A stretch of DNA of 64,000 nucleotides from Streptomyces sp. JB150. GTDB taxonomy: Bacteria > Actinomycetota > Actinomycetes > Streptomycetales > Streptomycetaceae. Positions 1 to 64,000 of this stretch are shown here, one piece after another (within the stretch, counting starts at the first letter, position 1; each line of letters begins with the position of its first letter). The notes beneath the pieces were generated by a model. The model had not been told where the DNA came from. It saw only the letters and a list, made by a program, of their open reading frames with translations, and did no database searches. The DNA is taken from contig NZ_CP049780.1 in NCBI RefSeq assembly GCF_011193355.1, positions 6,423,798-6,487,797 of the forward strand, in the 5' to 3' direction. The position numbers and the translations under genes are program-made.

Positions 1-335
1 TCCTCGCCCGCGCCCACGAGCAGGGCCTCGCCGGCCCCCTCGCCGAACTGGCCTTCTACTTCAAGGACCCGGTGGGCACCGCCCCGTCGTCCCTCGGCGA
101 GCAGTACACGGCCCTGCTGGACCTCGCGGAACGGCTACGGGGCGAGGGGCGGCCGCAGCCGCCCGGGACGGAGCCGTTCGGAGCCTCGGGGGCGGAGGCC
201 GCCGGGGCGACGGAGGAGCGTTCCGGGGGCGCCGGGGCGGGGCGCCGTCACGCAGCGACGGCGGAGCGTCCCGGGGCCGCCGGGGCGCAGACGCCCCGTG
301 CCGCCCGCGCCGAGTCGTCCGGGGAGCGCCGATGA
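1..335 (+). CDS. Inositol-3-phosphate synthase-like protein, C-terminal part (partial at left edge)
   Basis: Only the last 110 codons are in the window. The visible segment reads LAFYFKDPVG followed by SSLGEQYTALLDLAERL, which matches the C-terminus of actinobacterial myo-inositol-1-phosphate synthase-like proteins (SCO3243 type). The family turns glucose-6-phosphate into inositol-3-phosphate using NAD; the catalytic part lies outside the window. After LAERLRGEG there is a tail of about 70 residues rich in Gly, Ala and Arg that looks disordered. The stop overlaps the next start (ATGA), so it is the upstream member of the Ebo-like operon. In cyanobacterial ebo clusters the cyclase position is taken by a dehydroquinate-synthase-like EboD. 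This protein may play the equivalent role here (inference). Confidence 0.7.
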   Translation, partial: LARAHEQGLAGPLAELAFYFKDPVGTAPSSLGEQYTALLDLAERLRGEGRPQPPGTEPFGASGAEAAGATEERSGGAGAGRRHAATAERPGAAGAQTPRAARAESSGERR

Positions 336-1501
336 GTGAGCGACACGTCGACGGGCAGGGACCGTCGGGCGAGAGAGGCGGCGGGGCGCTGCGCGACGGG
401 ACCGGCCGCCGCACAGGCAGGCTCGCGCACCCCGTGTCCGGCGACGCCGGCCGCACCAGCGCCCCGCTCGCCACCGGCACAGGCGGTGCCCCGGAGGCCT
501 CCGACGGCCCCGACGCCCCCGACGTCTCCGACACGGGGACCGCGCGGGCCGCGCGGGCCGCGCGGCGCGGCGGCCGGGGCCGGGCCCGCGCCTGGGCGGA
601 ACTGCTGCGTGTGCCCGCCCTGTTCACCGTCCCCGGCGACGCCCTCGCGGGCACCGCGGCGACGGGGACGCGCCCCGGCACCCGCACGCTGCTCGCCATC
701 GGTTCCTCCCTGTGCCTGTACGAGGCCGGCATGGCCCTCAACGACTGGGCGGACCGGGCGGAGGACGCCCGGGACCGCCCGCACCGGCCGCTGCCCTCCG
801 GCCGGGTCCGCCCGGCGGCGGCCCTGACCGCGGCCTGTGCGCTGACCGGCGCGGGGCTCGCCCTCGCCGCCCGCGCCGGGCGCCCCGCGCTGGCCGTCGC
901 CGCTCCCCTCGCGGCCACGGTCTGGTCGTACGACCTCGGCCTGAAGCACACCCCGGCCGGGCCGGCCGCCATGGCCGCCGCCCGCGGCCTCGACCTGCTC
1001 CTGGGTGCCGCGGCCGGCGGCGGCCGCACCCGCGCGGCCCTCCCGTCCGCGGCGCTGCTGGCCGGCCACACTCTCGCGGTGACGACGGTGTCCCGCCGGG
1101 AGGCGCAGGGCGGCTCGTCCGCCGGCCCGCTCGCCGCGCTCGCCGCCTCCGCCCTGCTGACCGCCCTGCTGACCCGCCGGCCCGCCCCGCCACTGTCCCG
1201 GCAGGCCGCCGAGTCGTGGCAGACCGCCGCACCCCGGCAGGCTGCCGAGTCCCGGCAGACCGCCGCCCTGCGGACCGCCCTCGGCGCCGCGTACGCCGCG
1301 ACGGTCGCCCGCCCCTACCTGCACGCCGCCCTCAATCCCTCACCCCCGCTCACCCAGCGGGCCGTCGGCGGCGGCATCCGCGCCACCATCCCGCTGCAGG
1401 CCGCGCTCTGCGCCCGCGCCGGAGCCCGCGTCACCGCCCTGGCCGTCGCCGCCCTCGCCCCCGTCGGCCGGGCCTGCGCGAGGAAGGTGAGCATCACATG
1501 A
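332..1501 (+). CDS. eboC: UbiA-family prenyltransferase (SCO3242/EboC type)
   Basis: A 389-residue integral membrane protein of the UbiA superfamily, which transfers isoprenoid chains to acceptor molecules at the membrane. The first Asp-rich motif is visible as NDWADRAEDARD from about residue 137. A YDLGLKHT motif starts near residue 200, followed by several hydrophobic segments. The first ~85 residues are Arg/Ala/Gly-rich low complexity, so translation could start later than the ATG at 332. That ATG is chosen because it overlaps the upstream stop (ATGA). A second Asp-rich DxxxD motif is not obvious. A 36-bp tandem duplication lies near residues 290-313. Family membership and context (inositol-phosphate-synthase-like gene upstream, EboA/B/E downstream) support the EboC-like call. 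The substrate is unknown. Confidence 0.8.
   Translation: MSERHVDGQGPSGERGGGALRDGTGRRTGRLAHPVSGDAGRTSAPLATGTGGAPEASDGPDAPDVSDTGTARAARAARRGGRGRARAWAELLRVPALFTVPGDALAGTAATGTRPGTRTLLAIGSSLCLYEAGMALNDWADRAEDARDRPHRPLPSGRVRPAAALTAACALTGAGLALAARAGRPALAVAAPLAATVWSYDLGLKHTPAGPAAMAAARGLDLLLGAAAGGGRTRAALPSAALLAGHTLAVTTVSRREAQGGSSAGPLAALAASALLTALLTRRPAPPLSRQAAESWQTAAPRQAAESRQTAALRTALGAAYAATVARPYLHAALNPSPPLTQRAVGGGIRATIPLQAALCARAGARVTALAVAALAPVGRACARKVSIT
1199..1270 (+). repeat. 36-bp in-frame tandem duplication in the prenyltransferase gene
   Basis: Two adjacent 36-bp units (1199-1234 and 1235-1270) encode RQAAESWQTAAP and RQAAESRQTAAL. They lengthen a soluble loop between membrane segments without changing frame. 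Confidence 0.85.
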
Positions 1502-2391
1502 CCACCCGCCCCGCGACCGCCGGCACCCGCTCCTGCCTCCGCTTCGGCTACGGCACCAACGGCCTCGCCGACCTGCGCCTCGACGACGCCCTCGCCCTGC
1601 TCGCCGACCTCGGCTACGACGGCGTCGGACTGACCCTCGACCACATGCACCTCGACCCGTACGCACCCCTCCTCTCCGCCCGCACCCGCCGCGTCGCCCG
1701 CCGCCTGCACGCGCTCGGCCTGTCCGTCACCGTGGAGACCGGCGCCCGCTACGTCCTCGACCCGCGCCGCAAGCACGGCCCCTCCCTGCTGGACCCGGAC
1801 CCGCGGGACCGGGCCCGCCGCACCGACCTGCTGCTGCGCGCCGTGCGGATCGCCGCCGACCTCGGCGCCCACGCCGTGCACTGCTTCAGCGGCATCACCC
1901 CCGCCGGGACGGACCCGGACACGGCGTGGAAACGCCTCGCCGACAGCCTCGCCCCCGTCCTGGACGCCGCCGCCACCGCCGGCGTCCCCCTCGCCGTCGA
2001 ACCCGAACCGGGCCACCTCCTCGCCACCCTTGCCGACTTCCACCACCTGCGCCGCCTCCTCGGCGACCCCGGACCCCTCGGGCTCACCCTGGACATCGGC
2101 CACTGCCAGTGCCTCGAACCGCTCCCGCCCGCCGACTGCGTCCGCGCCGCCGCCCCCTGGCTGCGCCACGTCCAGATCGAGGACATGCGGCGCGGAGTCC
2201 ACGAGCACCTGCCGTTCGGCGACGGCGAGATCGACTTCCCGCCGGTCCTCGCGGCCCTGGCCGCCACCGGCTACCAGGGACTCACCGTCGTCGAACTGCC
2301 CCGCCACTCCCACGCGGGCCCGCACCACGCCGAGCGGTCCCTGCCCTTCCTCCGTCACGCGGCGCCGACCCCACAAGGGAGCACCCCATGA
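1498..2391 (+). CDS. Sugar phosphate isomerase/epimerase family protein (xylose isomerase-like TIM barrel)
   Basis: A 297-residue protein with the AP-endonuclease-2/xylose-isomerase TIM-barrel pattern. It has an N-terminal FGYGTNGLADLRLDDALALL strand-helix, then metal-ligand-type segments EPEPGH, LDIGHC and HVQIEDM, and ends with VVELPRHSH. The family isomerises or epimerises sugars or cyclitols using divalent metal. The start ATG overlaps the upstream stop (ATGA) and a GGAAGG sequence sits just before it. It is translationally coupled to the prenyltransferase and to the EboA gene, which implies one pathway. No signal peptide is seen, so it should be cytoplasmic. The exact substrate cannot be told from sequence. 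Confidence 0.82.
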   Translation: MTTRPATAGTRSCLRFGYGTNGLADLRLDDALALLADLGYDGVGLTLDHMHLDPYAPLLSARTRRVARRLHALGLSVTVETGARYVLDPRRKHGPSLLDPDPRDRARRTDLLLRAVRIAADLGAHAVHCFSGITPAGTDPDTAWKRLADSLAPVLDAAATAGVPLAVEPEPGHLLATLADFHHLRRLLGDPGPLGLTLDIGHCQCLEPLPPADCVRAAAPWLRHVQIEDMRRGVHEHLPFGDGEIDFPPVLAALAATGYQGLTVVELPRHSHAGPHHAERSLPFLRHAAPTPQGSTP

Positions 2392-3119
2392 CCCACGCAC
2401 AGCCCGACCCGGGCGGCCCCACGCCGGGCGGCCCGACACCGGGCGCCACCCTCGCCCGCGCCCCGCTGGACGCCCTCCGCGCCCGCCTCGACGCCGAACT
2501 GTCCGGAGCCGCCCGCGCCTGGCTCGACCAGGCGCTCGCCGAGGCCACCGCCCACCCCGGCACCCACGGCCCGATCTCGGTGTGGGAGCTGCGGCTCGCC
2601 GAGGCCGGCCGCCGCTGCGGCGCCGCCCACGCCGACGCCGCCCGCGTCCTCGTCCTGCACGCCGCCCGCGCCGACCCGGCCGCGCTGCGCCGCGTCTACG
2701 CCCAGGGCACCGCCGCCGAACGCCGCGCCGTCCTGCACGCCCTGCCCCACCTGGTGCCCGGCCCGCACGCGCTGCCGCTCGTCGAGGACGCCCTGCGCAC
2801 CAACGACACCAGCCTGCTCGCCGCGGCCGTCGGCCCGTACGCCGCCCGCCACCTCGACCCGCACACCTGGCGCCACGCCGTCCTGAAGTGCCTGTTCACC
2901 GGCGTGCCCGTCGACGCGGTGGCCGGCTTGGCGGAGCGCGCCCGCGGCGACGCGGAACTGGCCCGCATGCTCGGCGACTACGCCGCCGAACGCACCGCCG
3001 CCGGCCGCCCCGTCCCCGAGGACCTGCACCGCGTACTGGCCCTGACCGAACCCGGCACCGAGAGCGCGCCCCCGCCCCCGTCGCACGGACCGGACGTCCC
3101 CCACGGCAAGGAGTCCTGA
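2388..3119 (+). CDS. eboA: EboA domain-containing protein
   Basis: A 243-residue protein, mostly Ala/Leu/Arg-rich amphipathic helices. The stretch WELRLAEAGRRCGAAHADAARV and the later DTSLLAAAVGPYAA ... THTWRHAVLKCLFTG-type block are typical of EboA-domain proteins. A Pro-rich tail precedes the stop. No catalytic motif is visible. In cyanobacteria eboA belongs to a cluster needed to move a scytonemin monomer across the cytoplasmic membrane, and its molecular role is unknown. Here it overlaps the isomerase stop and the TatD-like start by a few bases on each side, so it is likely co-translated with them. Confidence 0.78.
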   Translation: MTHAQPDPGGPTPGGPTPGATLARAPLDALRARLDAELSGAARAWLDQALAEATAHPGTHGPISVWELRLAEAGRRCGAAHADAARVLVLHAARADPAALRRVYAQGTAAERRAVLHALPHLVPGPHALPLVEDALRTNDTSLLAAAVGPYAARHLDPHTWRHAVLKCLFTGVPVDAVAGLAERARGDAELARMLGDYAAERTAAGRPVPEDLHRVLALTEPGTESAPPPPSHGPDVPHGKES

Positions 3120-3967
3120 TGCGCATCTTCGACCCCCACATCCACATGACCTCCCGCACCACCGACGACTACGAGGCCATGTACGCGGCCGGTGTCCGCG
3201 CCGTCGTCGAACCCTCCTTCTGGCTCGGCCAGCCCCGCACCTCGCCGGCCACCTTCTTCGACTACTTCGACTCCCTCCTCGGCTGGGAACCCTTCCGCGC
3301 CGCCCAGTACGGCATCGCCCACCACTGCACCATCGCCCTCAACCCGAAGGAGGCGAACGACCCGCGCTGCCGGCCCGTCCTCGACGAACTGCCCCGCTAT
3401 CTCGTCAAGGACCAGGTCGTCGCCGTCGGCGAGATCGGCTACGACTCCATGACCCCCGCCGAGGACACCGCGCTCGCCGCCCAGCTCCAGCTCGCCGCCG
3501 ACCACGGCCTGCCCGCCCTGGTGCACACCCCGCACCGCGACAAGCTCGCCGGCCTGCGCCGCACCCTCGACGTGGTCCGCGAATCCGCCCTCCCGCCGGA
3601 GCGGGTGCTGCTGGACCACCTCAACGAGACCACCGTCAAGGAGGCCAGGGACAGCGGCTGCTGGCTCGGCTTCTCGGTCTACCCCGACACCAAGATGGAC
3701 GAGGAACGGATGGTCGCCCTGCTGCGCGCCCACGGCCTCGACCAGGTCCTGGTGAACTCCGCCGCCGACTGGGGCAGAAGCGACCCGCTGAAGACCCGCA
3801 AGGTCGGCGACCTGATGCTCGCCGAGGGCTTCACCGAGGACGACGTCGACCGGGTGCTGTGGCGCAACCCCGTCGCCTTCTACGGCCTCAGCGGCCGGCT
3901 CACCCTCGACGTCGCCGCCACCGACGCCACCCACGAGGGCAACTCCATCCTGCGCGGCGGGGAGTGA
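3119..3967 (+). CDS. eboB: TatD family metal-dependent hydrolase (EboB-like)
   Basis: A 282-residue amidohydrolase-like TIM barrel. The N-terminal DPHIHM gives the HxH metal pair (His7, His9). Further metal-site segments are VGEIGYD, LVHTPH, LLDHLNE and NSAADWG. TatD enzymes hydrolyse phosphoester or related bonds with divalent cations. The ebo version is divergent from DNase TatD, and its substrate is unknown. The ATG at 3119 overlaps the EboA stop and is preceded by AAGGAG with good spacing. It is followed after three bases by eboE. Cytoplasmic, with no signal peptide. Confidence 0.85.
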   Translation: MRIFDPHIHMTSRTTDDYEAMYAAGVRAVVEPSFWLGQPRTSPATFFDYFDSLLGWEPFRAAQYGIAHHCTIALNPKEANDPRCRPVLDELPRYLVKDQVVAVGEIGYDSMTPAEDTALAAQLQLAADHGLPALVHTPHRDKLAGLRRTLDVVRESALPPERVLLDHLNETTVKEARDSGCWLGFSVYPDTKMDEERMVALLRAHGLDQVLVNSAADWGRSDPLKTRKVGDLMLAEGFTEDDVDRVLWRNPVAFYGLSGRLTLDVAATDATHEGNSILRGGE

Positions 3968-3970
3968 GCG

Positions 3971-5140
3971 ATGCGCTTCCGCCACCCCGACGGCTCCGTC
4001 GTCCACCTCGCCTACTGCACCAACGTCCACCCCGCGGAAACCCTCGACGGTGTCCTCGCCCAGCTGCGCGACCACTGCGAACCCGTGCGCCGCCGGCTCG
4101 GCCGCGACCGCCTCGGCATCGGCCTGTGGCTCGCCCGGGACGCCGCCCGCGCCCTCGTCGCGGACCCGTCCGCGCTGCGCGCCCTGCGCACCGAACTCGA
4201 CCGGCGCGGCCTGGAGGTCGTCACCCTCAACGGCTTCCCCTACGAAGGGTTCGGCGCCGAGGAGGTCAAGTACCGCGTCTACCGCCCCGACTGGGCCGAC
4301 CCGGAACGCCTCGACCACACCACCGCCCTCGCCCGCGTCCTCGCCGGACTGCTCCCCGACGACGTCACCGAGGGCAGCATCTCCACCCTGCCGCTCGCCT
4401 GGCGCACCGCCGCCGGCGAGGAACGCACCGCGGCCGCCCGCACCGCCCTGGCCACCCTCGGCGAACGCCTCGACGCCCTCGCCGAACTGACCGGCCGCTC
4501 CCTGCGCGTCGGCCTCGAACCCGAGCCCGGCTGCGTCGTCGAGACCACCGGCGACGCCCTCGCCCCGCTGGCCGCCATCGCCCACCCCCGCATCGGGATC
4601 TGTGTCGACACCTGCCACCTCGCCACCTCCTTCGAAGACCCGGACACCGCCCTCGACGCCCTCACCGACGCCGGCATCCCCCTCGTCAAGTCCCAGCTCT
4701 CCGCCGCCCTGCACGCCGAACACCCCCACCTCCCCGAGGTCCGCGACGCCCTCGCCTCCTTCGACGAACCCCGCTTCCTGCACCAGACCCGCACCCCCAC
4801 CGTGGCCGGCCTGCGCGGCACCGACGACCTCGGCGAGGCCCTGCGCGGCGACGCCCTCCCGGACGGCACACCCTGGCGGTCCCACTTCCACGTCCCGCTG
4901 CACGCGGCCCCCGCCGCGCCGCTCACCTCCACCCTCCCCGTCCTCAAGGCCGCCCTGGCCCGGCTCGTCGGCGGCCCGCACCCGCTCACCCGCCACCTGG
5001 AGGTCGAGACCTACACCTGGCAGGCCCTCCCGCCCGAACTGCGCCCCCACACCCGCGGCCGGCTCGCCGACGGCATCGCCGCCGAACTCGCCCTCGCCCG
5101 CGACCTCCTCACCGACCTCGGCCTGAAGGAGCTGCCGTGA
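3971..5140 (+). CDS. eboE: Metabolite traffic protein EboE (TIM-barrel)
   Basis: A 389-residue protein matching the EboE family. It has the N-terminal LAYCTNVHPAETLDGVLAQL segment, then GFPYEGFGAEEVKYRVYRPDW, GLEPEPGCVVE, GICVDTCHLATSFE and HFHVPLH. The repeated acidic/His positions match a xylose-isomerase-like metal site. EboE has been assigned to metabolite traffic through its cluster in cyanobacteria, and no reaction is established. The ATG follows a GGGGAG ribosome site. The stop overlaps the downstream GTG start (GTGA), so the operon is continuous. Confidence 0.85.
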   Translation: MRFRHPDGSVVHLAYCTNVHPAETLDGVLAQLRDHCEPVRRRLGRDRLGIGLWLARDAARALVADPSALRALRTELDRRGLEVVTLNGFPYEGFGAEEVKYRVYRPDWADPERLDHTTALARVLAGLLPDDVTEGSISTLPLAWRTAAGEERTAAARTALATLGERLDALAELTGRSLRVGLEPEPGCVVETTGDALAPLAAIAHPRIGICVDTCHLATSFEDPDTALDALTDAGIPLVKSQLSAALHAEHPHLPEVRDALASFDEPRFLHQTRTPTVAGLRGTDDLGEALRGDALPDGTPWRSHFHVPLHAAPAAPLTSTLPVLKAALARLVGGPHPLTRHLEVETYTWQALPPELRPHTRGRLADGIAAELALARDLLTDLGLKELP

Positions 5141-6531
5141 CCGCCCACGCCCCGGCGCGCCCCACCCCGCTCCTCGTCCTCGACGTCGTCGGCCTCACCC
5201 CCCGGCTCCTCGACCACATGCCGCACCTCAGGGCGCTCGCCCGGTCCGGCTCCCACGCCCCGCTCGGCACCGTCCTGCCCGCCGTCACCTGCGCCGCCCA
5301 GTCCACCTTCCTCACCGGCACCACGCCGGCCGAGCACGGCATCGTCGGCAACGGCTGGTACTTCCGCGAACTCGGCGAGGTGCTGCTGTGGCGCCAGCAC
5401 AACGGCCTGGTCGCCGGCGACAAACTCTGGGACGCCGCCCGCCGCGCCCACCCCGGCTACACCGTCGCCAACATCTGCTGGTGGTACGCCATGGGCGCCG
5501 ACACCGACGTCACCGTCACCCCCCGTCCGGTCTACTACGCCGACGGCCGCAAGGAACCCGACTGCTACACCCGCCCCGCCGGCCTGCACGACGAACTCAC
5601 CCGCAACTTCGGCACCTTCCCCCTCTTCCAGTTCTGGGGCCCCGGCGCCGGACTCGTCTCCAGTCGCTGGATCATCGACGCCACCCGGTACATCCAGCGC
5701 ACCCGCCGCCCCGACCTGACCCTGTGCTACCTCCCTCACCTCGACTACGACCTCCAGCGCTTCGGCCCCGACGACCCCCGCTCCCTGCGGGCCGCCGCCG
5801 ACCTGGACACCGCGCTCGCCCCGCTGCTGGACGACGCCCGCGCCGAGGGCCGCACCGTCGTCGCCCTCTCCGAGTACGGCATCACCCGCGTGTCCCGGCC
5901 CGTCGACATCAACCGGGCACTGCGCCGCGCCGGACTGCTGGAGGTGCACACCCAGGACGGCATGGAATACCTCGACCCGATGGCGTCCCGCGCCTTCGCC
6001 GTCGCCGACCACCAGATCGCCCACGTCTACGTCCGCCGCCCCGAGGACCTGGCGGCGACCCGCGCCGCGCTCGACGGCCTGCCCGGCATCGACCTGCTCC
6101 TCGACGACGAGGGCAAGAAGACCCACCACCTCGACCATCCGCGCTCCGGCGAACTCGTCGCCGTGGCCGAGCCGGACGCCTGGTTCACGTACTACTACTG
6201 GCTCGACGACGCCCGCGCGCCCGACTTCGCGCGGCTCGTCGAGATCCACCGCAAACCCGGCTACGACCCGGTCGAGCTGTTCATGGATCCCCTCGACCCC
6301 TACGTCAAGGTGAAGGCGGCGACGGCCCTCGCCCGCAAGAAGCTGGGCCTGCGCTACCGCATGGCGGTCGTGCCTCTGGACCCCTCACCTGTCCGGGGCA
6401 GCCACGGCCGCCTCCCGTCGAGCGACGACGACGGTCCGCTCCTCATCTGCTCCACCCCCCGCGCTGTCGGCGACCGCGTCGCGGCCACCGACGTGAAAGC
6501 ACTCCTGCTCCGGCTGGCCGGTCTGTCCTGA
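5137..6531 (+). CDS. eboF: Nucleotide pyrophosphatase/phosphodiesterase family protein (EboF-like)
   Basis: A 464-residue member of the alkaline phosphatase superfamily. The N-terminal LLVLDVVGLT carries the first metal Asp (Asp16). The nucleophile region reads PAVTCAAQSTFLTGTTPAEH and is followed by GIVGNGWYF. Further metal ligands appear in LCYLPHLDYDLQRFG and SEYGITRVS. Such enzymes hydrolyse phosphodiester or phosphonate bonds. Here it may remove a phosphate or nucleotide group from the pathway product (inference). The start is GTG at 5137, overlapping the EboE stop. No signal peptide is seen. The last ~60 residues (after LGLRYRMAVVPL) form an extra C-terminal segment. Confidence 0.83.
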   Translation: MTAHAPARPTPLLVLDVVGLTPRLLDHMPHLRALARSGSHAPLGTVLPAVTCAAQSTFLTGTTPAEHGIVGNGWYFRELGEVLLWRQHNGLVAGDKLWDAARRAHPGYTVANICWWYAMGADTDVTVTPRPVYYADGRKEPDCYTRPAGLHDELTRNFGTFPLFQFWGPGAGLVSSRWIIDATRYIQRTRRPDLTLCYLPHLDYDLQRFGPDDPRSLRAAADLDTALAPLLDDARAEGRTVVALSEYGITRVSRPVDINRALRRAGLLEVHTQDGMEYLDPMASRAFAVADHQIAHVYVRRPEDLAATRAALDGLPGIDLLLDDEGKKTHHLDHPRSGELVAVAEPDAWFTYYYWLDDARAPDFARLVEIHRKPGYDPVELFMDPLDPYVKVKAATALARKKLGLRYRMAVVPLDPSPVRGSHGRLPSSDDDGPLLICSTPRAVGDRVAATDVKALLLRLAGLS

Positions 6532-6590
6532 CCTGTCACCAGTGAAGCACCCACCACTGACAACGGCCCCGACCCCAAGGAGTTCCAGGC

Positions 6591-7640
6591 ATGAGCCGCT
6601 TCTCCCAGCCCGACCCCGAACTCACCCACCGCCTCACCAGACGAGGCATGCTCGGTGTCGCCGCCGGCACCACCGCCGCCGCCCTGCTCGGCGCGGCGTC
6701 CGCCCCCGCGTCCGCCGCCGGAAACACCACGGCCGGCACCGACGCCGCGCCCGGCCGGGGCCGCCCCGTCCTGCCGCCCGGCCGGCTCGGCATCCAGCTG
6801 TACAGCCTGCGCGACAAGGTCTCCACGCTCGGCTTCGGCCCCGTCTTCGCCGAACTGGAGAAGTACGGCTACGACGAGGTCGAGTTCGCCGGATACACCC
6901 AGGGCTCCGCGGGCGCCATCACCCTCGCCCAGCTCAGGCGCCTGGCCCGGAACCACGGCCTCAACCCCATCGGCAGCCACGTCGGCTACCACTCCAGCGA
7001 CCCCAGCGCCTACACCTTCGCCACCAACCTCACCAAGGTCCTCGACGACGCCCAGGCACTGGGCCTGAAGCACATCGGCACGGCGTCCAACCCGTTCCGC
7101 TACGGCTCGACCGTCGACGCCTGGAAGCGCGCCGCCGAGGACTTCAACACCTACGGCGCGGCGGCGAGGGCGCGCGGCATGAAGTTCTACCAGCACAACC
7201 ACTCCGAGGAGTTCTCCTTCGCCACCGACAAGCCGCACATCCGTCTCTACGACGTGCTGCTCGCCGAGACCGACCCCGACCTGGTCTACCTGGAGATGGA
7301 CATCTACTGGGCGTACGTCGGCCAGTTCCGCTACTCCAAGCGGCCCGACGGCACACCCGCCCCGTTCGACCCCCTCGACTACGTCCTGAGGCAGCCCCAC
7401 CGCTACCCGCTGTTCCACGTGAAGGACGGCGTCAGCGACCCGACCACCGAGCACGGCTACCGCATGGTCGACGTCGGTGACGGGGACATCGACTACCGGC
7501 GGTTCCTGTCGGCTGTCACCCGGCTGCGCGGCGAGCGCTTCGCCCACCACTGGCAGGCCGAGCACGACAACCCGGCCGAGTCCTTCGCCTTCGCCCGCAA
7601 GTCCAGCGAGCACCTGCACTCGCTGCGGGAGAAGTGCTGA
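6591..7640 (+). CDS. Tat-exported sugar phosphate isomerase/epimerase family protein
   Basis: A 349-residue protein that begins with a twin-arginine signal (TRRGMLGVAAGTTAAALLG, RR at residues 17-18) ending near ASAAG. After it comes an AP-endonuclease-2-like TIM barrel. Metal-site segments include VEFAGYTQG, YQHNHSEEF, YLEMDIYWAYVG and LFHVKDG. It lies 59 bp downstream of the EboF-like gene and has its own AAGGAG ribosome site. It is likely a periplasm-side partner of the cytoplasmic TIM-barrel proteins. The export signal fits the idea that the ebo pathway product acts outside the cytoplasm (inference). Confidence 0.82.
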   Translation: MSRFSQPDPELTHRLTRRGMLGVAAGTTAAALLGAASAPASAAGNTTAGTDAAPGRGRPVLPPGRLGIQLYSLRDKVSTLGFGPVFAELEKYGYDEVEFAGYTQGSAGAITLAQLRRLARNHGLNPIGSHVGYHSSDPSAYTFATNLTKVLDDAQALGLKHIGTASNPFRYGSTVDAWKRAAEDFNTYGAAARARGMKFYQHNHSEEFSFATDKPHIRLYDVLLAETDPDLVYLEMDIYWAYVGQFRYSKRPDGTPAPFDPLDYVLRQPHRYPLFHVKDGVSDPTTEHGYRMVDVGDGDIDYRRFLSAVTRLRGERFAHHWQAEHDNPAESFAFARKSSEHLHSLREKC

Positions 7641-7750
7641 CCGCACCCCCGCCCGGCACCATCGAGTGACAGCGCCGACGCACGCGGTGACGGGCCCCTG
7701 CCAGGTGTCCGTCCGCCGCCCCCTGTCTCCCCGGCCTGCGAATACGCAGG

Positions 7751-7779
7751 TGAAAGGCACTCCGAAACCTTGGTATTGT
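7751..7779 (+). promoter_or_regulatory. Possible tRNA promoter
   Basis: TGAAAG and TATTGT are separated by 17 bp and lie about 50 bp before the tRNA-Leu 5' end. The -35 match is weak, so this is a tentative call. Confidence 0.35.
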
Positions 7780-7827
7780 TGTCCCTGTCGCCGCGGGGAA
7801 CACCCCCGGCAAGGCGGCAGACACCTG

Positions 7828-7912
7828 GTCCGGGTGGCGGAATGGCAGACGCGCTAGCTTGAGGTGCTAGTGCCCTTTATCGGGCGTGGGGGTTCAAGTC
7901 CCCCCTCGGACA
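7828..7912 (+). tRNA. tRNA-Leu (anticodon GAG)
   Basis: An 85-nt class II tRNA. The acceptor arms GTCCGGG and CTCGGAC pair over seven positions (one G-T). The anticodon stem CTAGC/GCTAG encloses the loop TTGAGGT, giving anticodon GAG, which reads CUC and CUU. A long variable arm (TGCCCTTTATCGGGC) and the T arm GGGGGTTCAAGTCCCCC follow. CCA is not encoded. Confidence 0.96.
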
Positions 7913-7924
7913 CAGATCACGAGT

Positions 7925-7950
7925 GGTGGTCGGGAGCGATCCCGGCCACC
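7925..7950 (+). terminator. Hairpin downstream of tRNA-Leu
   Basis: GGTGGTCGGGA and TCCCGGCCACC form an 11-bp stem (one G-T) around a GCGA tetraloop, followed by ATTTCTGT. It starts 13 bp after the tRNA end and probably terminates it. Confidence 0.7.
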
Positions 7951-8177
7951 ATTTCTGTGTCCCGCGACCTGTTCACCGCTCGGCGATCGTCCCGCCCGGT
8001 GCCACGGCGCCAGGGTGCCACCGTCTCCTTCACCCGAGTGGCTGACCCGGTGATCAACGCTCTCAGGCCGAAACACCAGGTCACACCGCTTTCGAACAGA
8101 ATGACGAGGCGCGCTCCGTGGGTGGTGCACCGCCAGGTGGGTAGAGGCCCGGCCTGACGCCGAGGAAGGAGCGGAGC

Positions 8178-8642
8178 ATGTCCACAGACCGTGAGGCTGC
8201 CCATGCCATGGCGGTGGTCGAGCCAGTGGTCGAATCCGTTGTCGAGTTGTGGCACCGCGCTCGCCGGGATGTCGCACCCACCGTCTCCGAGCAGCAGTTG
8301 CGTGCGCTGGCGGCGCTCTCGGAGAACGCCTGCGCTCTCTCTTCCGACACACTCGCGGACTGTCTGGGCATCAGCCGGTCGTCGGTGACCCGGCTGTGCC
8401 ACCGGCTGGAGGCGCGCGGCCTGGTGCGCCGTACCCCCGCGGGGCGCCACGTCGAGGTGGCCCTCACCGGGGCGGGGCGGACCCTTCTGGAAGCGACGCG
8501 CCAGCGCCGCCGTCAGCTGCTGGAGCAGGCTCTGTGGGTCAGCCCGTCCCCCGAGCAGCGCATTCTGCGGGACGCGCTCGGCCTCGTGTGCGGGTTCGTG
8601 GGGGCCAAGGCATGGGTGCCTCGGCCACGCAAGCCCGCTTGA
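8178..8642 (+). CDS. MarR family transcriptional regulator
   Basis: A 154-residue winged-helix protein. The recognition region reads TLADCLGISRSSVTRLCHRLEARGLV, followed by the wing RRTPAGRHVEVALT, which is typical of MarR. Helices at both ends would form the dimer interface. The ATG is preceded by GAAGGAGCGG. The neighbours are a tRNA upstream and a convergent stress-envelope cluster downstream, so the target is not evident. MarR proteins usually act on their own promoter or a neighbouring gene; the 225 bp upstream hold no operator I can define with confidence. Confidence 0.85.
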   Translation: MSTDREAAHAMAVVEPVVESVVELWHRARRDVAPTVSEQQLRALAALSENACALSSDTLADCLGISRSSVTRLCHRLEARGLVRRTPAGRHVEVALTGAGRTLLEATRQRRRQLLEQALWVSPSPEQRILRDALGLVCGFVGAKAWVPRPRKPA

Positions 8643-8758
8643 CCGGCACCACCGCCGGGGCCCCGCCGCACCCGAACGCGTCCCGGCCGCCGCACCGACC
8701 GCGGTCCGCCGTACCGGCAGCGGCTCGCCGCACCACCGAAGGGGCCCCGCACCGAAGG

Positions 8759-8797
8759 GGCCCGCCGCACCGGCAGACGCGGCGGGTGCGGCGGGCC
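8759..8797. terminator. Strong convergent hairpin
   Basis: A perfect 13-bp inverted repeat (GGCCCGCCGCACC / GGTGCGGCGGGCC) with a 13-nt loop lies between the converging marR and DUF3618 genes. It probably acts in both directions. Confidence 0.65.
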
Positions 8798-8869
8798 GCT
8801 GAGCGTTCAGGCCGAGGCGGGGGGCTGCCGGCGGGCCTCGTCGGCCACCTGCCGGCCGGACTGCCTGGC

Positions 8870-9487
8870 CTACTCGGAGACGTGTCCGGTCTGTTCCCGC
8901 GCTTCCTCCTTGGTGGTGCGGGCGGCCTCCGTCGCGGTGTCCTTCACTTCCTGAGCGGCCTGCCTGGCGGTCTCGGCGGCGTCGTCCCTCAGGTGCTGCG
9001 CGGACTCCATCACCGCCTGCTTGGCCGGCTCCAAGGCCGGACCGGCCTGCTCGGTGAGCTGGGCGGCCGCCTGTTCCTCCGCTCGCGTGGTCGGCAGGAG
9101 CGAGGCGGCCAGCAGACCGGCGCCGAAGGCGATCAGTCCGGCCGCGAGCGGATTGCCCTGGGTCTGCCGGACGGCCTGCTCCGGGGCGCTGCCGACGGCC
9201 TCACCGACCTGCCCGGCGGTCCGGCGCACGGTGTCCGCCGCCTGGCCGGCGCTCTCCTGCACCGACGAGGCGGCCTGCTGCGTACGCCCCTGGACCGCGC
9301 CCGCGGTCCCGGAGGCGGAGCCCATGACCCGCTCGCGCATACCGGAGACCGCGCCGCGGACCCGATGGGTGCGGCGGCGCATCACGCGCGCGGGGCTGGT
9401 GTGGTCGGCCAACCGGTCGACGTTCTGCGACAGTCGGCCACGGGTCGCTTCGATCTCGGCCCTCACTTGGTCGGGTGACGTGCCCAT
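8870..9487 (-). CDS. DUF3618 domain-containing protein
   Basis: A 205-residue protein. The DUF3618 N-terminus is visible as DQVRAEIEATRGRLSQNVDRLADHTSPARVMRR. A helical Gln/Ala-rich region follows, then one hydrophobic helix (GLIAFGAGLLAASLLP near residue 120) and a charged helical tail that could form coiled coil. The start is the ATG at 9487 with GGAGGACG before it; longer in-frame versions upstream lack a ribosome site. It overlaps the holin-like gene by 25 bp and is the last gene of a three-gene minus-strand unit. Such proteins are widespread in actinobacteria near stress genes. No biochemical function is known to me. Confidence 0.82.
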   Translation of the reverse strand: MGTSPDQVRAEIEATRGRLSQNVDRLADHTSPARVMRRRTHRVRGAVSGMRERVMGSASGTAGAVQGRTQQAASSVQESAGQAADTVRRTAGQVGEAVGSAPEQAVRQTQGNPLAAGLIAFGAGLLAASLLPTTRAEEQAAAQLTEQAGPALEPAKQAVMESAQHLRDDAAETARQAAQEVKDTATEAARTTKEEAREQTGHVSE

Positions 9488-9870
9488 CGGACGTCCTCCT
9501 TCAGGGTCTCCACGGTCTGCTGCGGTTTCGGCGACACCTCTCGCATCCGGGAGCGGCCCATGACGAACAGCACCGCTCCGATTCCCGCCCACAGGGCGGT
9601 GACGATGAGGGCCGCCCAGGCGGCGTCCATCACGTTGGCCAGGCCGAACACGGCCGCGAGCGAGGCGAACAGGGCGACCATGTACCCGGCGAAGCCCGCC
9701 CCGCCGAACATGCCGCCCACCTTGCCCGCCTTGGTGGCCTCCTGGCGTATCTCCACCTTGGCCAGCTCGATCTCCTGCCGCAGGAGTGTCTGTACGTCCG
9801 AGGTGACCTCGGACAACAGCTCTCCCACCGAGCGGTCCTGGCCGCGTGGCTCGGGTGTGAGCGACGGCAT
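9463..9870 (-). CDS. Phage holin superfamily membrane protein (Actinobacterial holin-X type)
   Basis: A 135-residue protein. The N-terminal amphipathic helix SVGELLSEVTSDVQTLLRQEIELAKVEIRQEATKAG is the hallmark of the PF07332-like family. Two transmembrane segments follow (GFAGYMVALFASLAAVFGLA and AALIVTALWAGIGAVLFVMG). Despite the name, chromosomal members are not phage lysis proteins; they are small membrane proteins with unclear envelope roles. It starts at the ATG at 9870, one base after the stop of the upstream gene, and overlaps the DUF3618 gene. The three genes are almost certainly one transcript. Confidence 0.82.
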   Translation of the reverse strand: MPSLTPEPRGQDRSVGELLSEVTSDVQTLLRQEIELAKVEIRQEATKAGKVGGMFGGAGFAGYMVALFASLAAVFGLANVMDAAWAALIVTALWAGIGAVLFVMGRSRMREVSPKPQQTVETLKEDVRWARHPTK

Positions 9871-9871
9871 G

Positions 9872-10483
9872 TCACACCCCCGGGTAGACCGGCGGCACCG
9901 GTGGCGCGGCGCCCTCCGGCAGTTGCGGTGGTGGTGGCGGTGGCGTGGCGTCGCCCGGGCCCGCCGCAGACGGCTGCTGCTGTGCGGACCGGGCCTTGCC
10001 GCCGGCCTTGCCCATCCTGCCGACGGCCAGGCCCGCCAGCGCCGCACCCGCCAGGAACGCGCCCGGCCGCCGGCGAGCGAAGCCCTTCAGGTTCTCGGTC
10101 ATGCCGGCCACCCCGTGCTGGTCCAGGTATTCGGCGGCGCGGTGGCCTCCGTCCGCCACCTGCGTCACGAGACTGCGGGCCGGGGACTCGCCGGGCGCGT
10201 TGTCCGCCAGAGCGGCCAGATCGTCCGCCCACTGCCGTACCGTGCCCGCCGCGCGCCGCGTCTGTTCCTCCATCTCCTGGGTCACGCGTTCCCGGAGGTC
10301 GGACACCGCGCTCTCGGTCTGCCGGCGGGCCTCTCCGGTCACCGTCCTGGCCTGCTCCAGCGCCGTGCTCCCGACCTGGCCGGCGGCCTGGCCCGCCTGG
10401 CCGGTCACGGCCGAGGTCTGTTCCTTCGCCGCCTGTCCGGGCTGGACGCGCTCGGGACCGCCGTCCGTCGGTTCAGCAGTCAT
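9872..10483 (-). CDS. Hypothetical helical protein of the DUF3618/holin cluster
   Basis: A 203-residue protein and the first gene of the three-gene unit. The N-terminal half is Gln/Ala/Glu-rich helix with heptad character (SDLRERVTQEMEEQTRRAAGTVRQWADDLAAL). A short hydrophobic segment follows (GAFLAGAALAGLAVGRM near residue 145), then a Pro-rich tail (PPPPPPQLPEG). The start ATG at 10483 has a GGAGGAAG ribosome site. A SigB-like promoter lies about 90 bp upstream. I do not recognise a named domain. Context suggests a membrane-associated stress protein. Confidence 0.72.
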   Translation of the reverse strand: MTAEPTDGGPERVQPGQAAKEQTSAVTGQAGQAAGQVGSTALEQARTVTGEARRQTESAVSDLRERVTQEMEEQTRRAAGTVRQWADDLAALADNAPGESPARSLVTQVADGGHRAAEYLDQHGVAGMTENLKGFARRRPGAFLAGAALAGLAVGRMGKAGGKARSAQQQPSAAGPGDATPPPPPPQLPEGAAPPVPPVYPGV

Positions 10484-10574
10484 CGCTTCCTCCCTGCTGC
10501 GCGCGTACACCGTTCCGGGCCTTCGCCGCCCTGTACGCGCCGGTATGGATGTGGCAGTTGGTGCGCTTTGCCGC

Positions 10575-10599
10575 GTATCCGGACGTACGCCACTGAAAC
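10575..10599 (-). promoter_or_regulatory. SigB-like promoter for the DUF3618/holin cluster
   Basis: On the minus strand GTTT and GGATAC are separated by 15 bp, close to the Streptomyces SigB-type pattern GnnTn(14-16)GGGTAy. It sits about 90 bp before the ATG at 10483. Confidence 0.5.
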
Positions 10600-10676
10600 G
10601 GGTAAATGGCCGCGACCGTGGATCGCTGTCGGAGGGACAATGAGGATGTTCCGGTGTGACGAAGGCGGTGGGGGCC

Positions 10677-11582
10677 ATGGAACGGCGGCCCTTGGTCGTG
10701 GGCGTCGACGGCTCGGAGCCCGGTCTGCTGGCGGTCGACTGGGCCGCCGACGAGGCGGTCCGGCACGGTCTGGCGCTGCGGATCGTCCACGCGTCGCTGT
10801 GGGAGCGGTACGAGGCGGAGGCGTTCCAGGACGCTCTGGGAGGTGACCCGGAGCCGGTCACCGAGCACGATCTGGCCGAGGGCATCCTGGCGCAGGCCGC
10901 GGAGCGGGCCAGGCGGCGCGCCCCCATGCTGGAGATCAGCACCGACCTGGTGCCGCAGGACGCCGCGTCGGCGCTGCTGCGGGAGGCCGCCGGCGCCACC
11001 GCCGTCGTGACCGGGTCGAGGGGCCGGGGGCCGATCCGGGAACTGCTGCTCGGCTCGGTCGGCCTGTCCCTGGCGGCCCGCGCCACCTGCCCGGTCGTCG
11101 TGGTGCGCGGCAGCCTGCGCAACCGGGACGTCGCGAACGGCCGGGTCGTCCTGGGCGTCGGCGGTCCGGCCACCGGTCCGGCGGCGGCGCGGTTGGCGGT
11201 GCGCGAGGCCGCGGTGCGCCACAGCGTGCTGGAGGCCGTACGGGTCTGGCACCGGCCGGCCCACCGGGCGGCCGGGCACCCGCTGCTGCGCGGGGAGCCG
11301 GCTCATCACCTGGAGGAAGAGGCCTCGGCGCTGGTCGACGAGACCCTGCGTGCCGTGGGGGACCTGCCGGACGGGCTCTCCCGCCCCGACGTGCGGCGCC
11401 TGGTGACCGACGGGTCAACCCGCCAGGTGCTGCTCGCCCGGTCCGCCGCGGCCGACCTCCTGGTCGTCGGGGCCCACCGCCGTCACGGGCATCTCGGGCC
11501 GCAGCTCGGGGTGGTGGGGCACACGCTGCTGCATCACGCCGACTGCCCGGTGGCGGTGGTCCCGCACCAAGGCCAGGAGTGA
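10677..11582 (+). CDS. Universal stress protein, tandem Usp domains
   Basis: A protein of about 301 residues with two Usp domains. Domain 1 starts VVGVDGSEPGLLAVDWAADEA and ends with the ATP-binding pattern TGSRGRGPIRELLLGSVG before CPVVVV. Domain 2 ends VVGAHRRHGHLGPQLGVVGH before CPVAVVPH. Usp proteins bind ATP and help survival under starvation, dormancy or hypoxia. The ATG at 10677 is used; a GTG 21 bp upstream (10656) is also possible. It is divergent from the DUF3618/holin cluster, so both may respond to general stress. Confidence 0.88.
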   Translation: MERRPLVVGVDGSEPGLLAVDWAADEAVRHGLALRIVHASLWERYEAEAFQDALGGDPEPVTEHDLAEGILAQAAERARRRAPMLEISTDLVPQDAASALLREAAGATAVVTGSRGRGPIRELLLGSVGLSLAARATCPVVVVRGSLRNRDVANGRVVLGVGGPATGPAAARLAVREAAVRHSVLEAVRVWHRPAHRAAGHPLLRGEPAHHLEEEASALVDETLRAVGDLPDGLSRPDVRRLVTDGSTRQVLLARSAAADLLVVGAHRRHGHLGPQLGVVGHTLLHHADCPVAVVPHQGQE

Positions 11583-11615
11583 CGCCGCCCTCGCGCCGTC
11601 CCCGTCGCCCTCGCT

Positions 11616-11655
11616 CCGTCCCACCGCGTCCGCGTTCCGTCCCACCGCGTCCGCG
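11616..11655. repeat. Short tandem repeat between usp and pucR
   Basis: Two copies of a 19-bp unit (CCGTCCCACCGCGTCCGCG) are separated by 2 bp in the 77-bp gap between converging genes. No hairpin is obvious. Confidence 0.6.
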
Positions 11656-11659
11656 CGGG

Positions 11660-12718
11660 TCACAGGCTCTGCGCGGGCCAGTCCAGCAGGCGGGCGCCGA
11701 TGACGGCGGTGTGGAGGGTGTAGCGGCGGGCGGGGTCGGTGGGGTTCACGCCGGTGAGCTGGTGGATGCGTTCCAGCCGGTACGTCAGGGCGCGCACGCT
11801 CAGGGAGAGCCGCCGGGCCGCCTCGGCGGCGACGCAGCCGCAGTCGAAGTAGGCGACGAGGGTGTCGAGGAGCGGCTGGGCGCCGTTGCGGGCGGTGGTG
11901 AGCGGGCCGAGGGTGCCCTGGACCAGGTCGGCCATGGCCTGGCGGTCACGGGTGAGGACGGGATAGACGAGCATGTCGGCCGCGCGCAGCACGGGCTCGT
12001 CGAGGTGGAGGTGGTCCGCGAGTTCCAGGGTGTTGAGCGCCTCCTCGTAGGAGTGGACGACGCCGCCCGGATCGGGCTGCGGTCGGCCGATCGCGACCCG
12101 GCCGCCGCCGGTCGCGGCGTGCGCGTGCCGGGCGAAGTGGGTCAGGATCTCCGGCTGGTCGCCGGGGGCGACGCACAGGAGCCGGCCGCCCTTCGTGGTC
12201 AGCAGGAAGTCGCGGTCGCCGAAGCGGAGGATGAGCGCCTGCTCCACCTGCCGGGGGACCGGGGCGCCCTCCTCGTACCCGCCGGAGCCCTCGGCGACGG
12301 CCACGGCGTGGGCGCGGGAGAGCCGCAGGCCGAAGCGTTCCGCGCGCTCGGCGAGCCGGCCCAGGTCGGAGCGGCCGTAGAGGAGGTCGTCGATGAACTC
12401 GCGGCGGGCGGCCTCCTCCTGCCGCACGGCGAGCCGCTGGGCCCGCTCGTAGCCCGCGGCGACCGCGTCGATCGCCTGTTCGACGGCGGCGAGCACGCTG
12501 TCGGCGGAGCCGGGGGTGTGGGGCCAGGCGGTGCGGGTGGCGGCGAGATAGGCGCCGACCAGCGCGCGCAGGCCCGGTCCGGCGTCGGCGGCCCGCTCGC
12601 CCAGGACCCGGCGGGACTCCAGCTCGTCGCGGGTCAGGCGGCGGCCCGTGGCGGACACCTCGGCCAGGATGCGGGCGTAGCCGTCGAGGTACGGCTCCGG
12701 TGGTGCGGGTTCCGCCAC
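11660..12718 (-). CDS. PucR family transcriptional regulator (CdaR-type C-terminal HTH)
   Basis: A 352-residue regulator. A mixed N-terminal region and a GGDEF-like central fold (AHAVAVAEGSGGY to GGRVAIGRPQPDPGG VVHSYEEA) precede the C-terminal PucR HTH. The HTH is seen as TLVAYFDCGCVAAEAARRLSLSVRALTYRLERI followed by HQLTGVNPTDPARRYTLHTA. Such proteins often activate purine, proline or amino-acid catabolic genes. Its target is not obvious here. A small membrane protein is encoded divergently. The ATG at 12718 is used. Confidence 0.85.
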   Translation of the reverse strand: MAEPAPPEPYLDGYARILAEVSATGRRLTRDELESRRVLGERAADAGPGLRALVGAYLAATRTAWPHTPGSADSVLAAVEQAIDAVAAGYERAQRLAVRQEEAARREFIDDLLYGRSDLGRLAERAERFGLRLSRAHAVAVAEGSGGYEEGAPVPRQVEQALILRFGDRDFLLTTKGGRLLCVAPGDQPEILTHFARHAHAATGGGRVAIGRPQPDPGGVVHSYEEALNTLELADHLHLDEPVLRAADMLVYPVLTRDRQAMADLVQGTLGPLTTARNGAQPLLDTLVAYFDCGCVAAEAARRLSLSVRALTYRLERIHQLTGVNPTDPARRYTLHTAVIGARLLDWPAQSL

Positions 12719-13021
12719 TCGTGCCCCCTTCCAGACGTCCGGCGGTATCCGGCGGATCTTGACGACTTCCTGACAGTGCCAGGCACGCAGACCCTAGAGA
12801 ACTCTGCCGGGACTCGGCAATGCGTCGGCCCGCGCCGCCGGTGCACCATGGGCGCGGGGAGCACAACGGATCGCTCCGGTGCCGGTGACCGGCAGTATGC
12901 CGGGAACCGGCACCGGGCGTGAGGCGCACCCCGTCAGGCATGCCCTGCCAGGCGCCCCGTCGAGCGTGCCGCGTCGGCCGTGCCGCGGCAGTTGCGAGGA
13001 GACCTCCGGACGGAAGGAGTC
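12719..13021. other. Intergenic region between pucR and the small membrane protein gene
   Basis: About 300 bp with divergent genes on either side. The palindromic stretch around 12769-12790 (CTGACAGTGCCAGGCACG) could be an operator. AAGGAG at 13014-13019 is the ribosome site of the downstream gene. No other gene is supported. Confidence 0.4.
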
Positions 13022-13213
13022 ATGATGACCGCGTTCCTGATCCCGCTCGCCGCCGCGACGGCGGTCGTCGTCCTCCTCACGGCCGTCCTCATGCGCCGCG
13101 ACCAGCGCCGGGCCGCCACCGTGTGGTGGACGGAGGAGGAGGCACCGGCGGGCACGGTGTGCGGCCCCGCCCCGGCCGGTGACCGACGTCCGCCCAGGCC
13201 GGCCCGGGGCTGA
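13022..13213 (+). CDS. Small single-pass membrane protein
   Basis: A 63-residue protein. It has one N-terminal transmembrane helix (FLIPLAAATAVVVLLTAVLM), then a basic stop-transfer MRRDQRR and an acidic/Pro-rich tail (TVWWTEEEAPAG). The ribosome site AAGGAG is 3-6 bp before the tandem ATG codons. The gene is divergent from pucR. No family is recognised. It may be a PucR-regulated small envelope protein (inference). Confidence 0.6.
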   Translation: MMTAFLIPLAAATAVVVLLTAVLMRRDQRRAATVWWTEEEAPAGTVCGPAPAGDRRPPRPARG

Positions 13214-13363
13214 GCCGGTACGTGTGAACCGGCCGCGAGGCGGGTCCGCGAAGATCCGCAGCGACCCGCCGGGCACCAGCCCCGGGACCCCGCCGAGCGG
13301 CTCCGGCTCCGTGCGGACCTCACCCAGGGATACGTCCCGCTCCCGTCGCGCGCGGGCCGGTCC

Positions 13364-14815
13364 TCAGTCGACGGGCGGGCGGCGGCCGGCCCAGGGGAGG
13401 GCCAGTTCGAGGACGCGGGCCGCCTGGAGGAGCAGGTCCTCGCGCCAAGGGGCGGCGACGAGCTGCACGCCGACGGGCAGGCCGGTCGCGTCGTCGTGGT
13501 GCACGGGCACGGACACCGCCGGCTGGCCCGTCACGTTGAACAGCGACGTGAACACCCCCAGGGCGTAGCTGTTGCGCAGGGCCGCCAGGGGATCCTCGTC
13601 GGTGCCCGCCCGCAGGGCGCCGACGCGCGGCGGGAGGCAGGCCGTCGTCGGAGTGACCAGCAGGTCGAAGCCGGCGACGAAGCCCTCCACGACGCGCCGC
13701 GACAGCCGCTGGGTCCCGCGCACCGCTTCCGCGTAGGCCCAGGAGTCGACCGCGCGTGCCGCGTCCCGCAGGACCCGGTTGTGCGGCTCGACCCGGTCCG
13801 GGTCCGCGAGCGGGACACCGGCGCCGCCGAGGTTCCAGAGGGTGGTGAAGGATCCGACCAGCTCGTCGGCCGGGGGCAGCGGCAGCGGCGTGTCCACGAG
13901 GTGCCCGCCGGCCGATTCGAGCGCCCGCAGGGTGGCGTCGACGGCCGCCCGGCACGCCGGGTCCACGGCGATCCCGTCGATCGGGGAGTCGGTGAGCACC
14001 CCGATCCGCAGCCCGGCCGGCAGTTCCGCGCGCAGCGCGGCCGTGAACGGCCGGCGCGGGCTCGGAGGCGACCACCAGGCGCCTGGGTCATGACGCGCGA
14101 GCACGTCGAGGACGGCCGCGGTGTCCGCCACCGAGCGCGTGACCACCCCGCTGGTGGCCAGCCCCTCCACGCCGATGACCTCGTTGGTCACCAGGCCGCG
14201 GGTGGGCTTGAGCCCGACGAGGCCGGTGCACGAGGCGGGGATGCGGATCGACCCGCCGCCGTCCTCGGCGTGCGCGAGCGGCGCCATCCCGGCGGCGACC
14301 GCGACGCCCGCGCCGCTCGACGACCCGCCGGGGGTGCGGTCCGGGTCCCACGGGTTGCGCGAGATCCCGAGGGCCGGGCTCTCGGTGAAGGGCAGGGTGC
14401 CGAACTCGGAGGTGGTGGTCTTGCCGAGCAGGACGAACCCCGCGTCCAGGAAGCGCCGTACCACCGGCTCCGACGCCGTGGCCGGCCGCCGGTCCGCGCC
14501 GGCCGACCCGTGCGTGGTGGGCCAGCCGGCCACGTCGACGAGGTCCTTGACGGGCAGCGGGACGCCGAGGAAAGGCGGCAGATCCTGGGCCGCCGACGAC
14601 GACGGCGACCCGGCCCGGACCACCGCGTCGGCCGCCTCCGCCGCGGCCTTGCGGACGTCATCGTCGGCCCGGTGACAGAAGGCGTTCAGGCGGGGGTCGA
14701 GCGCGTCCATCCGCTCGAGGAACATCTCCGCCACCTCCACCGGGCTCACCTCCTTCCCGCGGATCGCGGCGGCGAGTTCGACAGCCGGCGTGAACGGGTC
14801 GATCGGTGAGCGCAT
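13364..14815 (-). CDS. Amidase (amidase signature family)
   Basis: A 483-residue amidase-signature enzyme, which hydrolyses a C-N amide bond to acid plus ammonia or amine. The Ser-cisSer-Lys triad is visible: Lys90 in [10 protein letters not shown], cis-Ser near 165-166 in [10 protein letters not shown], and nucleophile Ser189 in [11 protein letters not shown]. The length is normal for the family. The start ATG at 14815 is followed by a typical N-terminal helix ([25 protein letters not shown]). It is divergent from an AraC regulator across a 112-bp gap and is probably controlled by it. The substrate is unknown. Confidence 0.9.
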
Positions 14816-14927
14816 CACGAACGGTCCTTTCCGGTACGGGTGTTCAGGGCCGCGCTCAGCGGCGCGCCGCCAGTCTCCGGGCGCCCGCCCCGGACCGTCT
14901 TGGACGAATGTCCCGTAGCCTGGCGCC

Positions 14928-15779
14928 ATGCCATCCGCCGAGCGGGCCCCGGACGCCGCCGCGGTGTGGGACATCGCCACCCCGTCGCGGCCCGGTCGGC
15001 TGCCCGGGGTCGCCATGGCCGGCTTCCGCGCCCGTACGGCGGGCCCGGTCGATCTGAGCGTCGTCCCGTACCCGGCGGTCACGGTCGCCGTCGACCTGGG
15101 GGACGGCTCGCTCGCCGTGGCCGACACCAGCGGCCGGCGGCAGGCGGGAAGCGTGGTCGTCGGGCTCGGGCCGAGCGGGGTCAGGGGGCGCGGCCGTGCC
15201 GTCGAGTGCCTTCAGGTGCGGCTGTCGCCGCTGGTCGCGCACGCGGTGCTGGGCGCGCCGTCGCAGCCGGCCGGGACGGTGCTGTCGCTGGAGGACCTGT
15301 GGGGCCGTGACGGCGCGCGCACCGGGGAGCGGCTGCGCGAGGCCGGCTCGTGGGAGGAACGGTTCGCGCTCGCGGAGGCCACCCTCGCCCGGCGGCTCGA
15401 CGAGGACCGGGCGGCCGATCCCGAAGTCGCCCTCGTCTGGCGGCGGTTGGTGGCGAGCCGGGGCCTGGCGCGGGTCGAGTCGCTGGCCGCCGAGGCCGGA
15501 TGGAGCCGCAAGCGGCTGTGGTCCCGGTTCCGCGCCCAGATCGGCCTCGGCCCCAAGCGCGCGGCCCGGCTGATCCGCTTCGACCATGCGGTGCACCGAC
15601 TCGCCGCCGGGCACGGCGCCGCACTCGTCGCGGCGGAGTGCGGCTACGTCGACCAGTCCCACCTCCACCGTGACGTACGGGCGTTCGCCGGTGTGACGCC
15701 CGGCGCGGTGGCGGACGCGCCCTGGCTCGCGGTCGACGACGTGGCCTGGGCCGCACCCGCCTACCTGTCCGTGGCCTGA
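14928..15779 (+). CDS. AraC family transcriptional regulator
   Basis: A 283-residue protein. The C-terminal double HTH is recognisable from RVESLAAEAGWSRKRLWSRFRAQIGLGPKRAARLIRF and AALVAAECGYVDQSHLHRDVRAFAGVTPG. The N-terminal ~150 residues would sense a ligand. It is divergent from the amidase gene and probably controls it through the shared 112-bp region 14816-14927. The ATG at 14928 is used; the ribosome site is weak. Confidence 0.85.
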   Translation: MPSAERAPDAAAVWDIATPSRPGRLPGVAMAGFRARTAGPVDLSVVPYPAVTVAVDLGDGSLAVADTSGRRQAGSVVVGLGPSGVRGRGRAVECLQVRLSPLVAHAVLGAPSQPAGTVLSLEDLWGRDGARTGERLREAGSWEERFALAEATLARRLDEDRAADPEVALVWRRLVASRGLARVESLAAEAGWSRKRLWSRFRAQIGLGPKRAARLIRFDHAVHRLAAGHGAALVAAECGYVDQSHLHRDVRAFAGVTPGAVADAPWLAVDDVAWAAPAYLSVA

Positions 15780-15796
15780 CACGGTGTCAGCCCGCC

Positions 15797-15818
15797 GGAG
15801 GCCTGGCAGCCGGCCTCC
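15797..15818. terminator. Hairpin between converging araC-type and hydrolase genes
   Basis: GGAGGCC and GGCCTCC form a 7-bp stem with an 8-nt loop in the 78-bp convergent gap. No T-tract follows. Confidence 0.4.
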
Positions 15819-15857
15819 CGTAAGGCCCGGCGAGCCACCTTCCGACCGCCCCGGCGC

Positions 15858-16643
15858 TCAGCTGTCCAGGAAGCCCGTCACCAGTTCGACGAAGGCGTCC
15901 TCCTGCTCGAAGAACATCACGTGCCCCGCGTCGATCTCGGCGTAGGAGCCGTGGGGGAGGGCGGCGTGCAGCGCGCGGCTGTGCTCGACGGGGACGGTGA
16001 TGTCCTGGGCGGCGCCGATGACGAGCGACGGGGCCTGGATGCGGGGCAGCAGGTGCCGGATGTCGACCCGCAGGTCGTAGGCGATGTGCCGCAGAGTGCC
16101 CTCGGTGGGCGGCATGTTGGGGATCAGGGCCTCGAACCGCTCCCGCCCGATGGCGTTGAGGAAGCCGCGGCTGAAGCCGGTCATCGCCACGGCGCGGCCG
16201 AACGCGGCCGGGGAGGCGGTGCCCAGCTCCTGCCAGAGGGTGAACAGGCTGCGCAGGTACGCGTCGGAGTCGGTGTGGGCCCAGCCGGCCGCGAGCACCA
16301 GACGCCGTACGAGGTCGGGGCGCAGGGCGGCCGCGGTGGCGGCGACGGTGGCCCCCATGGAGAAGCCCAGCAGGTCCACCGGGCCGTCGGCGGCGTCCTC
16401 GACGACGGCGACGACCTGCGCGGCCAGCCCCTCCGCGGTCAGCGGACCGCCGTCGTCGGTGGTGGCCTCGGTGCCCGACAGGTCGGGGGCGATCACGGTA
16501 CGGTGCCCGGCGAACCGGGGCGTGATCTCACCCCAGTTGACGGCGGCGCCCGCCGAACCGGTGCCGTGGACCAGGACCAGCGCGGGGCCCTCGCCGGTCC
16601 GGTGGTAGTGGACCCGCGCGCCGTCGGCGGTCAGGGTGGGCAT
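15858..16643 (-). CDS. Alpha/beta hydrolase
   Basis: A 261-residue single-domain alpha/beta hydrolase. It has the oxyanion-hole strand LVLVHGTGSAG, the nucleophile elbow GFSMG (Ser95), an acidic residue in GAAQDITVPVEH, and the catalytic His in DAGHVMFFEQ. The family splits esters, amides or C-C bonds, and the substrate is unknown. It is divergent from a helix-turn-helix regulator across about 145 bp and is likely its target. Confidence 0.88.
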   Translation of the reverse strand: MPTLTADGARVHYHRTGEGPALVLVHGTGSAGAAVNWGEITPRFAGHRTVIAPDLSGTEATTDDGGPLTAEGLAAQVVAVVEDAADGPVDLLGFSMGATVAATAAALRPDLVRRLVLAAGWAHTDSDAYLRSLFTLWQELGTASPAAFGRAVAMTGFSRGFLNAIGRERFEALIPNMPPTEGTLRHIAYDLRVDIRHLLPRIQAPSLVIGAAQDITVPVEHSRALHAALPHGSYAEIDAGHVMFFEQEDAFVELVTGFLDS

Positions 16644-16789
16644 GGAACGCTCCTCGTGTCATCCGCCGGCGCCTCGTGCCCCGGCCCCGCCCACACTGCC
16701 GCCGCGGCGGGCGGGCCGGGAGAGACCTCCTCAGCCTGGGACCGGCGATCCCTGGCTGCGCGGAGCAGGGGTGTTGCAGGATGGCGGCC

Positions 16790-17647
16790 ATGACGATCGA
16801 CCGTGCCGGCCTCGCCGACTTCCTGCGCCGCTCCCGCGACCGTGTGCGCCCCCAGGACGCCGGGCTGCCCGTCGGCCCGCGCCGCCGCACCCCCGGACTG
16901 CGCCGCGAGGAGGTCGCCCAGCTCGCCGGCATGTCGGCGGACTACTACATACGGCTCGAACAGGGCCGCGGCCCGCAGCCCTCCCCGGAGATGCTGGCGG
17001 CCCTGGCCCGCGCCCTGCGGTTGTCCGACGACGAGTCCGACCACCTCCACCTGCTCGCCGGCCGGCGTCCGCCCGCCGCCCGCACCTGCGGCGACCGCCT
17101 CCACCCCGGACTGCTGCACCTGCTGGACCAACTGCCCACCACGCCGGTGCAGGTGGTGAACGACCTGGGGGACGTGCTGGCGCAGAACGCGATGGCCGAG
17201 GCGCTGCTCGGCGGGGTGTGCTCGGTGTCCGAGCACGGCCGCAACATCGTCTGGCGCTGGTTCACCGACCCCGCCCAGCGCGCCGCGTACCCGGCCGACG
17301 AGCACGACTACTACAGCCGGCTGCACGTCGCCGACCTGCGGGCCGCCGTGGGCGGGCGCACCGGCGATCCCGCGGCGGCCCGTCTGGTACGGCGCCTGCG
17401 CGAGGCCAGCGAGGAGTTCGGCGCCCTGTGGGACCTGCACGAGGTCGCCGTACGGAGGTCGGCCAGGATGCGCGTGCTGCACCCGCTGATCGGCCCGGTC
17501 GACCTGGACTGCCAGGTCCTGCTCGCGCCGCGCGGAGACCAGCGCGTCATCCTCTACACCCCGCCCGTCGGCAGTGACGCGAGCGAACGCCTCGCACTGC
17601 TGAAGGTGGTGGGCAACGGCCAGTTCACCGCGGCGGACAGCGCCTGA
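16790..17647 (+). CDS. Helix-turn-helix regulator with MmyB-like ligand-binding domain
   Basis: A 285-residue regulator. The XRE-type HTH (RTPGLRREEVAQLAGMSADYYIRLEQGRG) occupies residues ~30-65. An MmyB-like domain follows (VNDLGDVLAQNAMAEALLGG, WRWFTDPAQRAAYP, DLHEVAVRRSARMRVLHPLIG), typical of the large actinobacterial family that regulates a divergent oxidoreductase or hydrolase. The ATG at 16790 has AGGATGG before it; an ATG at 16781 is possible. The divergent alpha/beta hydrolase gene is the probable target. Confidence 0.87.
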   Translation: MTIDRAGLADFLRRSRDRVRPQDAGLPVGPRRRTPGLRREEVAQLAGMSADYYIRLEQGRGPQPSPEMLAALARALRLSDDESDHLHLLAGRRPPAARTCGDRLHPGLLHLLDQLPTTPVQVVNDLGDVLAQNAMAEALLGGVCSVSEHGRNIVWRWFTDPAQRAAYPADEHDYYSRLHVADLRAAVGGRTGDPAAARLVRRLREASEEFGALWDLHEVAVRRSARMRVLHPLIGPVDLDCQVLLAPRGDQRVILYTPPVGSDASERLALLKVVGNGQFTAADSA

Positions 17648-17674
17648 GAGCACGGTCAGCGCCCGAGAGCACGG
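17638..17674. repeat. Imperfect 18-bp direct repeat at the regulator stop codon
   Basis: CAGCGCCTGAGAGCACGG (17638-17655) is followed at 17657-17674 by the same sequence with one change. The first copy contains the stop codon, which suggests a local duplication. Confidence 0.6.
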
Positions 17675-17761
17675 CGGGGGCGGACCGCCGGTGACCGTTC
17701 CACGCGCGGGCGCGCGGGCGACGGGCGGGAGATCGTGGGCGGGCCCAGCCCGAAGCCCGGC

Positions 17762-17784
17762 CGCTCGCCCACGGGAGGCGAGCG
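17762..17784 (+). terminator. Possible terminator hairpin
   Basis: CGCTCGCC and GGCGAGCG form an 8-bp stem with a 7-nt loop about 115 bp after the regulator stop. It has no T-tract. Confidence 0.35.
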
Positions 17785-17799
17785 CGCGACGCCCGGCGC

Positions 17800-17994
17800 A
17801 GAGTGGGGGCATGACCGACCACGACAGGCCCGGCGGCAGCGGCGGTGCGCGGGCTGGATCCGCTGGAACAGGATGCCGAAGAACACGCCGAAGGTGCCCG
17901 TGGCCGCGCATCGCACCACCCACGACACATCGGTGGGCGTCACGAAGGCGAGCGAGACCCCCAGGAGCAGCCCCGGCCCAGGCACGCCGGGAGC
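17800..17994 (-). pseudogene. Membrane-protein fragment fused to the end of the GH15 remnant
   Basis: The open frame after the GH15 homology reads GLLLGVSLAFVTPTDVSWVV then GTFGVFFGILFQRIQP and turns into basic low-complexity sequence. It contains one or two hydrophobic helices but has no ribosome site or clear start of its own. It looks like a piece of a membrane protein joined to the truncated hydrolase by a deletion. I do not recognise the parent family. Confidence 0.4.
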
Positions 17995-18821
17995 ATCGCC
18001 AGCCGCCTGGAGGGTGAACGTGGCGTCGCGCGGCCAGCAGTGACGGTAGTCCCAGCCTGCGGGGGCCGCCGAGCTGTTCGGGCAGTGAGGTGGTGGCCGC
18101 GGCGACGATGCCGCCGGTGGGCCGGTAGGTGAGGGCCTTGAGGGTGATCAGGGAGCGCCGTACGGCCTCGTCCCACCGTCCGCTGTGGCCGCACCGGCTC
18201 ATCCAGTCGCGTCAGAACCGCTCGGTGGCCTCGACGGCCGCCAGCGCCTCGACCGGTCGGGGGCGGCTGACCAGGTGGGACGGCTTGTACGTCAGCACGA
18301 ACGGCAGCCGCTGCCCCGCTTCGACGGTGAACTCGGCCCGGGTGGACAGGTTTTCGCCGTACACCTCGACCGGGGGGTGCAGCCAGAACGCGTCCGGGCC
18401 GGGCACGGCTCGCAGTCCGCCGCCCGTGCGGTGCACCCACGGGACGATCCGCCCGTAGTCGGGGCGCAGCCGCAGGTCCATGCGCATGGTGACCCGGCCG
18501 CTCAGGCCCTCGACCACGCGCACCACGTCGGCGGCCTCGCCGCGCAGCGGCATGCAGTCGACGACGCGGACGCCGCCCTCGACGGTGTGCCACTCGCTCC
18601 CCAGGACGGTGTGTCCTCCCGGTATCCGCGCCGCGTCGCGCGGCCGCCGCCGGCGGGGCGAGCAGCCAGCGTCCCGCGGTCTCGTCGTGCAGCAGCGCGG
18701 CGAAGCAGGCGGGCGAGTCGAAGCGGGGCAGGCGCAGCCAGTCGATCGACCCGTCGCGCCCCACCTAAGCGGCCGAGTGCAGGTTGCCGATGAAGGCGTA
18801 GTCCTCGATGGCGCTGACCAT
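17995..18821 (-). pseudogene. Glycoside hydrolase family 15 (glucoamylase/trehalase-like), decayed and truncated
   Basis: Homology to the N-terminal ~270 residues of actinobacterial GH15 proteins is clear but broken. The start MVSAIEDYAFIGNLHSAA runs into TAG at 18765-18767 where the family continues LVGRDGSIDWL. The frame then shifts twice near 18600-18640, between LLHDETAGRWLLAP and EWHTVEGGVRVVDCMP. A TGA at 18212-18214 replaces the Trp of the TERFWRDWMSRCG motif, and another shift occurs before WDYRHCWPRDATFTLQ near 18010-18055. The catalytic C-terminal barrel is absent and a membrane-protein fragment follows. Intact members hydrolyse alpha-glucosidic bonds; this one cannot be functional. 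Confidence 0.85.
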
Positions 18822-19188
18822 GTCGACATTCCCTCGCGCCGGCCGCCGGGCCCCGCCATGGGCGCGCCCATGGCGGGGCCCGGTCCTGGGACGGAAGCGG
18901 GCACACGCCGGGCCGTACGGCTGGTGCGGGCGTTGATTGAGCTGCCACCCGGGAGGCGGCAGTGCCGGACGAGGCCGGGCACCTGGGGCGGGCCGATGCG
19001 CCTGAAGGATCCGCGGGCGCCTTCCTCACGGTGTCACAGAGTGGACGCACATGCGACTTGTCATATGCCAAAGGCGCAAAAACTGCATATGCCCCCGGTA
19101 TGGGGATGACATCGGACTCGGGCCGACTCGGGTACCTCCGTACGGGTGGGGTGCGCTTGAATCCGGGTCGTCCGGGAATCTGGTCTGC
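18822..19188. other. Intergenic region between GH15 remnant and amidinotransferase gene
   Basis: It contains the 38-bp palindrome and, nearer the amidinotransferase gene, an unusually AT-rich patch (19055-19110) with two CATATGCC copies at 19062-19069 and 19086-19093. These repeats are good candidates for the promoter or operator of the downstream gene. No gene is supported. Confidence 0.5.
18846..18883. repeat. 38-bp perfect palindrome
   Basis: The left half, ending ATGGGCG at 18864, is the exact reverse complement of the right half starting CGCCCATGG, with no loop. It lies 25 bp upstream of the decayed GH15 gene. It could form a cruciform or act as a terminator, or it may be a recombination scar. 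Confidence 0.9.
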
Positions 19189-20310
19189 ATGGCGCTGGTG
19201 AGTGAGGTGACCGACGAGTCGGCGGGACGTCTTGTGTCACCGGTCTGTTCGCACAACGAGTGGGATCCGCTGGAGGAGATCATCGTCGGCCGGCTCGACG
19301 GGTCGCGGATCCCCCCGACCCACCCGGTGGTGACGTGCAACGTGCCGCCGTGGGCCGCGCGGCTGCAAGGGCTCGCCGGCGGTTTCCGCTATCCGCGGCT
19401 GCTGGTCGAGCGGGCGCAGCAGGAACTGGACGGGTTCGTCGCGCTGCTCACGTCCCTCGGCGTCACCGTCCGCCGCCCCGACGCCGTCGACCACGGACGG
19501 CGCTTCGGCACCCCGGACTGGTCGTCACGCGGCTTCTGCAACAGCTGCCCGCGCGACAGCATGCTCGTGATCGGCGACGAGATCATCGAGACGCCGATGG
19601 CGTGGCCCTGCCGGTACTTCGAGACGCACTCCTACCGCCCGATCCTCAAGGACTACTTCCGGCGCGGCGCCCGCTGGACCTCGGCCCCCAAGCCGCAGCT
19701 CACCGACGACCTCTTCGTCGGGGGCTTCCGCGTCCCCGGGCCGGACGAGCCCATGCGCTACATCCTCACCGAATTCGAACCCGTCTTCGACGCGGCGGAC
19801 TTCGTGCGCGCCGGACGGGACCTGTTCGTCACCCGCAGCAACGTCACCAACCGCATGGGCATCGAGTGGCTGCGCCGCCACCTCGGCCCCGGCTACCGCA
19901 TCCACGAGATCGAGAGCCGCTGCCGCACGCCCATGCACATCGACACCACCTTCGTCCCGCTGGCACCCGGAAAGGTGCTGGTCAACCCGGACTACGTGGA
20001 CGTCGACCGGCTGCCCGAGGTGCTGCGCTCCTGGGACGTCCTGATCGCCCCCGAGCCCACCCCCATCCGGGACCCGCTGCTGAAGGTCACCTCGATGTGC
20101 GGCCGCTGGCTCAGCATGAACGTGCTCATGGTGGACGAGAAGCGGGTGATCGCCGAACGCCACCACACCGAGATGCTGCGCTCCCTCGAACGCTGGGGCT
20201 TCGAGCCGATCCCCTGCGACCTCCTCCACTACGCCCCGTTCGGCGGCTCGTTCCACTGCGCGACGCTGGACGTGCGCCGGCGCGGGACGCTGGAGTCGTA
20301 CGTCGACTGA
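19189..20310 (+). CDS. Amidinotransferase (AGAT/StrB1 family)
   Basis: A 373-residue protein of the glycine/inosamine-phosphate amidinotransferase family, which moves the amidino group of arginine to an amine acceptor. Family blocks are visible: SPVCSHNEWDPLEEIIVGR at the N-terminus, WSSRGFCNSCPRDSMLVIGD, a catalytic His/Asp region in RTPMHIDTTFVPL, KVLVNPDYVD, and the nucleophilic Cys near residue 357 in FGGSFHCATLDVRR. The length is slightly above StrB1. The ATG at 19189 has only a weak ribosome site, and GTG 19198 is an alternative. It stands alone, without aminocyclitol or creatine-type genes beside it, so the acceptor is unknown. It may supply a guanidino group to a natural product encoded elsewhere (inference). 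Confidence 0.88.
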   Translation: MALVSEVTDESAGRLVSPVCSHNEWDPLEEIIVGRLDGSRIPPTHPVVTCNVPPWAARLQGLAGGFRYPRLLVERAQQELDGFVALLTSLGVTVRRPDAVDHGRRFGTPDWSSRGFCNSCPRDSMLVIGDEIIETPMAWPCRYFETHSYRPILKDYFRRGARWTSAPKPQLTDDLFVGGFRVPGPDEPMRYILTEFEPVFDAADFVRAGRDLFVTRSNVTNRMGIEWLRRHLGPGYRIHEIESRCRTPMHIDTTFVPLAPGKVLVNPDYVDVDRLPEVLRSWDVLIAPEPTPIRDPLLKVTSMCGRWLSMNVLMVDEKRVIAERHHTEMLRSLERWGFEPIPCDLLHYAPFGGSFHCATLDVRRRGTLESYVD

Positions 20311-20416
20311 CGCGCCCAGCGGCGGACGGACGCGGGCCGGGTGGCCGACGCCGACATGGACTGGCCGGTGCGGGGCTCACGCTCCGTCGGCGCGGTGCGG
20401 GCGTGTCGGCCCGATG

Positions 20417-21205
20417 TCAGGCGCAGCAGGTCCCGCCCGGCGCGCAGGCGCACCCCTGCGTTTCCCGCGGGGTGGACGGGGCGGACACCGCAGGTGCTGT
20501 GGCTGTGGCTGTGGCTGTGGCTGTGGCTGTGGCTGTGGCTGAGGCCGTGGGCGGGGCGCAGCAGCCCTCGCCGCGCCAGGCCGCCCGGCCTTCCCTGACG
20601 GCGACGGCGGCGATGGCGAGGGCGGCGAGCGGGTCGGCCCAGGACCAGCCCAGCGTGGCGTTGAGGAGCAGTCCGGCCAGCAGGGCGGCGAACAGGTAGG
20701 TGCACAGCAGGGTCTGCCGGGAGTCCGCGACCGCGCTGGCGGAGCCGAGGGCCCGCCCCGCCCGGCGCTGCGCGGCCGAGAGGAACGGCATGACGGCGAG
20801 GGAGAGCGCCGCGAGCACGATGCCGGTGACGGAGCGCTCGGCCGGCTCCGCGGTGCCCAGGAGGGCGCGTGCGGCGTCGACGGTGACGTAGGCGGCGAGG
20901 GCGTGGAAGGACACGGCGACGATCCGCAGCGCGCGGCGCTCGCGCGCCTGCCGGACGGCGTGGTCGCGGGCGGAGAACTGCCAGGCGACCGCGGCGGCGG
21001 AGGACACCTCGATCACCGAGTCCAGCCCGAAGCCGAGCAGGGCGGTGGACGAGGCGAGCGCGCCCGCGGTGAGGGCGACGGCCGCCTCGACGAGGTTGTA
21101 GGCGATGGTCGCGGCCACCAGCAGCCGGATGCGCCGGGTGAGCGCGTCACGGCGGTCCGGGCCGGTGCCGGGGGAGCCGACGGTGCGTGCGGGCCGCGCT
21201 GCCAT
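20417..21205 (-). CDS. Cation efflux (CDF-like) transporter with Cys-rich tail
   Basis: A 262-residue membrane protein with about six hydrophobic helices. The CDF-type signature is seen as LRLLVAATIAYNLVEAAVAL-like helix 1, then GFGLDSVIEVSSAAAV with the metal-site Asp, and WSWADPLAALAIAAVAVREG near the C-terminal helices. The cytoplasmic tail has a simple Ala-Thr repeat made by a GCTGTG hexanucleotide array and ends in the Cys-rich GCACAPGGTCCA, a likely metal-binding end. It starts 2 bp after the ArsR regulator stop, so regulator and pump form an operon. The metal cannot be assigned from sequence. Confidence 0.85.
   Translation of the reverse strand: MAARPARTVGSPGTGPDRRDALTRRIRLLVAATIAYNLVEAAVALTAGALASSTALLGFGLDSVIEVSSAAAVAWQFSARDHAVRQARERRALRIVAVSFHALAAYVTVDAARALLGTAEPAERSVTGIVLAALSLAVMPFLSAAQRRAGRALGSASAVADSRQTLLCTYLFAALLAGLLLNATLGWSWADPLAALAIAAVAVREGRAAWRGEGCCAPPTASATATATATATATATAPAVSAPSTPRETQGCACAPGGTCCA
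20496..20540. repeat. GCTGTG hexanucleotide microsatellite (about 7.5 copies)
   Basis: A pure (GCTGTG)n tract lies inside the transporter gene and encodes an Ala-Thr run on the minus strand. The 6-bp unit keeps the reading frame whatever the copy number. Confidence 0.95.
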
Positions 21206-21207
21206 GC

Positions 21208-21558
21208 TCAGCAGCACCCCTTGTCGTCCGCGTCCGCGCACGTCCGGTCCGACTCCACGTCGACCACCGCGGTGCGCAGGGCGTCCAGCGCCTGCCCGAA
21301 GCGCGTGTCGGCCAGCTCGTAGCGGGTGCGGCGGCCGTCGGGGACGGTGACGACCAGGCCGCAGTCCCGCAGACACGCGAGGTGGTTCGACAGCCGGGTG
21401 CGCGAGACACCGAGCGCGTCGGCCAGGGCGGCCGGGTACCCGGGGGCGGCGCGCAGGGCGAGCAGGATGCGGCAGCGGAGGGGGTCGGCGAGCGCGCGGC
21501 CGAAACGGGTCAGCACGTCGATGTCGGAGGCAGCAGTCAGCACGGCGGCAGAGTACAC
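21208..21558 (-). CDS. ArsR/SmtB family metal-sensing repressor
   Basis: A protein of up to 116 residues. The winged helix is typical: ALADPLRCRILLALRAAPGYPAALADALGVSRTRLSNHLACLRDCGLV followed by the wing VTVPDGRRTRYEL. Metal-ligand Cys candidates are in DPLRCR, HLACLRDC and the C-terminal TCADADDKGCC. The GTG at 21558 gives the longest form; GTG 21543 (LTAASDID) is an alternative, and neither has a good ribosome site. A CTGAATTCAG palindrome lies just upstream. It probably represses itself and the downstream cation efflux gene until metal is bound. Confidence 0.85.
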   Translation of the reverse strand: MYSAAVLTAASDIDVLTRFGRALADPLRCRILLALRAAPGYPAALADALGVSRTRLSNHLACLRDCGLVVTVPDGRRTRYELADTRFGQALDALRTAVVDVESDRTCADADDKGCC

Positions 21559-21560
21559 CG

Positions 21561-21580
21561 ATTCCTGAATTCAGAGAATC
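21561..21580 (-). promoter_or_regulatory. Probable ArsR operator
   Basis: The 10-bp perfect palindrome CTGAATTCAG at 21565-21574 is flanked by ATTC and GAAT half-matches. It lies immediately before the arsR-type gene, as is usual for SmtB/ArsR autoregulation. Confidence 0.6.
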
Positions 21581-21975
21581 CTGGATGTAAATGCCGAACG
21601 TGCCCGCTCCGTGCGGCAGTCGCCCTGCACGGGGGTGTCGACGGGCGCCGGAGTTGGCGAACCGCCTGGTTCTCACCGGTGGTTGACGACCGCAATGAGG
21701 TCTAGGCGCCGCTGGCGCGTGCACGGCCCTCCCGGCCGACGTGGCCGCCGAGCCTGCCGGTGCTCCCGTAACCCGCCCTCCTTCTCAGGTCGTTGGCGCA
21801 GTCCCGGACGATCTCGCCGGCTCATGGCTCACGAGGTCCGGGAAGTCCGCTCGTCAACTGACCGATCGTTGAAATGTTGAAGGGATGAAACAGGTTTTAA
21901 TCGGATGTTCTGCATGAAACGCCCCAATTCGGTCAACTGGGGAGGTGAAGGTAATCGCAAGCCTCAAGGGAGATG
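21581..21975. other. Intergenic region upstream of the unknown five-gene operon
   Basis: About 395 bp without a supported gene. From about 21855 to 21940 the base composition drops sharply toward A/T, with short repeats TCAACTGACCG, GTTGAAATGTTGAAG and GGTCAACTG. A regulated promoter for the downstream operon probably lies here. I could not identify convincing -35/-10 boxes. Confidence 0.45.
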
Positions 21976-22170
21976 ATGCAGGTGCCTTCCGTACACGAGA
22001 CCATCGAAGAAGTCATCGGAATCCAGGACACCGACATCGAAGCGGCCCTCGACCCGGTCGAGCCCGACGGTGTCTTCCGCGACAGCCGGGAGTGCGCCGC
22101 CCTGGCGCTGGAAGGCGGCGCGATCAAGCTGCTCCTGTCCCCGCCCACCCCTCGCCCCAAGAAGGGCTGA
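21976..22170 (+). CDS. Small acidic-leader peptide, possible RiPP precursor
   Basis: A peptide of 62-65 residues depending on the start (ATG 21973, ATG 21976 or GTG 21982). The ribosome site AAGGGAG ends at 21972, so 21976 or 21982 is better spaced than 21973. The first ~35 residues are acidic and helical (HETIEEVIGIQDTDIEAALD, then PVEPDG). The middle holds a single Cys (DSRECAALALEGG) and the end is short and basic (AIKLLLSPPTPRPKKG). This polarity resembles leader-plus-core peptides of ribosomal natural products. It is followed after 21 bp by four overlapping genes. No known precursor family is recognised, so the function is inference. Confidence 0.6.
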   Translation: MQVPSVHETIEEVIGIQDTDIEAALDPVEPDGVFRDSRECAALALEGGAIKLLLSPPTPRPKKG

Positions 22171-22191
22171 GCGACTCAGGAGAGCAGCTGA

Positions 22192-22902
22192 ATGGAGCAA
22201 TCAGGCACTTCGGCCCTCTTGCAGGGCGCAGTGCAGGAGCTCGCCTCTGGTGTGGTCTCCGCCCTCCGTGGCGGAGACCACGTCACCGTATCGGGCCCCG
22301 AAGCACCGGAGGTCCCCGAGGCGGGCCTCTCCCTTCCGGCCGTACGCGTGCTGGGCGCGGACCTGCTGCTGCCGCAGGTGCTCTCCCGCACCCTGCCGGA
22401 CATGGCGCAACTCGCCGTGTTCCGCAAGGCCGTGGAGAGCTTCCCGCCCCGACCCGACGCGACTCCCGCCGTGCGCTGGAGCCACTGGGCCATGCGCCGC
22501 ACCCTGCGGCGCTTCGAGGCCGCGCCGGACGGCGTCCTCCCCGGTGACCGGGCCCAGGAGCCCGGCGCCTCCTGGCTGGACGGCGCCTCCTGGCAGTTCC
22601 TCACACACCAGCTGGCCGTGCTCGCCCCGCTCGCTCTGCCGGGTGAGGACTGCGCGGTCTGCGAGGCCGCCCGCCGCCGCCCCGTCGACGTGGCCCGCGG
22701 CTTCGTCCGCGCGGTGCGCCGCAGGGACTGGCAGCAGGCCGCCGGGGCCGGACGCTGGCTCACCCTGCTCGACGGGGTGCCACCGGAGCTGGGCCTGGAG
22801 GCCGGGCTGGACTTCGTGGAGCTGATGGGCGGCACCGATCCGCGCGTCGCGCTCCAGGTCGAGGCGGCCCGGGTGATGCGCGCGACCGGAGCCCGCGTAT
22901 GA
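22192..22902 (+). CDS. Hypothetical protein of the unknown five-gene operon
   Basis: A 236-residue soluble protein, predicted mostly helical from its Leu/Ala/Arg pattern. Notable segments are GGDHVTVSGPEAPEVPEAGL near the N-terminus, RWSHWAMRRTLRRFEAAPDG, and a CxxC-containing stretch LPGEDCAVCEAARRRPVDVA that could bind metal. No known domain is recognised. It starts 21 bp after the small peptide gene and overlaps the next gene by ATGA, so it is co-translated with the paralogue pair. A scaffold or peptide-binding role would fit the context but is not shown. Confidence 0.72.
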   Translation: MEQSGTSALLQGAVQELASGVVSALRGGDHVTVSGPEAPEVPEAGLSLPAVRVLGADLLLPQVLSRTLPDMAQLAVFRKAVESFPPRPDATPAVRWSHWAMRRTLRRFEAAPDGVLPGDRAQEPGASWLDGASWQFLTHQLAVLAPLALPGEDCAVCEAARRRPVDVARGFVRAVRRRDWQQAAGAGRWLTLLDGVPPELGLEAGLDFVELMGGTDPRVALQVEAARVMRATGARV

Positions 22903-23906
22903 CGGCCGCGCCCGCGGGGGCGACCCGGGACACCCGGCGCATCCGGGACACGCAGTCCGCCGCGCTCGCGTGGCTGTCCGCGCACCGTGGCGAGTTCGCC
23001 CTCGGCGAGGACGCCCTCGACCCCGACTGCCAGGTCAACTTCACCTGGAAGCCGCTCGGCGAACTCGCCCAGGTCTGCGCGACCGTACGGCTGCACACCC
23101 CGCCCACCGACCCGCTGCACGCCCAGGCCGGTGACCTGCTGCGGTTCGCCTGGGAACAGACCGACCACGGCGGGCTGTTCGTGGAACTGCAACGCCTCGA
23201 ACCCTTCGCCACCTACCCGCTGGAGATCTACTCCGTCTTCGCCGCGGCGGGCCTGCGCCACCCCGGCTACGAGGCCGCCGCCGCGACTGTCGCCCGCAGC
23301 CGGGGCTGGCGGCTCACCGAACAGGAGCCCACCCGCCGGCTGGGCGTGCTGCGCGCCGAACGGCGCAGCGGCATCCGGCGGCCCGAGGACGCCGCCCGTG
23401 TCCTGCGCTCCACCTGGCTCGGCGGGCGCGCCGAACCCTGGGCGTTCGAACGCGCCGCCGGCTACTCGCTCACCCACGTGGTCTTCCACCTCACCGACTG
23501 GGGCCACGACCCCCAGGGCGTCCCCGCCGACCTCGCCGGCTACCTGGCCGACTGGCTGCCGCCCTGGCTGGACACCTGCCTGGACGCCGGGATGTGGGAC
23601 CTGAGCTGCGAACTGCTCGTCGTCGCCGCCAGCCTCCCCGGAGGCCCGGACGCGGCGCTGCTGACGGACTCCTGGGCGCGGCTCGCGCCGGCGCAGTACG
23701 CGTCGGGCGCCCTGCCCGAGGAGGAACCGGACCGCGGCGCGGACGGCGGACGCGGCCCCGAACCCGACTTCCCGCACTGCTACCACTCCACCCTCATGGC
23801 CGCCTTCGCGGCGGCCCTGACCCTCGCGCGCCTCCCCGCGGACGCGGCGGCCGGGGCGCCCGGTGCCACGGCGCACCGGTACGGCGGACAAGGAGTGCCC
23901 GGATGA
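22899..23906 (+). CDS. DUF6895-like helical protein (paralogue A)
   Basis: A 335-residue protein. It shares several blocks with the next gene product: an N-terminal ALAWLSAHRGEF helix, a KPLGELAQVC segment, PTRRLGVL, the conserved VVFHLTDWG motif, a Trp-rich LADWLPPWLDTCLD helix, and YHSTLMAAFAAAL near the end. The repeated helix pairs suggest an alpha/alpha barrel-like fold. The family appears to be of unknown function; I assign DUF6895 from memory of its pattern. It overlaps both neighbours by four bases. The conserved His and Asp in FHLTDWG and the His in the YHxTL block could form an active or binding site (inference). Confidence 0.7.
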   Translation: MTAAPAGATRDTRRIRDTQSAALAWLSAHRGEFALGEDALDPDCQVNFTWKPLGELAQVCATVRLHTPPTDPLHAQAGDLLRFAWEQTDHGGLFVELQRLEPFATYPLEIYSVFAAAGLRHPGYEAAAATVARSRGWRLTEQEPTRRLGVLRAERRSGIRRPEDAARVLRSTWLGGRAEPWAFERAAGYSLTHVVFHLTDWGHDPQGVPADLAGYLADWLPPWLDTCLDAGMWDLSCELLVVAASLPGGPDAALLTDSWARLAPAQYASGALPEEEPDRGADGGRGPEPDFPHCYHSTLMAAFAAALTLARLPADAAAGAPGATAHRYGGQGVPG

Positions 23907-24823
23907 CCGCCACCCGACTCATCCACACCGTGGGCGTCCGCGCCCTCGAATGGCTCTGGGCCCACCGCGACGGGTTCCGTCTGGAAGTCGACGTCGACCC
24001 GGAAGTGGGCTTCCTCGAGCGGTTCAAGCCGATCGGCGAACTGGCCCTGATCTGCAAGGTGCTGCTCCGTGAGGGCGTCGCCGGGTCACGCCAGGCCGAG
24101 CTGGCCCGCCGGCTGCTCGACCACACCTGGCGCGACACCCTCGACGGCGGCCGGATGCTGGTGCGCGGCCAGCGCATCGAGCCGGTCTCCCCCATCCCCT
24201 TCGAGGTGTACCTCGCCTACAAGGAACTCGGCTACAGCCAGCCCGAGGTCGAGCGCGCCACCGTCCTCAACCACCGGCTGGAGAGCTGGACGTCCTACGA
24301 GGTCACGCCGACCCGCCGGCTCGGCCTGTCCGCGTTCCAGCGCCGCTTCGGCCTCACCCCCCGCCCGCCGGAAGCCGACCTGGTGGACACCACCTGGCTG
24401 GCCCGCACCCCCGAGCCGTGGACGGTCACCGCGCGCATCGCCTACGACTTCACCCACACCGTCTTCCACCTCACCGACTGGGGCGAGCGGCCCGAGGGCC
24501 TGCCGCCCCGCCTCGCCGACTACCTGGCCACCTGGCTGCCGGTGTGGATCGACGACTGGCTGGACCTCGAACGCTGGGACCTGCTCGGCGAACTCCTCGT
24601 CGTCGACGCCTGCCTGCCCCGGCCCACCTTCGACGAGCGGGCCTGGGAGAAGTTCGCCGCGGTCCAGCAGCCCGACGGCGCCATGCCCGCCGTGCGGGAG
24701 ATGCCCGAGGGCGACCCCGACGAGGTCTTCGACATCGTCTACCACCCCACCCTGGTCGCCGCCTTCGCCTCCGTGATGGCCACATCCCGCGCCCTCACCG
24801 AGCTGGCGCAGCCGGCGACATGA
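23903..24823 (+). CDS. DUF6895-like helical protein (paralogue B)
   Basis: A 306-residue paralogue of the preceding product. Matching blocks are RALEWLWAHRDGFRLE, FKPIGELALICKVLL, PTRRLGLSAFQRRFG, TVFHLTDWGERPEGLP, LADYLATWLPVWIDDWLD, and YHPTLVAAFASVMATS. Paralogue A has extra C-terminal sequence that this copy lacks. Side-by-side paralogues with four-base overlaps suggest a heterodimer or two sequential steps on one substrate. No signal peptide or membrane segment is present, so the protein is probably cytoplasmic. Confidence 0.7.
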   Translation: MTATRLIHTVGVRALEWLWAHRDGFRLEVDVDPEVGFLERFKPIGELALICKVLLREGVAGSRQAELARRLLDHTWRDTLDGGRMLVRGQRIEPVSPIPFEVYLAYKELGYSQPEVERATVLNHRLESWTSYEVTPTRRLGLSAFQRRFGLTPRPPEADLVDTTWLARTPEPWTVTARIAYDFTHTVFHLTDWGERPEGLPPRLADYLATWLPVWIDDWLDLERWDLLGELLVVDACLPRPTFDERAWEKFAAVQQPDGAMPAVREMPEGDPDEVFDIVYHPTLVAAFASVMATSRALTELAQPAT

Positions 24824-25914
24824 GCGCACCGGACGAGAGGAGCGAGCCGGACATGTACTGGCCGGGCGAGGAATCCGGCGTGGGCAGCGCCTCGGGCACG
24901 CCCCCCGCGGCAACCTCCGCCACGGACGACGCGGCGCTGCGGGAGCGGCTCGCGGCGGCCGTCGACGCCGTCGACGCGCCCGACGCCGTCTTCGCCGTCT
25001 CCCGGGGCGGCCGGCGCGTCCAGCACTGCGGCGGCACCGCCCCGCCGCCCCCCGTACCGCGGGAGGACCTGCGCTACGAGATCGGCTCGGCCTCGAAGGC
25101 GTTCGCCGGACTGCTGCTCGTCCAGCTGACCCGGCGCGGCCTGCTGACCGGCGGCGAGCCGGCCGCCGCCTGCCTCGATCCGGACCGCCTCCCCGGCCCG
25201 CACCCGGTGACGCTCGCCCACCTCGTCACCCACACCTCCGGGCTGCCCAACCTGCCGCGCGACTTCTACCTGCGCGGCCTGCCCGCCTGGCGCACCAACC
25301 CGTACGCCCGCTACCCGGCCGACCGGGTCACCGACGCCTTCCTGCGCCACCGGCCGCGCCACCGGCCCGGCACCCGGTGGCGGTACTCCAACTTCGGGGT
25401 CGCCGTGTTCGGACAGGCGGTCGCGGCGGCGACCGGCACCTCCTGGGAGGAGCTGCTCACCGCGCACGTGCTCGGCCCGCTCGGACTGCGCGGCACCGCG
25501 CTGCGCGCCGAGGACCCGAAGACCGACGCCGCCGGGCACGGCGCGGACGGCCGTACGCCGGTGCCCCCGTTCGATGCGGGCGGCTTCACGGCGGCGGGCG
25601 CGCTGCGCGCCACCCCGCACGATCTGCTGACCTTCCTCGAAGCCCACCTCGACCCGGAGGGCGTGCCGGGCGCGGTGCGCACACCGGTGCTCCAGCGCGG
25701 TCTGGGGCACCGGCATGTGCACACCGTGTCCTGGTTCCGGCATCCGACGCCGGGCGGGCCGCTGTACTTCCACAGCGGCGCCACCCTCGGCCAGCAGGCC
25801 TTCATCGGCTTCCGGCCCGACACCGGCACGGCCCTGGCCGCGGTGTGCACCCGCCGGTTCCGGCACCGCGACCCGTTCGTCACCACGGCGTACGGGATCC
25901 TCGCGGAGCCGTGA
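24820..25914 (+). CDS. Serine hydrolase, class C beta-lactamase/DD-peptidase fold
   Basis: A 364-residue protein of the beta-lactamase superfamily. The SxxK motif is in EIGSASKAFAGLLL, the YxN motif in RYSNFGVAVFGQ, and the third motif in YFHSGATLGQQ. Family members hydrolyse peptides, esters or beta-lactams through an acyl-serine intermediate. Unlike exported penicillin-binding proteins it has no signal peptide, so it should act in the cytoplasm. The ATG overlaps the upstream stop (ATGA) and the gene ends the operon. In the context of a peptide gene it could be a leader protease or a tailoring hydrolase (inference). Confidence 0.82.
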   Translation: MSAPDERSEPDMYWPGEESGVGSASGTPPAATSATDDAALRERLAAAVDAVDAPDAVFAVSRGGRRVQHCGGTAPPPPVPREDLRYEIGSASKAFAGLLLVQLTRRGLLTGGEPAAACLDPDRLPGPHPVTLAHLVTHTSGLPNLPRDFYLRGLPAWRTNPYARYPADRVTDAFLRHRPRHRPGTRWRYSNFGVAVFGQAVAAATGTSWEELLTAHVLGPLGLRGTALRAEDPKTDAAGHGADGRTPVPPFDAGGFTAAGALRATPHDLLTFLEAHLDPEGVPGAVRTPVLQRGLGHRHVHTVSWFRHPTPGGPLYFHSGATLGQQAFIGFRPDTGTALAAVCTRRFRHRDPFVTTAYGILAEP

Positions 25915-25932
25915 ACCGGCGCTCCGATCCGG

Positions 25933-27306
25933 TTACAGCCGCTGCCAGAGCGCGGGCGTCGTGTCGGGCGCCCACGCGCCCTGCGCCTGGTGCCGCTGGA
26001 GGCACTGGTAGCGCACGCCGGCGACGGTCACGGTGGCCCCCACCTCGTAGACCCGGCCGGACTTCCACGCGTCCGCCGCGGTGCCGTCCTGCGGAGCGGG
26101 CGCGGACTGCTGCGACGCCGTCGTCAGGGTGAGGCCGAAGTCGCCGAGGATCGGGTTGACCGGCTGGTAGAACGTCGTGCCGCCCTCGGTGCAGTTGCCG
26201 CTGCCGCCGGAGGTGACGCCCTGCGCCTGGACGCCCGCCACGTACGGGCCGCCGGAGTCGCCGGGCTCGGCGCACACCGTGGTCTGGGTGAGGCCGTCGA
26301 CGGTGCCCTCGGCGTAGCTGACGCTGACCTCGTGCTGTTCGATGGTGCCGCAGTGCCAGCCGGTGGTCGAGCCCGAACGGCACACCGACGCCCCGACCAG
26401 CGCCTCGACCGACCCGGCGACCTGCACCTTCTGGCCGCCCTCGCCCTTCACGTCCGGGGTCGCGGTCCAGTTCGCGTTGACGGCCACATGCGCCATGTCC
26501 TTGCCGGGGAACGTGGAGGCCTGGAACGTGCCCTGGTCGGCCTGGTTGAAGCCGGTGGTCTTCGCGCCCGCCTTGCCGCAGTGGCCGGCGGTGACGAAGC
26601 CCTGCTGCTGGTCCTTGGTGACGGAGAAGCCGACGGAGCAGCGGGCGGCGCCGTCGATGTAGAAGGCATCACCACCGGTGATGTTCTCGAACAGCCGCGG
26701 CCGGTTCGCCGTCACCCGGACGGCGACCTGTTCCGCACGGAGCCCGGCGGCCGACACGAACGCGGCCCCGGACGCCTGGTCCACGGCCTCCAGCACCACC
26801 CGGTTGCCCGGCACGTCGACGTACCACGTCGGGGAGTCGCGCGTGTCGTACAGGATGTCCGTGCTGTCCAGCCGCGCCTTCACGGCCCGCAGGGCGGCCA
26901 GGGTGTGCGTGACGACCACGGCCTTCGCGCCCTCGGCCTCGATGGCGGGCACGTCCTCGGCGTTGGTGGTCGCCACGGTCAGCTCGCCGGCCACCGGGCC
27001 GCGCAGCCAGGCGCCGGCGAACCGCTCGCCGAGCGCGTTGCGCAGCCTGCCCGCGCGCGCCCCGGCCTCCGCCTCGTTGACCAGCCGCTCCCGCGCCTGC
27101 GTCGACGTCAGCCTCAGGTCCCGCTGCAGCGCGAGGAGCACCTGCTGCGACGGCTTGTCGGCACCGAGGGTCTGGGCCGCCGTGGCGACGGAACCGGCGG
27201 AGGGCTCCGGATCGGCCGCCTCGGCCGTGGGGATCGCGGCGAGGACGAGCGCGCCGAGCACGGTGAGCGCGGCCCCGTGCCGGGCAACGGTGTGTCTGTG
27301 GGCCAT
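25933..27306 (-). CDS. sprC: Streptogrisin C-like secreted serine protease with chitin-binding tail
   Basis: A 457-residue S1 family endopeptidase. It has a Sec signal peptide (ALTVLGALVLAAIPTAEA), an alpha-lytic-protease-type pro-region of ~170 residues, then the mature domain starting near residue 200 (ITGGDAFYIDGAARCSVGFSV). The triad is visible as His in VTAGHCGKAG, Asp in FPGKDMAHVAVN and Ser in AEPGDSGGPYV. A short linker (QSAPAPQDGT) leads to a C-terminal CBM5/12 module (AWKSGRVYEVGATVTVAG, then YQCLQRHQAQGAWAP). Length and domain order match streptogrisin C. It acts outside the cell on protein, perhaps at chitin surfaces. The gene converges on the serine hydrolase, 18 bp away. Confidence 0.92.
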   Translation of the reverse strand: MAHRHTVARHGAALTVLGALVLAAIPTAEAADPEPSAGSVATAAQTLGADKPSQQVLLALQRDLRLTSTQARERLVNEAEAGARAGRLRNALGERFAGAWLRGPVAGELTVATTNAEDVPAIEAEGAKAVVVTHTLAALRAVKARLDSTDILYDTRDSPTWYVDVPGNRVVLEAVDQASGAAFVSAAGLRAEQVAVRVTANRPRLFENITGGDAFYIDGAARCSVGFSVTKDQQQGFVTAGHCGKAGAKTTGFNQADQGTFQASTFPGKDMAHVAVNANWTATPDVKGEGGQKVQVAGSVEALVGASVCRSGSTTGWHCGTIEQHEVSVSYAEGTVDGLTQTTVCAEPGDSGGPYVAGVQAQGVTSGGSGNCTEGGTTFYQPVNPILGDFGLTLTTASQQSAPAPQDGTAADAWKSGRVYEVGATVTVAGVRYQCLQRHQAQGAWAPDTTPALWQRL

Positions 27307-27571
27307 TCGAGCTGTCTCCTTCGCTCCTGGGGAAGCTGCCGTGAGGCCATAGGCCTTGCCGCGGCGGCCCGCCGGGATGTCGCGTGCGGCGCGCTTTCGC
27401 GCTTTTGGTGACGCCTCGGAGCGCCATGTGCAGTAGGGCGCTGCGAGGCGGAGCGGGGCGCTCCTAGGCGGACCGGGGCGCCCTGAGGCGGAGCGGGGGC
27501 GCCCTGAGGCGGACCGGGGCGAGGGCAGGAGGGCGGGCCGAGGCGGGCAGGGGGGCGGGACGGGGCCGGTG
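27307..27571. other. Intergenic region between phoD and sprC-like genes
   Basis: Both neighbours are on the minus strand. The right part (27438-27518) is a tandem repeat array. The left part upstream of 27306 is the presumed protease promoter, but no clear boxes are seen. Confidence 0.4.
27438..27518. repeat. Four copies of a ~20-bp tandem repeat
   Basis: Four imperfect units begin at 27438, 27458, 27478 and 27499. Each has the form GCGCnCnnAGGCGGAnCGGG and they alternate GAGCGGG and GACCGGG ends. The array lies downstream of phoD. Confidence 0.8.
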
Positions 27572-29236
27572 TCACGCCGGTGTGAGCCCGGGGTTCCCCA
27601 CCTCGGTGACGAACGACGCGGCCGTCGTGACGGGCGCGCCGGGCGTCGACACGGCCGGGATCGTCCGGAAGTCGGCCTCCGCCCGGGCCCGGTCCAGCCG
27701 CACCCGGAGGTAGCCGCGCCTGCCGTCGTAGAACTTCATGTGCGGGTTGGCCCGCAGGTGCGACTCCCAGTTGGGCAGCCTGGCCGCGCCGTCCTTGCCG
27801 CTGGTGATGGAGGTGCAGGCGAGTTCCGTGCCGAGGTTGCGGGAGGCCGGGTCGTCGAAGTCGTCCTTGATGTCGAGGGCATAGCTGACGTGGACGTCTC
27901 CGGTGAGGACGAGCCAGTTGGCGAGTCCGGCGGCCTTCGCCCCGGCGACGACCCGGTTGCGTGAGGCGCGGTAGCCGTCCCAGGCGTCCATGGAGACCTT
28001 CGGCGGGTTGGTCACGTCGAAGTTGCGCTGGCTGAACAGCACCTGCTGGGGCATCACGGTCCACAGCGCCCCGGAGTCGTGCCAGCCGTCGATCAGCCAG
28101 CGTTCCTGCTCGGCGCCGGTGAGGGTGCGCGCCGGGTCGTCGGACTCGGGGCCCGGGACGTGCGGGCGGTCGCCGTAGGCCTGGTCGGAGCGGTACTGGC
28201 GGGTGTCGAGCAGGTCGAACTGGGCGAGGGTGCCCCAGTGGAGGCGGCGGTACAGCCGGGCGTCCGGGCCCTGGGGGAGCTGCGCGGAGCGCAGCGGCTG
28301 GTTCTCCCAGTACGCGCGGTAGGCGGCGGCCCGCCGCAGCAGGAACTGCTCGGGCGGGCTGCCGTTCTCGTCGAAGGGGCCCGCGTAGTTGTTCTCGGTC
28401 TCGTGGTCGTCCCAGGTGACCACGAAGGGGTGCGTGGCGTGCGCGGCCTGCAGGTCGGCGTCGGTCTTGTACAGGGCGTACCGCATCCGGTAGTCCGCCA
28501 GGGTCATGGTCTCCCGGTTGAAGACGTCCGGGAGCGTGCCGTCGGCGTACCGGCGCTCGCCGCCGGCGGAGTTGACGGCGTACTCGTACAGGTAGTCGCC
28601 GAGGTGGAAGACGAGGTCGACGTCCTCGTTCGCCAGGTGCCGGTAGGCGGTGTAGTAGCCGTCGTGGTACGCCTGGCAGGCGACGGCGGCCAGGCGCAGG
28701 GACGCGACGGGGGTGCCGGTGTCCGGCGCGGTGTGGGTGCGGCCCACCGGGCTGATCCAGGCCCCGGTGCGGAACCGGTAGTAGTACGGGGTGCCCGGGT
28801 CCAGGCCCTTGACGTCGACGTGCACGCTGTGGCCGTACTCCGGGTAGGCCAGGGCGACGCCGTCGCGCACGACGACGGCGAACCACTCGTCGAGGGCGAC
28901 CTCCCACTGCACGGCGATCCGCTGCTGTCCGAGTCCGCCGTCCGGCTCGTACGGGGTGGGCGCGAGCCGGGTCCACAGCACGACCGAGTCCGGCAGCGGA
29001 TCGCCGGAGGCGACCCCCAGGGTGAAGGGGTCCTCGGTGATCCGGGCGGCGTCGAGCTGCGGGGCGGCCATCGCGCCCCGCGCGGGCAGGCCGGTGCCGA
29101 AGGCCAGGGTGGCGGCCGCGGCGGCGACGGTGAACAAGCGGCGGCGGGCGAGGTGCGGGACCGCGGCACGCCATACGGCGTCGGTGGGGGCCGAGGGATG
29201 CTCGGGCAGGCCTGTGCGACGGCCGGTGGGCGCCAT
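27572..29236 (-). CDS. phoD: Tat-exported alkaline phosphatase D (PhoD) family protein
   Basis: A 554-residue PhoD family phosphatase. The twin-arginine signal is HLARRRLFTVAAAAATLAFG with cleavage near AMAAP. The PhoD N-terminal domain includes FTLGVASGDPLPDSVVLWTRL. Metal-binding blocks are VFHLGDYLYEY, VTWDDHETENNYAG, and VLTGDVHVSYA. The enzyme releases phosphate from mono- and diesters outside the cell using Ca/Fe. The start is ATG 29236, which has GAGAGGA before it; upstream in-frame ATGs at 29251-29254 lack one. A single GGTCACGAAGG motif upstream resembles half a PHO box, so phosphate control is possible but unproven. Confidence 0.9.
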   Translation of the reverse strand: MAPTGRRTGLPEHPSAPTDAVWRAAVPHLARRRLFTVAAAAATLAFGTGLPARGAMAAPQLDAARITEDPFTLGVASGDPLPDSVVLWTRLAPTPYEPDGGLGQQRIAVQWEVALDEWFAVVVRDGVALAYPEYGHSVHVDVKGLDPGTPYYYRFRTGAWISPVGRTHTAPDTGTPVASLRLAAVACQAYHDGYYTAYRHLANEDVDLVFHLGDYLYEYAVNSAGGERRYADGTLPDVFNRETMTLADYRMRYALYKTDADLQAAHATHPFVVTWDDHETENNYAGPFDENGSPPEQFLLRRAAAYRAYWENQPLRSAQLPQGPDARLYRRLHWGTLAQFDLLDTRQYRSDQAYGDRPHVPGPESDDPARTLTGAEQERWLIDGWHDSGALWTVMPQQVLFSQRNFDVTNPPKVSMDAWDGYRASRNRVVAGAKAAGLANWLVLTGDVHVSYALDIKDDFDDPASRNLGTELACTSITSGKDGAARLPNWESHLRANPHMKFYDGRRGYLRVRLDRARAEADFRTIPAVSTPGAPVTTAASFVTEVGNPGLTPA

Positions 29237-29412
29237 CTGATGTCCTCTCATCACGCGGAGTACGCATGCTAAGCAGACAAAATGGGCAATTCAGGCACGC
29301 CTTGCGGTGGCGTCACACGGGGGACGTACGGACTGGTGCTCGAGCGCCTTCGTGACCTTTAATTGCCACCGCTATGCAACAACGCGAAAACGGCAACAAG
29401 GGTGTGAGGTCC

Positions 29413-30999
29413 ATGACGGCCCGACGGATACGAGGTGCCGCCGTCACGGCGGCGTTGACCGCCGGGGTCGCCGCCTGCTCGGCACCCGGCGGCGGGACGG
29501 ACGACGCGAAGGCCGCCGACTCCGTCGTCATCGGCGTGGCCACCGAGCCGGAGACCCTCAGCCCGCTGCTCGGCTACGGCAAGGACGGCAACTCCAAGAT
29601 CTTCGACGGGCTGCTCGCCCGCGACGCCGGCCTGAAGCTGAAGCCGGCCCTCGCCACCGCGCTGCCGAAGATCACCGACGGCGGCCGCACGTACACCTAC
29701 ACCCTGCGCGACGGGGTCGAGTTCAGCGACGGCGAACCGCTGACCGCCGACGACGTCGTCTTCACCTACCGGACCGTCCTCGACGCCAAGACCAACAACA
29801 CCGCCAAGAGCGAGCTGGACGCCGTCGACAGCGTCACGGCACGCGGCGACGACACGGTCGTCTTCCGCCTGAAGTACCCCTACGCGCCCTTCGCCGCCCG
29901 CACGGTCCTGCCCATCGTCCCCGAGCACATCGCCGGGAAGCAGGACCCCAACACCGGCTCCTTCAACACCGAGCCCGTCGGCACCGGACCGTACGTCCTC
30001 GCCGACTGGCGCAAGGGCGAGAAGCTCACCTTCAAGGCCAACCCCCGCTACTGGGGCCCCGAGCCGAAGGTGAAGACCTTCACCATGGCGGTCATCGCCG
30101 ACGACGACGTCCGCGCCACCCGGCTGCGCTCCGGCGACCTCGACGGCGCCGTCCTGCCGCCCAACCTCGCCGCCACCTTCGCCGAGGACGGCGACAAGCG
30201 GACGTACGAGGCGAAGTCCTACGACTTCCGGGCCGTCACCCTCCCCAGCGACGGACCCGTCACCGGCGACCGGGCGATCCGGCGGGCCCTCGACGCCGCC
30301 GTGGACCGCCGGGCCATGGTCGACAAGATCCTCGACGGCGCGGGCCGCCCCGCCTACGGGCCGCTGCCCACCGACGACCCCGCGTTCGACCCCGCCGTCG
30401 AACGCGACCGCGACCTCGCCAAGGCGGACGAGATCCTCGACAAGGCCGGCTGGAAGCCCGGCGGCGACGGCGTCCGCGCCAAGGACGGCCGCCGCGCCTC
30501 CTTCACCCTGCTCTACCCCTCCGGCGACAAGGTCCGCCAGGACCACGCCCTCGCCTACGCCTCCGACGCCAAGAAGGCCGGCATCGAGGTGAAGGTGGAG
30601 AGCGCCACCTGGGAGGTCATCGAGCCGCGCATGGGCAAGGACGCGGTCCTCGCCGGCTTCGGCAGCGTCGGCGACCCCGACTTCGGCCTGTACACCCTGC
30701 TGCACTCCTCCCTCGCCGGCGACGGCTTCAACAACATGGCCCGCTACCGCAACCCGGCCGTGGACAAGGCCCTCGACACCGGCCGCCGCACCCAGGACCC
30801 GGGCCGGCGCGAGGCCGCCTACGGCACGGTCCAGCGCGCCCTCGTCGACGACCCCGGCTACACCTTCCTCACCCACATCGACCACGTGTACGTGCTCGCC
30901 GACCGCTGGGACGGCCTGACCACCCAGCTGGAGCCGCACGAGCACGGCTTCGCCAGCGGCCCCTGGTGGAACATCGAGGACTGGCGGCCGAAGCGATGA
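29413..30999 (+). CDS. ABC transporter substrate-binding lipoprotein (family 5, peptide/nickel type)
   Basis: A 528-residue family 5 extracellular solute-binding protein. The lipoprotein signal ends in the lipobox VAACSAPGGG. Family blocks follow: EPETLSPLLGYGKDGNSKIFDGL, TYTYTLRDGVEFSDGEPLTADDVVFTY, and the signature PVGTGPYVLADW. These proteins capture peptides, nickel complexes or similar ligands outside the membrane. ATG 29413 is preferred over ATG 29374 because GTGAGG precedes it. It heads a five-gene importer operon, and its stop overlaps the permease start. Confidence 0.9.
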   Translation: MTARRIRGAAVTAALTAGVAACSAPGGGTDDAKAADSVVIGVATEPETLSPLLGYGKDGNSKIFDGLLARDAGLKLKPALATALPKITDGGRTYTYTLRDGVEFSDGEPLTADDVVFTYRTVLDAKTNNTAKSELDAVDSVTARGDDTVVFRLKYPYAPFAARTVLPIVPEHIAGKQDPNTGSFNTEPVGTGPYVLADWRKGEKLTFKANPRYWGPEPKVKTFTMAVIADDDVRATRLRSGDLDGAVLPPNLAATFAEDGDKRTYEAKSYDFRAVTLPSDGPVTGDRAIRRALDAAVDRRAMVDKILDGAGRPAYGPLPTDDPAFDPAVERDRDLAKADEILDKAGWKPGGDGVRAKDGRRASFTLLYPSGDKVRQDHALAYASDAKKAGIEVKVESATWEVIEPRMGKDAVLAGFGSVGDPDFGLYTLLHSSLAGDGFNNMARYRNPAVDKALDTGRRTQDPGRREAAYGTVQRALVDDPGYTFLTHIDHVYVLADRWDGLTTQLEPHEHGFASGPWWNIEDWRPKR

Positions 31000-31988
31000 G
31001 GACGCCCCCCTGGGGGGCGATGGCACGCCTGGCGGGACGACGGGCCCTGTTCGCGGGGCCCGTCCTCCTCGCCGTCACCTTCGGCGTGTTCGCCATCGCC
31101 GCCGCCTCCCCGTTCGACCCCGTCAAGGCCTACGCCGGCACCGCCGCGCTCGGCGCCGACCAGGAGACCCTGGACCGGCTGCGCGCCAACCTCGGCGTGG
31201 ACCAGCCGTTCTGGACCCGCTGGTGGGACTGGCTGACCGCCGCCCTCACCGGCGACCTCGGCCACTCCACCGTGCTGCGCCAGCCGGTCACCCAGGTCAT
31301 CGGCGAACGCCTGGTGTGGTCGGCGCTGCTGTGCGCGGTCGCGTTCGCCGTCGCCGTACTGCTCGGCACGGTGCTCGGCGTGCTCGCCGCCCGCCGCCCC
31401 GGCTCCCTCGTGGACCGCGCCGTCAGCGCGCTCGCCTACCTCCTGGAGGCCGCCCCGGTCTTCTGGATCGCGCTGCTCGCCGTCTGGCTGTTCGCCCTGC
31501 GCTGGGACCTCCTCCCGGCGGGCGGCCTCACCGACACCGCCAGCCGGCAGGTCACCTTCGGGCAGGTCACGAGCCACCTGGTGCTGCCCGCCGGGGTGCT
31601 CGCCGTCTCCCAGCTGCCCTGGTTCACGCTCTACGTCCGCCAGGGCGTCGGCGACGCACTCGCCGAGGACCCGGTGCGCGGCGCCCGCGCCCGGGGCCTG
31701 GCCGAACGCACCGTGCTGCTCGGCCACGCCCTGCGCTCCGGACTGCTGCCCGTGCTCACCCTGATCGGCTCCCGCGTGCCCGAACTCATCACCGGCGCCC
31801 TGCTGGTGGAGAGCGTCTTCAGCTGGCCCGGCATCGCCGCCGCCACCGTCCAGGCGGCCACCGCCGTCGACTTCCCGCTGCTGGCCGCCCTCACCACGCT
31901 CGCCACCGCCGCCGTCCTCGTCGGCAACCTGCTCGCCGACCTGCTCTACGGACTGTTCGACCCGAGGGTGAAGCTCAGTGACATGTGA
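30996..31988 (+). CDS. ABC transporter permease (DppB/NikB type)
   Basis: A 330-residue membrane protein with an N-terminal helix (ALFAGPVLLAVTFGVFAIAAA), a large external loop and five more helices. The EAA-like coupling loop is EDPVRGARARGLAERTVLLGHALRSG. It is one half of the transmembrane channel of the importer. The ATG overlaps the upstream stop, and the end overlaps the next permease gene by 11 bp. Confidence 0.9.
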   Translation: MRTPPWGAMARLAGRRALFAGPVLLAVTFGVFAIAAASPFDPVKAYAGTAALGADQETLDRLRANLGVDQPFWTRWWDWLTAALTGDLGHSTVLRQPVTQVIGERLVWSALLCAVAFAVAVLLGTVLGVLAARRPGSLVDRAVSALAYLLEAAPVFWIALLAVWLFALRWDLLPAGGLTDTASRQVTFGQVTSHLVLPAGVLAVSQLPWFTLYVRQGVGDALAEDPVRGARARGLAERTVLLGHALRSGLLPVLTLIGSRVPELITGALLVESVFSWPGIAAATVQAATAVDFPLLAALTTLATAAVLVGNLLADLLYGLFDPRVKLSDM

Positions 31989-32883
31989 CGCACCGGCGCC
32001 CGCCGCGGCGAAGTCCCCGGCCGGGCGCGCCTGGCGGTCGTACGGCACGAACCGCCGCACCAGCCGCGCCCTGCGGGTCCGCGTCTCGGCCGCCGTGCTG
32101 GCCGCGACCGTCCTCGCCGTGCTGCTCGTCCCGCCCCTGGCCCAGCTCGACCAGCAGGCCGTCGACCTGGCCGCCAAGCTGGAGGCGCCCTCCTGGGAGC
32201 ACCCGTTCGGCACCGACGACGTCGGCCGCGACCTGCTGCTGCGCTGCGTCTACGGGCTGCGGGTCTCGCTGCTCGTCGGCGTGGCCGCGGCGCTCACCGC
32301 CACCGTCGTCGGCACCGCCGTCGGCGCCACCGCCGGAGCACTCGGCGGCTGGGCCGACCGCGCCGTCATGCGGGTCGTCGACACCGTCTCCTCCGTGCCG
32401 CACCTGCTGCTCGGCATCTTCATCGTCGCCATGTTCCGGCCCGGCGTCTGGCCCGTGGTGGTCTCCGTCGCCCTCACCCACTGGCTGTCCACCGCGCGGA
32501 TCGTGCGCGCCGAGGTGCTGTCGCTGCGCTCCCGGCCGTACATCGACGCCGCCGTCAGCGGGGGAGCGTCCCGGTGGCGGGTGACCGTACGGCACCTGCT
32601 GCCCGCCGTGCTGCCGCAGGCCGCGCTCGCCGCCGTCCTGATGGTGCCGCACGCCATGTGGCACGAGTCCGCGCTGTCCTTCCTCGGCCTCGGCCTGCCC
32701 ACCCACACCGCGAGCCTCGGCAACCTCATCCAGAGCGCCCGCGGCTCCCTGCTCGCCGGGCAGTGGTGGCCCACCCTCTTCCCCGGCCTGTTCATCATCC
32801 TGCCCACCCTCGCCATCGCCGGACTCGCCGGCGCCTGGCGGGAGCGGATCAACCCCCGCCGCCGATCGGAGCTGATGCTGTGA
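31978..32883 (+). CDS. ABC transporter permease (DppC/NikC type)
   Basis: A 301-residue second permease with a helix near residues 37-55 (VSAAVLAATVLAVLLVPPL). The DppC family motif HPFGTDDVGRDLLLRCVYGLRVSL is present, as is the coupling loop RSRPYIDAAVSGGASRWRVTVRHLLPAV. The GTG at 31978 lies inside the end of the previous gene. It pairs with the upstream permease to form the channel. Confidence 0.9.
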   Translation: MTCDAPAPAAAKSPAGRAWRSYGTNRRTSRALRVRVSAAVLAATVLAVLLVPPLAQLDQQAVDLAAKLEAPSWEHPFGTDDVGRDLLLRCVYGLRVSLLVGVAAALTATVVGTAVGATAGALGGWADRAVMRVVDTVSSVPHLLLGIFIVAMFRPGVWPVVVSVALTHWLSTARIVRAEVLSLRSRPYIDAAVSGGASRWRVTVRHLLPAVLPQAALAAVLMVPHAMWHESALSFLGLGLPTHTASLGNLIQSARGSLLAGQWWPTLFPGLFIILPTLAIAGLAGAWRERINPRRRSELML

Positions 32884-34070
32884 GCGAGCGCGCCCCCGCC
32901 CCCGTCCTGTCGGTGCACGGTCTGTCGGTGCGTTTCCTGATGCCCGGCGGACGCGGTGTCGCCGCCGTGACCGACGCCCACTTCGACGTCGCGCCCGGCG
33001 AGTGCCTGGCGCTCATCGGCGAGAGCGGCTGCGGCAAGTCCGTGCTGGCCTCCGCCCTGCTCGGACTGCTGCCCGGCAACGCCCAGGTCGCCGGACAGGC
33101 CCTCCTCGGCGACCTCGACCTGCTCGCCGCCGACGAGCGGACCCTCGCCCGCACCGTCCGCGGCCGCCTCGTCGGTCTCGTCCCGCAGAGCCCGGCCGCG
33201 CACCTCACCCCCGTGCGCACCATCCGCTCCCAGCTGGAGGAGACGGTCGCCGCGCTCACCCCGGTGCGCGGCCGGGACGCCCTGCGCGCCGCCGCCGAAC
33301 GGGCCGCCGAGCGCGCCGCGTTCCCGGCCGGCCACCTCGACCGCTACCCGCACGAACTCTCCGGCGGCCTCGCCCAGCGCGCCGCCACCGCACTCGCCCT
33401 CGTCGGCGACGCCCCGCTGCTGCTCGCCGACGAGCCGACCACCGGCCTCGACCGCGACCTCGTCGACCGCACCGTCGACGAGCTGCGGCGGCATGTCGAC
33501 GAGGGGGCCTGGGGTGGCGAGAGGGCCAGGAGGGCCGCGGAGGCGGCGGGCGGCGCGACGGCCGAGGTCGCGGAGCAGGCCAAGGGTGCCAAGAAGGCCG
33601 AAGGGGCCGAGAGGGCCAAGGGCGCCGAGAAGGCCGAAGGGGCCGAGACGGCCGAGGGCGCCGAGGGTACGGCAAAGGCCGAGGGACCCGTCGCCTCCAC
33701 CGGGCGCGCGCTGCTGGTGATCACGCACGACCTGGCCGCCGCCGAACGCATCGCCGACCGCGTCGCCGTGATGTACGCGGGCCGCATCGTCGAACTCGCC
33801 GACGCCGCCGCCTTCTTCGGCGCGCCCGGCCCCCGCCACCCCTACAGCCGCGGTCTCCTCGACGCCCTGCCCGACCGCGCCTTCACCCCCATCCCCGGCA
33901 TGCCCCCGGAACTCGGCGACCTCCCCGACGGCTGCGCCTTCGCCCCGCGCTGCGCCCGCGCCACCGAGGTCTGCGGCACCCCGCCGCCGGGCGGCGCCGT
34001 CGCCTGTCACCACCCGTACGCGGTCGAGGACGTCCGGGACACCACCCGCGTGGGAGACCTCCGTGCCTGA
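32880..34070 (+). CDS. ABC transporter ATP-binding protein (DppD type) with a repeat insertion
   Basis: A 396-residue ATPase. Walker A is GESGCGKSV, the signature is ELSGGLAQRAATALAL, Walker B is PLLLADEPTTGLD, and the H-loop is LVITHDL. The C-terminal oligopeptide-transporter domain reads GPRHPYSRGLLDALPDRAF and ends with a Cys cluster (CAFAPRCARATEVCGTPPPGGAVACHH) that can bind an Fe-S cluster in this family. Between the D-loop (about residue 200) and the H-loop, where ordinary ATPases have ~15 residues, there are ~65 extra residues of Lys/Ala/Glu/Gly repeats. The start is GTG at 32880, overlapping the upstream stop. Confidence 0.88.
   Translation: MSERAPAPVLSVHGLSVRFLMPGGRGVAAVTDAHFDVAPGECLALIGESGCGKSVLASALLGLLPGNAQVAGQALLGDLDLLAADERTLARTVRGRLVGLVPQSPAAHLTPVRTIRSQLEETVAALTPVRGRDALRAAAERAAERAAFPAGHLDRYPHELSGGLAQRAATALALVGDAPLLLADEPTTGLDRDLVDRTVDELRRHVDEGAWGGERARRAAEAAGGATAEVAEQAKGAKKAEGAERAKGAEKAEGAETAEGAEGTAKAEGPVASTGRALLVITHDLAAAERIADRVAVMYAGRIVELADAAAFFGAPGPRHPYSRGLLDALPDRAFTPIPGMPPELGDLPDGCAFAPRCARATEVCGTPPPGGAVACHHPYAVEDVRDTTRVGDLRA
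33585..33656 (+). repeat. 36-bp tandem repeat inside the ABC ATPase gene
   Basis: Two 36-bp units (33585-33620, 33621-33656) encode GAKKAEGAERAK and GAEKAEGAETAE, with a partial third copy after them. They form the core of the D-loop to H-loop insertion. Confidence 0.85.
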
Positions 34071-34842
34071 AACCCCCGTGTCCGCGACCTCCGCGACCGC
34101 CGCAGCCTCCGCGTCCGCCGCACCCTCCACGGCCGGCACCGTCACACCCGAGCCCTCCGCGCCCGCGACGCCCCTGCTCGAACTGCGCGCCATCACCGCC
34201 GGATACGACCGCCGCGACCCCGTCGTCCGGGACGTCTCCCTGACCGTCGCCCCCGGTGAGGCCGTCGGACTGCTCGGGCCCAGCGGGTGCGGCAAGTCCA
34301 CCCTGGCGCGGGTCGCCGCACTGCTGCACCGCCCCGACGCGGGCGCCGTCGTGCTCGACGGCACCCCCGCGCGCGGATGGCGCCACCGCGCGCCCCGCGA
34401 GCAGCGCACCGCGTTCGGTGTCGTCTTCCAGCAGCCGCGGCTCTCCGCCGACCCCCGGCTGCGGCTCGCCGACCTGATCGCCGAACCCCTGCGCGCCACC
34501 GGCCGGCGCGCCCAGGTCCCCGAACGGGTCGCCGAACTCGCCGCCACGGTCGGCCTGACCCCGGACCTGCTGACCCGGCGGCCGCACGAGGTCAGCGACG
34601 GCCAGCTGCAGCGCGCCTGCCTCGCCCGCGCCCTGGTGCTGCGCCCGCGCCTGCTGGTGTGCGACGAGATGACCGCGATGCTCGACGCCTCCACCACCGC
34701 CGCCCTGGTCGCCGTCGTGGAGGACTACCGGGCCGCCACCGGAGCGGGACTGCTCGCCGTGGGTCACGACCACGTCCTGCTGCGTCGCTGGTGCGACCGC
34801 ACGGTCCACTGGGACGAGCTGACCGCGCACCGGGCCGGCTGA
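34063..34842 (+). CDS. ABC transporter ATP-binding protein (DppF type)
   Basis: A 259-residue ATPase and the last gene of the importer operon. After an Ala/Ser/Thr-rich leader of ~35 residues come Walker A GPSGCGKST, a Q-loop VVFQQPRLSADP, the signature VSDGQLQRACLARAL (Asp in place of the second Gly of LSGGQ), and Walker B LLVCDEMTAMLD (Met for Pro). The H-loop reads LLAVGHDH. The changes are tolerated in DppF/NikE relatives. The start GTG 34063 overlaps the previous stop by 8 bp. It would pair with the DppD-type subunit. Confidence 0.88.
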   Translation: MPETPVSATSATAAASASAAPSTAGTVTPEPSAPATPLLELRAITAGYDRRDPVVRDVSLTVAPGEAVGLLGPSGCGKSTLARVAALLHRPDAGAVVLDGTPARGWRHRAPREQRTAFGVVFQQPRLSADPRLRLADLIAEPLRATGRRAQVPERVAELAATVGLTPDLLTRRPHEVSDGQLQRACLARALVLRPRLLVCDEMTAMLDASTTAALVAVVEDYRAATGAGLLAVGHDHVLLRRWCDRTVHWDELTAHRAG

Positions 34843-34867
34843 ACCCCACCGGCCACCTCCGTCACGA

Positions 34868-34895
34868 GCACCGGCGTTTCGGCCAACGCCGGTGC
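34868..34895 (+). terminator. Terminator hairpin after the ABC importer operon
   Basis: GCACCGGCGTT and AACGCCGGTGC form an 11-bp perfect stem with a 6-nt loop, 26 bp after the operon's last stop codon. No T-tract follows. Confidence 0.65.
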
Positions 34896-34964
34896 CGGCA
34901 CGGCCCGTGCGGTACGCGGACGCGGCGCGCCCCGCCCCGGCATCACCGGCCTCCCCGTCGTCCG

Positions 34965-34984
34965 GAATCGAGCGCGTTCGATTC
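34965..34984. promoter_or_regulatory. Candidate operator upstream of the ABC exporter
   Basis: GAATCGA and TCGATTC form an inverted repeat spaced by 6 bp (GCGCGT), about 70 bp before the exporter start. The size fits a TetR/GntR-type dimer site. Confidence 0.45.
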
Positions 34985-35055
34985 GCCCTCGCCCTCGTTG
35001 AGCCGGGCACCGCCGGACCACCCAGGTGCGGCGCCCGACCCGAGGAGGGATGCAG

Positions 35056-36945
35056 GTGACCGTTCCCGACACCGCGCCAGAAAGCCCGAAGACGCCACCC
35101 CCTCCACCACCGGCGACGATCGCCTACGGGGGCAAGTTCGGCAAGAACCCGCTGGAGGAGGCCAGTTTCCGGGCGATGTGCCGGCGGCTGCCCGCCGTGC
35201 TCGGCCAGACCGCCCGCATGGCCTGGGCCGTCTACCGCCCCGCCGTCCTGCTGCTGCTCGGCTGCCAGCTCCTCACCGGCGTCGCCGCCGCCGTCGTCCT
35301 CGGCTTCACCGCGCGCGCCATGACCCATCTCCTCGCGGGCGGCGCGGTCCCCGACCGCCTGCACGCCGCCCTGCCGGACCTCCTGGCCGTCGCCGCGGCC
35401 GCCGCGGCCGGCCGGGTCGGCGCCGCCCTCGCCTCCTACGCCGACGGACGGATCACCCCCCGCCTCACCACCGAGGCCGACGTCGCCCTGGTGTCCGCCG
35501 TCTGCCGCGTCGAGGCCTCCGCCTACGGCGTGGACGGCTTCGCCGACCGTCAGGAGGCCGCCGAGGTCGGCGTCACCCGCACCACCTACATGGTCCGCGA
35601 CGCCCAGCGCTTCGTGGCCTCCCTCATCCGCATGCTCGCCGCGGCCGGCGTCATCGGCGCCCTGCACGGGCTGATGCTGCCGCTGCTGCTCCTCGCCGTG
35701 CTGCCCGCCGGCCTCGGCGCCGTGCTCTCCGCCCGCGTCGACTACGCCACGCACTACGCCAACGTCGCCGACCGCAACGTCCGCGGCATGATGCGGTTCT
35801 GGGCCACCTACCCGCGCCACGGCGACGAGATCCGCGCCAACGGCATGACCGGCTACCTCGTCTACTGGTACCGCGCCCTGTCCGAGCGCATCGACCGGCG
35901 CACCCTGTCCGCCGCGCCGCGCATGCTGCGCATCGTCCTCGCCACCTCCGCCCTCGGCGGGGTGTTCCTGCTCGGCACCTGGGCCGCGCTCGCCTGGCTC
36001 GCCGCCACCGGCCGGGTCGCGCTGCCCGTCGCCGCCACCGCGGTCGTCGCCGTGCAGACCACGCTGGCCGCGCTCTCCCAGCTCGTGCAGCACGGAGCCG
36101 CCCTGTTCCACACCTCGCTCTACCTCGCCGACATGCGCGCCTTCCTCGACCTCGCCGCCGAACGCGCCCCGCGGCGAGGCGACCTGACGATCCCCGAGGA
36201 GGTGGCCGAGATCCGGCTCGACGAGGTCGTCTACCGGTACCCCGGCAAGGACGAGCCCGCCGTCGCCGGCGTCTCCCTCACCCTGCGCCGCGGCGAGATC
36301 CTGGCGGTCGTCGGCGAGAACGGCTCCGGCAAGTCCACCCTCACCAAGCTCCTGACCGGCATCCTCCTGCCGGACAAGGGACAGGTCCGGTGGGACGGCG
36401 TCGACCTGGCCCGGGTCCGGCCCGACTCGGTCTGGGCGCGCACCGCGCTCGTCCCGCAGAACTTCGCCTGCTGGCCGCTGCGCACCCGCGAGAACGTCAC
36501 CCTCGGCCAGCCCCGCACCCACGACGACGCCCCCGTGTGGGAGGCCGTCGACGCCGTCGGCATGCGCGAGGCCGTCGAGCGGCTGCCGCACGGGCTCGAC
36601 ACCCTGCTCGCCCGGGAACTCTTCGGCGGCGTCGAGCTGTCCGGCGGCCAGTGGCAGCGCCTGGCCTGCGCCCGCGCCCTGTACCGCCGTACCCCGCTGC
36701 TGATCCTCGACGAGCCGACCTCGCAGATGGACCCGCGCGGCGAGCACCGCATCTTCCTGGAGATCAAACGCATCGCCGCCGAGCGGATGACCGTCGTCGT
36801 CACCCACCAGCTGGAGAACACCCGCCTCGCCGACCGGATCGTCGTCCTGCGGGAGGGCCGTATCGTCGAACAGGGTTCCTACGACGACCTGGTCCACGCG
36901 GGCGGCCTGTTCGCCGAGCTGGTCGCCCTCGCCAAGGACCGGTAG
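35056..36945 (+). CDS. ABC exporter half-transporter (membrane domain fused to ATPase)
   Basis: A 629-residue protein with about six transmembrane helices (residues ~60-360) and a C-terminal ATPase. The ATPase shows Walker A GENGSGKST, signature VELSGGQWQRLACARAL, Walker B LLILDEPTSQMD and H-loop VVVTHQLE. It begins with a Pro-rich stretch and GKFGKNP. GTG 35056 is chosen because GGAGGG lies 6 bp before it, whereas the ATG at 35050 directly abuts that sequence. Such proteins homodimerise or pair with a partner to export lipids, peptides or drugs. No partner half-transporter is adjacent. A possible operator lies upstream. Confidence 0.87.
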   Translation: MTVPDTAPESPKTPPPPPPATIAYGGKFGKNPLEEASFRAMCRRLPAVLGQTARMAWAVYRPAVLLLLGCQLLTGVAAAVVLGFTARAMTHLLAGGAVPDRLHAALPDLLAVAAAAAAGRVGAALASYADGRITPRLTTEADVALVSAVCRVEASAYGVDGFADRQEAAEVGVTRTTYMVRDAQRFVASLIRMLAAAGVIGALHGLMLPLLLLAVLPAGLGAVLSARVDYATHYANVADRNVRGMMRFWATYPRHGDEIRANGMTGYLVYWYRALSERIDRRTLSAAPRMLRIVLATSALGGVFLLGTWAALAWLAATGRVALPVAATAVVAVQTTLAALSQLVQHGAALFHTSLYLADMRAFLDLAAERAPRRGDLTIPEEVAEIRLDEVVYRYPGKDEPAVAGVSLTLRRGEILAVVGENGSGKSTLTKLLTGILLPDKGQVRWDGVDLARVRPDSVWARTALVPQNFACWPLRTRENVTLGQPRTHDDAPVWEAVDAVGMREAVERLPHGLDTLLARELFGGVELSGGQWQRLACARALYRRTPLLILDEPTSQMDPRGEHRIFLEIKRIAAERMTVVVTHQLENTRLADRIVVLREGRIVEQGSYDDLVHAGGLFAELVALAKDR

Positions 36946-37064
36946 GCGCAGCACCGCTCGCACAGGACCGGCCGCGACCGGCACGCGCACCCCCCTGCCG
37001 TGCGAGACGACCCCCTCCGCGCGGGCGCACCCTGGAAGGAGGAAGACTCGCGCGGCCCGGGGGC

Positions 37065-37919
37065 TCAGCCCTCGGCGGGGGTGTGCGTGGTGGCGAACGC
37101 GGCCAGCGCCTCCGCGGTGCGCGGGCCGGCGGCGGGGTCGGACAGCAGGCCCCGCGCGTGCAGCAGCCGGGCCGCCGCGACCCCCCACGGCAGCCGCAGA
37201 CCCGCCTGCTCCAGCAGGTCCGCGCGGGCGAGCAGGTCGGGCGCCGGGCCGGTGCGCACACCGGACGGGGTGAGCAGCGCCGCGTCATCGGCCCAGCGCA
37301 GCGCCAGGTCCACGTCGTGCGTGGCCATCACCACCGTCGTACCGTTCGCCCGCAGCCCGTCGAGCGTGGCCAGCAGCCGCTCCTGGCCGTCCGGGTCGAG
37401 CCCGGCGGTCGGCTCGTCGAGGATCAGCACCCGCGGCCGCATCGCGACCGCGCCCGCGATCGCGGTCCGCTTGCGCTGCCCGTACGACAGCAGATGGGTG
37501 GGCCGGTCGGCCAGCGCGGTGATGTCCAGCGCCGCCAGCGCCTCCGCGACCCGCGCCCGCACCCGCGGTTCGGACAGCCCCAGGTTCAGCGGTCCGAACG
37601 ACACGTCCTGCGCGACGGACGCCGCGAACAGCTGGTCGTCCGGGTCCTGCACGACCAGCTGGACGGTCGTCCGCAGCCGGGTCAGCCCCTTGCGGTCGTA
37701 GCGCACCGGCGTGCCCTCGACCACCAGCTCGCCCTCACGCGGGCGCAGCCCCCCGCTGAGCAGCCGCATCAGCGTGGTCTTGCCGCTGCCGTTGCGGCCG
37801 AGCAGCGCCAGCGCGCGGGACGCGCGCACCTCGAAGTCGAGCCCGCTGAGCACGGGCGGACCGTCCTCGTAGGCGAACGACGCGCCCCGCAGGGCGACCA
37901 GGGCGGTGGCCTCGCTCAT
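37065..37919 (-). CDS. cbiO: Energy-coupling factor cobalt transporter ATPase CbiO
   Basis: A 284-residue ATPase of the ECF class. Walker A is GRNGSGKTT, the Q-loop region reads VVQDPDDQLFAASVAQDVSFGP (typical of CbiO), the signature is LLSYGQRKRTAIAGAVA, Walker B is LILDEPTAGLD, and the H-loop is VVMATHD. It energises Co2+ uptake for vitamin B12 synthesis. It is the last gene of the cbiMNQO operon on the minus strand and overlaps cbiQ by ATGA. Confidence 0.92.
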   Translation of the reverse strand: MSEATALVALRGASFAYEDGPPVLSGLDFEVRASRALALLGRNGSGKTTLMRLLSGGLRPREGELVVEGTPVRYDRKGLTRLRTTVQLVVQDPDDQLFAASVAQDVSFGPLNLGLSEPRVRARVAEALAALDITALADRPTHLLSYGQRKRTAIAGAVAMRPRVLILDEPTAGLDPDGQERLLATLDGLRANGTTVVMATHDVDLALRWADDAALLTPSGVRTGPAPDLLARADLLEQAGLRLPWGVAAARLLHARGLLSDPAAGPRTAEALAAFATTHTPAEG

Positions 37920-38677
37920 GTCAGCGTGCCCTTCCCGTACGCATCCAGTACGAACGTGAGCGCGACCAGCGCCGCCAGCAGGGCGCAGCTCGCGACGGTG
38001 AAACGGACGGAGACCCGGGCCTCGGGCACCAGGACGCGCAGGGTGCCGTCGTACCCGCGCCCGGCGAGCCCCGCCTGGAGCCGCGTCGCCCGGTCGAAGG
38101 CGCGGACGAACGCGGTGGCGCCGAGCCCGCCCAGCGAACGCCAGGCCGCGGCCCGCGTGGTGTGCCCGAGCCGGGCGGCCTGCGCGTCCCGGATCAGCCG
38201 CACCGAGTCCAGCAGCAGGAAACTCATCCGGTACGTCACCAGCGCCACGTCGACGACCGGCGCGGGCACCCCCGCCCGCACCAGCCGGGGCAGCAGGTCG
38301 GACATCGGCGTGGTGAAGGCGAACAGCAGCACCCCGAGGGAGGCCGCCGAGGTGCGCAGCAGCAGCTCCCCGGCGCGCACCGCGCCACCGGGGGCGAGCG
38401 CGACGAACCCGCCGGGCCCGCCCACCTGGACCAGCAGCGTCGCCGCGCCGGTCACACAGAACCCGAGCGGCACCCGGTACGCGCGCCACAGCCGCCGGCC
38501 GGGCACTCCCGCCGGGCCGAGCAGCACGGCCAGCGCCGCCGACAGCACCAGCGCCGCGCCCGGCCACGGCGGCAGGGAGATCGCGAGCACGGTCAGGCCG
38601 AGCCCGAGCACGGCCTTGTCCACGGGGTGACGGCGGCGCCAGCGGCTGCCGTGCGCCGCCGCGTCGATCGGCAGCAC
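37916..38677 (-). CDS. cbiQ: Cobalt ECF transporter T component CbiQ
   Basis: A 253-residue membrane protein with hydrophobic helices in the N-terminal half and a C-terminal helix. It has the coupling motifs LIRDAQAARLG and AGLAGRGYDGTLRVL, the latter matching the T-component Ala-Arg-Gly signature that contacts the ATPase. The start is GTG 38677. It links the substrate-binding CbiM to CbiO. Confidence 0.92.
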   Translation of the reverse strand: MLPIDAAAHGSRWRRRHPVDKAVLGLGLTVLAISLPPWPGAALVLSAALAVLLGPAGVPGRRLWRAYRVPLGFCVTGAATLLVQVGGPGGFVALAPGGAVRAGELLLRTSAASLGVLLFAFTTPMSDLLPRLVRAGVPAPVVDVALVTYRMSFLLLDSVRLIRDAQAARLGHTTRAAAWRSLGGLGATAFVRAFDRATRLQAGLAGRGYDGTLRVLVPEARVSVRFTVASCALLAALVALTFVLDAYGKGTLT

Positions 38678-38683
38678 GCGCGC

Positions 38684-39094
38684 TCAGACCCCGGACTCGT
38701 GCTCGGCCCCCGCGGCGGCGCCGCCCCGCGGTGCGCCGGCGTCCTCGGGGACTTCGGCGTGCCGCGGCACTTCGGCGTCCCGCCGGGCCAGGGCCCGCTC
38801 CTCGCCCTGGCGCCGCCCGCGCCGCAGCCCGAAGTAGTACGCGAGGACGCCCGCGCCGATCGCCGCCTGGACGGCGAACAGGGCCGACTCGATCTCCCCG
38901 GACGGCGGTTCGTACAGCGGCGAGAACCACGGCTCGTAGTCCGGGTCGAGCTCGGTGATCGCCGTCTCGGCCTGCGCGTCGGCGCCCGCGAACGGCTCCT
39001 TCTCGTCGTCGCCGAGGCCCAGCGCCAGCGGCAGCACCGCGAGCGCGACGACGACGAGCAGCAGGAGGACGTTGATCCGTGTGTTCCGGCTCAT
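38684..39094 (-). CDS. cbiN: Cobalt transporter subunit CbiN
   Basis: A 136-residue protein with two transmembrane helices ([20 protein letters not shown] and a second after [24 protein letters not shown]). Between them is the external loop [24 protein letters not shown], the CbiN hallmark needed for metal loading of CbiM. A long charged C-terminal tail (~45 residues) exceeds the usual family length. It overlaps cbiM by four bases. Confidence 0.92.
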
Positions 39095-39804
39095 CCCGCC
39101 ACCGTCCCGGTCCCGGCCGCCGTCTTCTCCTCGGCCCGCCTGCCCGTCACCAGCACGCCCAGCCGGTTCAGTTCCCCCTTGCTGGACTGCACCAGCAGCC
39201 GCATGACCAGCACCGTCAGCAGGCCCTCGCTCACCGCGAGCGGGATCTGCGTGATCGCGAAGATGGAGCCGAACTTGCCGAGCGCGCCGAGGAAACCGCT
39301 GCCCGGGTCGGGGAAGGCGAGCGCCAGCTGCACGCTGGTGACGCAGTAGGTGGACAGGTCGGCGACGAATGCGCCGCAGAACACGGCGGCCATCAGCGGC
39401 GCGCCGTAGCGCCGCAGCAGCCGGTAGACGGCGTAGCCGGCCCACGGGCCGACGACCGCCATCGAGAAGACGTTCGCGCCGAGCGTCGTCAGCCCGCCGT
39501 GCGCGAGCAGCAGCGCCTGGAACAGCAGGGTGATGGTGCCGAGCACCGCCATGGCGGGCGGGCGGAACAGGATCGCGCCCAGACCGGTGCCGGTGGGGTG
39601 CGAGCAGCTGCCGGTGACCGAGGGCAGTTTGAGGGCGGACAGGACGAACGTGAAGGCCCCGGAGGCGCCGAGCAGCAGCGTGCTCTCGGGGTGCTCACGC
39701 ACCTCGCGGGTCAGGGAACGGACGCCGTGGACGACGAAGGGCGCGGACGCGGCGCCCCAGGCGACCGCGTGCGCCGGAGGCAGGAAACCCTCGGCTATGT
39801 GCAT
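39091..39804 (-). CDS. cbiM: Cobalt transporter substrate-binding membrane subunit CbiM
   Basis: A 237-residue integral membrane protein. The N-terminal [10 protein letters not shown] places His2 at the Co2+ site, as in the family. Other conserved blocks are [34 protein letters not shown] and VVGPWAGYA. It confers cobalt specificity on the ECF complex. It is the first gene of cbiMNQO and lies directly behind a B12 riboswitch, so it is expressed when cobalamin is low. Confidence 0.94.
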
Positions 39805-39846
39805 GGCTCGAACAGACCCTCTCCAGCACCTCGTGGATGGTTGACG

Positions 39847-40066
39847 CGCCTTGGCCGGTCTCCTGGCTGACGGGTACCACCGCCCGAACTCCGCCTTCCC
39901 GGGTCGCGGGGCCCTGGCGTCACCATCCCGTCGTCCGCCCGAAGGGCGGCGATGTGACGCCAGGGCCCGGACCCAGTGGCTGCCCGTGAGGGCCGGAGCC
40001 GGACTTCCCGATCACAGTGGCGAGGGCCGCACCGGCATCACACCGGATTTCCCGTTCACCAAGGCG
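39847..40066 (-). ncRNA. Cobalamin (B12) riboswitch
   Basis: On the minus strand the outer stem is CGCCTTGG (40066 downward) pairing with CCAAGGCG ending at 39847. Conserved boxes are seen in order: GGTGAACGGGAA, GATGCCGGTGCGGCC, the GCCACTGTGA box, GCAGCCACTGG, GGGAAGGCGGAG, and the B12 box region GTCAGCCAGGAGACCGGCC. It lies 42 bp before cbiM. Family knowledge says B12 binding shuts off the downstream cobalt transporter. An internal perfect 15-bp hairpin (39909-39968) occupies the variable peripheral region. Confidence 0.95.
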
Positions 40067-40071
40067 TGGTG

Positions 40072-40101
40072 ACAGTAATGCCAGGTTCGGGGTGGTGACA
40101 A
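40072..40101 (-). promoter_or_regulatory. Promoter of the B12 riboswitch and cbiMNQO
   Basis: TTGTCA (40101-40096) and TACTGT (40077-40072) are spaced by 18 bp. The expected start point falls at the first bases of the riboswitch, which supports the call. Confidence 0.75.
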
Positions 40102-40317
40102 GCGCACCTCAGGGGGCGCCCGGCGGCACCGTACGCCCACCCGCGTACGCCCCTGGCGGCCCCCGGAGGCCCACCGCCCCGCCCCAGCACGCCCGCCGCC
40201 GCTCCCCGCGGCGGCGCCCTCGGCCGCCCCGCCGCCCACCGCGGTAAGGCCCCGCGTGCGCAACACCACACCGCCGGTGTTCCCCGAGGTGGCGGACGCG
40301 GCGCTGCCCGGCGGCGG

Positions 40318-41490
40318 TCAGGGGCGCGGCGGGTACCGCTTCGGCAGCCGCATGCCCCGCTCGGCCATCAGCGCCCGCACCCGGTCCGGATAGTTCGTGA
40401 TGACGCCGTCCACGCCCAGGTCCATCAGCGCGGCCACCGTCGCCGGATCGTCACAGGTCCACGGGATCACCCTCAGCCCGCGCGCGTGGGCAGCGGCGAC
40501 CATCGCGCGGTCGGGGTAGAAGCGGAAGCCCGGGTCGCCGAGCTTCCCGTTCTGCGGGAAGCCGTAGTTCGGGGACAGGGCCCGCACGCCGGGGACGGTG
40601 GCGGCGGCCCGCACGAAGTCGCCGCCGTAGTCGTCGGCGTCGATCCCGCCCAGCCACGGCGAGGCGCCCTCCTTGCCGACCTGGAGGAAGTCGTGGTTGG
40701 TGAGGGCGACGAGCGGCCAGTCGGGCGCCAGCCGGTGCATCACCTTCAGCGCACCCCAGTCGAACGACTGGATCGTGACCTGCTCCTCGATGCCCGAGGC
40801 GCGGATCTCCTCGTACACCCGCCGCACGAACAGCTCGCGCGGCGCGGTCTGCTCGGGCGCGCCCGCCTCGACCTTCGTCTCGACGTTGAGCGTGACCTGC
40901 CGCGCCCTGTACCGCTCGACCAGGTCCAGTACGTCCCGCAGCTCGATCATCCGGGCCCCGGGGACGCGCTCCTGTCCGGGATGCCCCGGCAGCTGCTGAT
41001 AGCCGCAGTCCATCGTCCGCAGCTGCGCCAGCGTCATGTCCTTGACGTACTTGCCGACGTACGGGAAATACGGGTCGCCGGGCACGACCGGGGCGGTGTC
41101 CCGGCACTTCTGGGCACTGACCTGCCGGTCGTGGGTGACGACGACCTTGTGGTCGCGGGTGACCTGGGTGTCCAGCTCCAGCGTCGACACCCCGAGGCGC
41201 AGCGCCTTCGCGAACCCCTCCAGGGTGCTCTCGGTCGTCAGCCCCAGACCGCCGCGATGGGCCTGGAGGTCGAAGTGGGTCTTCCGTGGCACGACGCCGG
41301 GGCCGGTGGCCGCCGGGAGGGCGCGGGCGGGGACGACGGCGAGGGCGGGCGCGGGGACGGAGGCGGGAGCGGAGGCGGAGGCGAAGGCGGGAACGGAGGC
41401 GAGGGCGGGCGCGGAGGCGGGGGCGAGGGTCAGCGCGGGGGTGAGGGTCAGCACGGCGAGGAAGCGCCTGGCGGCATGTCTGGCGGGCAT
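40318..41490 (-). CDS. glpQ: Secreted glycerophosphodiester phosphodiesterase
   Basis: A 390-residue GDPD family enzyme that hydrolyses glycerophosphodiesters to glycerol-3-phosphate and an alcohol. After a signal peptide (FLAVLTLTPALTLAPASAPA) comes a ~40-residue Ala/Pro/Ser/Val low-complexity linker. The catalytic domain follows: FDLQAHRGGLGLTTESTLEGF, LELDTQVTRDHKVVVTHD with the second His, METK-type metal Glu in LNVETKV, then IQSFDW. The end motif GVDGVITNYPDRV is typical. ATG 41490 has GAGGTC before it. A PHO-box-like repeat lies about 70-90 bp upstream. Confidence 0.9.
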   Translation of the reverse strand: MPARHAARRFLAVLTLTPALTLAPASAPALASVPAFASASAPASVPAPALAVVPARALPAATGPGVVPRKTHFDLQAHRGGLGLTTESTLEGFAKALRLGVSTLELDTQVTRDHKVVVTHDRQVSAQKCRDTAPVVPGDPYFPYVGKYVKDMTLAQLRTMDCGYQQLPGHPGQERVPGARMIELRDVLDLVERYRARQVTLNVETKVEAGAPEQTAPRELFVRRVYEEIRASGIEEQVTIQSFDWGALKVMHRLAPDWPLVALTNHDFLQVGKEGASPWLGGIDADDYGGDFVRAAATVPGVRALSPNYGFPQNGKLGDPGFRFYPDRAMVAAAHARGLRVIPWTCDDPATVAALMDLGVDGVITNYPDRVRALMAERGMRLPKRYPPRP

Positions 41491-41561
41491 CGGGACCTCA
41501 CTCGTTCGTCGGAGGGGGCGCCTTGGGACGCTAGTTCCGCCGCGGCTGTGCCAGAAGAGCG

Positions 41562-41583
41562 GGGGAGTGAGGGGGACGTGAAC
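41562..41583 (-). promoter_or_regulatory. PHO-box-like direct repeat
   Basis: On the minus strand GTTCACGTCCC is followed directly by CCTCACTCCCC, two 11-bp units resembling the Streptomyces PhoP site. It lies upstream of the glycerophosphodiesterase gene, a gene class often PhoP-controlled. Confidence 0.4.
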
Positions 41584-41603
41584 GCTCGGGGAAGCCGCAC
41601 CGG

Positions 41604-42320
41604 TCAGTCCCGCGCCGCCCATATCCCCCGTACGTGCCCCAGATGCCGCGTCATCACCTCCCGCACCGCCGGCTCGTCCCGCTCCAGCAGCGCGTCCAGC
41701 AGCTCCAGGTGCTCCTCGGCGGAGGCGCGCAGCAGCCCCGCCTCCGCGAGGGCGGTCAGGCCGTAGAGCCGGGAACGCCCGCGCAGGTCGCGGACGACCT
41801 CCACGAGGTGCGCGTTGCCCGCGAGCCGCAGCAGACCGAGGTGGAAGCGGGTGTCCGCCTCGACGTACGCGATGAGGTCACCCGCGGCCGCGGCGGTGAC
41901 GATCTCGCGGGCGACCGGACGCAGCGCCCGCAGCGCGGCCGGGGCGGCGGTGCGCGCCAGCCCCGCCACGGTCGGGATCTCGATCAGCCCGCGGATGTGC
42001 GTGTACTCGTCGAGCTGCCGCTCCGACACGGCCGTCACCCGGAACCCCTTGTTGGGGACCGCGTCGACCAGCCCCTCCTTCACCAGGTCCAGCAGGGCCT
42101 CCCGCACCGGTGTCGCCGAGACGCCGAACCGGGCGGCCAGCGCGGGCGCCGAGTACACCTCGCCCGGCCGCAGCTCCCCGGCGATCAGCGCGGCCCGCAG
42201 CGCGTCGCCGACGCGCTCGCGGTAACTGCTGCGCCTGCCACCGAGCACGGGCAGGTCGGGGCCGGAGGGCGCGGGGGTCGCGGAGGTCGCGGGGGTGGCG
42301 GGGGTCGGCCGGGTGGGCAT
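41604..42320 (-). CDS. GntR family regulator (FadR/FCD type) of the hydroxyproline cluster
   Basis: A 238-residue regulator. The winged helix is SYRERVGDALRAALIAGELRPGE, then APALAARFGVSATPVREALLDLVKEGLV. The C-terminal FCD domain has YTHIRGLIEIPTVAGLA, a metal-ligand region DTRFHLGLLRLAGN and RHLGHVRG. The N-terminal ~25 residues are Pro/Thr/Ala-rich. It is transcribed with or just after the epimerase gene, and probably controls the hydroxyproline genes in response to the amino acid or an intermediate. Confidence 0.88.
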   Translation of the reverse strand: MPTRPTPATPATSATPAPSGPDLPVLGGRRSSYRERVGDALRAALIAGELRPGEVYSAPALAARFGVSATPVREALLDLVKEGLVDAVPNKGFRVTAVSERQLDEYTHIRGLIEIPTVAGLARTAAPAALRALRPVAREIVTAAAAGDLIAYVEADTRFHLGLLRLAGNAHLVEVVRDLRGRSRLYGLTALAEAGLLRASAEEHLELLDALLERDEPAVREVMTRHLGHVRGIWAARD

Positions 42321-42387
42321 CGGAGGTCTCCAGCAAGGGGGAAGCGAAACGGTCGTACGACGCATCAGAGCACGGACCGGCGGACGG

Positions 42388-43389
42388 TCAGAGCACGAAT
42401 CCCGCCGGGAACGGGTCGGCCGGGTCGAGCAGATACTGCGCGGTGCCGGTGATCCAGGCACGGCCGGTGAAGCTGGGCAGCACCGCCGGCACCCCGGCGA
42501 CCTCGGTGGTGCCCAGCAGCCGGCCTGTGAACCGGGTGCCGATGAACGACTCGTTGACGAACTCGGTGTGCAGGGGCAGTTCGCCGCGCGCGTGCAGCTG
42601 GGCCATCCGGGCGCTGGTGCCGGTGCCGCACGGGGAGCGGTCGAACCAGCCGGGGTGGATGGCCATCGCGTGCCGGGAGTGCCGGGCGGTGGAACCGGGG
42701 GCGGTCAGGTACACGTGGTGGCAGCCGCGGACCGACGGGTCCCGCGGGTGTACGGGCTCGTCGTGCGCGTTGATCGCGTCCATCAGCGCGAGCGCCGCCC
42801 GGAGCAGGTCGTCCTTGTGGTCGCGGTCGAACGGCACCCCCAGCGCGGCCGGCGGCACGATGGCGTAGAAGTTGCCGCCGAACGCCAGGTCGTACGTCAC
42901 CGTCCGCCCGTCCGCGAGCGTCACCTCGCGGTCCAGGCCCACCGAGAACGACGGCACGTTCCGCAGGGTCACCGCCCGCGCCGCACCGTCCTCGACGGCG
43001 ACCTCCGCGGCCACCGGGCCCGCCGGGGTGTCCAGGCGGATCGTCGTGACCGGCTCGGTCACCTCGACCATGCCGGTCTCCACCAGCACGGTCGCCACCC
43101 CGATCGTGCCGTGCCCGCACATCGGCAGGCAGCCGGAGACCTCGATGTAGACCACGCCCCAGTCGCAGTCCGGTCGGGCCGGCGGCTGGAGGATCGCGCC
43201 GCTCATCGCGGAGTGCCCGCGCGGCTCGTTCATCAGCAACTGCCGGACGTCCTCGCGGTGTTCGCGGAACCACAGGCGCCGCTCGTTCATCGTCGCGCCG
43301 GGGATGGTGCCGATCCCGCCGGTGATCACGCGGGTGGGCATGCCCTCGGTGTGCGAGTCGACGGCGTGCAGGACGAGGCTGCTGCGCAT
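42388..43389 (-). CDS. 4-hydroxyproline 2-epimerase (proline racemase family)
   Basis: A 333-residue proline racemase family enzyme that interconverts trans-4-L-hydroxyproline and cis-4-D-hydroxyproline. The two catalytic cysteines are present in CLPMCGHGTIG and RSPCGTGTSARMA, as in racemases/epimerases (the dehydratase branch has Thr for the second). HTEGMPTRVITGG at the N-terminus is also conserved. Gene context (deaminase and three-part dehydrogenase upstream) favours hydroxyproline over proline. ATG 43389 is used. Confidence 0.9.
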   Translation of the reverse strand: MRSSLVLHAVDSHTEGMPTRVITGGIGTIPGATMNERRLWFREHREDVRQLLMNEPRGHSAMSGAILQPPARPDCDWGVVYIEVSGCLPMCGHGTIGVATVLVETGMVEVTEPVTTIRLDTPAGPVAAEVAVEDGAARAVTLRNVPSFSVGLDREVTLADGRTVTYDLAFGGNFYAIVPPAALGVPFDRDHKDDLLRAALALMDAINAHDEPVHPRDPSVRGCHHVYLTAPGSTARHSRHAMAIHPGWFDRSPCGTGTSARMAQLHARGELPLHTEFVNESFIGTRFTGRLLGTTEVAGVPAVLPSFTGRAWITGTAQYLLDPADPFPAGFVL

Positions 43390-43492
43390 GGGCGGGTCCC
43401 TTCTGTGCGGCATGGGGGGGCGGTGCGGGCCTGGGGGTGAGGCAGATGTGGGCCTCCGTGGCCGGCCCGGGCTCCTGAGCGGACCGTGCGCG

Positions 43493-44440
43493 CTACCCCA
43501 GGCCCGCTGCCAGGACTTCCCCGGTGGCGGCGCGTACGGCGGCCTCCCGCTCGGGTGGCAGCGGCATCCGGGGCGGCCGGACGGGGCCGCCGTACCGCCC
43601 GGCGAGGTCCATGGACAACTTCACCGCCTGCACGAACTCCACCCGCGAGTCCCAGCGCAGCAACGGGTGCAACTGCCGGTACAGCGGCGTCGCCGTGGCG
43701 AGGTCCCCGGCCGTCGCCGCCCGGTACAGCGCGGCGCAGGCGCGGGGCAGCGCGTTCGGATACCCGGCGACCCAGCCCTTGGCGCCCGCGACGGCCAGCT
43801 CCAGCAGGACGTCGTCCGCACCGGCCAGCAGGTCCAGGTCCGGCGCGAGTTCGGCGATCCGGTACGCGCGGCGGACGTCCCCGGAGAACTCCTTCACCCC
43901 CTGGATCCAGCCCTCGCCGTGCAGCCGCGCGAGCTGTTCCGGCACGAGGTCCACCTTGGTGTCGACGGGGTTGTTGTACGCCACGACCGGCAGCCCCGCC
44001 CGCGCGACCTCCGCGTAGTGGGCCAGCACGGAACGCTCGTCGGCCCGGTAGGCGGTGGGCGGCAGCAGCATCACCGCCGCGCAGCCCGACTCGCCCGCCT
44101 GCTCGGCCCAGCGCCGCGCCTCCGCCGAGCCGTACGCGGCGACCCCCGGCATCACCCGCTCCCCGCCCACCGCCGCCACCGCGGTCTCCACCACGCGGGC
44201 GCGTTCCCGCGGGGTCAGCACCTGGTACTCGCCCAGCGAGCCGTTCGGTACGACCCCGTCACAGCCGTTGTCGACCAGCCAGGCGCAGTGTTCGGCGTAG
44301 CGGTCGTGGTCGACGGAGAGGTCGCCGGTGAGGTCGCCGGTGAGGGGGAGGGCGGTGGCGACGAGGATGCCGTGCCAGGGGCGGCGGGGGGTTGCGGGGG
44401 TGGTGCCGGTGGTGCCGGTCGTGGTGCCGTACGTGGTCAT
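43493..44440 (-). CDS. DapA-family lyase, probable 1-pyrroline-4-hydroxy-2-carboxylate deaminase
   Basis: A 315-residue TIM barrel of the dihydrodipicolinate synthase/N-acetylneuraminate lyase family. It has the GSLGEYQVLTPRER block, VVAYNNPVDTKVDL with the catalytic Tyr, and the Schiff-base Lys in IQGVKEFSGDVRRAYRI. In hydroxyproline catabolism this family member deaminates the pyrroline to alpha-ketoglutarate semialdehyde. Neighbours on both sides belong to that pathway. The N-terminus begins with a Thr/Gly run before PATPRRPWHGILVATALPLT. Confidence 0.87.
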   Translation of the reverse strand: MTTYGTTTGTTGTTPATPRRPWHGILVATALPLTGDLTGDLSVDHDRYAEHCAWLVDNGCDGVVPNGSLGEYQVLTPRERARVVETAVAAVGGERVMPGVAAYGSAEARRWAEQAGESGCAAVMLLPPTAYRADERSVLAHYAEVARAGLPVVAYNNPVDTKVDLVPEQLARLHGEGWIQGVKEFSGDVRRAYRIAELAPDLDLLAGADDVLLELAVAGAKGWVAGYPNALPRACAALYRAATAGDLATATPLYRQLHPLLRWDSRVEFVQAVKLSMDLAGRYGGPVRPPRMPLPPEREAAVRAATGEVLAAGLG

Positions 44441-44502
44441 GGGCGGGCCCTTCGGTGGGTGAGGGGACATGACACGGGCTGTGCTGGCGTACGGTGGCGG
44501 GC

Positions 44503-45900
44503 TCAGTCGTCGCCGTCGGCCAGGACGCCGAGCGGCACCGGCCGGGCGAACGGCCGCCGCGCCGGGTCCGGCGGGCAGCCGGCGACCGCGGCGACGCCCG
44601 GCGCGCACATCCGGCCCTGGCACCAGCCCATCCCCGCGCGGGTCAGCAGCTTCACGGTGCGCAGGTCGCCCGCGCCGAGCGGGCCGGCCGCCTCCCGGAC
44701 GGCCCCGGCGGTGACCTCCTCGCAGCGGCACACCACCGTGTCGTCGGGGATCGACTCCGGCGGTGGCGTGAGCGGAACGTACACCTCGTCCAGTGCGGCG
44801 GAGAACCGGCGCAGGCGGGCGCGGGCGCGGCCGGCCGCCGCCCACGCGCGCGGGTCGGGCTCGGCGCCCCGCAGCCGCGCGGCGAGGGAACACCCGGCGA
44901 TGTGCCCCTCGGCGAGCGCGAGCCCGGCGCCGCCGACGCCGGTGGCCTCGCCGGCCGCCCACACACCGGGGACGGTGGTGCGCTGCTCGTCGTCGGCCTG
45001 GACGGCGTGTCCGGTCAGGCGGCAGCCGAGGGTTTCGGCCAGGTCGGTGTGCGGCAGTATGCCGTGGCCCACGGCGAGGGTGTCGCAGGCGACGCGGCGC
45101 CGGGTGCCCGGCCGCTCCCGGCCCGCCGCGTCGAGCGCGGCGACCGTCACGGAGTCCAGCCGCTGCCGCCGGCCGCCGTGGGCCGCGACGACGGTGTGCC
45201 GGAACATCGGCCGGATACGCCGGCCGAGCAGCCGGGTGGCGTATCCGGCGCCCTCGACGAGCTTGGCGGGCTCGGCGGCCAGCGCCCGGGCCTGCCGCGC
45301 GAAGGCGGCCGGGGCGGCGGACTCGACCAGCGCGGCCACCTCGGCGCCCGCCGCGGCGAGCCCCGTCGCCACCGGCAGCAGCAGCGCTCCGGTGCCCGCC
45401 ACGACCACCCTGCGCCCGGGCAGGACGAGGCCGCCCTTCAGCATGGCCTGCGCCCCGCCCGCGGTGACCACACCGGGCAGCGTCCAGCCGGGGAACGGCA
45501 GGACCCGCTCGTACCCGCCGGTGGCGAGCAGCACGGCGTCCGCGCGCACGGTCACGGACTCCGTCTGCCCGGCACCGAGCAGCGCCCGCACGGCGAAGCC
45601 CCCGGACTCCCGGCCTGCGAACCAGACGTGATGGTCCATCAGGTGGGCGATCCGTCCGGTGGCCGACTGCGCGGCGAGCCCGTCGCGCAGCCGTTCCCAG
45701 GCGCGCCACCCGTGGTGCAGCCGCCGCGGGCTGCGCGCGCCGAGGCCGGGCGCGGGCTGCCGGTGGAACTGCCCGCCCGGCTCGCGGCCGGAGTCGACCA
45801 GCAGGACGTGGACGCCCCGGTCGGCCGCCGCGAGCGCCGCGGCCAGGCCCGCCGGACCGGCGCCGATCACCGCCACCGACGGCCGCCGCCGCTCAGCCAT
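44503..45900 (-). CDS. D-hydroxyproline dehydrogenase, FAD/NAD-binding subunit (HcnB/OoxA type)
   Basis: A 465-residue flavoprotein. The N-terminal dinucleotide fold is VAVIGAGPAGLAAALAAADRG, a second GxGxxG is VVVAGTGALLLPVATG, and FAD contacts include GVWAAGEATGVGGAGLALAEG. A C-terminal BFD-like [2Fe-2S] region contains VVCRCEEVTAGAV and GWCQGRMC. This matches the alpha subunit of amine dehydrogenases such as hydrogen cyanide synthase and D-hydroxyproline dehydrogenase. It overlaps the small ferredoxin-like gene by 8 bp. Confidence 0.88.
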   Translation of the reverse strand: MAERRRPSVAVIGAGPAGLAAALAAADRGVHVLLVDSGREPGGQFHRQPAPGLGARSPRRLHHGWRAWERLRDGLAAQSATGRIAHLMDHHVWFAGRESGGFAVRALLGAGQTESVTVRADAVLLATGGYERVLPFPGWTLPGVVTAGGAQAMLKGGLVLPGRRVVVAGTGALLLPVATGLAAAGAEVAALVESAAPAAFARQARALAAEPAKLVEGAGYATRLLGRRIRPMFRHTVVAAHGGRRQRLDSVTVAALDAAGRERPGTRRRVACDTLAVGHGILPHTDLAETLGCRLTGHAVQADDEQRTTVPGVWAAGEATGVGGAGLALAEGHIAGCSLAARLRGAEPDPRAWAAAGRARARLRRFSAALDEVYVPLTPPPESIPDDTVVCRCEEVTAGAVREAAGPLGAGDLRTVKLLTRAGMGWCQGRMCAPGVAAVAGCPPDPARRPFARPVPLGVLADGDD

Positions 45901-46234
45901 CGTGACCCGTCCCCTCCTGGGTGCGCACCTCGGCGCCGGACTCGACCGGGACCAGGCAGGCCCGCTGGTTGGGGCGGCCGTCCACCGCCACCAGACAGTC
46001 GAAGCACACGCCGATCCCGCAGAACACCCCGCGCGGGCGCCCGGCATCGCGCGTGGTGCGCCAGCTCGTGACGCCGGACGACCAGAGCGCGGCGGCGACG
46101 GTCTGGCCGGACAGGGCCGGCAGGGTGCGGCCGTCGAAGGTGAACGTGAAGGCGGCGTCGGGCCGGGCCCGGGCCAGGCGCAGCGGCCCGGTTCGGTCCC
46201 CGCGCTCCGAACGACGACCCCGACCACGGCTCAT
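45893..46234 (-). CDS. (2Fe-2S)-binding subunit of D-hydroxyproline dehydrogenase (HcnA type)
   Basis: A 113-residue ferredoxin-fold protein. It has the FTFDGRTLPALSGQTVAAALWSSG ubiquitin-like start and the cluster motif FCGIGVCFDCLV with a further Cys in RACLVP. It carries electrons between the two FAD subunits or to the respiratory chain. It overlaps both neighbours, as expected for a heterotrimeric complex. Confidence 0.9.
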   Translation of the reverse strand: MSRGRGRRSERGDRTGPLRLARARPDAAFTFTFDGRTLPALSGQTVAAALWSSGVTSWRTTRDAGRPRGVFCGIGVCFDCLVAVDGRPNQRACLVPVESGAEVRTQEGTGHDG

Positions 46235-47388
46235 GCTCTCTCCTCCCGAGCGAAGCGGTCCGGGCGGAACGGCCCGAGGTCGAGCTCCGGCCGCTCACCG
46301 GCCAGCACCCGCGCGATCAGCTGCCCGGTGCCGGTGGCCAGCCCGATGCCCGCGCCCTCGTGCCCGCAGGCGTGATGCAGCCCCGGCACCCGGGGATCGG
46401 GCCCGATGGCCGGCAGATGATCCGGCAGATACGGCCGGAACCCGGCGTAGGTCCGCAGCGCCCGAACCCCCGCCAGGAACGGGAAGAGCCGGACCGCACC
46501 CGCCGCCAGCGCCCGTACGGCCGGCAGCGAGACCGAGCGGTCGAAGCCGACGCGCTCCCGGCTGGCCCCGATCAGCACCGGCCCGGCCGCCGTCGACTCC
46601 ACCACCGGCGAGGTCCGCAGGGCCGCCGAGTCGTCGGCCACATCGGCCACGTAGTCGGCGGCGTACACCTTGTGCCGCACCCGCCGGGGCGGCAGCGGCT
46701 CGGTGACGAGGACGAAACCGCGCCGCGGCAGCACCGGCAGCGCGACGCCCGCCAGCGCGGCCACCTCACCGCCCCAGGTCCCGGCCGCGTTCACGACGGC
46801 CGGGGCGTGCAGCTCGCCCCGGCCGGTGCGTACGCCGCGCACCGCGCCGCCCGCCGTTCGCAGCACCCCGGTGACCGTCGTCCCGGTCAGCAGCCGCGCG
46901 CCCGAGGCACGGAGCAGACGGGCGGTGGCCAGCGCGGGCATGACCTGCGCGTCCTGCGGATACAGCACACCGCCCGCGAGTCCGGGAGCCAACTCGGGCT
47001 CCACCTCACTGAGTTCGTCGGCGTCCACGCGCGTCGTGCGCACCCCGGCGGCCTGCTGGGCGGCGGCGAGGCGGTCGAGGGCGGCGAGTTCCGCGGGCCC
47101 GGAGGCGACGACCACGCCGCCCTTGGCCTCGTACTCGACCGCCGTACCGAACTCCTCGGCCAGCTCCGCCCACAGACGGCAGGAGTGCAGAGCGAGGCGC
47201 AGTTCCGGGCCGGGCTCCTTGTCGGACACCAGCAGGTTCCCCTCGCCCGCGCCCGTGGTGCCCCCGACGACCGGACCACGGTCCACCACGACCACGTCGA
47301 GACCCGCACGGGCCGCGTACAGCGCACAGGCGGCGCCCACCATCCCGGCGCCCACGACGACGACGTCGCAGCTCGGTCGCTTGGCCAC
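46231..47388 (-). CDS. D-hydroxyproline dehydrogenase, DadA-like FAD subunit
   Basis: A 385-residue D-amino-acid dehydrogenase-like flavoprotein. The N-terminal FAD fold is VVVVGAGMVGAACALYAARAG with the acidic end VVVVDRG. Substrate-domain blocks include GGVLYPQDAQVMPALATARLL and VVNAAGTWGGEVAAL. The C-terminal ACGHEGAGIGLATGTGQLIA contacts FAD. It oxidises cis-4-D-hydroxyproline to the pyrroline. The gene is first in the minus-strand operon, with GTG 47388 close behind a candidate operator at 47398-47406. Confidence 0.88.
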   Translation of the reverse strand: MAKRPSCDVVVVGAGMVGAACALYAARAGLDVVVVDRGPVVGGTTGAGEGNLLVSDKEPGPELRLALHSCRLWAELAEEFGTAVEYEAKGGVVVASGPAELAALDRLAAAQQAAGVRTTRVDADELSEVEPELAPGLAGGVLYPQDAQVMPALATARLLRASGARLLTGTTVTGVLRTAGGAVRGVRTGRGELHAPAVVNAAGTWGGEVAALAGVALPVLPRRGFVLVTEPLPPRRVRHKVYAADYVADVADDSAALRTSPVVESTAAGPVLIGASRERVGFDRSVSLPAVRALAAGAVRLFPFLAGVRALRTYAGFRPYLPDHLPAIGPDPRVPGLHHACGHEGAGIGLATGTGQLIARVLAGERPELDLGPFRPDRFAREERA

Positions 47389-47397
47389 ACCAGTAAT

Positions 47398-47406
47398 ATG
47401 TCACAT
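47398..47406. promoter_or_regulatory. Palindrome in the divergent hyp/rlaP promoter region
   Basis: ATGTCACAT is a 4+1+4 palindrome 10 bp before the dehydrogenase start, within an AT-richer patch (CAGTAATATGTCACATGG). It is a plausible GntR-family operator. Confidence 0.45.
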
Positions 47407-47466
47407 GGCGCCGCCCTGGGGGGAGAGGGCGAAAAGCGCGTGAGGCAACCGGGGGAGCACTGCATC

Positions 47467-48180
47467 ATGACGCGGATGACCGTGAACAACATCCTGCTGT
47501 CCGGCATCGTCGGCTCGACCGCGTACGGACTCGCCCACGAGGACTCCGACGTGGACCGGCTCGGCGTGTTCGCGGCGCCCACCGTGTCCCTGCACGGACT
47601 GCACGCGCCGAAGGAGTCCCACGTCTCCACGGCGCCCGACCGCACCCTCCACGAGGCCGCCAAGTGGTGCCGGCTCGCGCTCGGCGGCAACCCGACCGTC
47701 ACGGAACTCGTCTGGCTGCCCGACGAGTTGTACGAGGTGCGCAGCCCGCTCGGCGACGAACTGATAGACATCCGCACCACACTGCTGAGCGCCCGCCGGG
47801 TACGCGACGCCTACCTCGGCTACGCCACCCAGCAGTTCAGGAAACTCCAGAACCGCTTCACCGCGGACGAGAACGGCACCCCGGTCCACCGGCGCTCCGC
47901 CAAGCACGCCCGCCACCTCAAGCGGCTGTGCCGGCAGGGCTACGAGCTGTACACCACCGGCCGCCTGACCATCCGGCTCGACGACCCCGAGAGCTACCAC
48001 CGCTTCGGCGAGGAGGTCGCCGCCGACCCGTCCGCCGCGCTGCCGCTGCTGCGCCACTACGAGTCCGCCTTCGACCGCACCCGCAGCGTCCTGCCGGAAC
48101 AGCCGGACGAGCGGGCGGCGGAGGCGTGGCTGCGGCGCGTGCGGGCGCACTTCTACACACCGGAGGCGGCGGCCGTCTGA
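47467..48180 (+). CDS. Nucleotidyltransferase domain protein (RlaP/PF10127-like, Pol beta superfamily)
   Basis: A 237-residue protein. The nucleotidyltransferase signature is GSTAYGLAHEDSDVDRLGVF, giving the GS and DxD metal-binding residues. Helical blocks TVTELVWLPDE, YLGYATQQFRKL and HARHLKRLCRQGYEL match the RlaP-like family linked to RNA repair. It should transfer a nucleotide to RNA or another acceptor; the partner is unknown. ATG 47467 has GGGAG 9-10 bp before it. The gene is divergent from the hydroxyproline operon. Confidence 0.85.
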   Translation: MTRMTVNNILLSGIVGSTAYGLAHEDSDVDRLGVFAAPTVSLHGLHAPKESHVSTAPDRTLHEAAKWCRLALGGNPTVTELVWLPDELYEVRSPLGDELIDIRTTLLSARRVRDAYLGYATQQFRKLQNRFTADENGTPVHRRSAKHARHLKRLCRQGYELYTTGRLTIRLDDPESYHRFGEEVAADPSAALPLLRHYESAFDRTRSVLPEQPDERAAEAWLRRVRAHFYTPEAAAV

Positions 48181-48361
48181 GGTGGGGTGGCGGCCGAGGG
48201 CGGCCGGGATGCGCAGAGTTGAGCCCCGGCCTGGTGGGAAAAACCCGGTGCCCCGCACCCGGCCGCTTCCCTACACTCACCGGGTGAGCGCGCACCCCCA
48301 CCCTCGACGGCGGTGCGCCTCCACCTCCACCTGAAGTGGGCCGAGTGAAGGGAGCCGGGCC
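48181..48361. other. Leader region 5' of the small ORF before fusA2
   Basis: No gene is seen. TACACT near 48272 could be a -10 element, but no matching -35 is convincing. Confidence 0.35.
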
Positions 48362-48466
48362 GTGCGTGACCGCACCGCTGTCGTCGCTCCCCGCTCCCGC
48401 TACGAGGTGATCCTGGTGTCCACGGCCGTCCGGTGCCCGCTGCGCGGCGGCCACCGGATGCCGTGA
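48362..48466 (+). CDS. 34-residue ORF upstream of EF-G2, possible leader peptide
   Basis: A GTG-started ORF of 34 codons with an excellent ribosome site (GAAGGGAG at 48347-48354, 7 bp spacing). It reads MRDRTAVVAPRSRYEVILVS and then a Cys/Arg-rich end CPLRGGHRMP. It ends 165 bp before the EF-G paralogue. No homology is recognised. The good translation signal and position suggest a regulatory leader peptide, which is inference. Confidence 0.45.
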   Translation: MRDRTAVVAPRSRYEVILVSTAVRCPLRGGHRMP

Positions 48467-48477
48467 CGATCCGAGAC

Positions 48478-48541
48478 GCGAGGTATCGCTGACTCGGCGT
48501 ACTGCCGAAGCGACGTACCGCTGACGCGACGTACCACCGTC
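48478..48541. repeat. Four 16-bp tandem units upstream of fusA2
   Basis: Units start at 48478, 48494, 48510 and 48526. Units 1, 3 and 4 share GCGAnGTAnC, and units 1 and 3 end CGCTGAC; unit 2 is diverged. The array sits between the 34-codon ORF and the EF-G paralogue. Confidence 0.75.
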
Positions 48542-48631
48542 CCCGCACCCTGCGTCAGTGACCTCCCCCCTCCACCGTCCGGCCGATCGCGCTGCCCTTT
48601 CCACGGAAGAAGTCTCGAAAGGCCACGGGCC

Positions 48632-50707
48632 GTGCGCACGAACGTCAACACCCTCAACACCCTCGCCTCCGTCCGCAACCTCGGCATCCTCGCCCACGTG
48701 GACGCGGGCAAGACCACCGTCACCGAGCGGATCCTGTACGCCACCGGCACCACGCACAAGCGCGGTGAGGTCCACGACGGCACCACCGTCACCGACTTCG
48801 ACCCGCAGGAGCGCGACCGCGGCATCACCATCTTCGCGGCGGCGGTCAGCTGCGCCTGGGACGGCCACCGCCTCAACCTGATCGACACCCCGGGACACGT
48901 CGACTTCGCCGACGAGGTGGAGCGCTCGCTGCGGGTGCTGGACGGGGCGGTCGCGGTGTTCGACGCGGTGGCGGGCGTGGAGCCGCAGAGCGAGTCGGTG
49001 TGGCGGCAGGCGGAACGGTACGGCGTGCCCAGGATCGCCTTCGTCAACAAGCTGGACCGCGCCGGAGCCGACCTCGACACGGCCGTAACGTCGATCCGGG
49101 ACAGACTGCACCCGGCACCACTGGTCGTCCAGCTGCCGATCGGAACGGAGGACACGTTCCGGGGCGTCGTCGACCTGGTGGAGATGCGCGCGCTGACCTG
49201 GGACGGCACCGGCGAGACCATGACGCGGGGACCGGTCCCGGACGAGCTGCGCGAGGAGGCGCGCGGGCGCCGCCGCCTGCTGGAGGAGACGGTGGCGGAG
49301 CTGCACGCCGCGGCGCTGGAGGAGTACTGCGCCCGCGCGACGCTGTCCGCCACGACACTGCGCGACGCCCTGCGCGACCTCACGCACACCGGCGACGGGG
49401 TCGTGGTGCTGTGCGGCTCCGCGTACCGCAACCGCGGCATCGAGCCCCTGCTGGACGCGGTGGTGGCGTACCTCCCCTCGCCGGCGGACGTCCCGCCGGT
49501 ACGAGGCGTCAGCCCGGCCGACGAGAGGGCGGGAGAGCGGACGGCCGAACGCCCGGCCGACCCCGACGCCCCCTTCTCCGCCCTCGCCTTCAAGGTGCAC
49601 GCGACCCCCACCGGCCGCCTCACCTACCTCCGCGTCTACTCCGGCACCATCGAGAAGGGAGACACCGTGTGGGACGCGACCGCCCGCCGCGCCGAGCGCA
49701 TCGGCCGCATCCTGCGGGTGCGGGCCGACCGGCACGCCCAGCTGGAGCGCGCCGTGGCCGGCGACATCGTGGCCGTGGTCGGCCTGAAGTCGGCGCGGGC
49801 CGGTACGACCCTGTGCGACCGGAACGCCCCGCTGGTCCTCGAACCGCCCGGCGCCCCCGACCCGGTGGTCTCCGTCGCCGTCGAGGCACGCCGCTCCGCC
49901 GACACCGACCGGCTGGCCACCGCCCTGGCCCGGCTCGCCGAGGAGGACCCGTCCCTCGTGGTGCGCACCGACCGGGAGACCGGCCAGACGGTGCTGTCGG
50001 GCATGGGCGAACTTCACCTGGAGGTCGCGGTCGAGAAGATCCGCCGCGCCCACGGCCTGGAGGTCGCCGTCGGCCGCCCGCGGGTGGCCCACCGCGAGAC
50101 GGTCGTACGCGGCGTCACGGGCCACGTCCACCGGCACGTCAAACAGGACGGCGGCGCGGGCCAGTTCGCGCACGTGGTCCTCGACGTCGAGCCGCTGCAC
50201 CCCGAACCGGGCGGCACCGGCTTCGAGTTCCGCTCCACGGTCGTGGGCGGACGCGTCCCGCAGGAGTACGTCCGCGCGGTGGAGGCGGGCTGCCGTGACG
50301 CCCTGGCGGAAGGCCCGCTCGCCGGCCATCCGGTGACGGGTGTGCGGGTGACCCTCACCGACGGAGCCACGCACGTGAAGGACTCCTCGGAGCAGGCATT
50401 CCGCACCGCCGGCCGCGCGGCCCTCCTCGGCGCCCTGCGCGCCTCGGCGATGACCGTCCTGGAGCCGGTCGCCGACGTCACGGTGACCGTCCCCGAGGAC
50501 GCGGTGGGCGGCGTCCTCGCCGACCTCGCCACCCGCCGCGGCCGCGTCACCGCCTCGACCGTCCGCCCGCCCACCGCGACCGTCACGGCCACCGTCCCCC
50601 TGTCCGAACTCTTCGGCTACGCGACCCGCCTGCGCGGCCGCACGCAGGGCCGGGGGACGTTCACGGCCCGGCCGACGGGGTATGCGCCGGTGCCGGCGGG
50701 GGCGTAA
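48632..50707 (+). CDS. fusB: Elongation factor G paralogue (EF-G2)
   Basis: A 691-residue translational GTPase. G motifs are AHVDAGKTT (G1), RGITI (G2), DTPGHVDF (G3) and NKLD (G4, Leu in place of the usual Met). Domain IV/V blocks include [34 protein letters not shown] and a C-terminal [18 protein letters not shown]. Full length matches EF-G. Housekeeping fusA lies in the str operon in streptomycetes, so this is the second copy (SCO6589-like). It could act in stress translation or antibiotic tolerance. The start is GTG 48632 with a weak ribosome site and a long 5' leader. Confidence 0.9.
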
Positions 50708-50864
50708 AGAAATGGGCCGCGAGTCAAGGGCATATCCGGAGGTGAGTGCACGTCTGTAGTCGATGTCGAGGGCTCTCGCACGCTTGCTCCCGTACTCACG
50801 GGCCAGGCATGACATGGCGCGCCGTGAGCCGCCTGCCACGCGGAACCAGGTGAGCCACAGGGCG
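50708..50864. other. Convergent intergenic region
   Basis: A 157-bp gap between EF-G2 and the helicase. I see no strong hairpin or gene. Confidence 0.4.
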
Positions 50865-53012
50865 CTACCCGTCTGCTTCCACCAGGAACGGACTGGGTTT
50901 GCCGGACCAGGAGACGTACAGGCTGTCGCGGGCCCTCGTACAGGCGACGAACAGCAGGCAGCGTTCGGACATCATGTCCGTCTCGTGCTGCCTGGCGTCC
51001 AGCTCGGGCGGCGTGACCGCCTTCGGGAAGGGCAGCGCGTCCTCGGTGACGCCGATGACCGCGACGCAGCGGAACTCCAGGCCCTTGAACGAGTGCATGG
51101 TCCCGACCCGCACGGTCGCCGCCTCCCCGGCGGCGTCGGTGGAGCGCAGCGTCGTGGCGGGGATGCCGGCGTCCTTCAGACGCCCCACCGCCTTCGCGCA
51201 CGTCTTGTTGAACCGGGCGCTGACCCCGATCTCCCCGGCGCCGACACCCGCGTCCAGCCACGCCCGCACTTGGGTGACGAGCGCGTCCAGTTCGGCCTCC
51301 TCGGTCGCCGCCCCGTGCACGGCGGGCCCGTCGCCGTGCAGGGCGGAGCGGTAGCCGAGCAGGGTCTCGTTGCGGTTCTCGTCCTCCAGCTGGGCGATCG
51401 GGCGGCCGATCAGCAGTGCCGTGGACCAGCGCAGGATCTCCTGCGTGCTGCGGTAGTTCTTGCGCAGCTTCACCGACCGTCCGGTGACCTTGATGCCGAG
51501 CGACTTGAGCGACACCTTCGAGTCGTAGATGCGCTGGTGCGGGTCGCCCGCGATAAACAGGTCGTCCGGGCGGGCGGGGACGGCCGCGCGCAGCAGCCGC
51601 CACTGCGCCGGGTGCAGGTCCTGCGCCTCGTCCACCACGACGTGCCGGTACCGCGGCCCCGTCTCCTCCAGCAGCCGCGCCGCCTCCGCGCACGTCTGCA
51701 GCCAGGTGCGGCACCCGTCCGCCGCGAGGTCGGCCGTGAACCGCTCCACCGTCTCCCACACCAGCGGCCGCTCGGCCGCCGCCAGCCGGCTCCCGCGGCC
51801 CCGCCGGTCCGCCGACTCGTACTCGGCCAGGCTCCGGATGTCCTGGGCCAGGATGACGTGCCGGTACTCCTGGGCGAGGAACTGCGCGCTGCCGCTGAAG
51901 CCCGTCGCCTTGGCGGCCTTGCCCCAGCGGCCCTCCTCCTCGTTGCTCATCAGCGGCCGCAGCGCCACCGCGCCCGGCGCCTCGGCGACGACCCGGCTGG
52001 CGAAGCCGTCCACCGTCGAGATGTCCACCCGCCCGCGCAGCTCCGAGTCGTCCACCAGGGACTCCAGACCCGCGCGGAGCGCGTTGACGAGGGCGTTGGT
52101 GTAGGTGGTGAGCAGGATGCGGTCGCCGTCGCGCAGGTGCCCGAGCAGGTGCTTGACCCGGTGCAGCGCGACGACGGTCTTGCCGGTGCCCGGCCCGCCG
52201 GTGACCTGGGCGGGCCCCGAGTACGACGCCCGGTAGGCCACCTTCCGCTGGGAAGGGTGCAGGAAGACCCGCCAGGCCGCGAAGGGCTTCTCCAGGATGT
52301 CCCGAAGCTCCTCGGACGCCGTGACCAGCGCGATGCGCGCCCGGCTGTGCCGGATCGCCGTCTCGTAGTCGCGCGTGTCCACCGGCGCGGCCGACGCCTG
52401 CAGCGCGGGCGCCACGATGTCCTGCCAGACCTCCTCCACCGTGCACCCCGCGGCGAGGTACTGCAGCACCTCCCGCTGGTCCTGCGGCAGCAGCGGCGCG
52501 AAGACGTCCAGCTGCTCCTGGTCGACCAGTGACCTGGCCTGCCGCAGGGTCTCGTCGTCGATGCCGAGCGCCTTCAGGTCCCCGTCGGAGAACTTCGCGA
52601 ACAGCCGCTCCTTCGGCGAGTCCTTCGCCACCTGCTCGTACGCCGGCGTGATCTCGTCCAGGGTCGCCGCGTCCCGGATCTCGACGGCCCGCGTCACCTC
52701 GTTGATGCTGGACTTCTGCTTCTTCGCCCAGGCGATGGCCTTGTCGTGCTGCATGACCCGCAGCAGGACGAAGGTGTCCCCGGAGGCCGGGGCGAGGACC
52801 ACACCGCGCCAGAACTGGTCGATGCGGATGGTCCGGATCTGCTTGTCCCGCGCGTTCGTCAGGCTCTCCAGCTTCAGTCCCGGGTCCTTGAAGAGCTGGT
52901 CCAGGGTGAGCCGGTGGAACTTCTCCCACGCGTCGAGCACACCCTTCCTGACCGGCGGCTGGAGCTTGGGCAGTTCGGCGAAGAAGCCGATGTCGAAGGC
53001 GAGTTGGGGCAT
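50865..53012 (-). CDS. UvrD/Rep-like superfamily I helicase with N-terminal RelE-like domain
   Basis: A 715-residue protein. Residues ~1-105 resemble a RelE/ParE toxin fold (LTNARDKQIRTIRIDQFWRG followed by VVLAPASGDTFVLLRVMQHD). After a helical linker the helicase core follows: Walker A TGGPGTGKTVVALHR, motif Ia/II VVVDEAQDLHPAQW, motif III FIAGDPHQRIYDS, motif IV LRKNYRSTQEIL, and motif VI LFVACTRARDSLYVSW. Superfamily I helicases unwind DNA or RNA in the 3'-5' direction. This domain order is recurrent in actinobacteria. The toxin-like region may bind RNA or ribosomes rather than be active. The start is ATG 53012. Confidence 0.85.
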   Translation of the reverse strand: MPQLAFDIGFFAELPKLQPPVRKGVLDAWEKFHRLTLDQLFKDPGLKLESLTNARDKQIRTIRIDQFWRGVVLAPASGDTFVLLRVMQHDKAIAWAKKQKSSINEVTRAVEIRDAATLDEITPAYEQVAKDSPKERLFAKFSDGDLKALGIDDETLRQARSLVDQEQLDVFAPLLPQDQREVLQYLAAGCTVEEVWQDIVAPALQASAAPVDTRDYETAIRHSRARIALVTASEELRDILEKPFAAWRVFLHPSQRKVAYRASYSGPAQVTGGPGTGKTVVALHRVKHLLGHLRDGDRILLTTYTNALVNALRAGLESLVDDSELRGRVDISTVDGFASRVVAEAPGAVALRPLMSNEEEGRWGKAAKATGFSGSAQFLAQEYRHVILAQDIRSLAEYESADRRGRGSRLAAAERPLVWETVERFTADLAADGCRTWLQTCAEAARLLEETGPRYRHVVVDEAQDLHPAQWRLLRAAVPARPDDLFIAGDPHQRIYDSKVSLKSLGIKVTGRSVKLRKNYRSTQEILRWSTALLIGRPIAQLEDENRNETLLGYRSALHGDGPAVHGAATEEAELDALVTQVRAWLDAGVGAGEIGVSARFNKTCAKAVGRLKDAGIPATTLRSTDAAGEAATVRVGTMHSFKGLEFRCVAVIGVTEDALPFPKAVTPPELDARQHETDMMSERCLLFVACTRARDSLYVSWSGKPSPFLVEADG

Positions 53013-53062
53013 GCGGGGGATCCTAGTGTCCGGGCGGGCTGGTGTGCTGGGCGAAGGCCAGG

Positions 53063-54673
53063 TCAGGGGGAGGAGCCGGGGCTGCCGCCGTCGAGATCCA
53101 GACGGATGACGGCCAGGGTCTCGGCCACCTCGGCGGTCAGTTCGTCGTCCGGGCCGAACACCACGCACAGGTCCGCGTGCAACGGCTCGAAGACGGCGAA
53201 GGCGTCGGCGGCCCGCTGCTGCGCGAGCAGCAGCATGCCGATGTCGCGGCGCAGTTCCACCGCGTTCTCGCTCACGTCGCCGTCGACGGCGCGGACGGCG
53301 GCGAGCACGCCGTGCAGCCCGGCCAGCGCCTCGGTCACCTGGCCGAGCTCTCCGCGGCAGCGCGCCGCCTGGGCCCGGCACTCCAGCGCCTCCTCGCTGT
53401 TCTGCCCGCTCACGCGTCCGTAGGCGTCGGCGAGCGCCTCGAACTCCGGCAGCGCGGCCCGGTGGTCTCCCGCAAGCTGACGGCTCACCGCCCGCCACGT
53501 GCGCAGCCGCAGCACCGCCTTGCTCTCCGAGCCGAGGGCACGCGCGGCCGGCTCGACCATCTCGCCCATCACCTCGGCGGCCTGCGCGTACCGTTCTTCC
53601 TCCATCAGGGCCAGGTAGTGCGCGTGCACCTCGCGGATCAGATCCCGCAGCGCCTCCCGCTCGGCCGCGGGGACGACGGGCGGCGCGTCCGGGCCGACGG
53701 CGGGCGCGGCGGGCCGCGCGCCGCCCGCGGTACCGGCGCGTGAGCGGGGCGCGTAGGGGTTGCGGAAGAGCCCGGTCGGGTCGGGCGCCCCGGCCGGCCC
53801 CGCCTCCTCGGGCGCGGACTCCTCGCCGGGCACCGGCAGGAAGGGCCGCAGCCGCTCGTACACCTCCTGCACGTCCGCCGGACGCGCCTCGGGCGCCTTG
53901 CGGAGCAGGTCCAGGACAAGCTCCTCCAGAGCCGCCGGCACGTCGGCGCGCAGCTGCCGCAGCGGCGTCGGGGCCGCGTTGACGTGCTGCGTCATCAGCT
54001 GCCACTCGCTGTCCCCGCTGAACAAGGGCCGACCGCACAGCAGTTCGTGCAGCACGCAGCCCAGCGCATACAGGTCGGTGCGCGGCGTGACCCGCCCGCC
54101 GCGCACCTGTTCCGGCGCCATGTACTGGTGCGTTCCGAGCGGACTGCCGGTCGCCGTCAGCTTGGTGACGTCCGTGCGGAGCATGGCGGCGATGCCGAAG
54201 TCCAGCACCTTCACGGTGCCGTCCCGCGCGACCAGGATGTTGCCCGGCTTGAGGTCGCGGTGCACCACGGGCACGTCGTGCGCGTACGACAGCACGGTAG
54301 CCACCTGCGCCGCCACGGCCACCGCCCACCTGACGGGGAGGGGGTGCTCCGGGTGCACGTACGCGGTCAGCGGCACCCCGTCGACCAGCTCCATCACCAG
54401 GAACAGCTGCTCGTACGAATCGTCGAGCACCGCGTCGTACACCTGCGGCACGCCCGGGTGCTGGATCCGCGCGGTGATCCGCGCCTCGCGCCGGAACCGC
54501 TTCTCCAGCTCCTCCGCCAGGTGCGGCGACGTCACGGCCTGCGGCCGGATCAGCTTCACCGCGACCGGCCGGTCCAGCACGGCGTCGTAGCCGCGCCAGA
54601 CGTCCCCCATGCCGCCGTGGCGGAACTGCTCCAGCAGCTCGTAGCGTCCCGCGATCCGCCGTATGTCCGGCAC
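53063..54673 (-). CDS. Soluble Ser/Thr protein kinase with TPR-like tail
   Basis: A 536-residue Hanks-type kinase. The glycine loop is RHGGMGDVWRG, the Lys is in VAVKLI, the catalytic loop is VVHRDLKPGNIL, DFG is VLDFGIAAML, and the APE segment is QYMAPEQVRGG. A Pro/Ala linker (residues ~290-345) leads to helical repeats (YAQAAEVMGEMVEPAARAL, HRAALPEFEALADAYG) like TPRs. No transmembrane helix is present. GTG 54673 is chosen for GGAG 5 bp before it. It could transmit a signal to the adjacent helicase or regulators (inference). Confidence 0.85.
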   Translation of the reverse strand: MPDIRRIAGRYELLEQFRHGGMGDVWRGYDAVLDRPVAVKLIRPQAVTSPHLAEELEKRFRREARITARIQHPGVPQVYDAVLDDSYEQLFLVMELVDGVPLTAYVHPEHPLPVRWAVAVAAQVATVLSYAHDVPVVHRDLKPGNILVARDGTVKVLDFGIAAMLRTDVTKLTATGSPLGTHQYMAPEQVRGGRVTPRTDLYALGCVLHELLCGRPLFSGDSEWQLMTQHVNAAPTPLRQLRADVPAALEELVLDLLRKAPEARPADVQEVYERLRPFLPVPGEESAPEEAGPAGAPDPTGLFRNPYAPRSRAGTAGGARPAAPAVGPDAPPVVPAAEREALRDLIREVHAHYLALMEEERYAQAAEVMGEMVEPAARALGSESKAVLRLRTWRAVSRQLAGDHRAALPEFEALADAYGRVSGQNSEEALECRAQAARCRGELGQVTEALAGLHGVLAAVRAVDGDVSENAVELRRDIGMLLLAQQRAADAFAVFEPLHADLCVVFGPDDELTAEVAETLAVIRLDLDGGSPGSSP

Positions 54674-54785
54674 CTGGCTCCGCCCCCGCCCCGTCGAGTG
54701 TCCGAAGTGGTCTTCGATGTGGTTGGGGATCAGTTTCGCGGGTGGGGTTTGGTCCGTCCAGCCAGGTCGCGGGAGGGTGGTCGGA

Positions 54786-55232
54786 TCAGGTAAGGAGGGG
54801 AGCGGCGCACTCCGCCCATACGGTCTTGCCGGGCCCGCCCCCGGCGCGGGGCGAGCAGCCCCAGCGGTCGGCCAGCGCCTCGACGAGCAGCAGCCCGCGC
54901 CCGCCGTCGCCGTCCTCCGGTGGGGTGGCGGGGAGGCGGGGAAGGCGTTCCCCGCGGGTGTCGCTGACCTCGATCCGTACGGTGCCGGTGGCCGGGTCGG
55001 CGGTGAGCAGGACGTGGAAGTCGCGGCCGGCGACGTGCCCGTGTCGTACGGCGTTGGCGTACAGCTCCGCCGCGACGAGCGTGACGACGTCGTGCGCGTC
55101 ACTGCCGTACGGGACGCCCCAGGCGTCGAGCCGGTGCCCGCACAGCCGTCTGGCGAGGCGGACACCGCGCGGGGTGGAGCTGAAGCGCATCGCGAACTGG
55201 TGCAGCGTGAGGGGTGATCGTGCTGCGGTCAT
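54786..55232 (-). CDS. ATP-binding protein (HATPase_c_2, RsbW-like)
   Basis: A 148-residue anti-sigma-factor-like ATPase. The Bergerat N box is VTLVAAELYANAVRHG, the G1 region is VRIEVSDTRGERLP, and the G2 region is GGRGLLLVEALADRWG. Members bind partner proteins and may phosphorylate them. It is divergent from an XRE/DUF397 pair, a standard streptomycete triad linked to developmental or antibiotic control. Confidence 0.87.
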   Translation of the reverse strand: MTAARSPLTLHQFAMRFSSTPRGVRLARRLCGHRLDAWGVPYGSDAHDVVTLVAAELYANAVRHGHVAGRDFHVLLTADPATGTVRIEVSDTRGERLPRLPATPPEDGDGGRGLLLVEALADRWGCSPRAGGGPGKTVWAECAAPLLT

Positions 55233-55349
55233 GCACTCACGGTGGCGCTCCGTGGCCTAGCGTGACCAGGGGTGACGCGCTGACGCGGGATCTTCGTCCG
55301 CTGGAGCGTCGGCCGTGTACGTGGTGGTACGTGGGGAGAGGCGCGAACG

Positions 55350-56204
55350 GTGACCGTACAGGACGAAGAGGCGGGGCAGCAGCGGCAACGGCGGCCGGAG
55401 GACGAGCCGGGGACGGGCGTGGTGACAGCGTTCGGGCGGCAGTTGAAGCTTCTGCGGACGCGGGCCGGACTGGAGCGGGCCGAGTTCGGCAAGCGGCTCG
55501 GCTACTCGGCGGACACGGTGGCGTCCATCGAGCAGGGGAGGCGGATCCCGCAGGCCCGGTTCATCGAGAAGGCGGACGAGGTGCTGGGGGCCGGCGGGGT
55601 GCTTGTGGCGTTGAAGGAGGAGGTGGGCAAGGCTCAGTATCCGGCCTACTTCCGGGACGCGGCTCGGCTTGAGGCCAGGGCGGCAGCGCTGAACCTCTAC
55701 GCCGTGTATGCGGTGCCGGGCTTGTTGCAGACGGAGGACTACGCACGAGCCGTCTTTCAGATGCAGCGGCCGTTGCTGTCCGACGAGGTCATCGAGCAGC
55801 GCCTGGAGGCCCGTCTGGCTCGGCAGGAGGTATTCAGTCGGCAACCCGCGCCGCTGATGAGCTTCGTGATCGAAGAGGCGGTCTTGCGGAGACCGTTGGG
55901 GGGTCGGCAGGTCATGCGAGAGACGCTGGAACAAATCTTGCTGACAGCCCAGTTGAGGCATGTTGAGGTGCAGGTCATGCCGACCGATCGCGAGGACAAC
56001 GCCGCGTTAGGTGGTCCGTTCACGTTGATTGACACCGACAAGGGGCAGCGCATCGCGTACGCAGAAGTACAGGATGACAGTCGGCTGTACACCGAGGTAG
56101 CCAAGGTGCGTGAGTTGGAGGCTCGGTATGGCATCCTCCGGTCACAGGCCTTGACGCCGAGCGAGTCATCCGCCTTCATCGAAAAACTGATGGGAGAGTC
56201 ATGA
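55350..56204 (+). CDS. XRE family regulator with DUF5753 ligand-binding domain
   Basis: A 284-residue protein. The HTH is FGRQLKLLRTRAGLERAEFGKRLGYSADTVASIEQGRR. The DUF5753 region follows, with YAVYAVPGLLQTEDYARAVF, LMSFVIEEAVLRRPLGGRQVM and VQVMPTDREDNAALGGPFTL. This is the WhiJ-like family of streptomycete regulators. The start is GTG 55350. The stop overlaps the DUF397 gene by ATGA. The right part of the gene is noticeably less GC-rich than its surroundings. Confidence 0.88.
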   Translation: MTVQDEEAGQQRQRRPEDEPGTGVVTAFGRQLKLLRTRAGLERAEFGKRLGYSADTVASIEQGRRIPQARFIEKADEVLGAGGVLVALKEEVGKAQYPAYFRDAARLEARAAALNLYAVYAVPGLLQTEDYARAVFQMQRPLLSDEVIEQRLEARLARQEVFSRQPAPLMSFVIEEAVLRRPLGGRQVMRETLEQILLTAQLRHVEVQVMPTDREDNAALGGPFTLIDTDKGQRIAYAEVQDDSRLYTEVAKVRELEARYGILRSQALTPSESSAFIEKLMGES

Positions 56205-56404
56205 GCGTTCGCATAGCGCACGCCGTGCCAGAAGCCGCCTGGCGCAAGAGCAGCTATAGCACAGGTGGCGGCGGGGAGTGCTTGGAGATCGCTGCCGTTT
56301 CCGGAGCTGTCCTGGTCAGGGATTCGAAGCGGCCGGAAGGAGAGCGACTGGCCGTCGGGGCGGAGGCGTGGGCAGACTTCGTGCAGTTGGCCGCCGGGCG
56401 CTGA
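56201..56404 (+). CDS. DUF397 domain-containing protein
   Basis: A 67-residue protein with the DUF397 pattern AAWRKSSYSTGGGGECLEIA, then VLVRDSKRPEG and WADFVQLAAG. These proteins pair with the XRE partner upstream and probably modulate it. Translation is coupled through the ATGA overlap. Confidence 0.88.
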   Translation: MSVRIAHAVPEAAWRKSSYSTGGGGECLEIAAVSGAVLVRDSKRPEGERLAVGAEAWADFVQLAAGR

Positions 56405-56425
56405 GCTGGCGGACGTACGACGAAC

Positions 56426-56458
56426 AGGGCTCGGCGCGATTCACTCGCACCGAGCCCT
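56426..56458. terminator. Convergent terminator hairpin between DUF397 and hsdR
   Basis: AGGGCTCGG and CCGAGCCCT form a 9-bp perfect stem around a 15-nt loop in the 61-bp convergent gap. It probably serves both directions. Confidence 0.6.
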
Positions 56459-56465
56459 CCCCGTG

Positions 56466-59400
56466 TCAGATGTCGTCCAGCCCTTCCTCCCGGCGGATCA
56501 TCCGCCAGGCCGCGCGGCGGGCGCTGCGGTCGAGGTTGGACTTGAAGTTCCGGTCCGTGCCGAAGTACCGCTGGCCGAGGGTCTCGATCGTGGAGACATG
56601 ATCCATCATGTTCTCCTCGAACTTCTTGTCGAAGACGATGCCGAAGTTCTCCTCGTCATTGACGAGGGCGGCGGCCCGGACCTTCGGGTCCTCCTTGGTG
56701 GCGTTGAACGCCGGGAGGACGTCCTCCTCGGTGAACTCCGTGCCGAACTTGGCGTTGAACTTCTCGATCAGCTCGGACAGCAGTGACTTTTCGGCGTCCT
56801 TCGCGCCGCCGACCCCGTCACCGAACCCCTTGAGCTCAGCGGCGCCCTCAGGGCTGAGGGACACGTCGTGCTCGCCGGTCTTCTCGACGCGCAGGTGGCT
56901 GAGGTCGACCTCGCCTATGTCGACTCCACCGTCCGCGAGGCGGGGGAGGCGGTTGAGCAGGTAGCGGCCGTACAGGTACAGGCGCTCCAGCTCGGCGTCG
57001 TGGTACGGCACGATCTGCGCCAGAAAGCCGTACTTGCGGACGTAGTCGTTGAGATTGGCCCGGAAGTCCTCGGCCGTCTCGACGTCGTCCTCCTCCTCGC
57101 TCTCCAGGAGGGCGGTGAAGCGGGTGACGGCGGGGGAGAGGAGCCGGTACAGCTCGGCGTGCAGCTTCTCCCACTTGGCCTGGGAGCCGCCGGCCTTCTC
57201 CTGCGCCGCGAAGTACGCGGAGACGAACTCGTCCATGTCCTGCTCCGAGATGATCGGCGCGGACATGACGCGGCTCTGAGCTGTGTAGAGGAGGTTCGGG
57301 TCGGAGGGCAGGGTGTGCGCCTCCTCGAAGTACGGACGGAAGGCGTCCTGGATGTCCTCGGCGTCGTTGACGAAGTCTAGGACGGCGAGGTCGGCCTGAG
57401 ACTTGCGTTCGGCGGTGCGGTTGAGGCGGGAGAGGGTCTGCACGGCGGCGATGCCGGTCAGCGTCTTGTTGACGTACATCGTCGTCAGGAGCGGCTGGTC
57501 GAAGCCGGTCTGGTACTTCTCGGCGACGACCAGGATCCGGTACTCCTGCTGCCCCTTGCCGCCGGCCTTTACGGTCTTGTCGTCGGCACGGGTGTAGCCG
57601 AACGCCTTCGGCAGTGCGCTCTCCGGTAGGCCGCCGTTCTCCTTGCTCTCGGTGGTCTCCTCGCCGTCGATGGTGAGGGACCCGGAGAAGGCGACCAGAA
57701 CGCCGAGGTCCGGGTACCTGGTGTCGTAGTTGCGGTCGGCGATGTAACTGCGAATGGCGCGGGCCATCTCCACGGCGGACTGGCGGGAAGCCGTGACGAC
57801 CATGGCCTTGGCGCGCCCGCCGAGCCGGCCACGGGTGTGGGCGACGAAGTGCTCGACGATCACCTGGGCGTGCTGGGAGACGGTGTGCTCGTGGGTGAGC
57901 GCGAACCGGGCGAGGAGGGAGTTCGCCTTGGAGGGGTCGACCTCCTTTTCGTCCGGGTTCTGGTTCACCAGTTTCCAGTAGGTGTTGTACGTAACGTAGT
58001 TGCGCAGCGGGTCGAGGATGAAGCCTTCCTCGATGGCCTGGCGCATGGAGTAGGTGTGGAAGGGCCGATAGACGGTCTTGCCGTTCTCCACGCCTTCCGT
58101 GCCGAAGAGTTCGAGGGTCTTGGCCTTGGGGGTGGCGGTGAAGGCGAAGTAGGAAAGGTTGGCGGCCCGGGAGCGCTCCACCGCCTTCGCCTTGAGCTTG
58201 TCGTCTACAGTGACCGCGGTCGCGCCCTCGTCGTCCGAGTCGGCGTCCAGGCCGAGGTCGCGCAGGGCGGACTTCACGGCGGTGGCGGCGTCGCCGGACT
58301 GGGAAGAGTGCGCCTCGTCCACGATGATCGCGAAACGGGTGCCCTTGATCTCGGTGGGGTTGCGCTTGATGTAGTCCAGCAGAGCCGGGAACGAGTGCAG
58401 GGTGACCGTGACGATCTTCCCGGTGTCCCGGGAGAGGGCACGGGCGAGCTGCTCGCTTTTGGCCCCGTGCTTCTCGTCGATCTTCACGACCAAGCCGTCG
58501 GTCTGCGAGAAGCTGCCGACGGTCGCCGAGAGCTGAGCGTCTAGCGCGCGGCGGTCGGTGATGACGATGACCTTGTCGAACACGGGCTCACCCGGCTTGA
58601 TACGACCGTCGGCGAGGGCGTCGGGTCGCAGGACCGCGGGATCGTTGCGGGCGTGCAGGTCGCTGAGGCGGTGAGCCAGCCAGCCGATGGTGTTCGACTT
58701 GCCGGAGCCGGCGGAGGCCATGACCAGGTAGTTCTGGCCGGCACCGTGAACGGACGCGTGCGCGGTGAGCTTCCGTACCACGTCCCACTGGTGGAAGCGG
58801 GGGAAGATCGTCGTCCTGGTGGTGCTGCCGCCGGGCGTCTTGTGCTTCTGCTGGTGCACGAAACGCTGGAGCAGGTCGAGCCAGTTGTCCCGCTGCCAGA
58901 CCTCTTCCCAGAGGTAGGAGGTGGCGTACTTGCCAGGGGCCGTGGGCGCAGGGTTGCCGGCGCCGCCGGGCTGGCCGGGGCCGTTCGATCCGGTGTTGAA
59001 GGGCAGGAACTGGGTGCTCTTGCCGCGCAGCTGCGTGGTGACGAAGACCAGGTCCGGGTCGACGGCGAAGTTGGCGATCACGCGGCGCGTGAAGATCAGC
59101 TCGGTCGGGTCCCGGTCGGTCCGGTACTGCTCCTTGGCCTGCTCGACACCCTGTCCGGTGAGCGGGTTCTTCAGCTCGGCGGTGGCGACGGGGATGCCGT
59201 TGAGGAACAGGGTGAGGTCGAGGCGGTGGCCCCAGTCGGCCTGCTTGGTGGCGTAGGGGAGCTCCCGGACGACGGTGAGGCGGTTGGCGCGGTAGCCGTT
59301 GAGGACCGAGTCGGCGGAAATGAGGTTGGGCTTGAAGTAGGCAACGCGGAGACGGACCCCGCGGTCCTTCACGCCGTTGCGGAGGACGTGGAGGAGGCCG

Positions 59401-59648
59401 TCATCGGCGATGGCTCGGTCAAGACGCTGGGCGAAACCGCGCTGGGCCTCGTTGGGGTCACCGCCGTAGACGGTGAGCAGTTCGCTCCACTCGTTGGGCT
59501 GGGTCGCACCGATGAAGGTGAAGAGCTCCTTGGTGTCGAGCCCGAGGTCGGCCTGGTAGTCCTCGGGGTTCGCCTCGCGCCAGCCGCGCTCACAGAGGGC
59601 GGCGACGATGGCGGCCCCGAAGGAGGACTCGTCGTGCACGGGGCTCAT
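56466..59648 (-). CDS. hsdR: Type I restriction endonuclease subunit R
   Basis: A 1060-residue HsdR. The PD-(D/E)xK nuclease site is LDLTLFLNGIPVATAELK with Asp144, Glu158 and Lys160. Helicase motifs are Walker A VMASAGSGKSNT, DEAH box IIVDEAHSSQ, TAT-type motif III YFAFTATPKAKT, and a later ILVVAEKYQTGFDQP and QTLSRLNRTAERK. It translocates DNA and cuts unmodified targets in the complex with HsdM2S. The ATG overlaps the hsdS stop by four bases. Confidence 0.94.
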   Translation of the reverse strand: MSPVHDESSFGAAIVAALCERGWREANPEDYQADLGLDTKELFTFIGATQPNEWSELLTVYGGDPNEAQRGFAQRLDRAIADDGLLHVLRNGVKDRGVRLRVAYFKPNLISADSVLNGYRANRLTVVRELPYATKQADWGHRLDLTLFLNGIPVATAELKNPLTGQGVEQAKEQYRTDRDPTELIFTRRVIANFAVDPDLVFVTTQLRGKSTQFLPFNTGSNGPGQPGGAGNPAPTAPGKYATSYLWEEVWQRDNWLDLLQRFVHQQKHKTPGGSTTRTTIFPRFHQWDVVRKLTAHASVHGAGQNYLVMASAGSGKSNTIGWLAHRLSDLHARNDPAVLRPDALADGRIKPGEPVFDKVIVITDRRALDAQLSATVGSFSQTDGLVVKIDEKHGAKSEQLARALSRDTGKIVTVTLHSFPALLDYIKRNPTEIKGTRFAIIVDEAHSSQSGDAATAVKSALRDLGLDADSDDEGATAVTVDDKLKAKAVERSRAANLSYFAFTATPKAKTLELFGTEGVENGKTVYRPFHTYSMRQAIEEGFILDPLRNYVTYNTYWKLVNQNPDEKEVDPSKANSLLARFALTHEHTVSQHAQVIVEHFVAHTRGRLGGRAKAMVVTASRQSAVEMARAIRSYIADRNYDTRYPDLGVLVAFSGSLTIDGEETTESKENGGLPESALPKAFGYTRADDKTVKAGGKGQQEYRILVVAEKYQTGFDQPLLTTMYVNKTLTGIAAVQTLSRLNRTAERKSQADLAVLDFVNDAEDIQDAFRPYFEEAHTLPSDPNLLYTAQSRVMSAPIISEQDMDEFVSAYFAAQEKAGGSQAKWEKLHAELYRLLSPAVTRFTALLESEEEDDVETAEDFRANLNDYVRKYGFLAQIVPYHDAELERLYLYGRYLLNRLPRLADGGVDIGEVDLSHLRVEKTGEHDVSLSPEGAAELKGFGDGVGGAKDAEKSLLSELIEKFNAKFGTEFTEEDVLPAFNATKEDPKVRAAALVNDEENFGIVFDKKFEENMMDHVSTIETLGQRYFGTDRNFKSNLDRSARRAAWRMIRREEGLDDI

Positions 59649-60874
59649 GCGGAGACTCCTTCGGTGACGTTGCGGCCGCTGGCGGTGGATACGTCGAACT
59701 GGCCGGTTACGGCGGCGGTGATGAGGGCTTGGCGGCGCTCCTTCAAGAGATCGATTTGTTCGGACATGGCACGGCGAAGCATCTCTCGGCGCTCCAAGGC
59801 GTCTTCGATCCGCGCAGCGATTACTTCCTGTGCGGGCAATGACGGAACATCAAGATCAAGGTTAGCGATGTCGCCGAGCCCCAACCCAACCTTCGTTCCT
59901 CCATAACTGTTCATCCGTAGCGTCTGTTTTGACCGGGCGGACTTCAGTGCGTAGGCCAGCCACTTAGGGGAGCAGGTCGTCGGGTTGGGTCGGACGAGGG
60001 CGACGTGTTGGCTGACGTTTCCGTCAGCGCCACGTTCATCCACCAAGGCAACCGACCCAATATCTGCGGTGATGCTGACGAGGATGTCACCTACGTGAGT
60101 GCGAGACCTCTCGCGTTCCGGTCCGGGTTCGGCGTCGACGTAGAGCGAGTCCCGGAGGTCGAGCTGGATACCCCGCCTCGGAATGTTGGTGATCCGCAGG
60201 AACAAGCTGCCGCTGTCGGCAACGAGGTCACCCCAGCCGCGCGGGCCGCTTGTGATCTTCGTGGCCAGATGCTTGAGGCGAGCGGGCTGACCGCTGGCAC
60301 GATCAAGCATCTCAGTGACGACGCTGTCGTCGGATTGCTCCAGCAGGGCTGTTTGTCGGGTGCGGTGTGCAAGCAGGGCATCCATTCGGGCAGTTTCGGC
60401 GTCGAGGAAATCGGCGATGCGGTGTTGCTCTGCCAGTGGAGGCAGATTGATTTCCACAGCGCCGAGTTCTTCAGCATTGAGGTGAGATTGAGCTGCCCGA
60501 GAGCTTGCCAGCTTCATTTGTTCAACAGCAGCGGAGCTCAGCAGGGACCAGGCAGCGTACCTAGAGTCGATGGTGAGAGGAGTGACGCGCAGATCATATC
60601 CCGGAGCGCTTCCAGCCCACTCCCTGGGTACCCTCGCTGAATCTCCGGTGTGTGCGCCGCTCCGAACGACAAGAATTTCTCCTTCGGTCAGCAGGGGAGC
60701 CCTATTGAGGGGAAGATTTTCGGGCTTAGCCCGAAGAAGATCCTTTTCGGTGATTTGGCCGCGGGAGATGTTGGTTGCCCGGATAATGGGGATACCGGAC
60801 TCGGAAAGGGGTGGCGGTTGGCCAAGTCCGTATTGAATGCGAGCTACGCGTTTCAGTGGCGTCACAGCAATCAC
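59645..60874 (-). CDS. hsdS: Type I restriction-modification specificity subunit S
   Basis: A 409-residue HsdS with two target-recognition domains. TRD1 begins VTPLKRVARIQYG and ends at the conserved INLPPLAEQHRIADFLDAET. TRD2 begins SGQPARLKHLATKITSG and ends DVPSLPAQEVIAARIED followed by a coiled coil. HsdS fixes the DNA sequence recognised by both methylation and cleavage. GTG 60874 is chosen because GGAGGTGA lies just before it and it overlaps the hsdM stop. The TRD1-coding half is markedly less GC-rich than the neighbouring genes. Confidence 0.93.
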   Translation of the reverse strand: MIAVTPLKRVARIQYGLGQPPPLSESGIPIIRATNISRGQITEKDLLRAKPENLPLNRAPLLTEGEILVVRSGAHTGDSARVPREWAGSAPGYDLRVTPLTIDSRYAAWSLLSSAAVEQMKLASSRAAQSHLNAEELGAVEINLPPLAEQHRIADFLDAETARMDALLAHRTRQTALLEQSDDSVVTEMLDRASGQPARLKHLATKITSGPRGWGDLVADSGSLFLRITNIPRRGIQLDLRDSLYVDAEPGPERERSRTHVGDILVSITADIGSVALVDERGADGNVSQHVALVRPNPTTCSPKWLAYALKSARSKQTLRMNSYGGTKVGLGLGDIANLDLDVPSLPAQEVIAARIEDALERREMLRRAMSEQIDLLKERRQALITAAVTGQFDVSTASGRNVTEGVSA

Positions 60875-62862
60875 TCGGTCACCTCCGAGAGCAGGATCTG
60901 AATCTCTGCCTCCAGCGCCTTCAACTCCGCGTCGATCTCCGCCAGCGGCCGAGGCGGCTCGTACACGTAGAAGTGCCGCGTGAACGGGATCTCGTACCCG
61001 ATCTTCGTCTTGCTGTGGTCGATCCACGCGTCCGGCACGTGCGGGTGGACCTCCCGTGCCAGGTACTCTTCGACGTCCTCGCCCAGCGGCACGTTCTCGT
61101 AGTCCCGAAGCTCCGCGTCCGGCTCGGGCTCACCCTTGACGCGCTGCACCTCGCCCTCCGGGTCCCGCACCCCGATGACATCCCGCAACGCCTTGTTGAA
61201 CGGCGCCCCCGTCGGCCAGGTCCCGCCGGCCTGCACCACCGCGTCCTTCAACGCGAGCCAGGCCTCCTGCTTGGTGGCCCAGCTCGTGTCCATCAGGGAC
61301 TTAAACGCGTCCGTCAGCGCCGGAGCCTGCGGCAGCTTCTGGATCGGCTTGGACGCCTCCAGCGCGGCCAGCGTCTCCTCCGTGATCTCGAAGCGCAGCT
61401 TCAGCGGGCGTTCCACCGTGATCCGCTGGTAGCCGAAGTCCTCGTTGCGGAAGACCTTCACCTTGCCGTGCAGCGGGTGCTCCGGATCGTCCGCGACGGC
61501 CAGCGCCTCGCCGTACAGCTTGACCACCGTGGCGATGTGCTCCTTGCCCAGCTCCTTGCGCTTGTCGCCCAGCGACTTCCGCATCTTCTGCCACTGGTCG
61601 CGGGCGTCCAGCAGGACGACCTTGCCCTTGTGGTCCGGGCTCTTGCGGTTGGTCAGGATCCAGAAGTACGTCGAGATGCCGGTGTTGTAGAACAGCTGGT
61701 CCGGCAGGGCGACGATGCCCTCGAGCCAGTCGTTCTCCAGAATCCAGCGGCGGATCTCCGACTCGCCCGAGCCGGCCGCACCCGTGAAGAGCGGGGAGCC
61801 GTTGAAGACGATCGCCAGGCGCGAGCCGCCCTTGCCGTTGACGTCCACCGGCTTCATCTTGTCGATCATGTGCTGGAGGAACAGCAGCGAGCCGTCGTTG
61901 ATGCGCGGGAGCCCCGCGCCGAAGCGGCCGGCCTCGCCCAGCGCCTTGTGCTCGTGCTCGACCGCTTCCTTGACCTTCTTCCACTCCACACCGAACGGCG
62001 GGTTGGCCAGCATGTAGTCGAAGGTCTTGCGGGCGTGGCCGTCGTCGGAGAAGGAGTTGCCGAAGGCGATGTTCTCCGGGTCCTGGCCCTTGATCATCAG
62101 GTCGGACCGACAGATCGCCCATGATTCGGGGTTGAGCTCCTGCCCGTACACCTCGACCGTGGCGTCCGGGTTCAGGTCCTTGATGAGGTCGTCCATCGCG
62201 GAGAGCATGCCGCCCGTGCCGCAGGCCGGGTCGAGCACCGTGCGCACCGCGCCCGGCAACTGGAGCGCGTCACCGTCCGGGGCGACCAGCAGCCGCACCA
62301 TCAGCTGGATGACCTCACGCGGGGTGAAGTGCTCACCGGCCGTCTCGTTGGACTGCTCGGAGAAGCGGCGGATCAGCTCCTCGAAGATGTAGCCCATGTT
62401 GTGGTTGGGCACGACCTCGGGACGCAGGTCCAGGTCGGTGAACCTGCCGATGACCTGGTAGAGCAGCCCCGCGCCGTCCAGCCGCTTGATCTGCTGGGCG
62501 AACTCGAAGCGGTCCAGGACGCCGCGGGCGTTGTCGGAGAACGCCCCGACGTACACCGTGAGGTTCTTCGCCGCGTTCTGCGGGTCCGCCGCGATCTTCT
62601 TCAGGGTCAGGTTGGACCGGTTGTAGAAGGCGTGGCCCGAGGCCCGGCGCAGGAAGCGGTCCGGGTCGATGTCGCCGTCCTTGTACTGCTCCGCGATCTC
62701 GGCGACCTTCTCGCGGGTCGGTTCCAGCACGCACTCCAGTCGCCGCAGCACCGTGAACGGCAGGATGACCTTGCCGTAGTCGGACTGCTTGTAGTCCCCC
62801 CGCAGGAGGTCGGCGACGGACCACGCGTGGTTCGCCAACTCCGTGTGCTTACTGCTGTTCAA
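60871..62862 (-). CDS. hsdM: Type I restriction-modification N6-adenine methyltransferase subunit M
   Basis: An HsdM of about 663 residues. The N-terminal helical domain starts ELANHAWSVADLLRGDYKQSDYG. The SAM-binding motif is VLDPACGTGGML (residues ~209-220 in this numbering) and the catalytic motif is ANPPFGVEW. TTG 62862 is proposed because relatives begin a few residues before ANHAWSVADLL; an in-frame GTG at 62901 would add 13 residues. It methylates adenine in the target and protects host DNA. First gene of the M-S-R operon. Confidence 0.92.
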   Translation of the reverse strand: MNSSKHTELANHAWSVADLLRGDYKQSDYGKVILPFTVLRRLECVLEPTREKVAEIAEQYKDGDIDPDRFLRRASGHAFYNRSNLTLKKIAADPQNAAKNLTVYVGAFSDNARGVLDRFEFAQQIKRLDGAGLLYQVIGRFTDLDLRPEVVPNHNMGYIFEELIRRFSEQSNETAGEHFTPREVIQLMVRLLVAPDGDALQLPGAVRTVLDPACGTGGMLSAMDDLIKDLNPDATVEVYGQELNPESWAICRSDLMIKGQDPENIAFGNSFSDDGHARKTFDYMLANPPFGVEWKKVKEAVEHEHKALGEAGRFGAGLPRINDGSLLFLQHMIDKMKPVDVNGKGGSRLAIVFNGSPLFTGAAGSGESEIRRWILENDWLEGIVALPDQLFYNTGISTYFWILTNRKSPDHKGKVVLLDARDQWQKMRKSLGDKRKELGKEHIATVVKLYGEALAVADDPEHPLHGKVKVFRNEDFGYQRITVERPLKLRFEITEETLAALEASKPIQKLPQAPALTDAFKSLMDTSWATKQEAWLALKDAVVQAGGTWPTGAPFNKALRDVIGVRDPEGEVQRVKGEPEPDAELRDYENVPLGEDVEEYLAREVHPHVPDAWIDHSKTKIGYEIPFTRHFYVYEPPRPLAEIDAELKALEAEIQILLSEVTE

Positions 62863-62968
62863 CTGGATCCCCAGGTTCCTTCCGAAATGTCCCAACCCCA
62901 CCGTCCGAGGAGATCGGTCTGCCTAGGACGGTCCGACAAGTGTGGTCTATGTGTGAGAAGCGGTGTGC
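62863..62968. other. Gap between hsdM and the upstream methylase gene
   Basis: About 100 bp with a short inverted repeat (CCGTCC at ~62901, GGACGG at ~62927). The hsdM promoter should be here, but no clear boxes are seen. Confidence 0.35.
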
Positions 62969-64000
62969 CTAATGGGGTGCATCGCCACCCCGGCCACCCG
63001 CCTCCGCCGCGTCCCGCGACGGCAGCAGCTGCCCGCCCGTGAGCCCGCCCGCCAGCAGCCGTGCCGTCTCCTCCGCCAGCAGGGTCGCCCGCCGTGCCTC
63101 CGCCCGGAGCTCGTGCACGTGCCGGAACGCTTCCCCGTACCGCCGCTGCTCCTCCAGCGGCAGCAGGGGCACGCGCAGCCGGCCCGGGCTGACCGTCAGC
63201 ACCGTGCTGCCCGTCGACGCGCCCGCGATGTTCTCCTCCGCCCCCAGGAACCCGGCGAGGAACCAGGCGTCCAGGCGGGCCGGGTCCGGCCGGAACAGGT
63301 GGATGTGGGGGCCGAGCAGCGCCCCGGCGTCCTCGTCGCCCGCGACCCGGGCCATCGGGCCGTCCGCGCTCGCGACCGCCCGTACAAGGACGTCCCCGAC
63401 GGCGATCACGGGTGCCGTGTCGTCGGACAGCCCCGTCCGGTCGCCGGTGGGCCCTGACCCGGTCGCGATGTCCGAGCTGGTGAGCACCGCCCGAGTCTCG
63501 GGTCTCCCGCCCCCGTCGAACCCACCGCCTGCGGCCTTTGTGCGGGGGCGCACGCTGTCCGGTTGTGTCCGCAGCAGGGTGAGCGCCCCGCCACGCGCGA
63601 GGTCGGACGCGGTCGCCGTCCGCCACTCGCGGGCCGAGGCACCCGCGGCGCTCCAGCCCTCATGGCCCGCCGCCCGCGCGAGGGACCGCGCGGCCTCGGC
63701 GAGGTTCCGGCGCGCGGCGTCGACTTCGGCCGACAGTTCCGCCGGGTCGACCTCGGCCCGTGACGCCCGGACGAGCCGTGCCGGGGTCAGGTCCACCACG
63801 TCGTCCAGCAGATCCACCACGCCGACCGCGTGCGCGACACCGGGTTCGCCCTCGAAGGTGTCCGGGCTCTTCCTGAACGCCCGCCACGCGTCCAGGGCGC
63901 GCGCCGTGATTCCCTCCCAGTCGACGGAGGCGGAGCGGCTTTCGCCCCGCGTGCGCGCTGTCAGCGCCGTTCCCCCGCGTCCGGCCGCCGTCGCCGTGCC
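62969..64000 (-). CDS. N6-adenine DNA methylase, C-terminal part with HsdS-like region (partial at right edge)
   Basis: The open frame continues to the right edge, so ~343 C-terminal residues are seen and the catalytic motifs lie outside. The visible part begins with SVDWEGITARALDAWRAF and VGVVDLLDDVVDLTPARL, typical of large streptomycete N6-methylases. The last ~110 residues read FLAGFLGAEENIAGAS, GRLRVPLLPLEEQRRYGEAF and a coiled helix, the pattern of an HsdS recognition domain fused to the methylase. No restriction gene is adjacent to it. It may be an orphan methylase or part of another system beyond the window. Confidence 0.8.
   Translation of the reverse strand, partial: GTATAAGRGGTALTARTRGESRSASVDWEGITARALDAWRAFRKSPDTFEGEPGVAHAVGVVDLLDDVVDLTPARLVRASRAEVDPAELSAEVDAARRNLAEAARSLARAAGHEGWSAAGASAREWRTATASDLARGGALTLLRTQPDSVRPRTKAAGGGFDGGGRPETRAVLTSSDIATGSGPTGDRTGLSDDTAPVIAVGDVLVRAVASADGPMARVAGDEDAGALLGPHIHLFRPDPARLDAWFLAGFLGAEENIAGASTGSTVLTVSPGRLRVPLLPLEEQRRYGEAFRHVHELRAEARRATLLAEETARLLAGGLTGGQLLPSRDAAEAGGRGGDAPH

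What the first reader, a model, noticed from the sequence alone, without database searches (positions are those of the whole stretch)
21855..25914. Five-gene operon with a leader-like peptide: candidate undescribed RiPP or peptide-based system
Seen: a ~64-residue peptide with an acidic helical N-terminal part and a short basic Pro-rich end is followed by a novel protein, two paralogous helical proteins and a cytoplasmic SxxK/YxN serine hydrolase. The last four genes overlap by ATGA and the promoter region is unusually AT-rich. Known: short leader-type peptides followed by coupled unknown enzymes are the usual layout of ribosomal peptide pathways. Inference: the paralogues may modify the peptide and the hydrolase may remove the leader. 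No known RiPP enzyme class is present, so the chemistry would be new.
Basis: partly seen in the sequence, partly recalled or inferred. Interest (0 to 1): 0.8.

Follow-up and report, generated by a model that had tools for sequence, protein, structure and literature searches.

The report
Streptomyces peptide pathway with epimerase-like pair
Five linked Streptomyces genes encode a small peptide with a variable centre, an unknown helper, two related enzymes of a family reported to flip amino acids to their mirror form, and a peptidase-like enzyme; together they look like an undescribed ribosomal peptide pathway.

Summary
In detail: a peptide (21982-22170, probable GTG start), an orphan helical protein, two DUF6895 paralogues and a cytoplasmic-looking S12 hydrolase, the last four joined by ATGA. 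The peptide has a fixed-length six-residue island (78 versions in 172 motif-fitting unique peptides; island region pN/pS 1.06) between almost invariant flanks (0.07, 0.01), as expected of a core between leader and follower.

'No known RiPP enzyme class' does not hold. A 2026 paper, known here by title only, reports a DUF6895 epimerase in lasso peptide modification. I found DUF6895 in one lasso, two class I lanthipeptide-type and seven radical-SAM clusters; H185, D226, E230 and H281 are kept in both window paralogues and in the lasso relative. Several S12 enzymes are D-specific.

Best reading: a new type of epimerised RiPP, in which the DUF6895 pair makes D-residues and the S12 enzyme trims the product. 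Every reaction, the export and the function are inferred.

The parts
21859..21972 (+). AT-rich upstream region with RBS GGGAG (21968-21972)
   Evidence: 51.8% AT against 26.4%; the 7-mer TGTTGAA lies upstream of A in 53 of 80 loci
21982..22170 (+). A: putative precursor peptide, probably 62 aa from GTG 21982 (open frame from ATG 21973)
   Evidence: 321 relatives; start by RBS spacing and alignment
22033..22110 (+). constant leader-like segment of A (DIEAALDPVEPDGVFRDSRECAALAL)
   Evidence: alignment A1; pN/pS 0.32 up to the RD motif, 0.07 in RDSRECAALAL
22111..22128 (+). hypervariable six-residue island of A (EGGAIK), candidate core or part of it
   Evidence: pN/pS 1.06 for the island plus one codon; 78 distinct islands, all six residues long, in 172 motif-fitting unique peptides
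22129..22167 (+). invariant follower-like tail of A (LLLSPPTPRPKKG)
   Evidence: pN/pS 0.01 for its last 12 residues
22192..22902 (+). B: orphan all-helical protein, 236 aa, candidate peptide-binding partner
   Evidence: no Pfam or NCBIfam match; model pLDDT 87.4; in 80 of 80 loci
22899..23906 (+). C1: DUF6895 protein, 335 aa, candidate peptide epimerase
   Evidence: PF21836 E 6.4e-86; conserved residues
23903..24823 (+). C2: DUF6895 protein, 306 aa, candidate peptide epimerase
   Evidence: PF21836 E 5.8e-84; alpha/alpha toroid model pLDDT 91.5
24820..25914 (+). D: S12 serine hydrolase (SASK, YSN, HSG), no signal-like N-terminus, candidate D-selective peptidase
   Evidence: PF00144 E 3e-52; best solved match Pab87 2qmi; motifs and hydropathy

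Best explanation
The five genes are a ribosomal peptide (RiPP) pathway of an undescribed type. SHOWN: peptide A, orphan B, two DUF6895 proteins and an S12 hydrolase are conserved together as one translationally coupled unit; A has a fast-changing fixed-length island between nearly invariant flanks; DUF6895 proteins recur in other RiPP clusters and share candidate catalytic residues. INFERRED: B binds A through its constant parts and presents it; C1 and C2 are acid/base epimerases that turn chosen residues of the region AALAL-island-LLL to the D-form; D recognises D-residues and cuts the epimerised peptide, which would pull a reversible epimerisation forward. Export, product structure and biological role are unknown; none of the five genes is a transporter.
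For: Co-occurrence: 48 of 49 A-type matches in 150 Streptomyces genomes (own genome included) lie 752-1169 bp upstream of a DUF6895 gene on the same strand; the exception is the weakest hit. Block conservation in 65 full-length loci: A and B 65, C1 and C2 64, D 62-63. Island pN/pS 1.06 against 0.07 and 0.01 in the flanks, with no Pro or Arg in 468 island positions where base composition predicts about 62 and 74. DUF6895 lies in a lasso cluster (L131), two class I lanthipeptide-type clusters (L140, L141) and seven radical-SAM clusters (L133-L139). A DUF6895 lasso peptide epimerase is in print (title in a reference list). T184, H185, D226, E230 and H281 are kept in every C1, C2, single-DUF, lanthipeptide-type and lasso row aligned. 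Best solved match of D is Pab87, described as degrading D-amino-acid peptides, with D-stereospecificity said to fit most S12 proteases (passages of PMC2651629). MslH, another lasso epimerase, works reversibly with two His/Asp pairs (passages of PMC10406935).
Against: No activity of any of these proteins is known to me. E101, R138 and H189 are fixed in the S12-operon DUF6895 clade but differ in the lasso, lanthipeptide-type and radical-SAM rows, so the chemistry or substrate handling may differ. In about half of the radical-SAM rows E230 is Lys and H281 is Gln (6 of 13 each), so not every family member need be active. The toroid fold also fits terpene cyclases, lyases and glycosidases equally well. 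B has no recognisable RiPP-recognition fold. The island may be a loop rather than the core, and type II peptides have a Leu-rich stretch there instead. S12 also contains beta-lactamases and carboxypeptidases.
Confidence: 0.5

Rival explanations
1. It is a RiPP pathway, but C1 and C2 catalyse another reaction (cyclisation, elimination or another acid/base step) on the alpha/alpha-toroid scaffold, and D breaks or makes a different amide or ester bond.
Against: The candidate acid/base residues H185, D226, E230 and H281 are shared with the lasso-cluster DUF6895, the context in which a DUF6895 epimerase is reported.
Confidence: 0.2
2. No modified product is made: A is a small protein subunit or regulator of a B-C1-C2-D complex, with two binding motifs joined by a loosely constrained loop.
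For: The most conserved parts of A are the leader-like segment and the tail, not the island; there is no transporter in the unit; in G064 the A frame runs into B (L152).
Against: The island always has six residues in the 172 motif-fitting peptides and avoids Pro and Arg, unlike a drifting linker. DUF6895 occurs in three other kinds of RiPP cluster. The single-DUF subfamily has peptides with Leu-rich tracts of variable length.
Confidence: 0.2
3. The pathway makes D-containing peptide as above, but D is a self-resistance or turnover peptidase that destroys the product inside the cell; maturation is done by another protease, for example a secreted one such as the convergent S1 protease beside the operon.
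For: D-stereospecific resistance peptidases of nonribosomal peptide clusters are described (passages of the review PMC9231227). D lacks a signal-like N-terminus. The secreted protease gene lies beside the operon in 65 of 65 full-length loci.
Against: The protease also occurs in six sampled genomes without an A match (about 64-70% identical), and I saw none beside the type II or single-DUF operons displayed. D is coupled to C2 by ATGA in most loci, which favours a step of the pathway itself.
Confidence: 0.2

Closest known systems
DUF6895 epimerase of lasso peptide modification (Shi et al., ACS Catal. 2026; title only)
   Same: Same Pfam family; H185, D226, E230 and H281 shared with the DUF6895 of a lasso cluster found here (L131)
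   Different: No lasso cyclase or B1/B2 gene among the five; two DUF6895 genes in tandem; E101, R138 and H189 specific to this clade; different peptide; an S12 hydrolase added
Lasso peptide epimerase MslH (PMC10406935, passages)
   Same: Proposed acid/base epimerisation of a ribosomal peptide before leader removal
   Different: MslH has a calcineurin-like metallo fold; DUF6895 is an alpha/alpha toroid
Epipeptides (YydF/YydG type; recalled, listed)
   Same: Would also be a linear ribosomal peptide with D-residues as the main change
   Different: No radical SAM epimerase among the five proteins; different peptide
S12 D-peptidases: Pab87 (PMC2651629, passages) and resistance peptidases of nonribosomal peptides (PMC9231227, passages)
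   Same: SxxK, YxN and HxG motifs as in Pab87; Pab87 is the best solved match of D
   Different: The Pab87 match covers residues 48-279 of D only; D's specificity is untested; D is coupled to putative epimerases

Membership tests
RiPP pathway | Short genetically encoded precursor co-conserved with its enzymes | tested here: met
RiPP pathway | Conserved leader (and follower) with a variable core | tested here: met
   pN/pS 0.32, 0.07, 1.06, 0.01 along A; 78 islands in 172 peptides. Whether the island is the core is not shown
RiPP pathway | Precursor-recognition (RRE, PqqD-like) domain | tested here: inconclusive
   No Pfam match in B; B model all-helical; not all RiPP pathways need one
RiPP pathway | Post-translational modification of the peptide | not testable with these tools
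   needs expression and mass spectrometry
DUF6895 (PF21836) | Profile match over the curated cut-off | tested here: met
   288.7 and 282.3 bits against 23.8
DUF6895 peptide epimerase | Candidate acid/base residues shared with a lasso-cluster member | tested here: met
   H185, D226, E230, H281; which residues are proven catalytic is not known to me
DUF6895 peptide epimerase | L-to-D conversion of a peptide residue | not testable with these tools
   -
Lasso peptide cluster | Asn-synthase-like cyclase and transglutaminase-like peptidase | tested here: not met
   no such domain in the five proteins
Class I lanthipeptide cluster | LanB dehydratase and LanC cyclase | tested here: not met
   no such domain in the five proteins
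Epipeptide or other radical-SAM epimerised peptide | Radical SAM epimerase | tested here: not met
   no Radical_SAM domain in the five proteins
S12 serine peptidase | SxxK, YxN and HxG motifs | tested here: met
   SASK 90, YSN 189, HSG 318 in D; in 94 relatives examined SxxK 92, YxN 91, HxG 78
S12 D-stereospecific peptidase | Preference for D-residues | not testable with these tools
   -

The most novel reading that the evidence does not exclude
A ribosomal counterpart of gramicidin-type D/L peptides: two sibling acid/base epimerases with different site preferences turn residues of an Ala/Leu-rich stretch to D, and a cytosolic S12 peptidase that accepts only D-residues releases the product and so proof-reads and drives a reversible epimerisation. 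The single-DUF subfamily with nearly poly-Leu cores would be the simplest version.
Probability: 0.17. Interest if true: 0.9.

Novelty: new variant of a known kind. Interest (0 to 1): 0.7.

Why it matters
If true, a peptide natural-product type has been overlooked in a heavily mined genus: A-type peptides matched in 48 of 150 sampled Streptomyces genomes (47 without the marginal G036 hit) and DUF6895 in 141 of 249 Streptomycetaceae genomes. It would give a family of radical-free peptide epimerases with natural substrates in four kinds of cluster, and a testable idea that a D-selective peptidase drives a reversible epimerisation. The experiment is small: five genes and one peptide.

Full report
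OBSERVATION. A is an open frame of 65 codons from ATG 21973; the site GGGAG at 21968-21972 and the alignment with relatives that begin MPS point to GTG 21982 and 62 residues. B starts 21 nt after A. B/C1, C1/C2 and C2/D overlap by ATGA. The AT-rich leader region is real (51.8% against 26.4%; 0.06% of stretches reach that). C1 and C2 are DUF6895 proteins, 38% identical. D is a PF00144/S12 protein with three catalytic motifs and no signal-like N-terminus. B matches nothing in Pfam or NCBIfam.

A UNIT. The peptide search gave 321 relatives, of which 120 were listed. In the best 80 of 180 loci from named genomes, A and B are in 80, C1 and C2 in 77, D in 74, the L108 hit for D being weak and out of order. 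By position the absences lie at contig ends, except in L041, where C1, C2 and D are missing and the neighbouring protease follows a shortened B. Of 72 loci with all five genes called, 56 have all three ATGA overlaps. With three representative loci as queries against 65 full-length loci, A and B are in 65, C1 and C2 in 64, D in 62-63 and the convergent secreted protease in 65; upstream genes are in at most 22, and downstream ones beyond the protease in at most 19 except a PhoD-like gene in 47. The protease also occurs in six sampled genomes without an A match, and none of A to D lies beside it there (two of the six have little sequence held on that side). So the five genes behave as a set and the protease as a neighbour. 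In a draw of 150 Streptomyces genomes (own genome included) 49 A-type matches in 48 genomes were found; 48 lie 752-1169 bp upstream of a DUF6895 gene on the same strand, and the exception is the weakest hit (G036, E 4e-4). The 83 DUF6895 loci of these genomes divide as follows: 47 with an A-type peptide within 2.5 kb; 15 fetched single-DUF operons with an S12 gene; 7 radical-SAM clusters; 2 lanthipeptide-type; 1 lasso; 3 with a long fused DUF6895 protein; 1 other (L120); 4 not fetched; 3 fragments or marginal hits.

THE PEPTIDE. Over 78 codon-aligned sequences (uncorrected counts, related sequences) pN/pS is 0.32 before the RD motif, 0.07 in RDSRECAALAL, 1.06 in the seven codons that hold the island and 0.01 in LLSPPTPRPKKG. 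In 172 unique peptides that fit the motif there are 78 different islands, all six residues long, rich in Gly, Ser, Thr and Ala, with no Pro or Arg where base composition predicts about 62 and 74 of 468. That is variable but not free drift. Type II peptides (L010, L021, L022, L025, L028) keep the leader-like part and SPP but have a Leu-rich stretch instead of the island. Peptides of the single-DUF operons mostly end PEAAG-(Leu/Ala-rich, variable length)-SPKEPKEPRGK; 15 of 15 fetched single-DUF operons have such a peptide, or in L129 and L130 another hydrophobic one, before B.

MECHANISM PROPOSED. A is made first; B holds it; C1 and C2 epimerise chosen residues from AALAL through the island to LLL; D cuts at or next to D-residues. 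The MslH passages describe a reversible epimerisation by two His/Asp pairs, with later enzymes fixing the outcome; a D-selective peptidase coupled to the epimerases could do this here. Shown: linkage, conservation pattern, family membership, motif and residue conservation. Inferred: every reaction. Rough odds: RiPP-like pathway 0.75; C1/C2 epimerases 0.55; D D-selective 0.4; whole reading 0.5.

COMPARISON AND NOVELTY. By the tests made here the operon is not a lasso, lanthipeptide or radical-SAM epimerised peptide cluster. It meets the precursor and linkage criteria of a RiPP; the defining modification is untested. I found no description of the combination in the papers searched, but the library is partial. 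I rate it a new variant of a known kind, with a real chance of being a new RiPP class.

Noticed in passing
L133-L139 (e.g. L133:4146-12914): Seven Streptomyces clusters with a glycosyltransferase-like gene, two DUF6895 genes flanking a radical SAM gene, an MFS gene and (6 of 7) a prolyl oligopeptidase gene; a short frame MPEN...EVVAH...GCIVNNSSDIS was seen in the 5 loci whose gaps were read. A second candidate RiPP type.
   Followed up: partly
L140, L141: DUF6895 beside LanB, LanC and ABC transporter genes: a class I lanthipeptide-type cluster with a possible epimerase; my motif scan showed no convincing LanA.
   Followed up: partly
L131:3899-7921: Lasso-type cluster with DUF6895 overlapping a 105-aa B1-like gene; precursor-like frame of 42 aa ending GWSGPTDDTFDGDWTP.
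   Followed up: partly
L143:5237-5814: Genome G006 has two A-type peptides in tandem before B.
   Followed up: no
L152:5459-6361: In genome G064 the peptide frame loses the usual tail and runs into B as one frame; real fusion or sequencing error is open.
   Followed up: no
L115, L123, L132: DUF6895 at the N-terminus of 544-593-aa proteins, preceded by a 65-83-aa protein (MSC...VDARKALDFL...AGYVLAWERYVLVVA) without Pfam match in the one tested.
   Followed up: no
L120:6670-8086: DUF6895 protein preceded by an 84-aa frame containing LHILCCNEYGLVTEGNP; no known RiPP enzyme seen next to it.
   Followed up: no
window 20496-20550: Hexanucleotide tandem repeat (GCTGTG, 9.2 copies) inside the CDF cation-efflux gene.
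   Followed up: no
window 25933-27306 (-): Secreted S1 protease with alpha-lytic prodomain and CBM5/12, convergent with the operon and beside it in 65 of 65 full-length loci, yet present without it elsewhere.
   Followed up: yes
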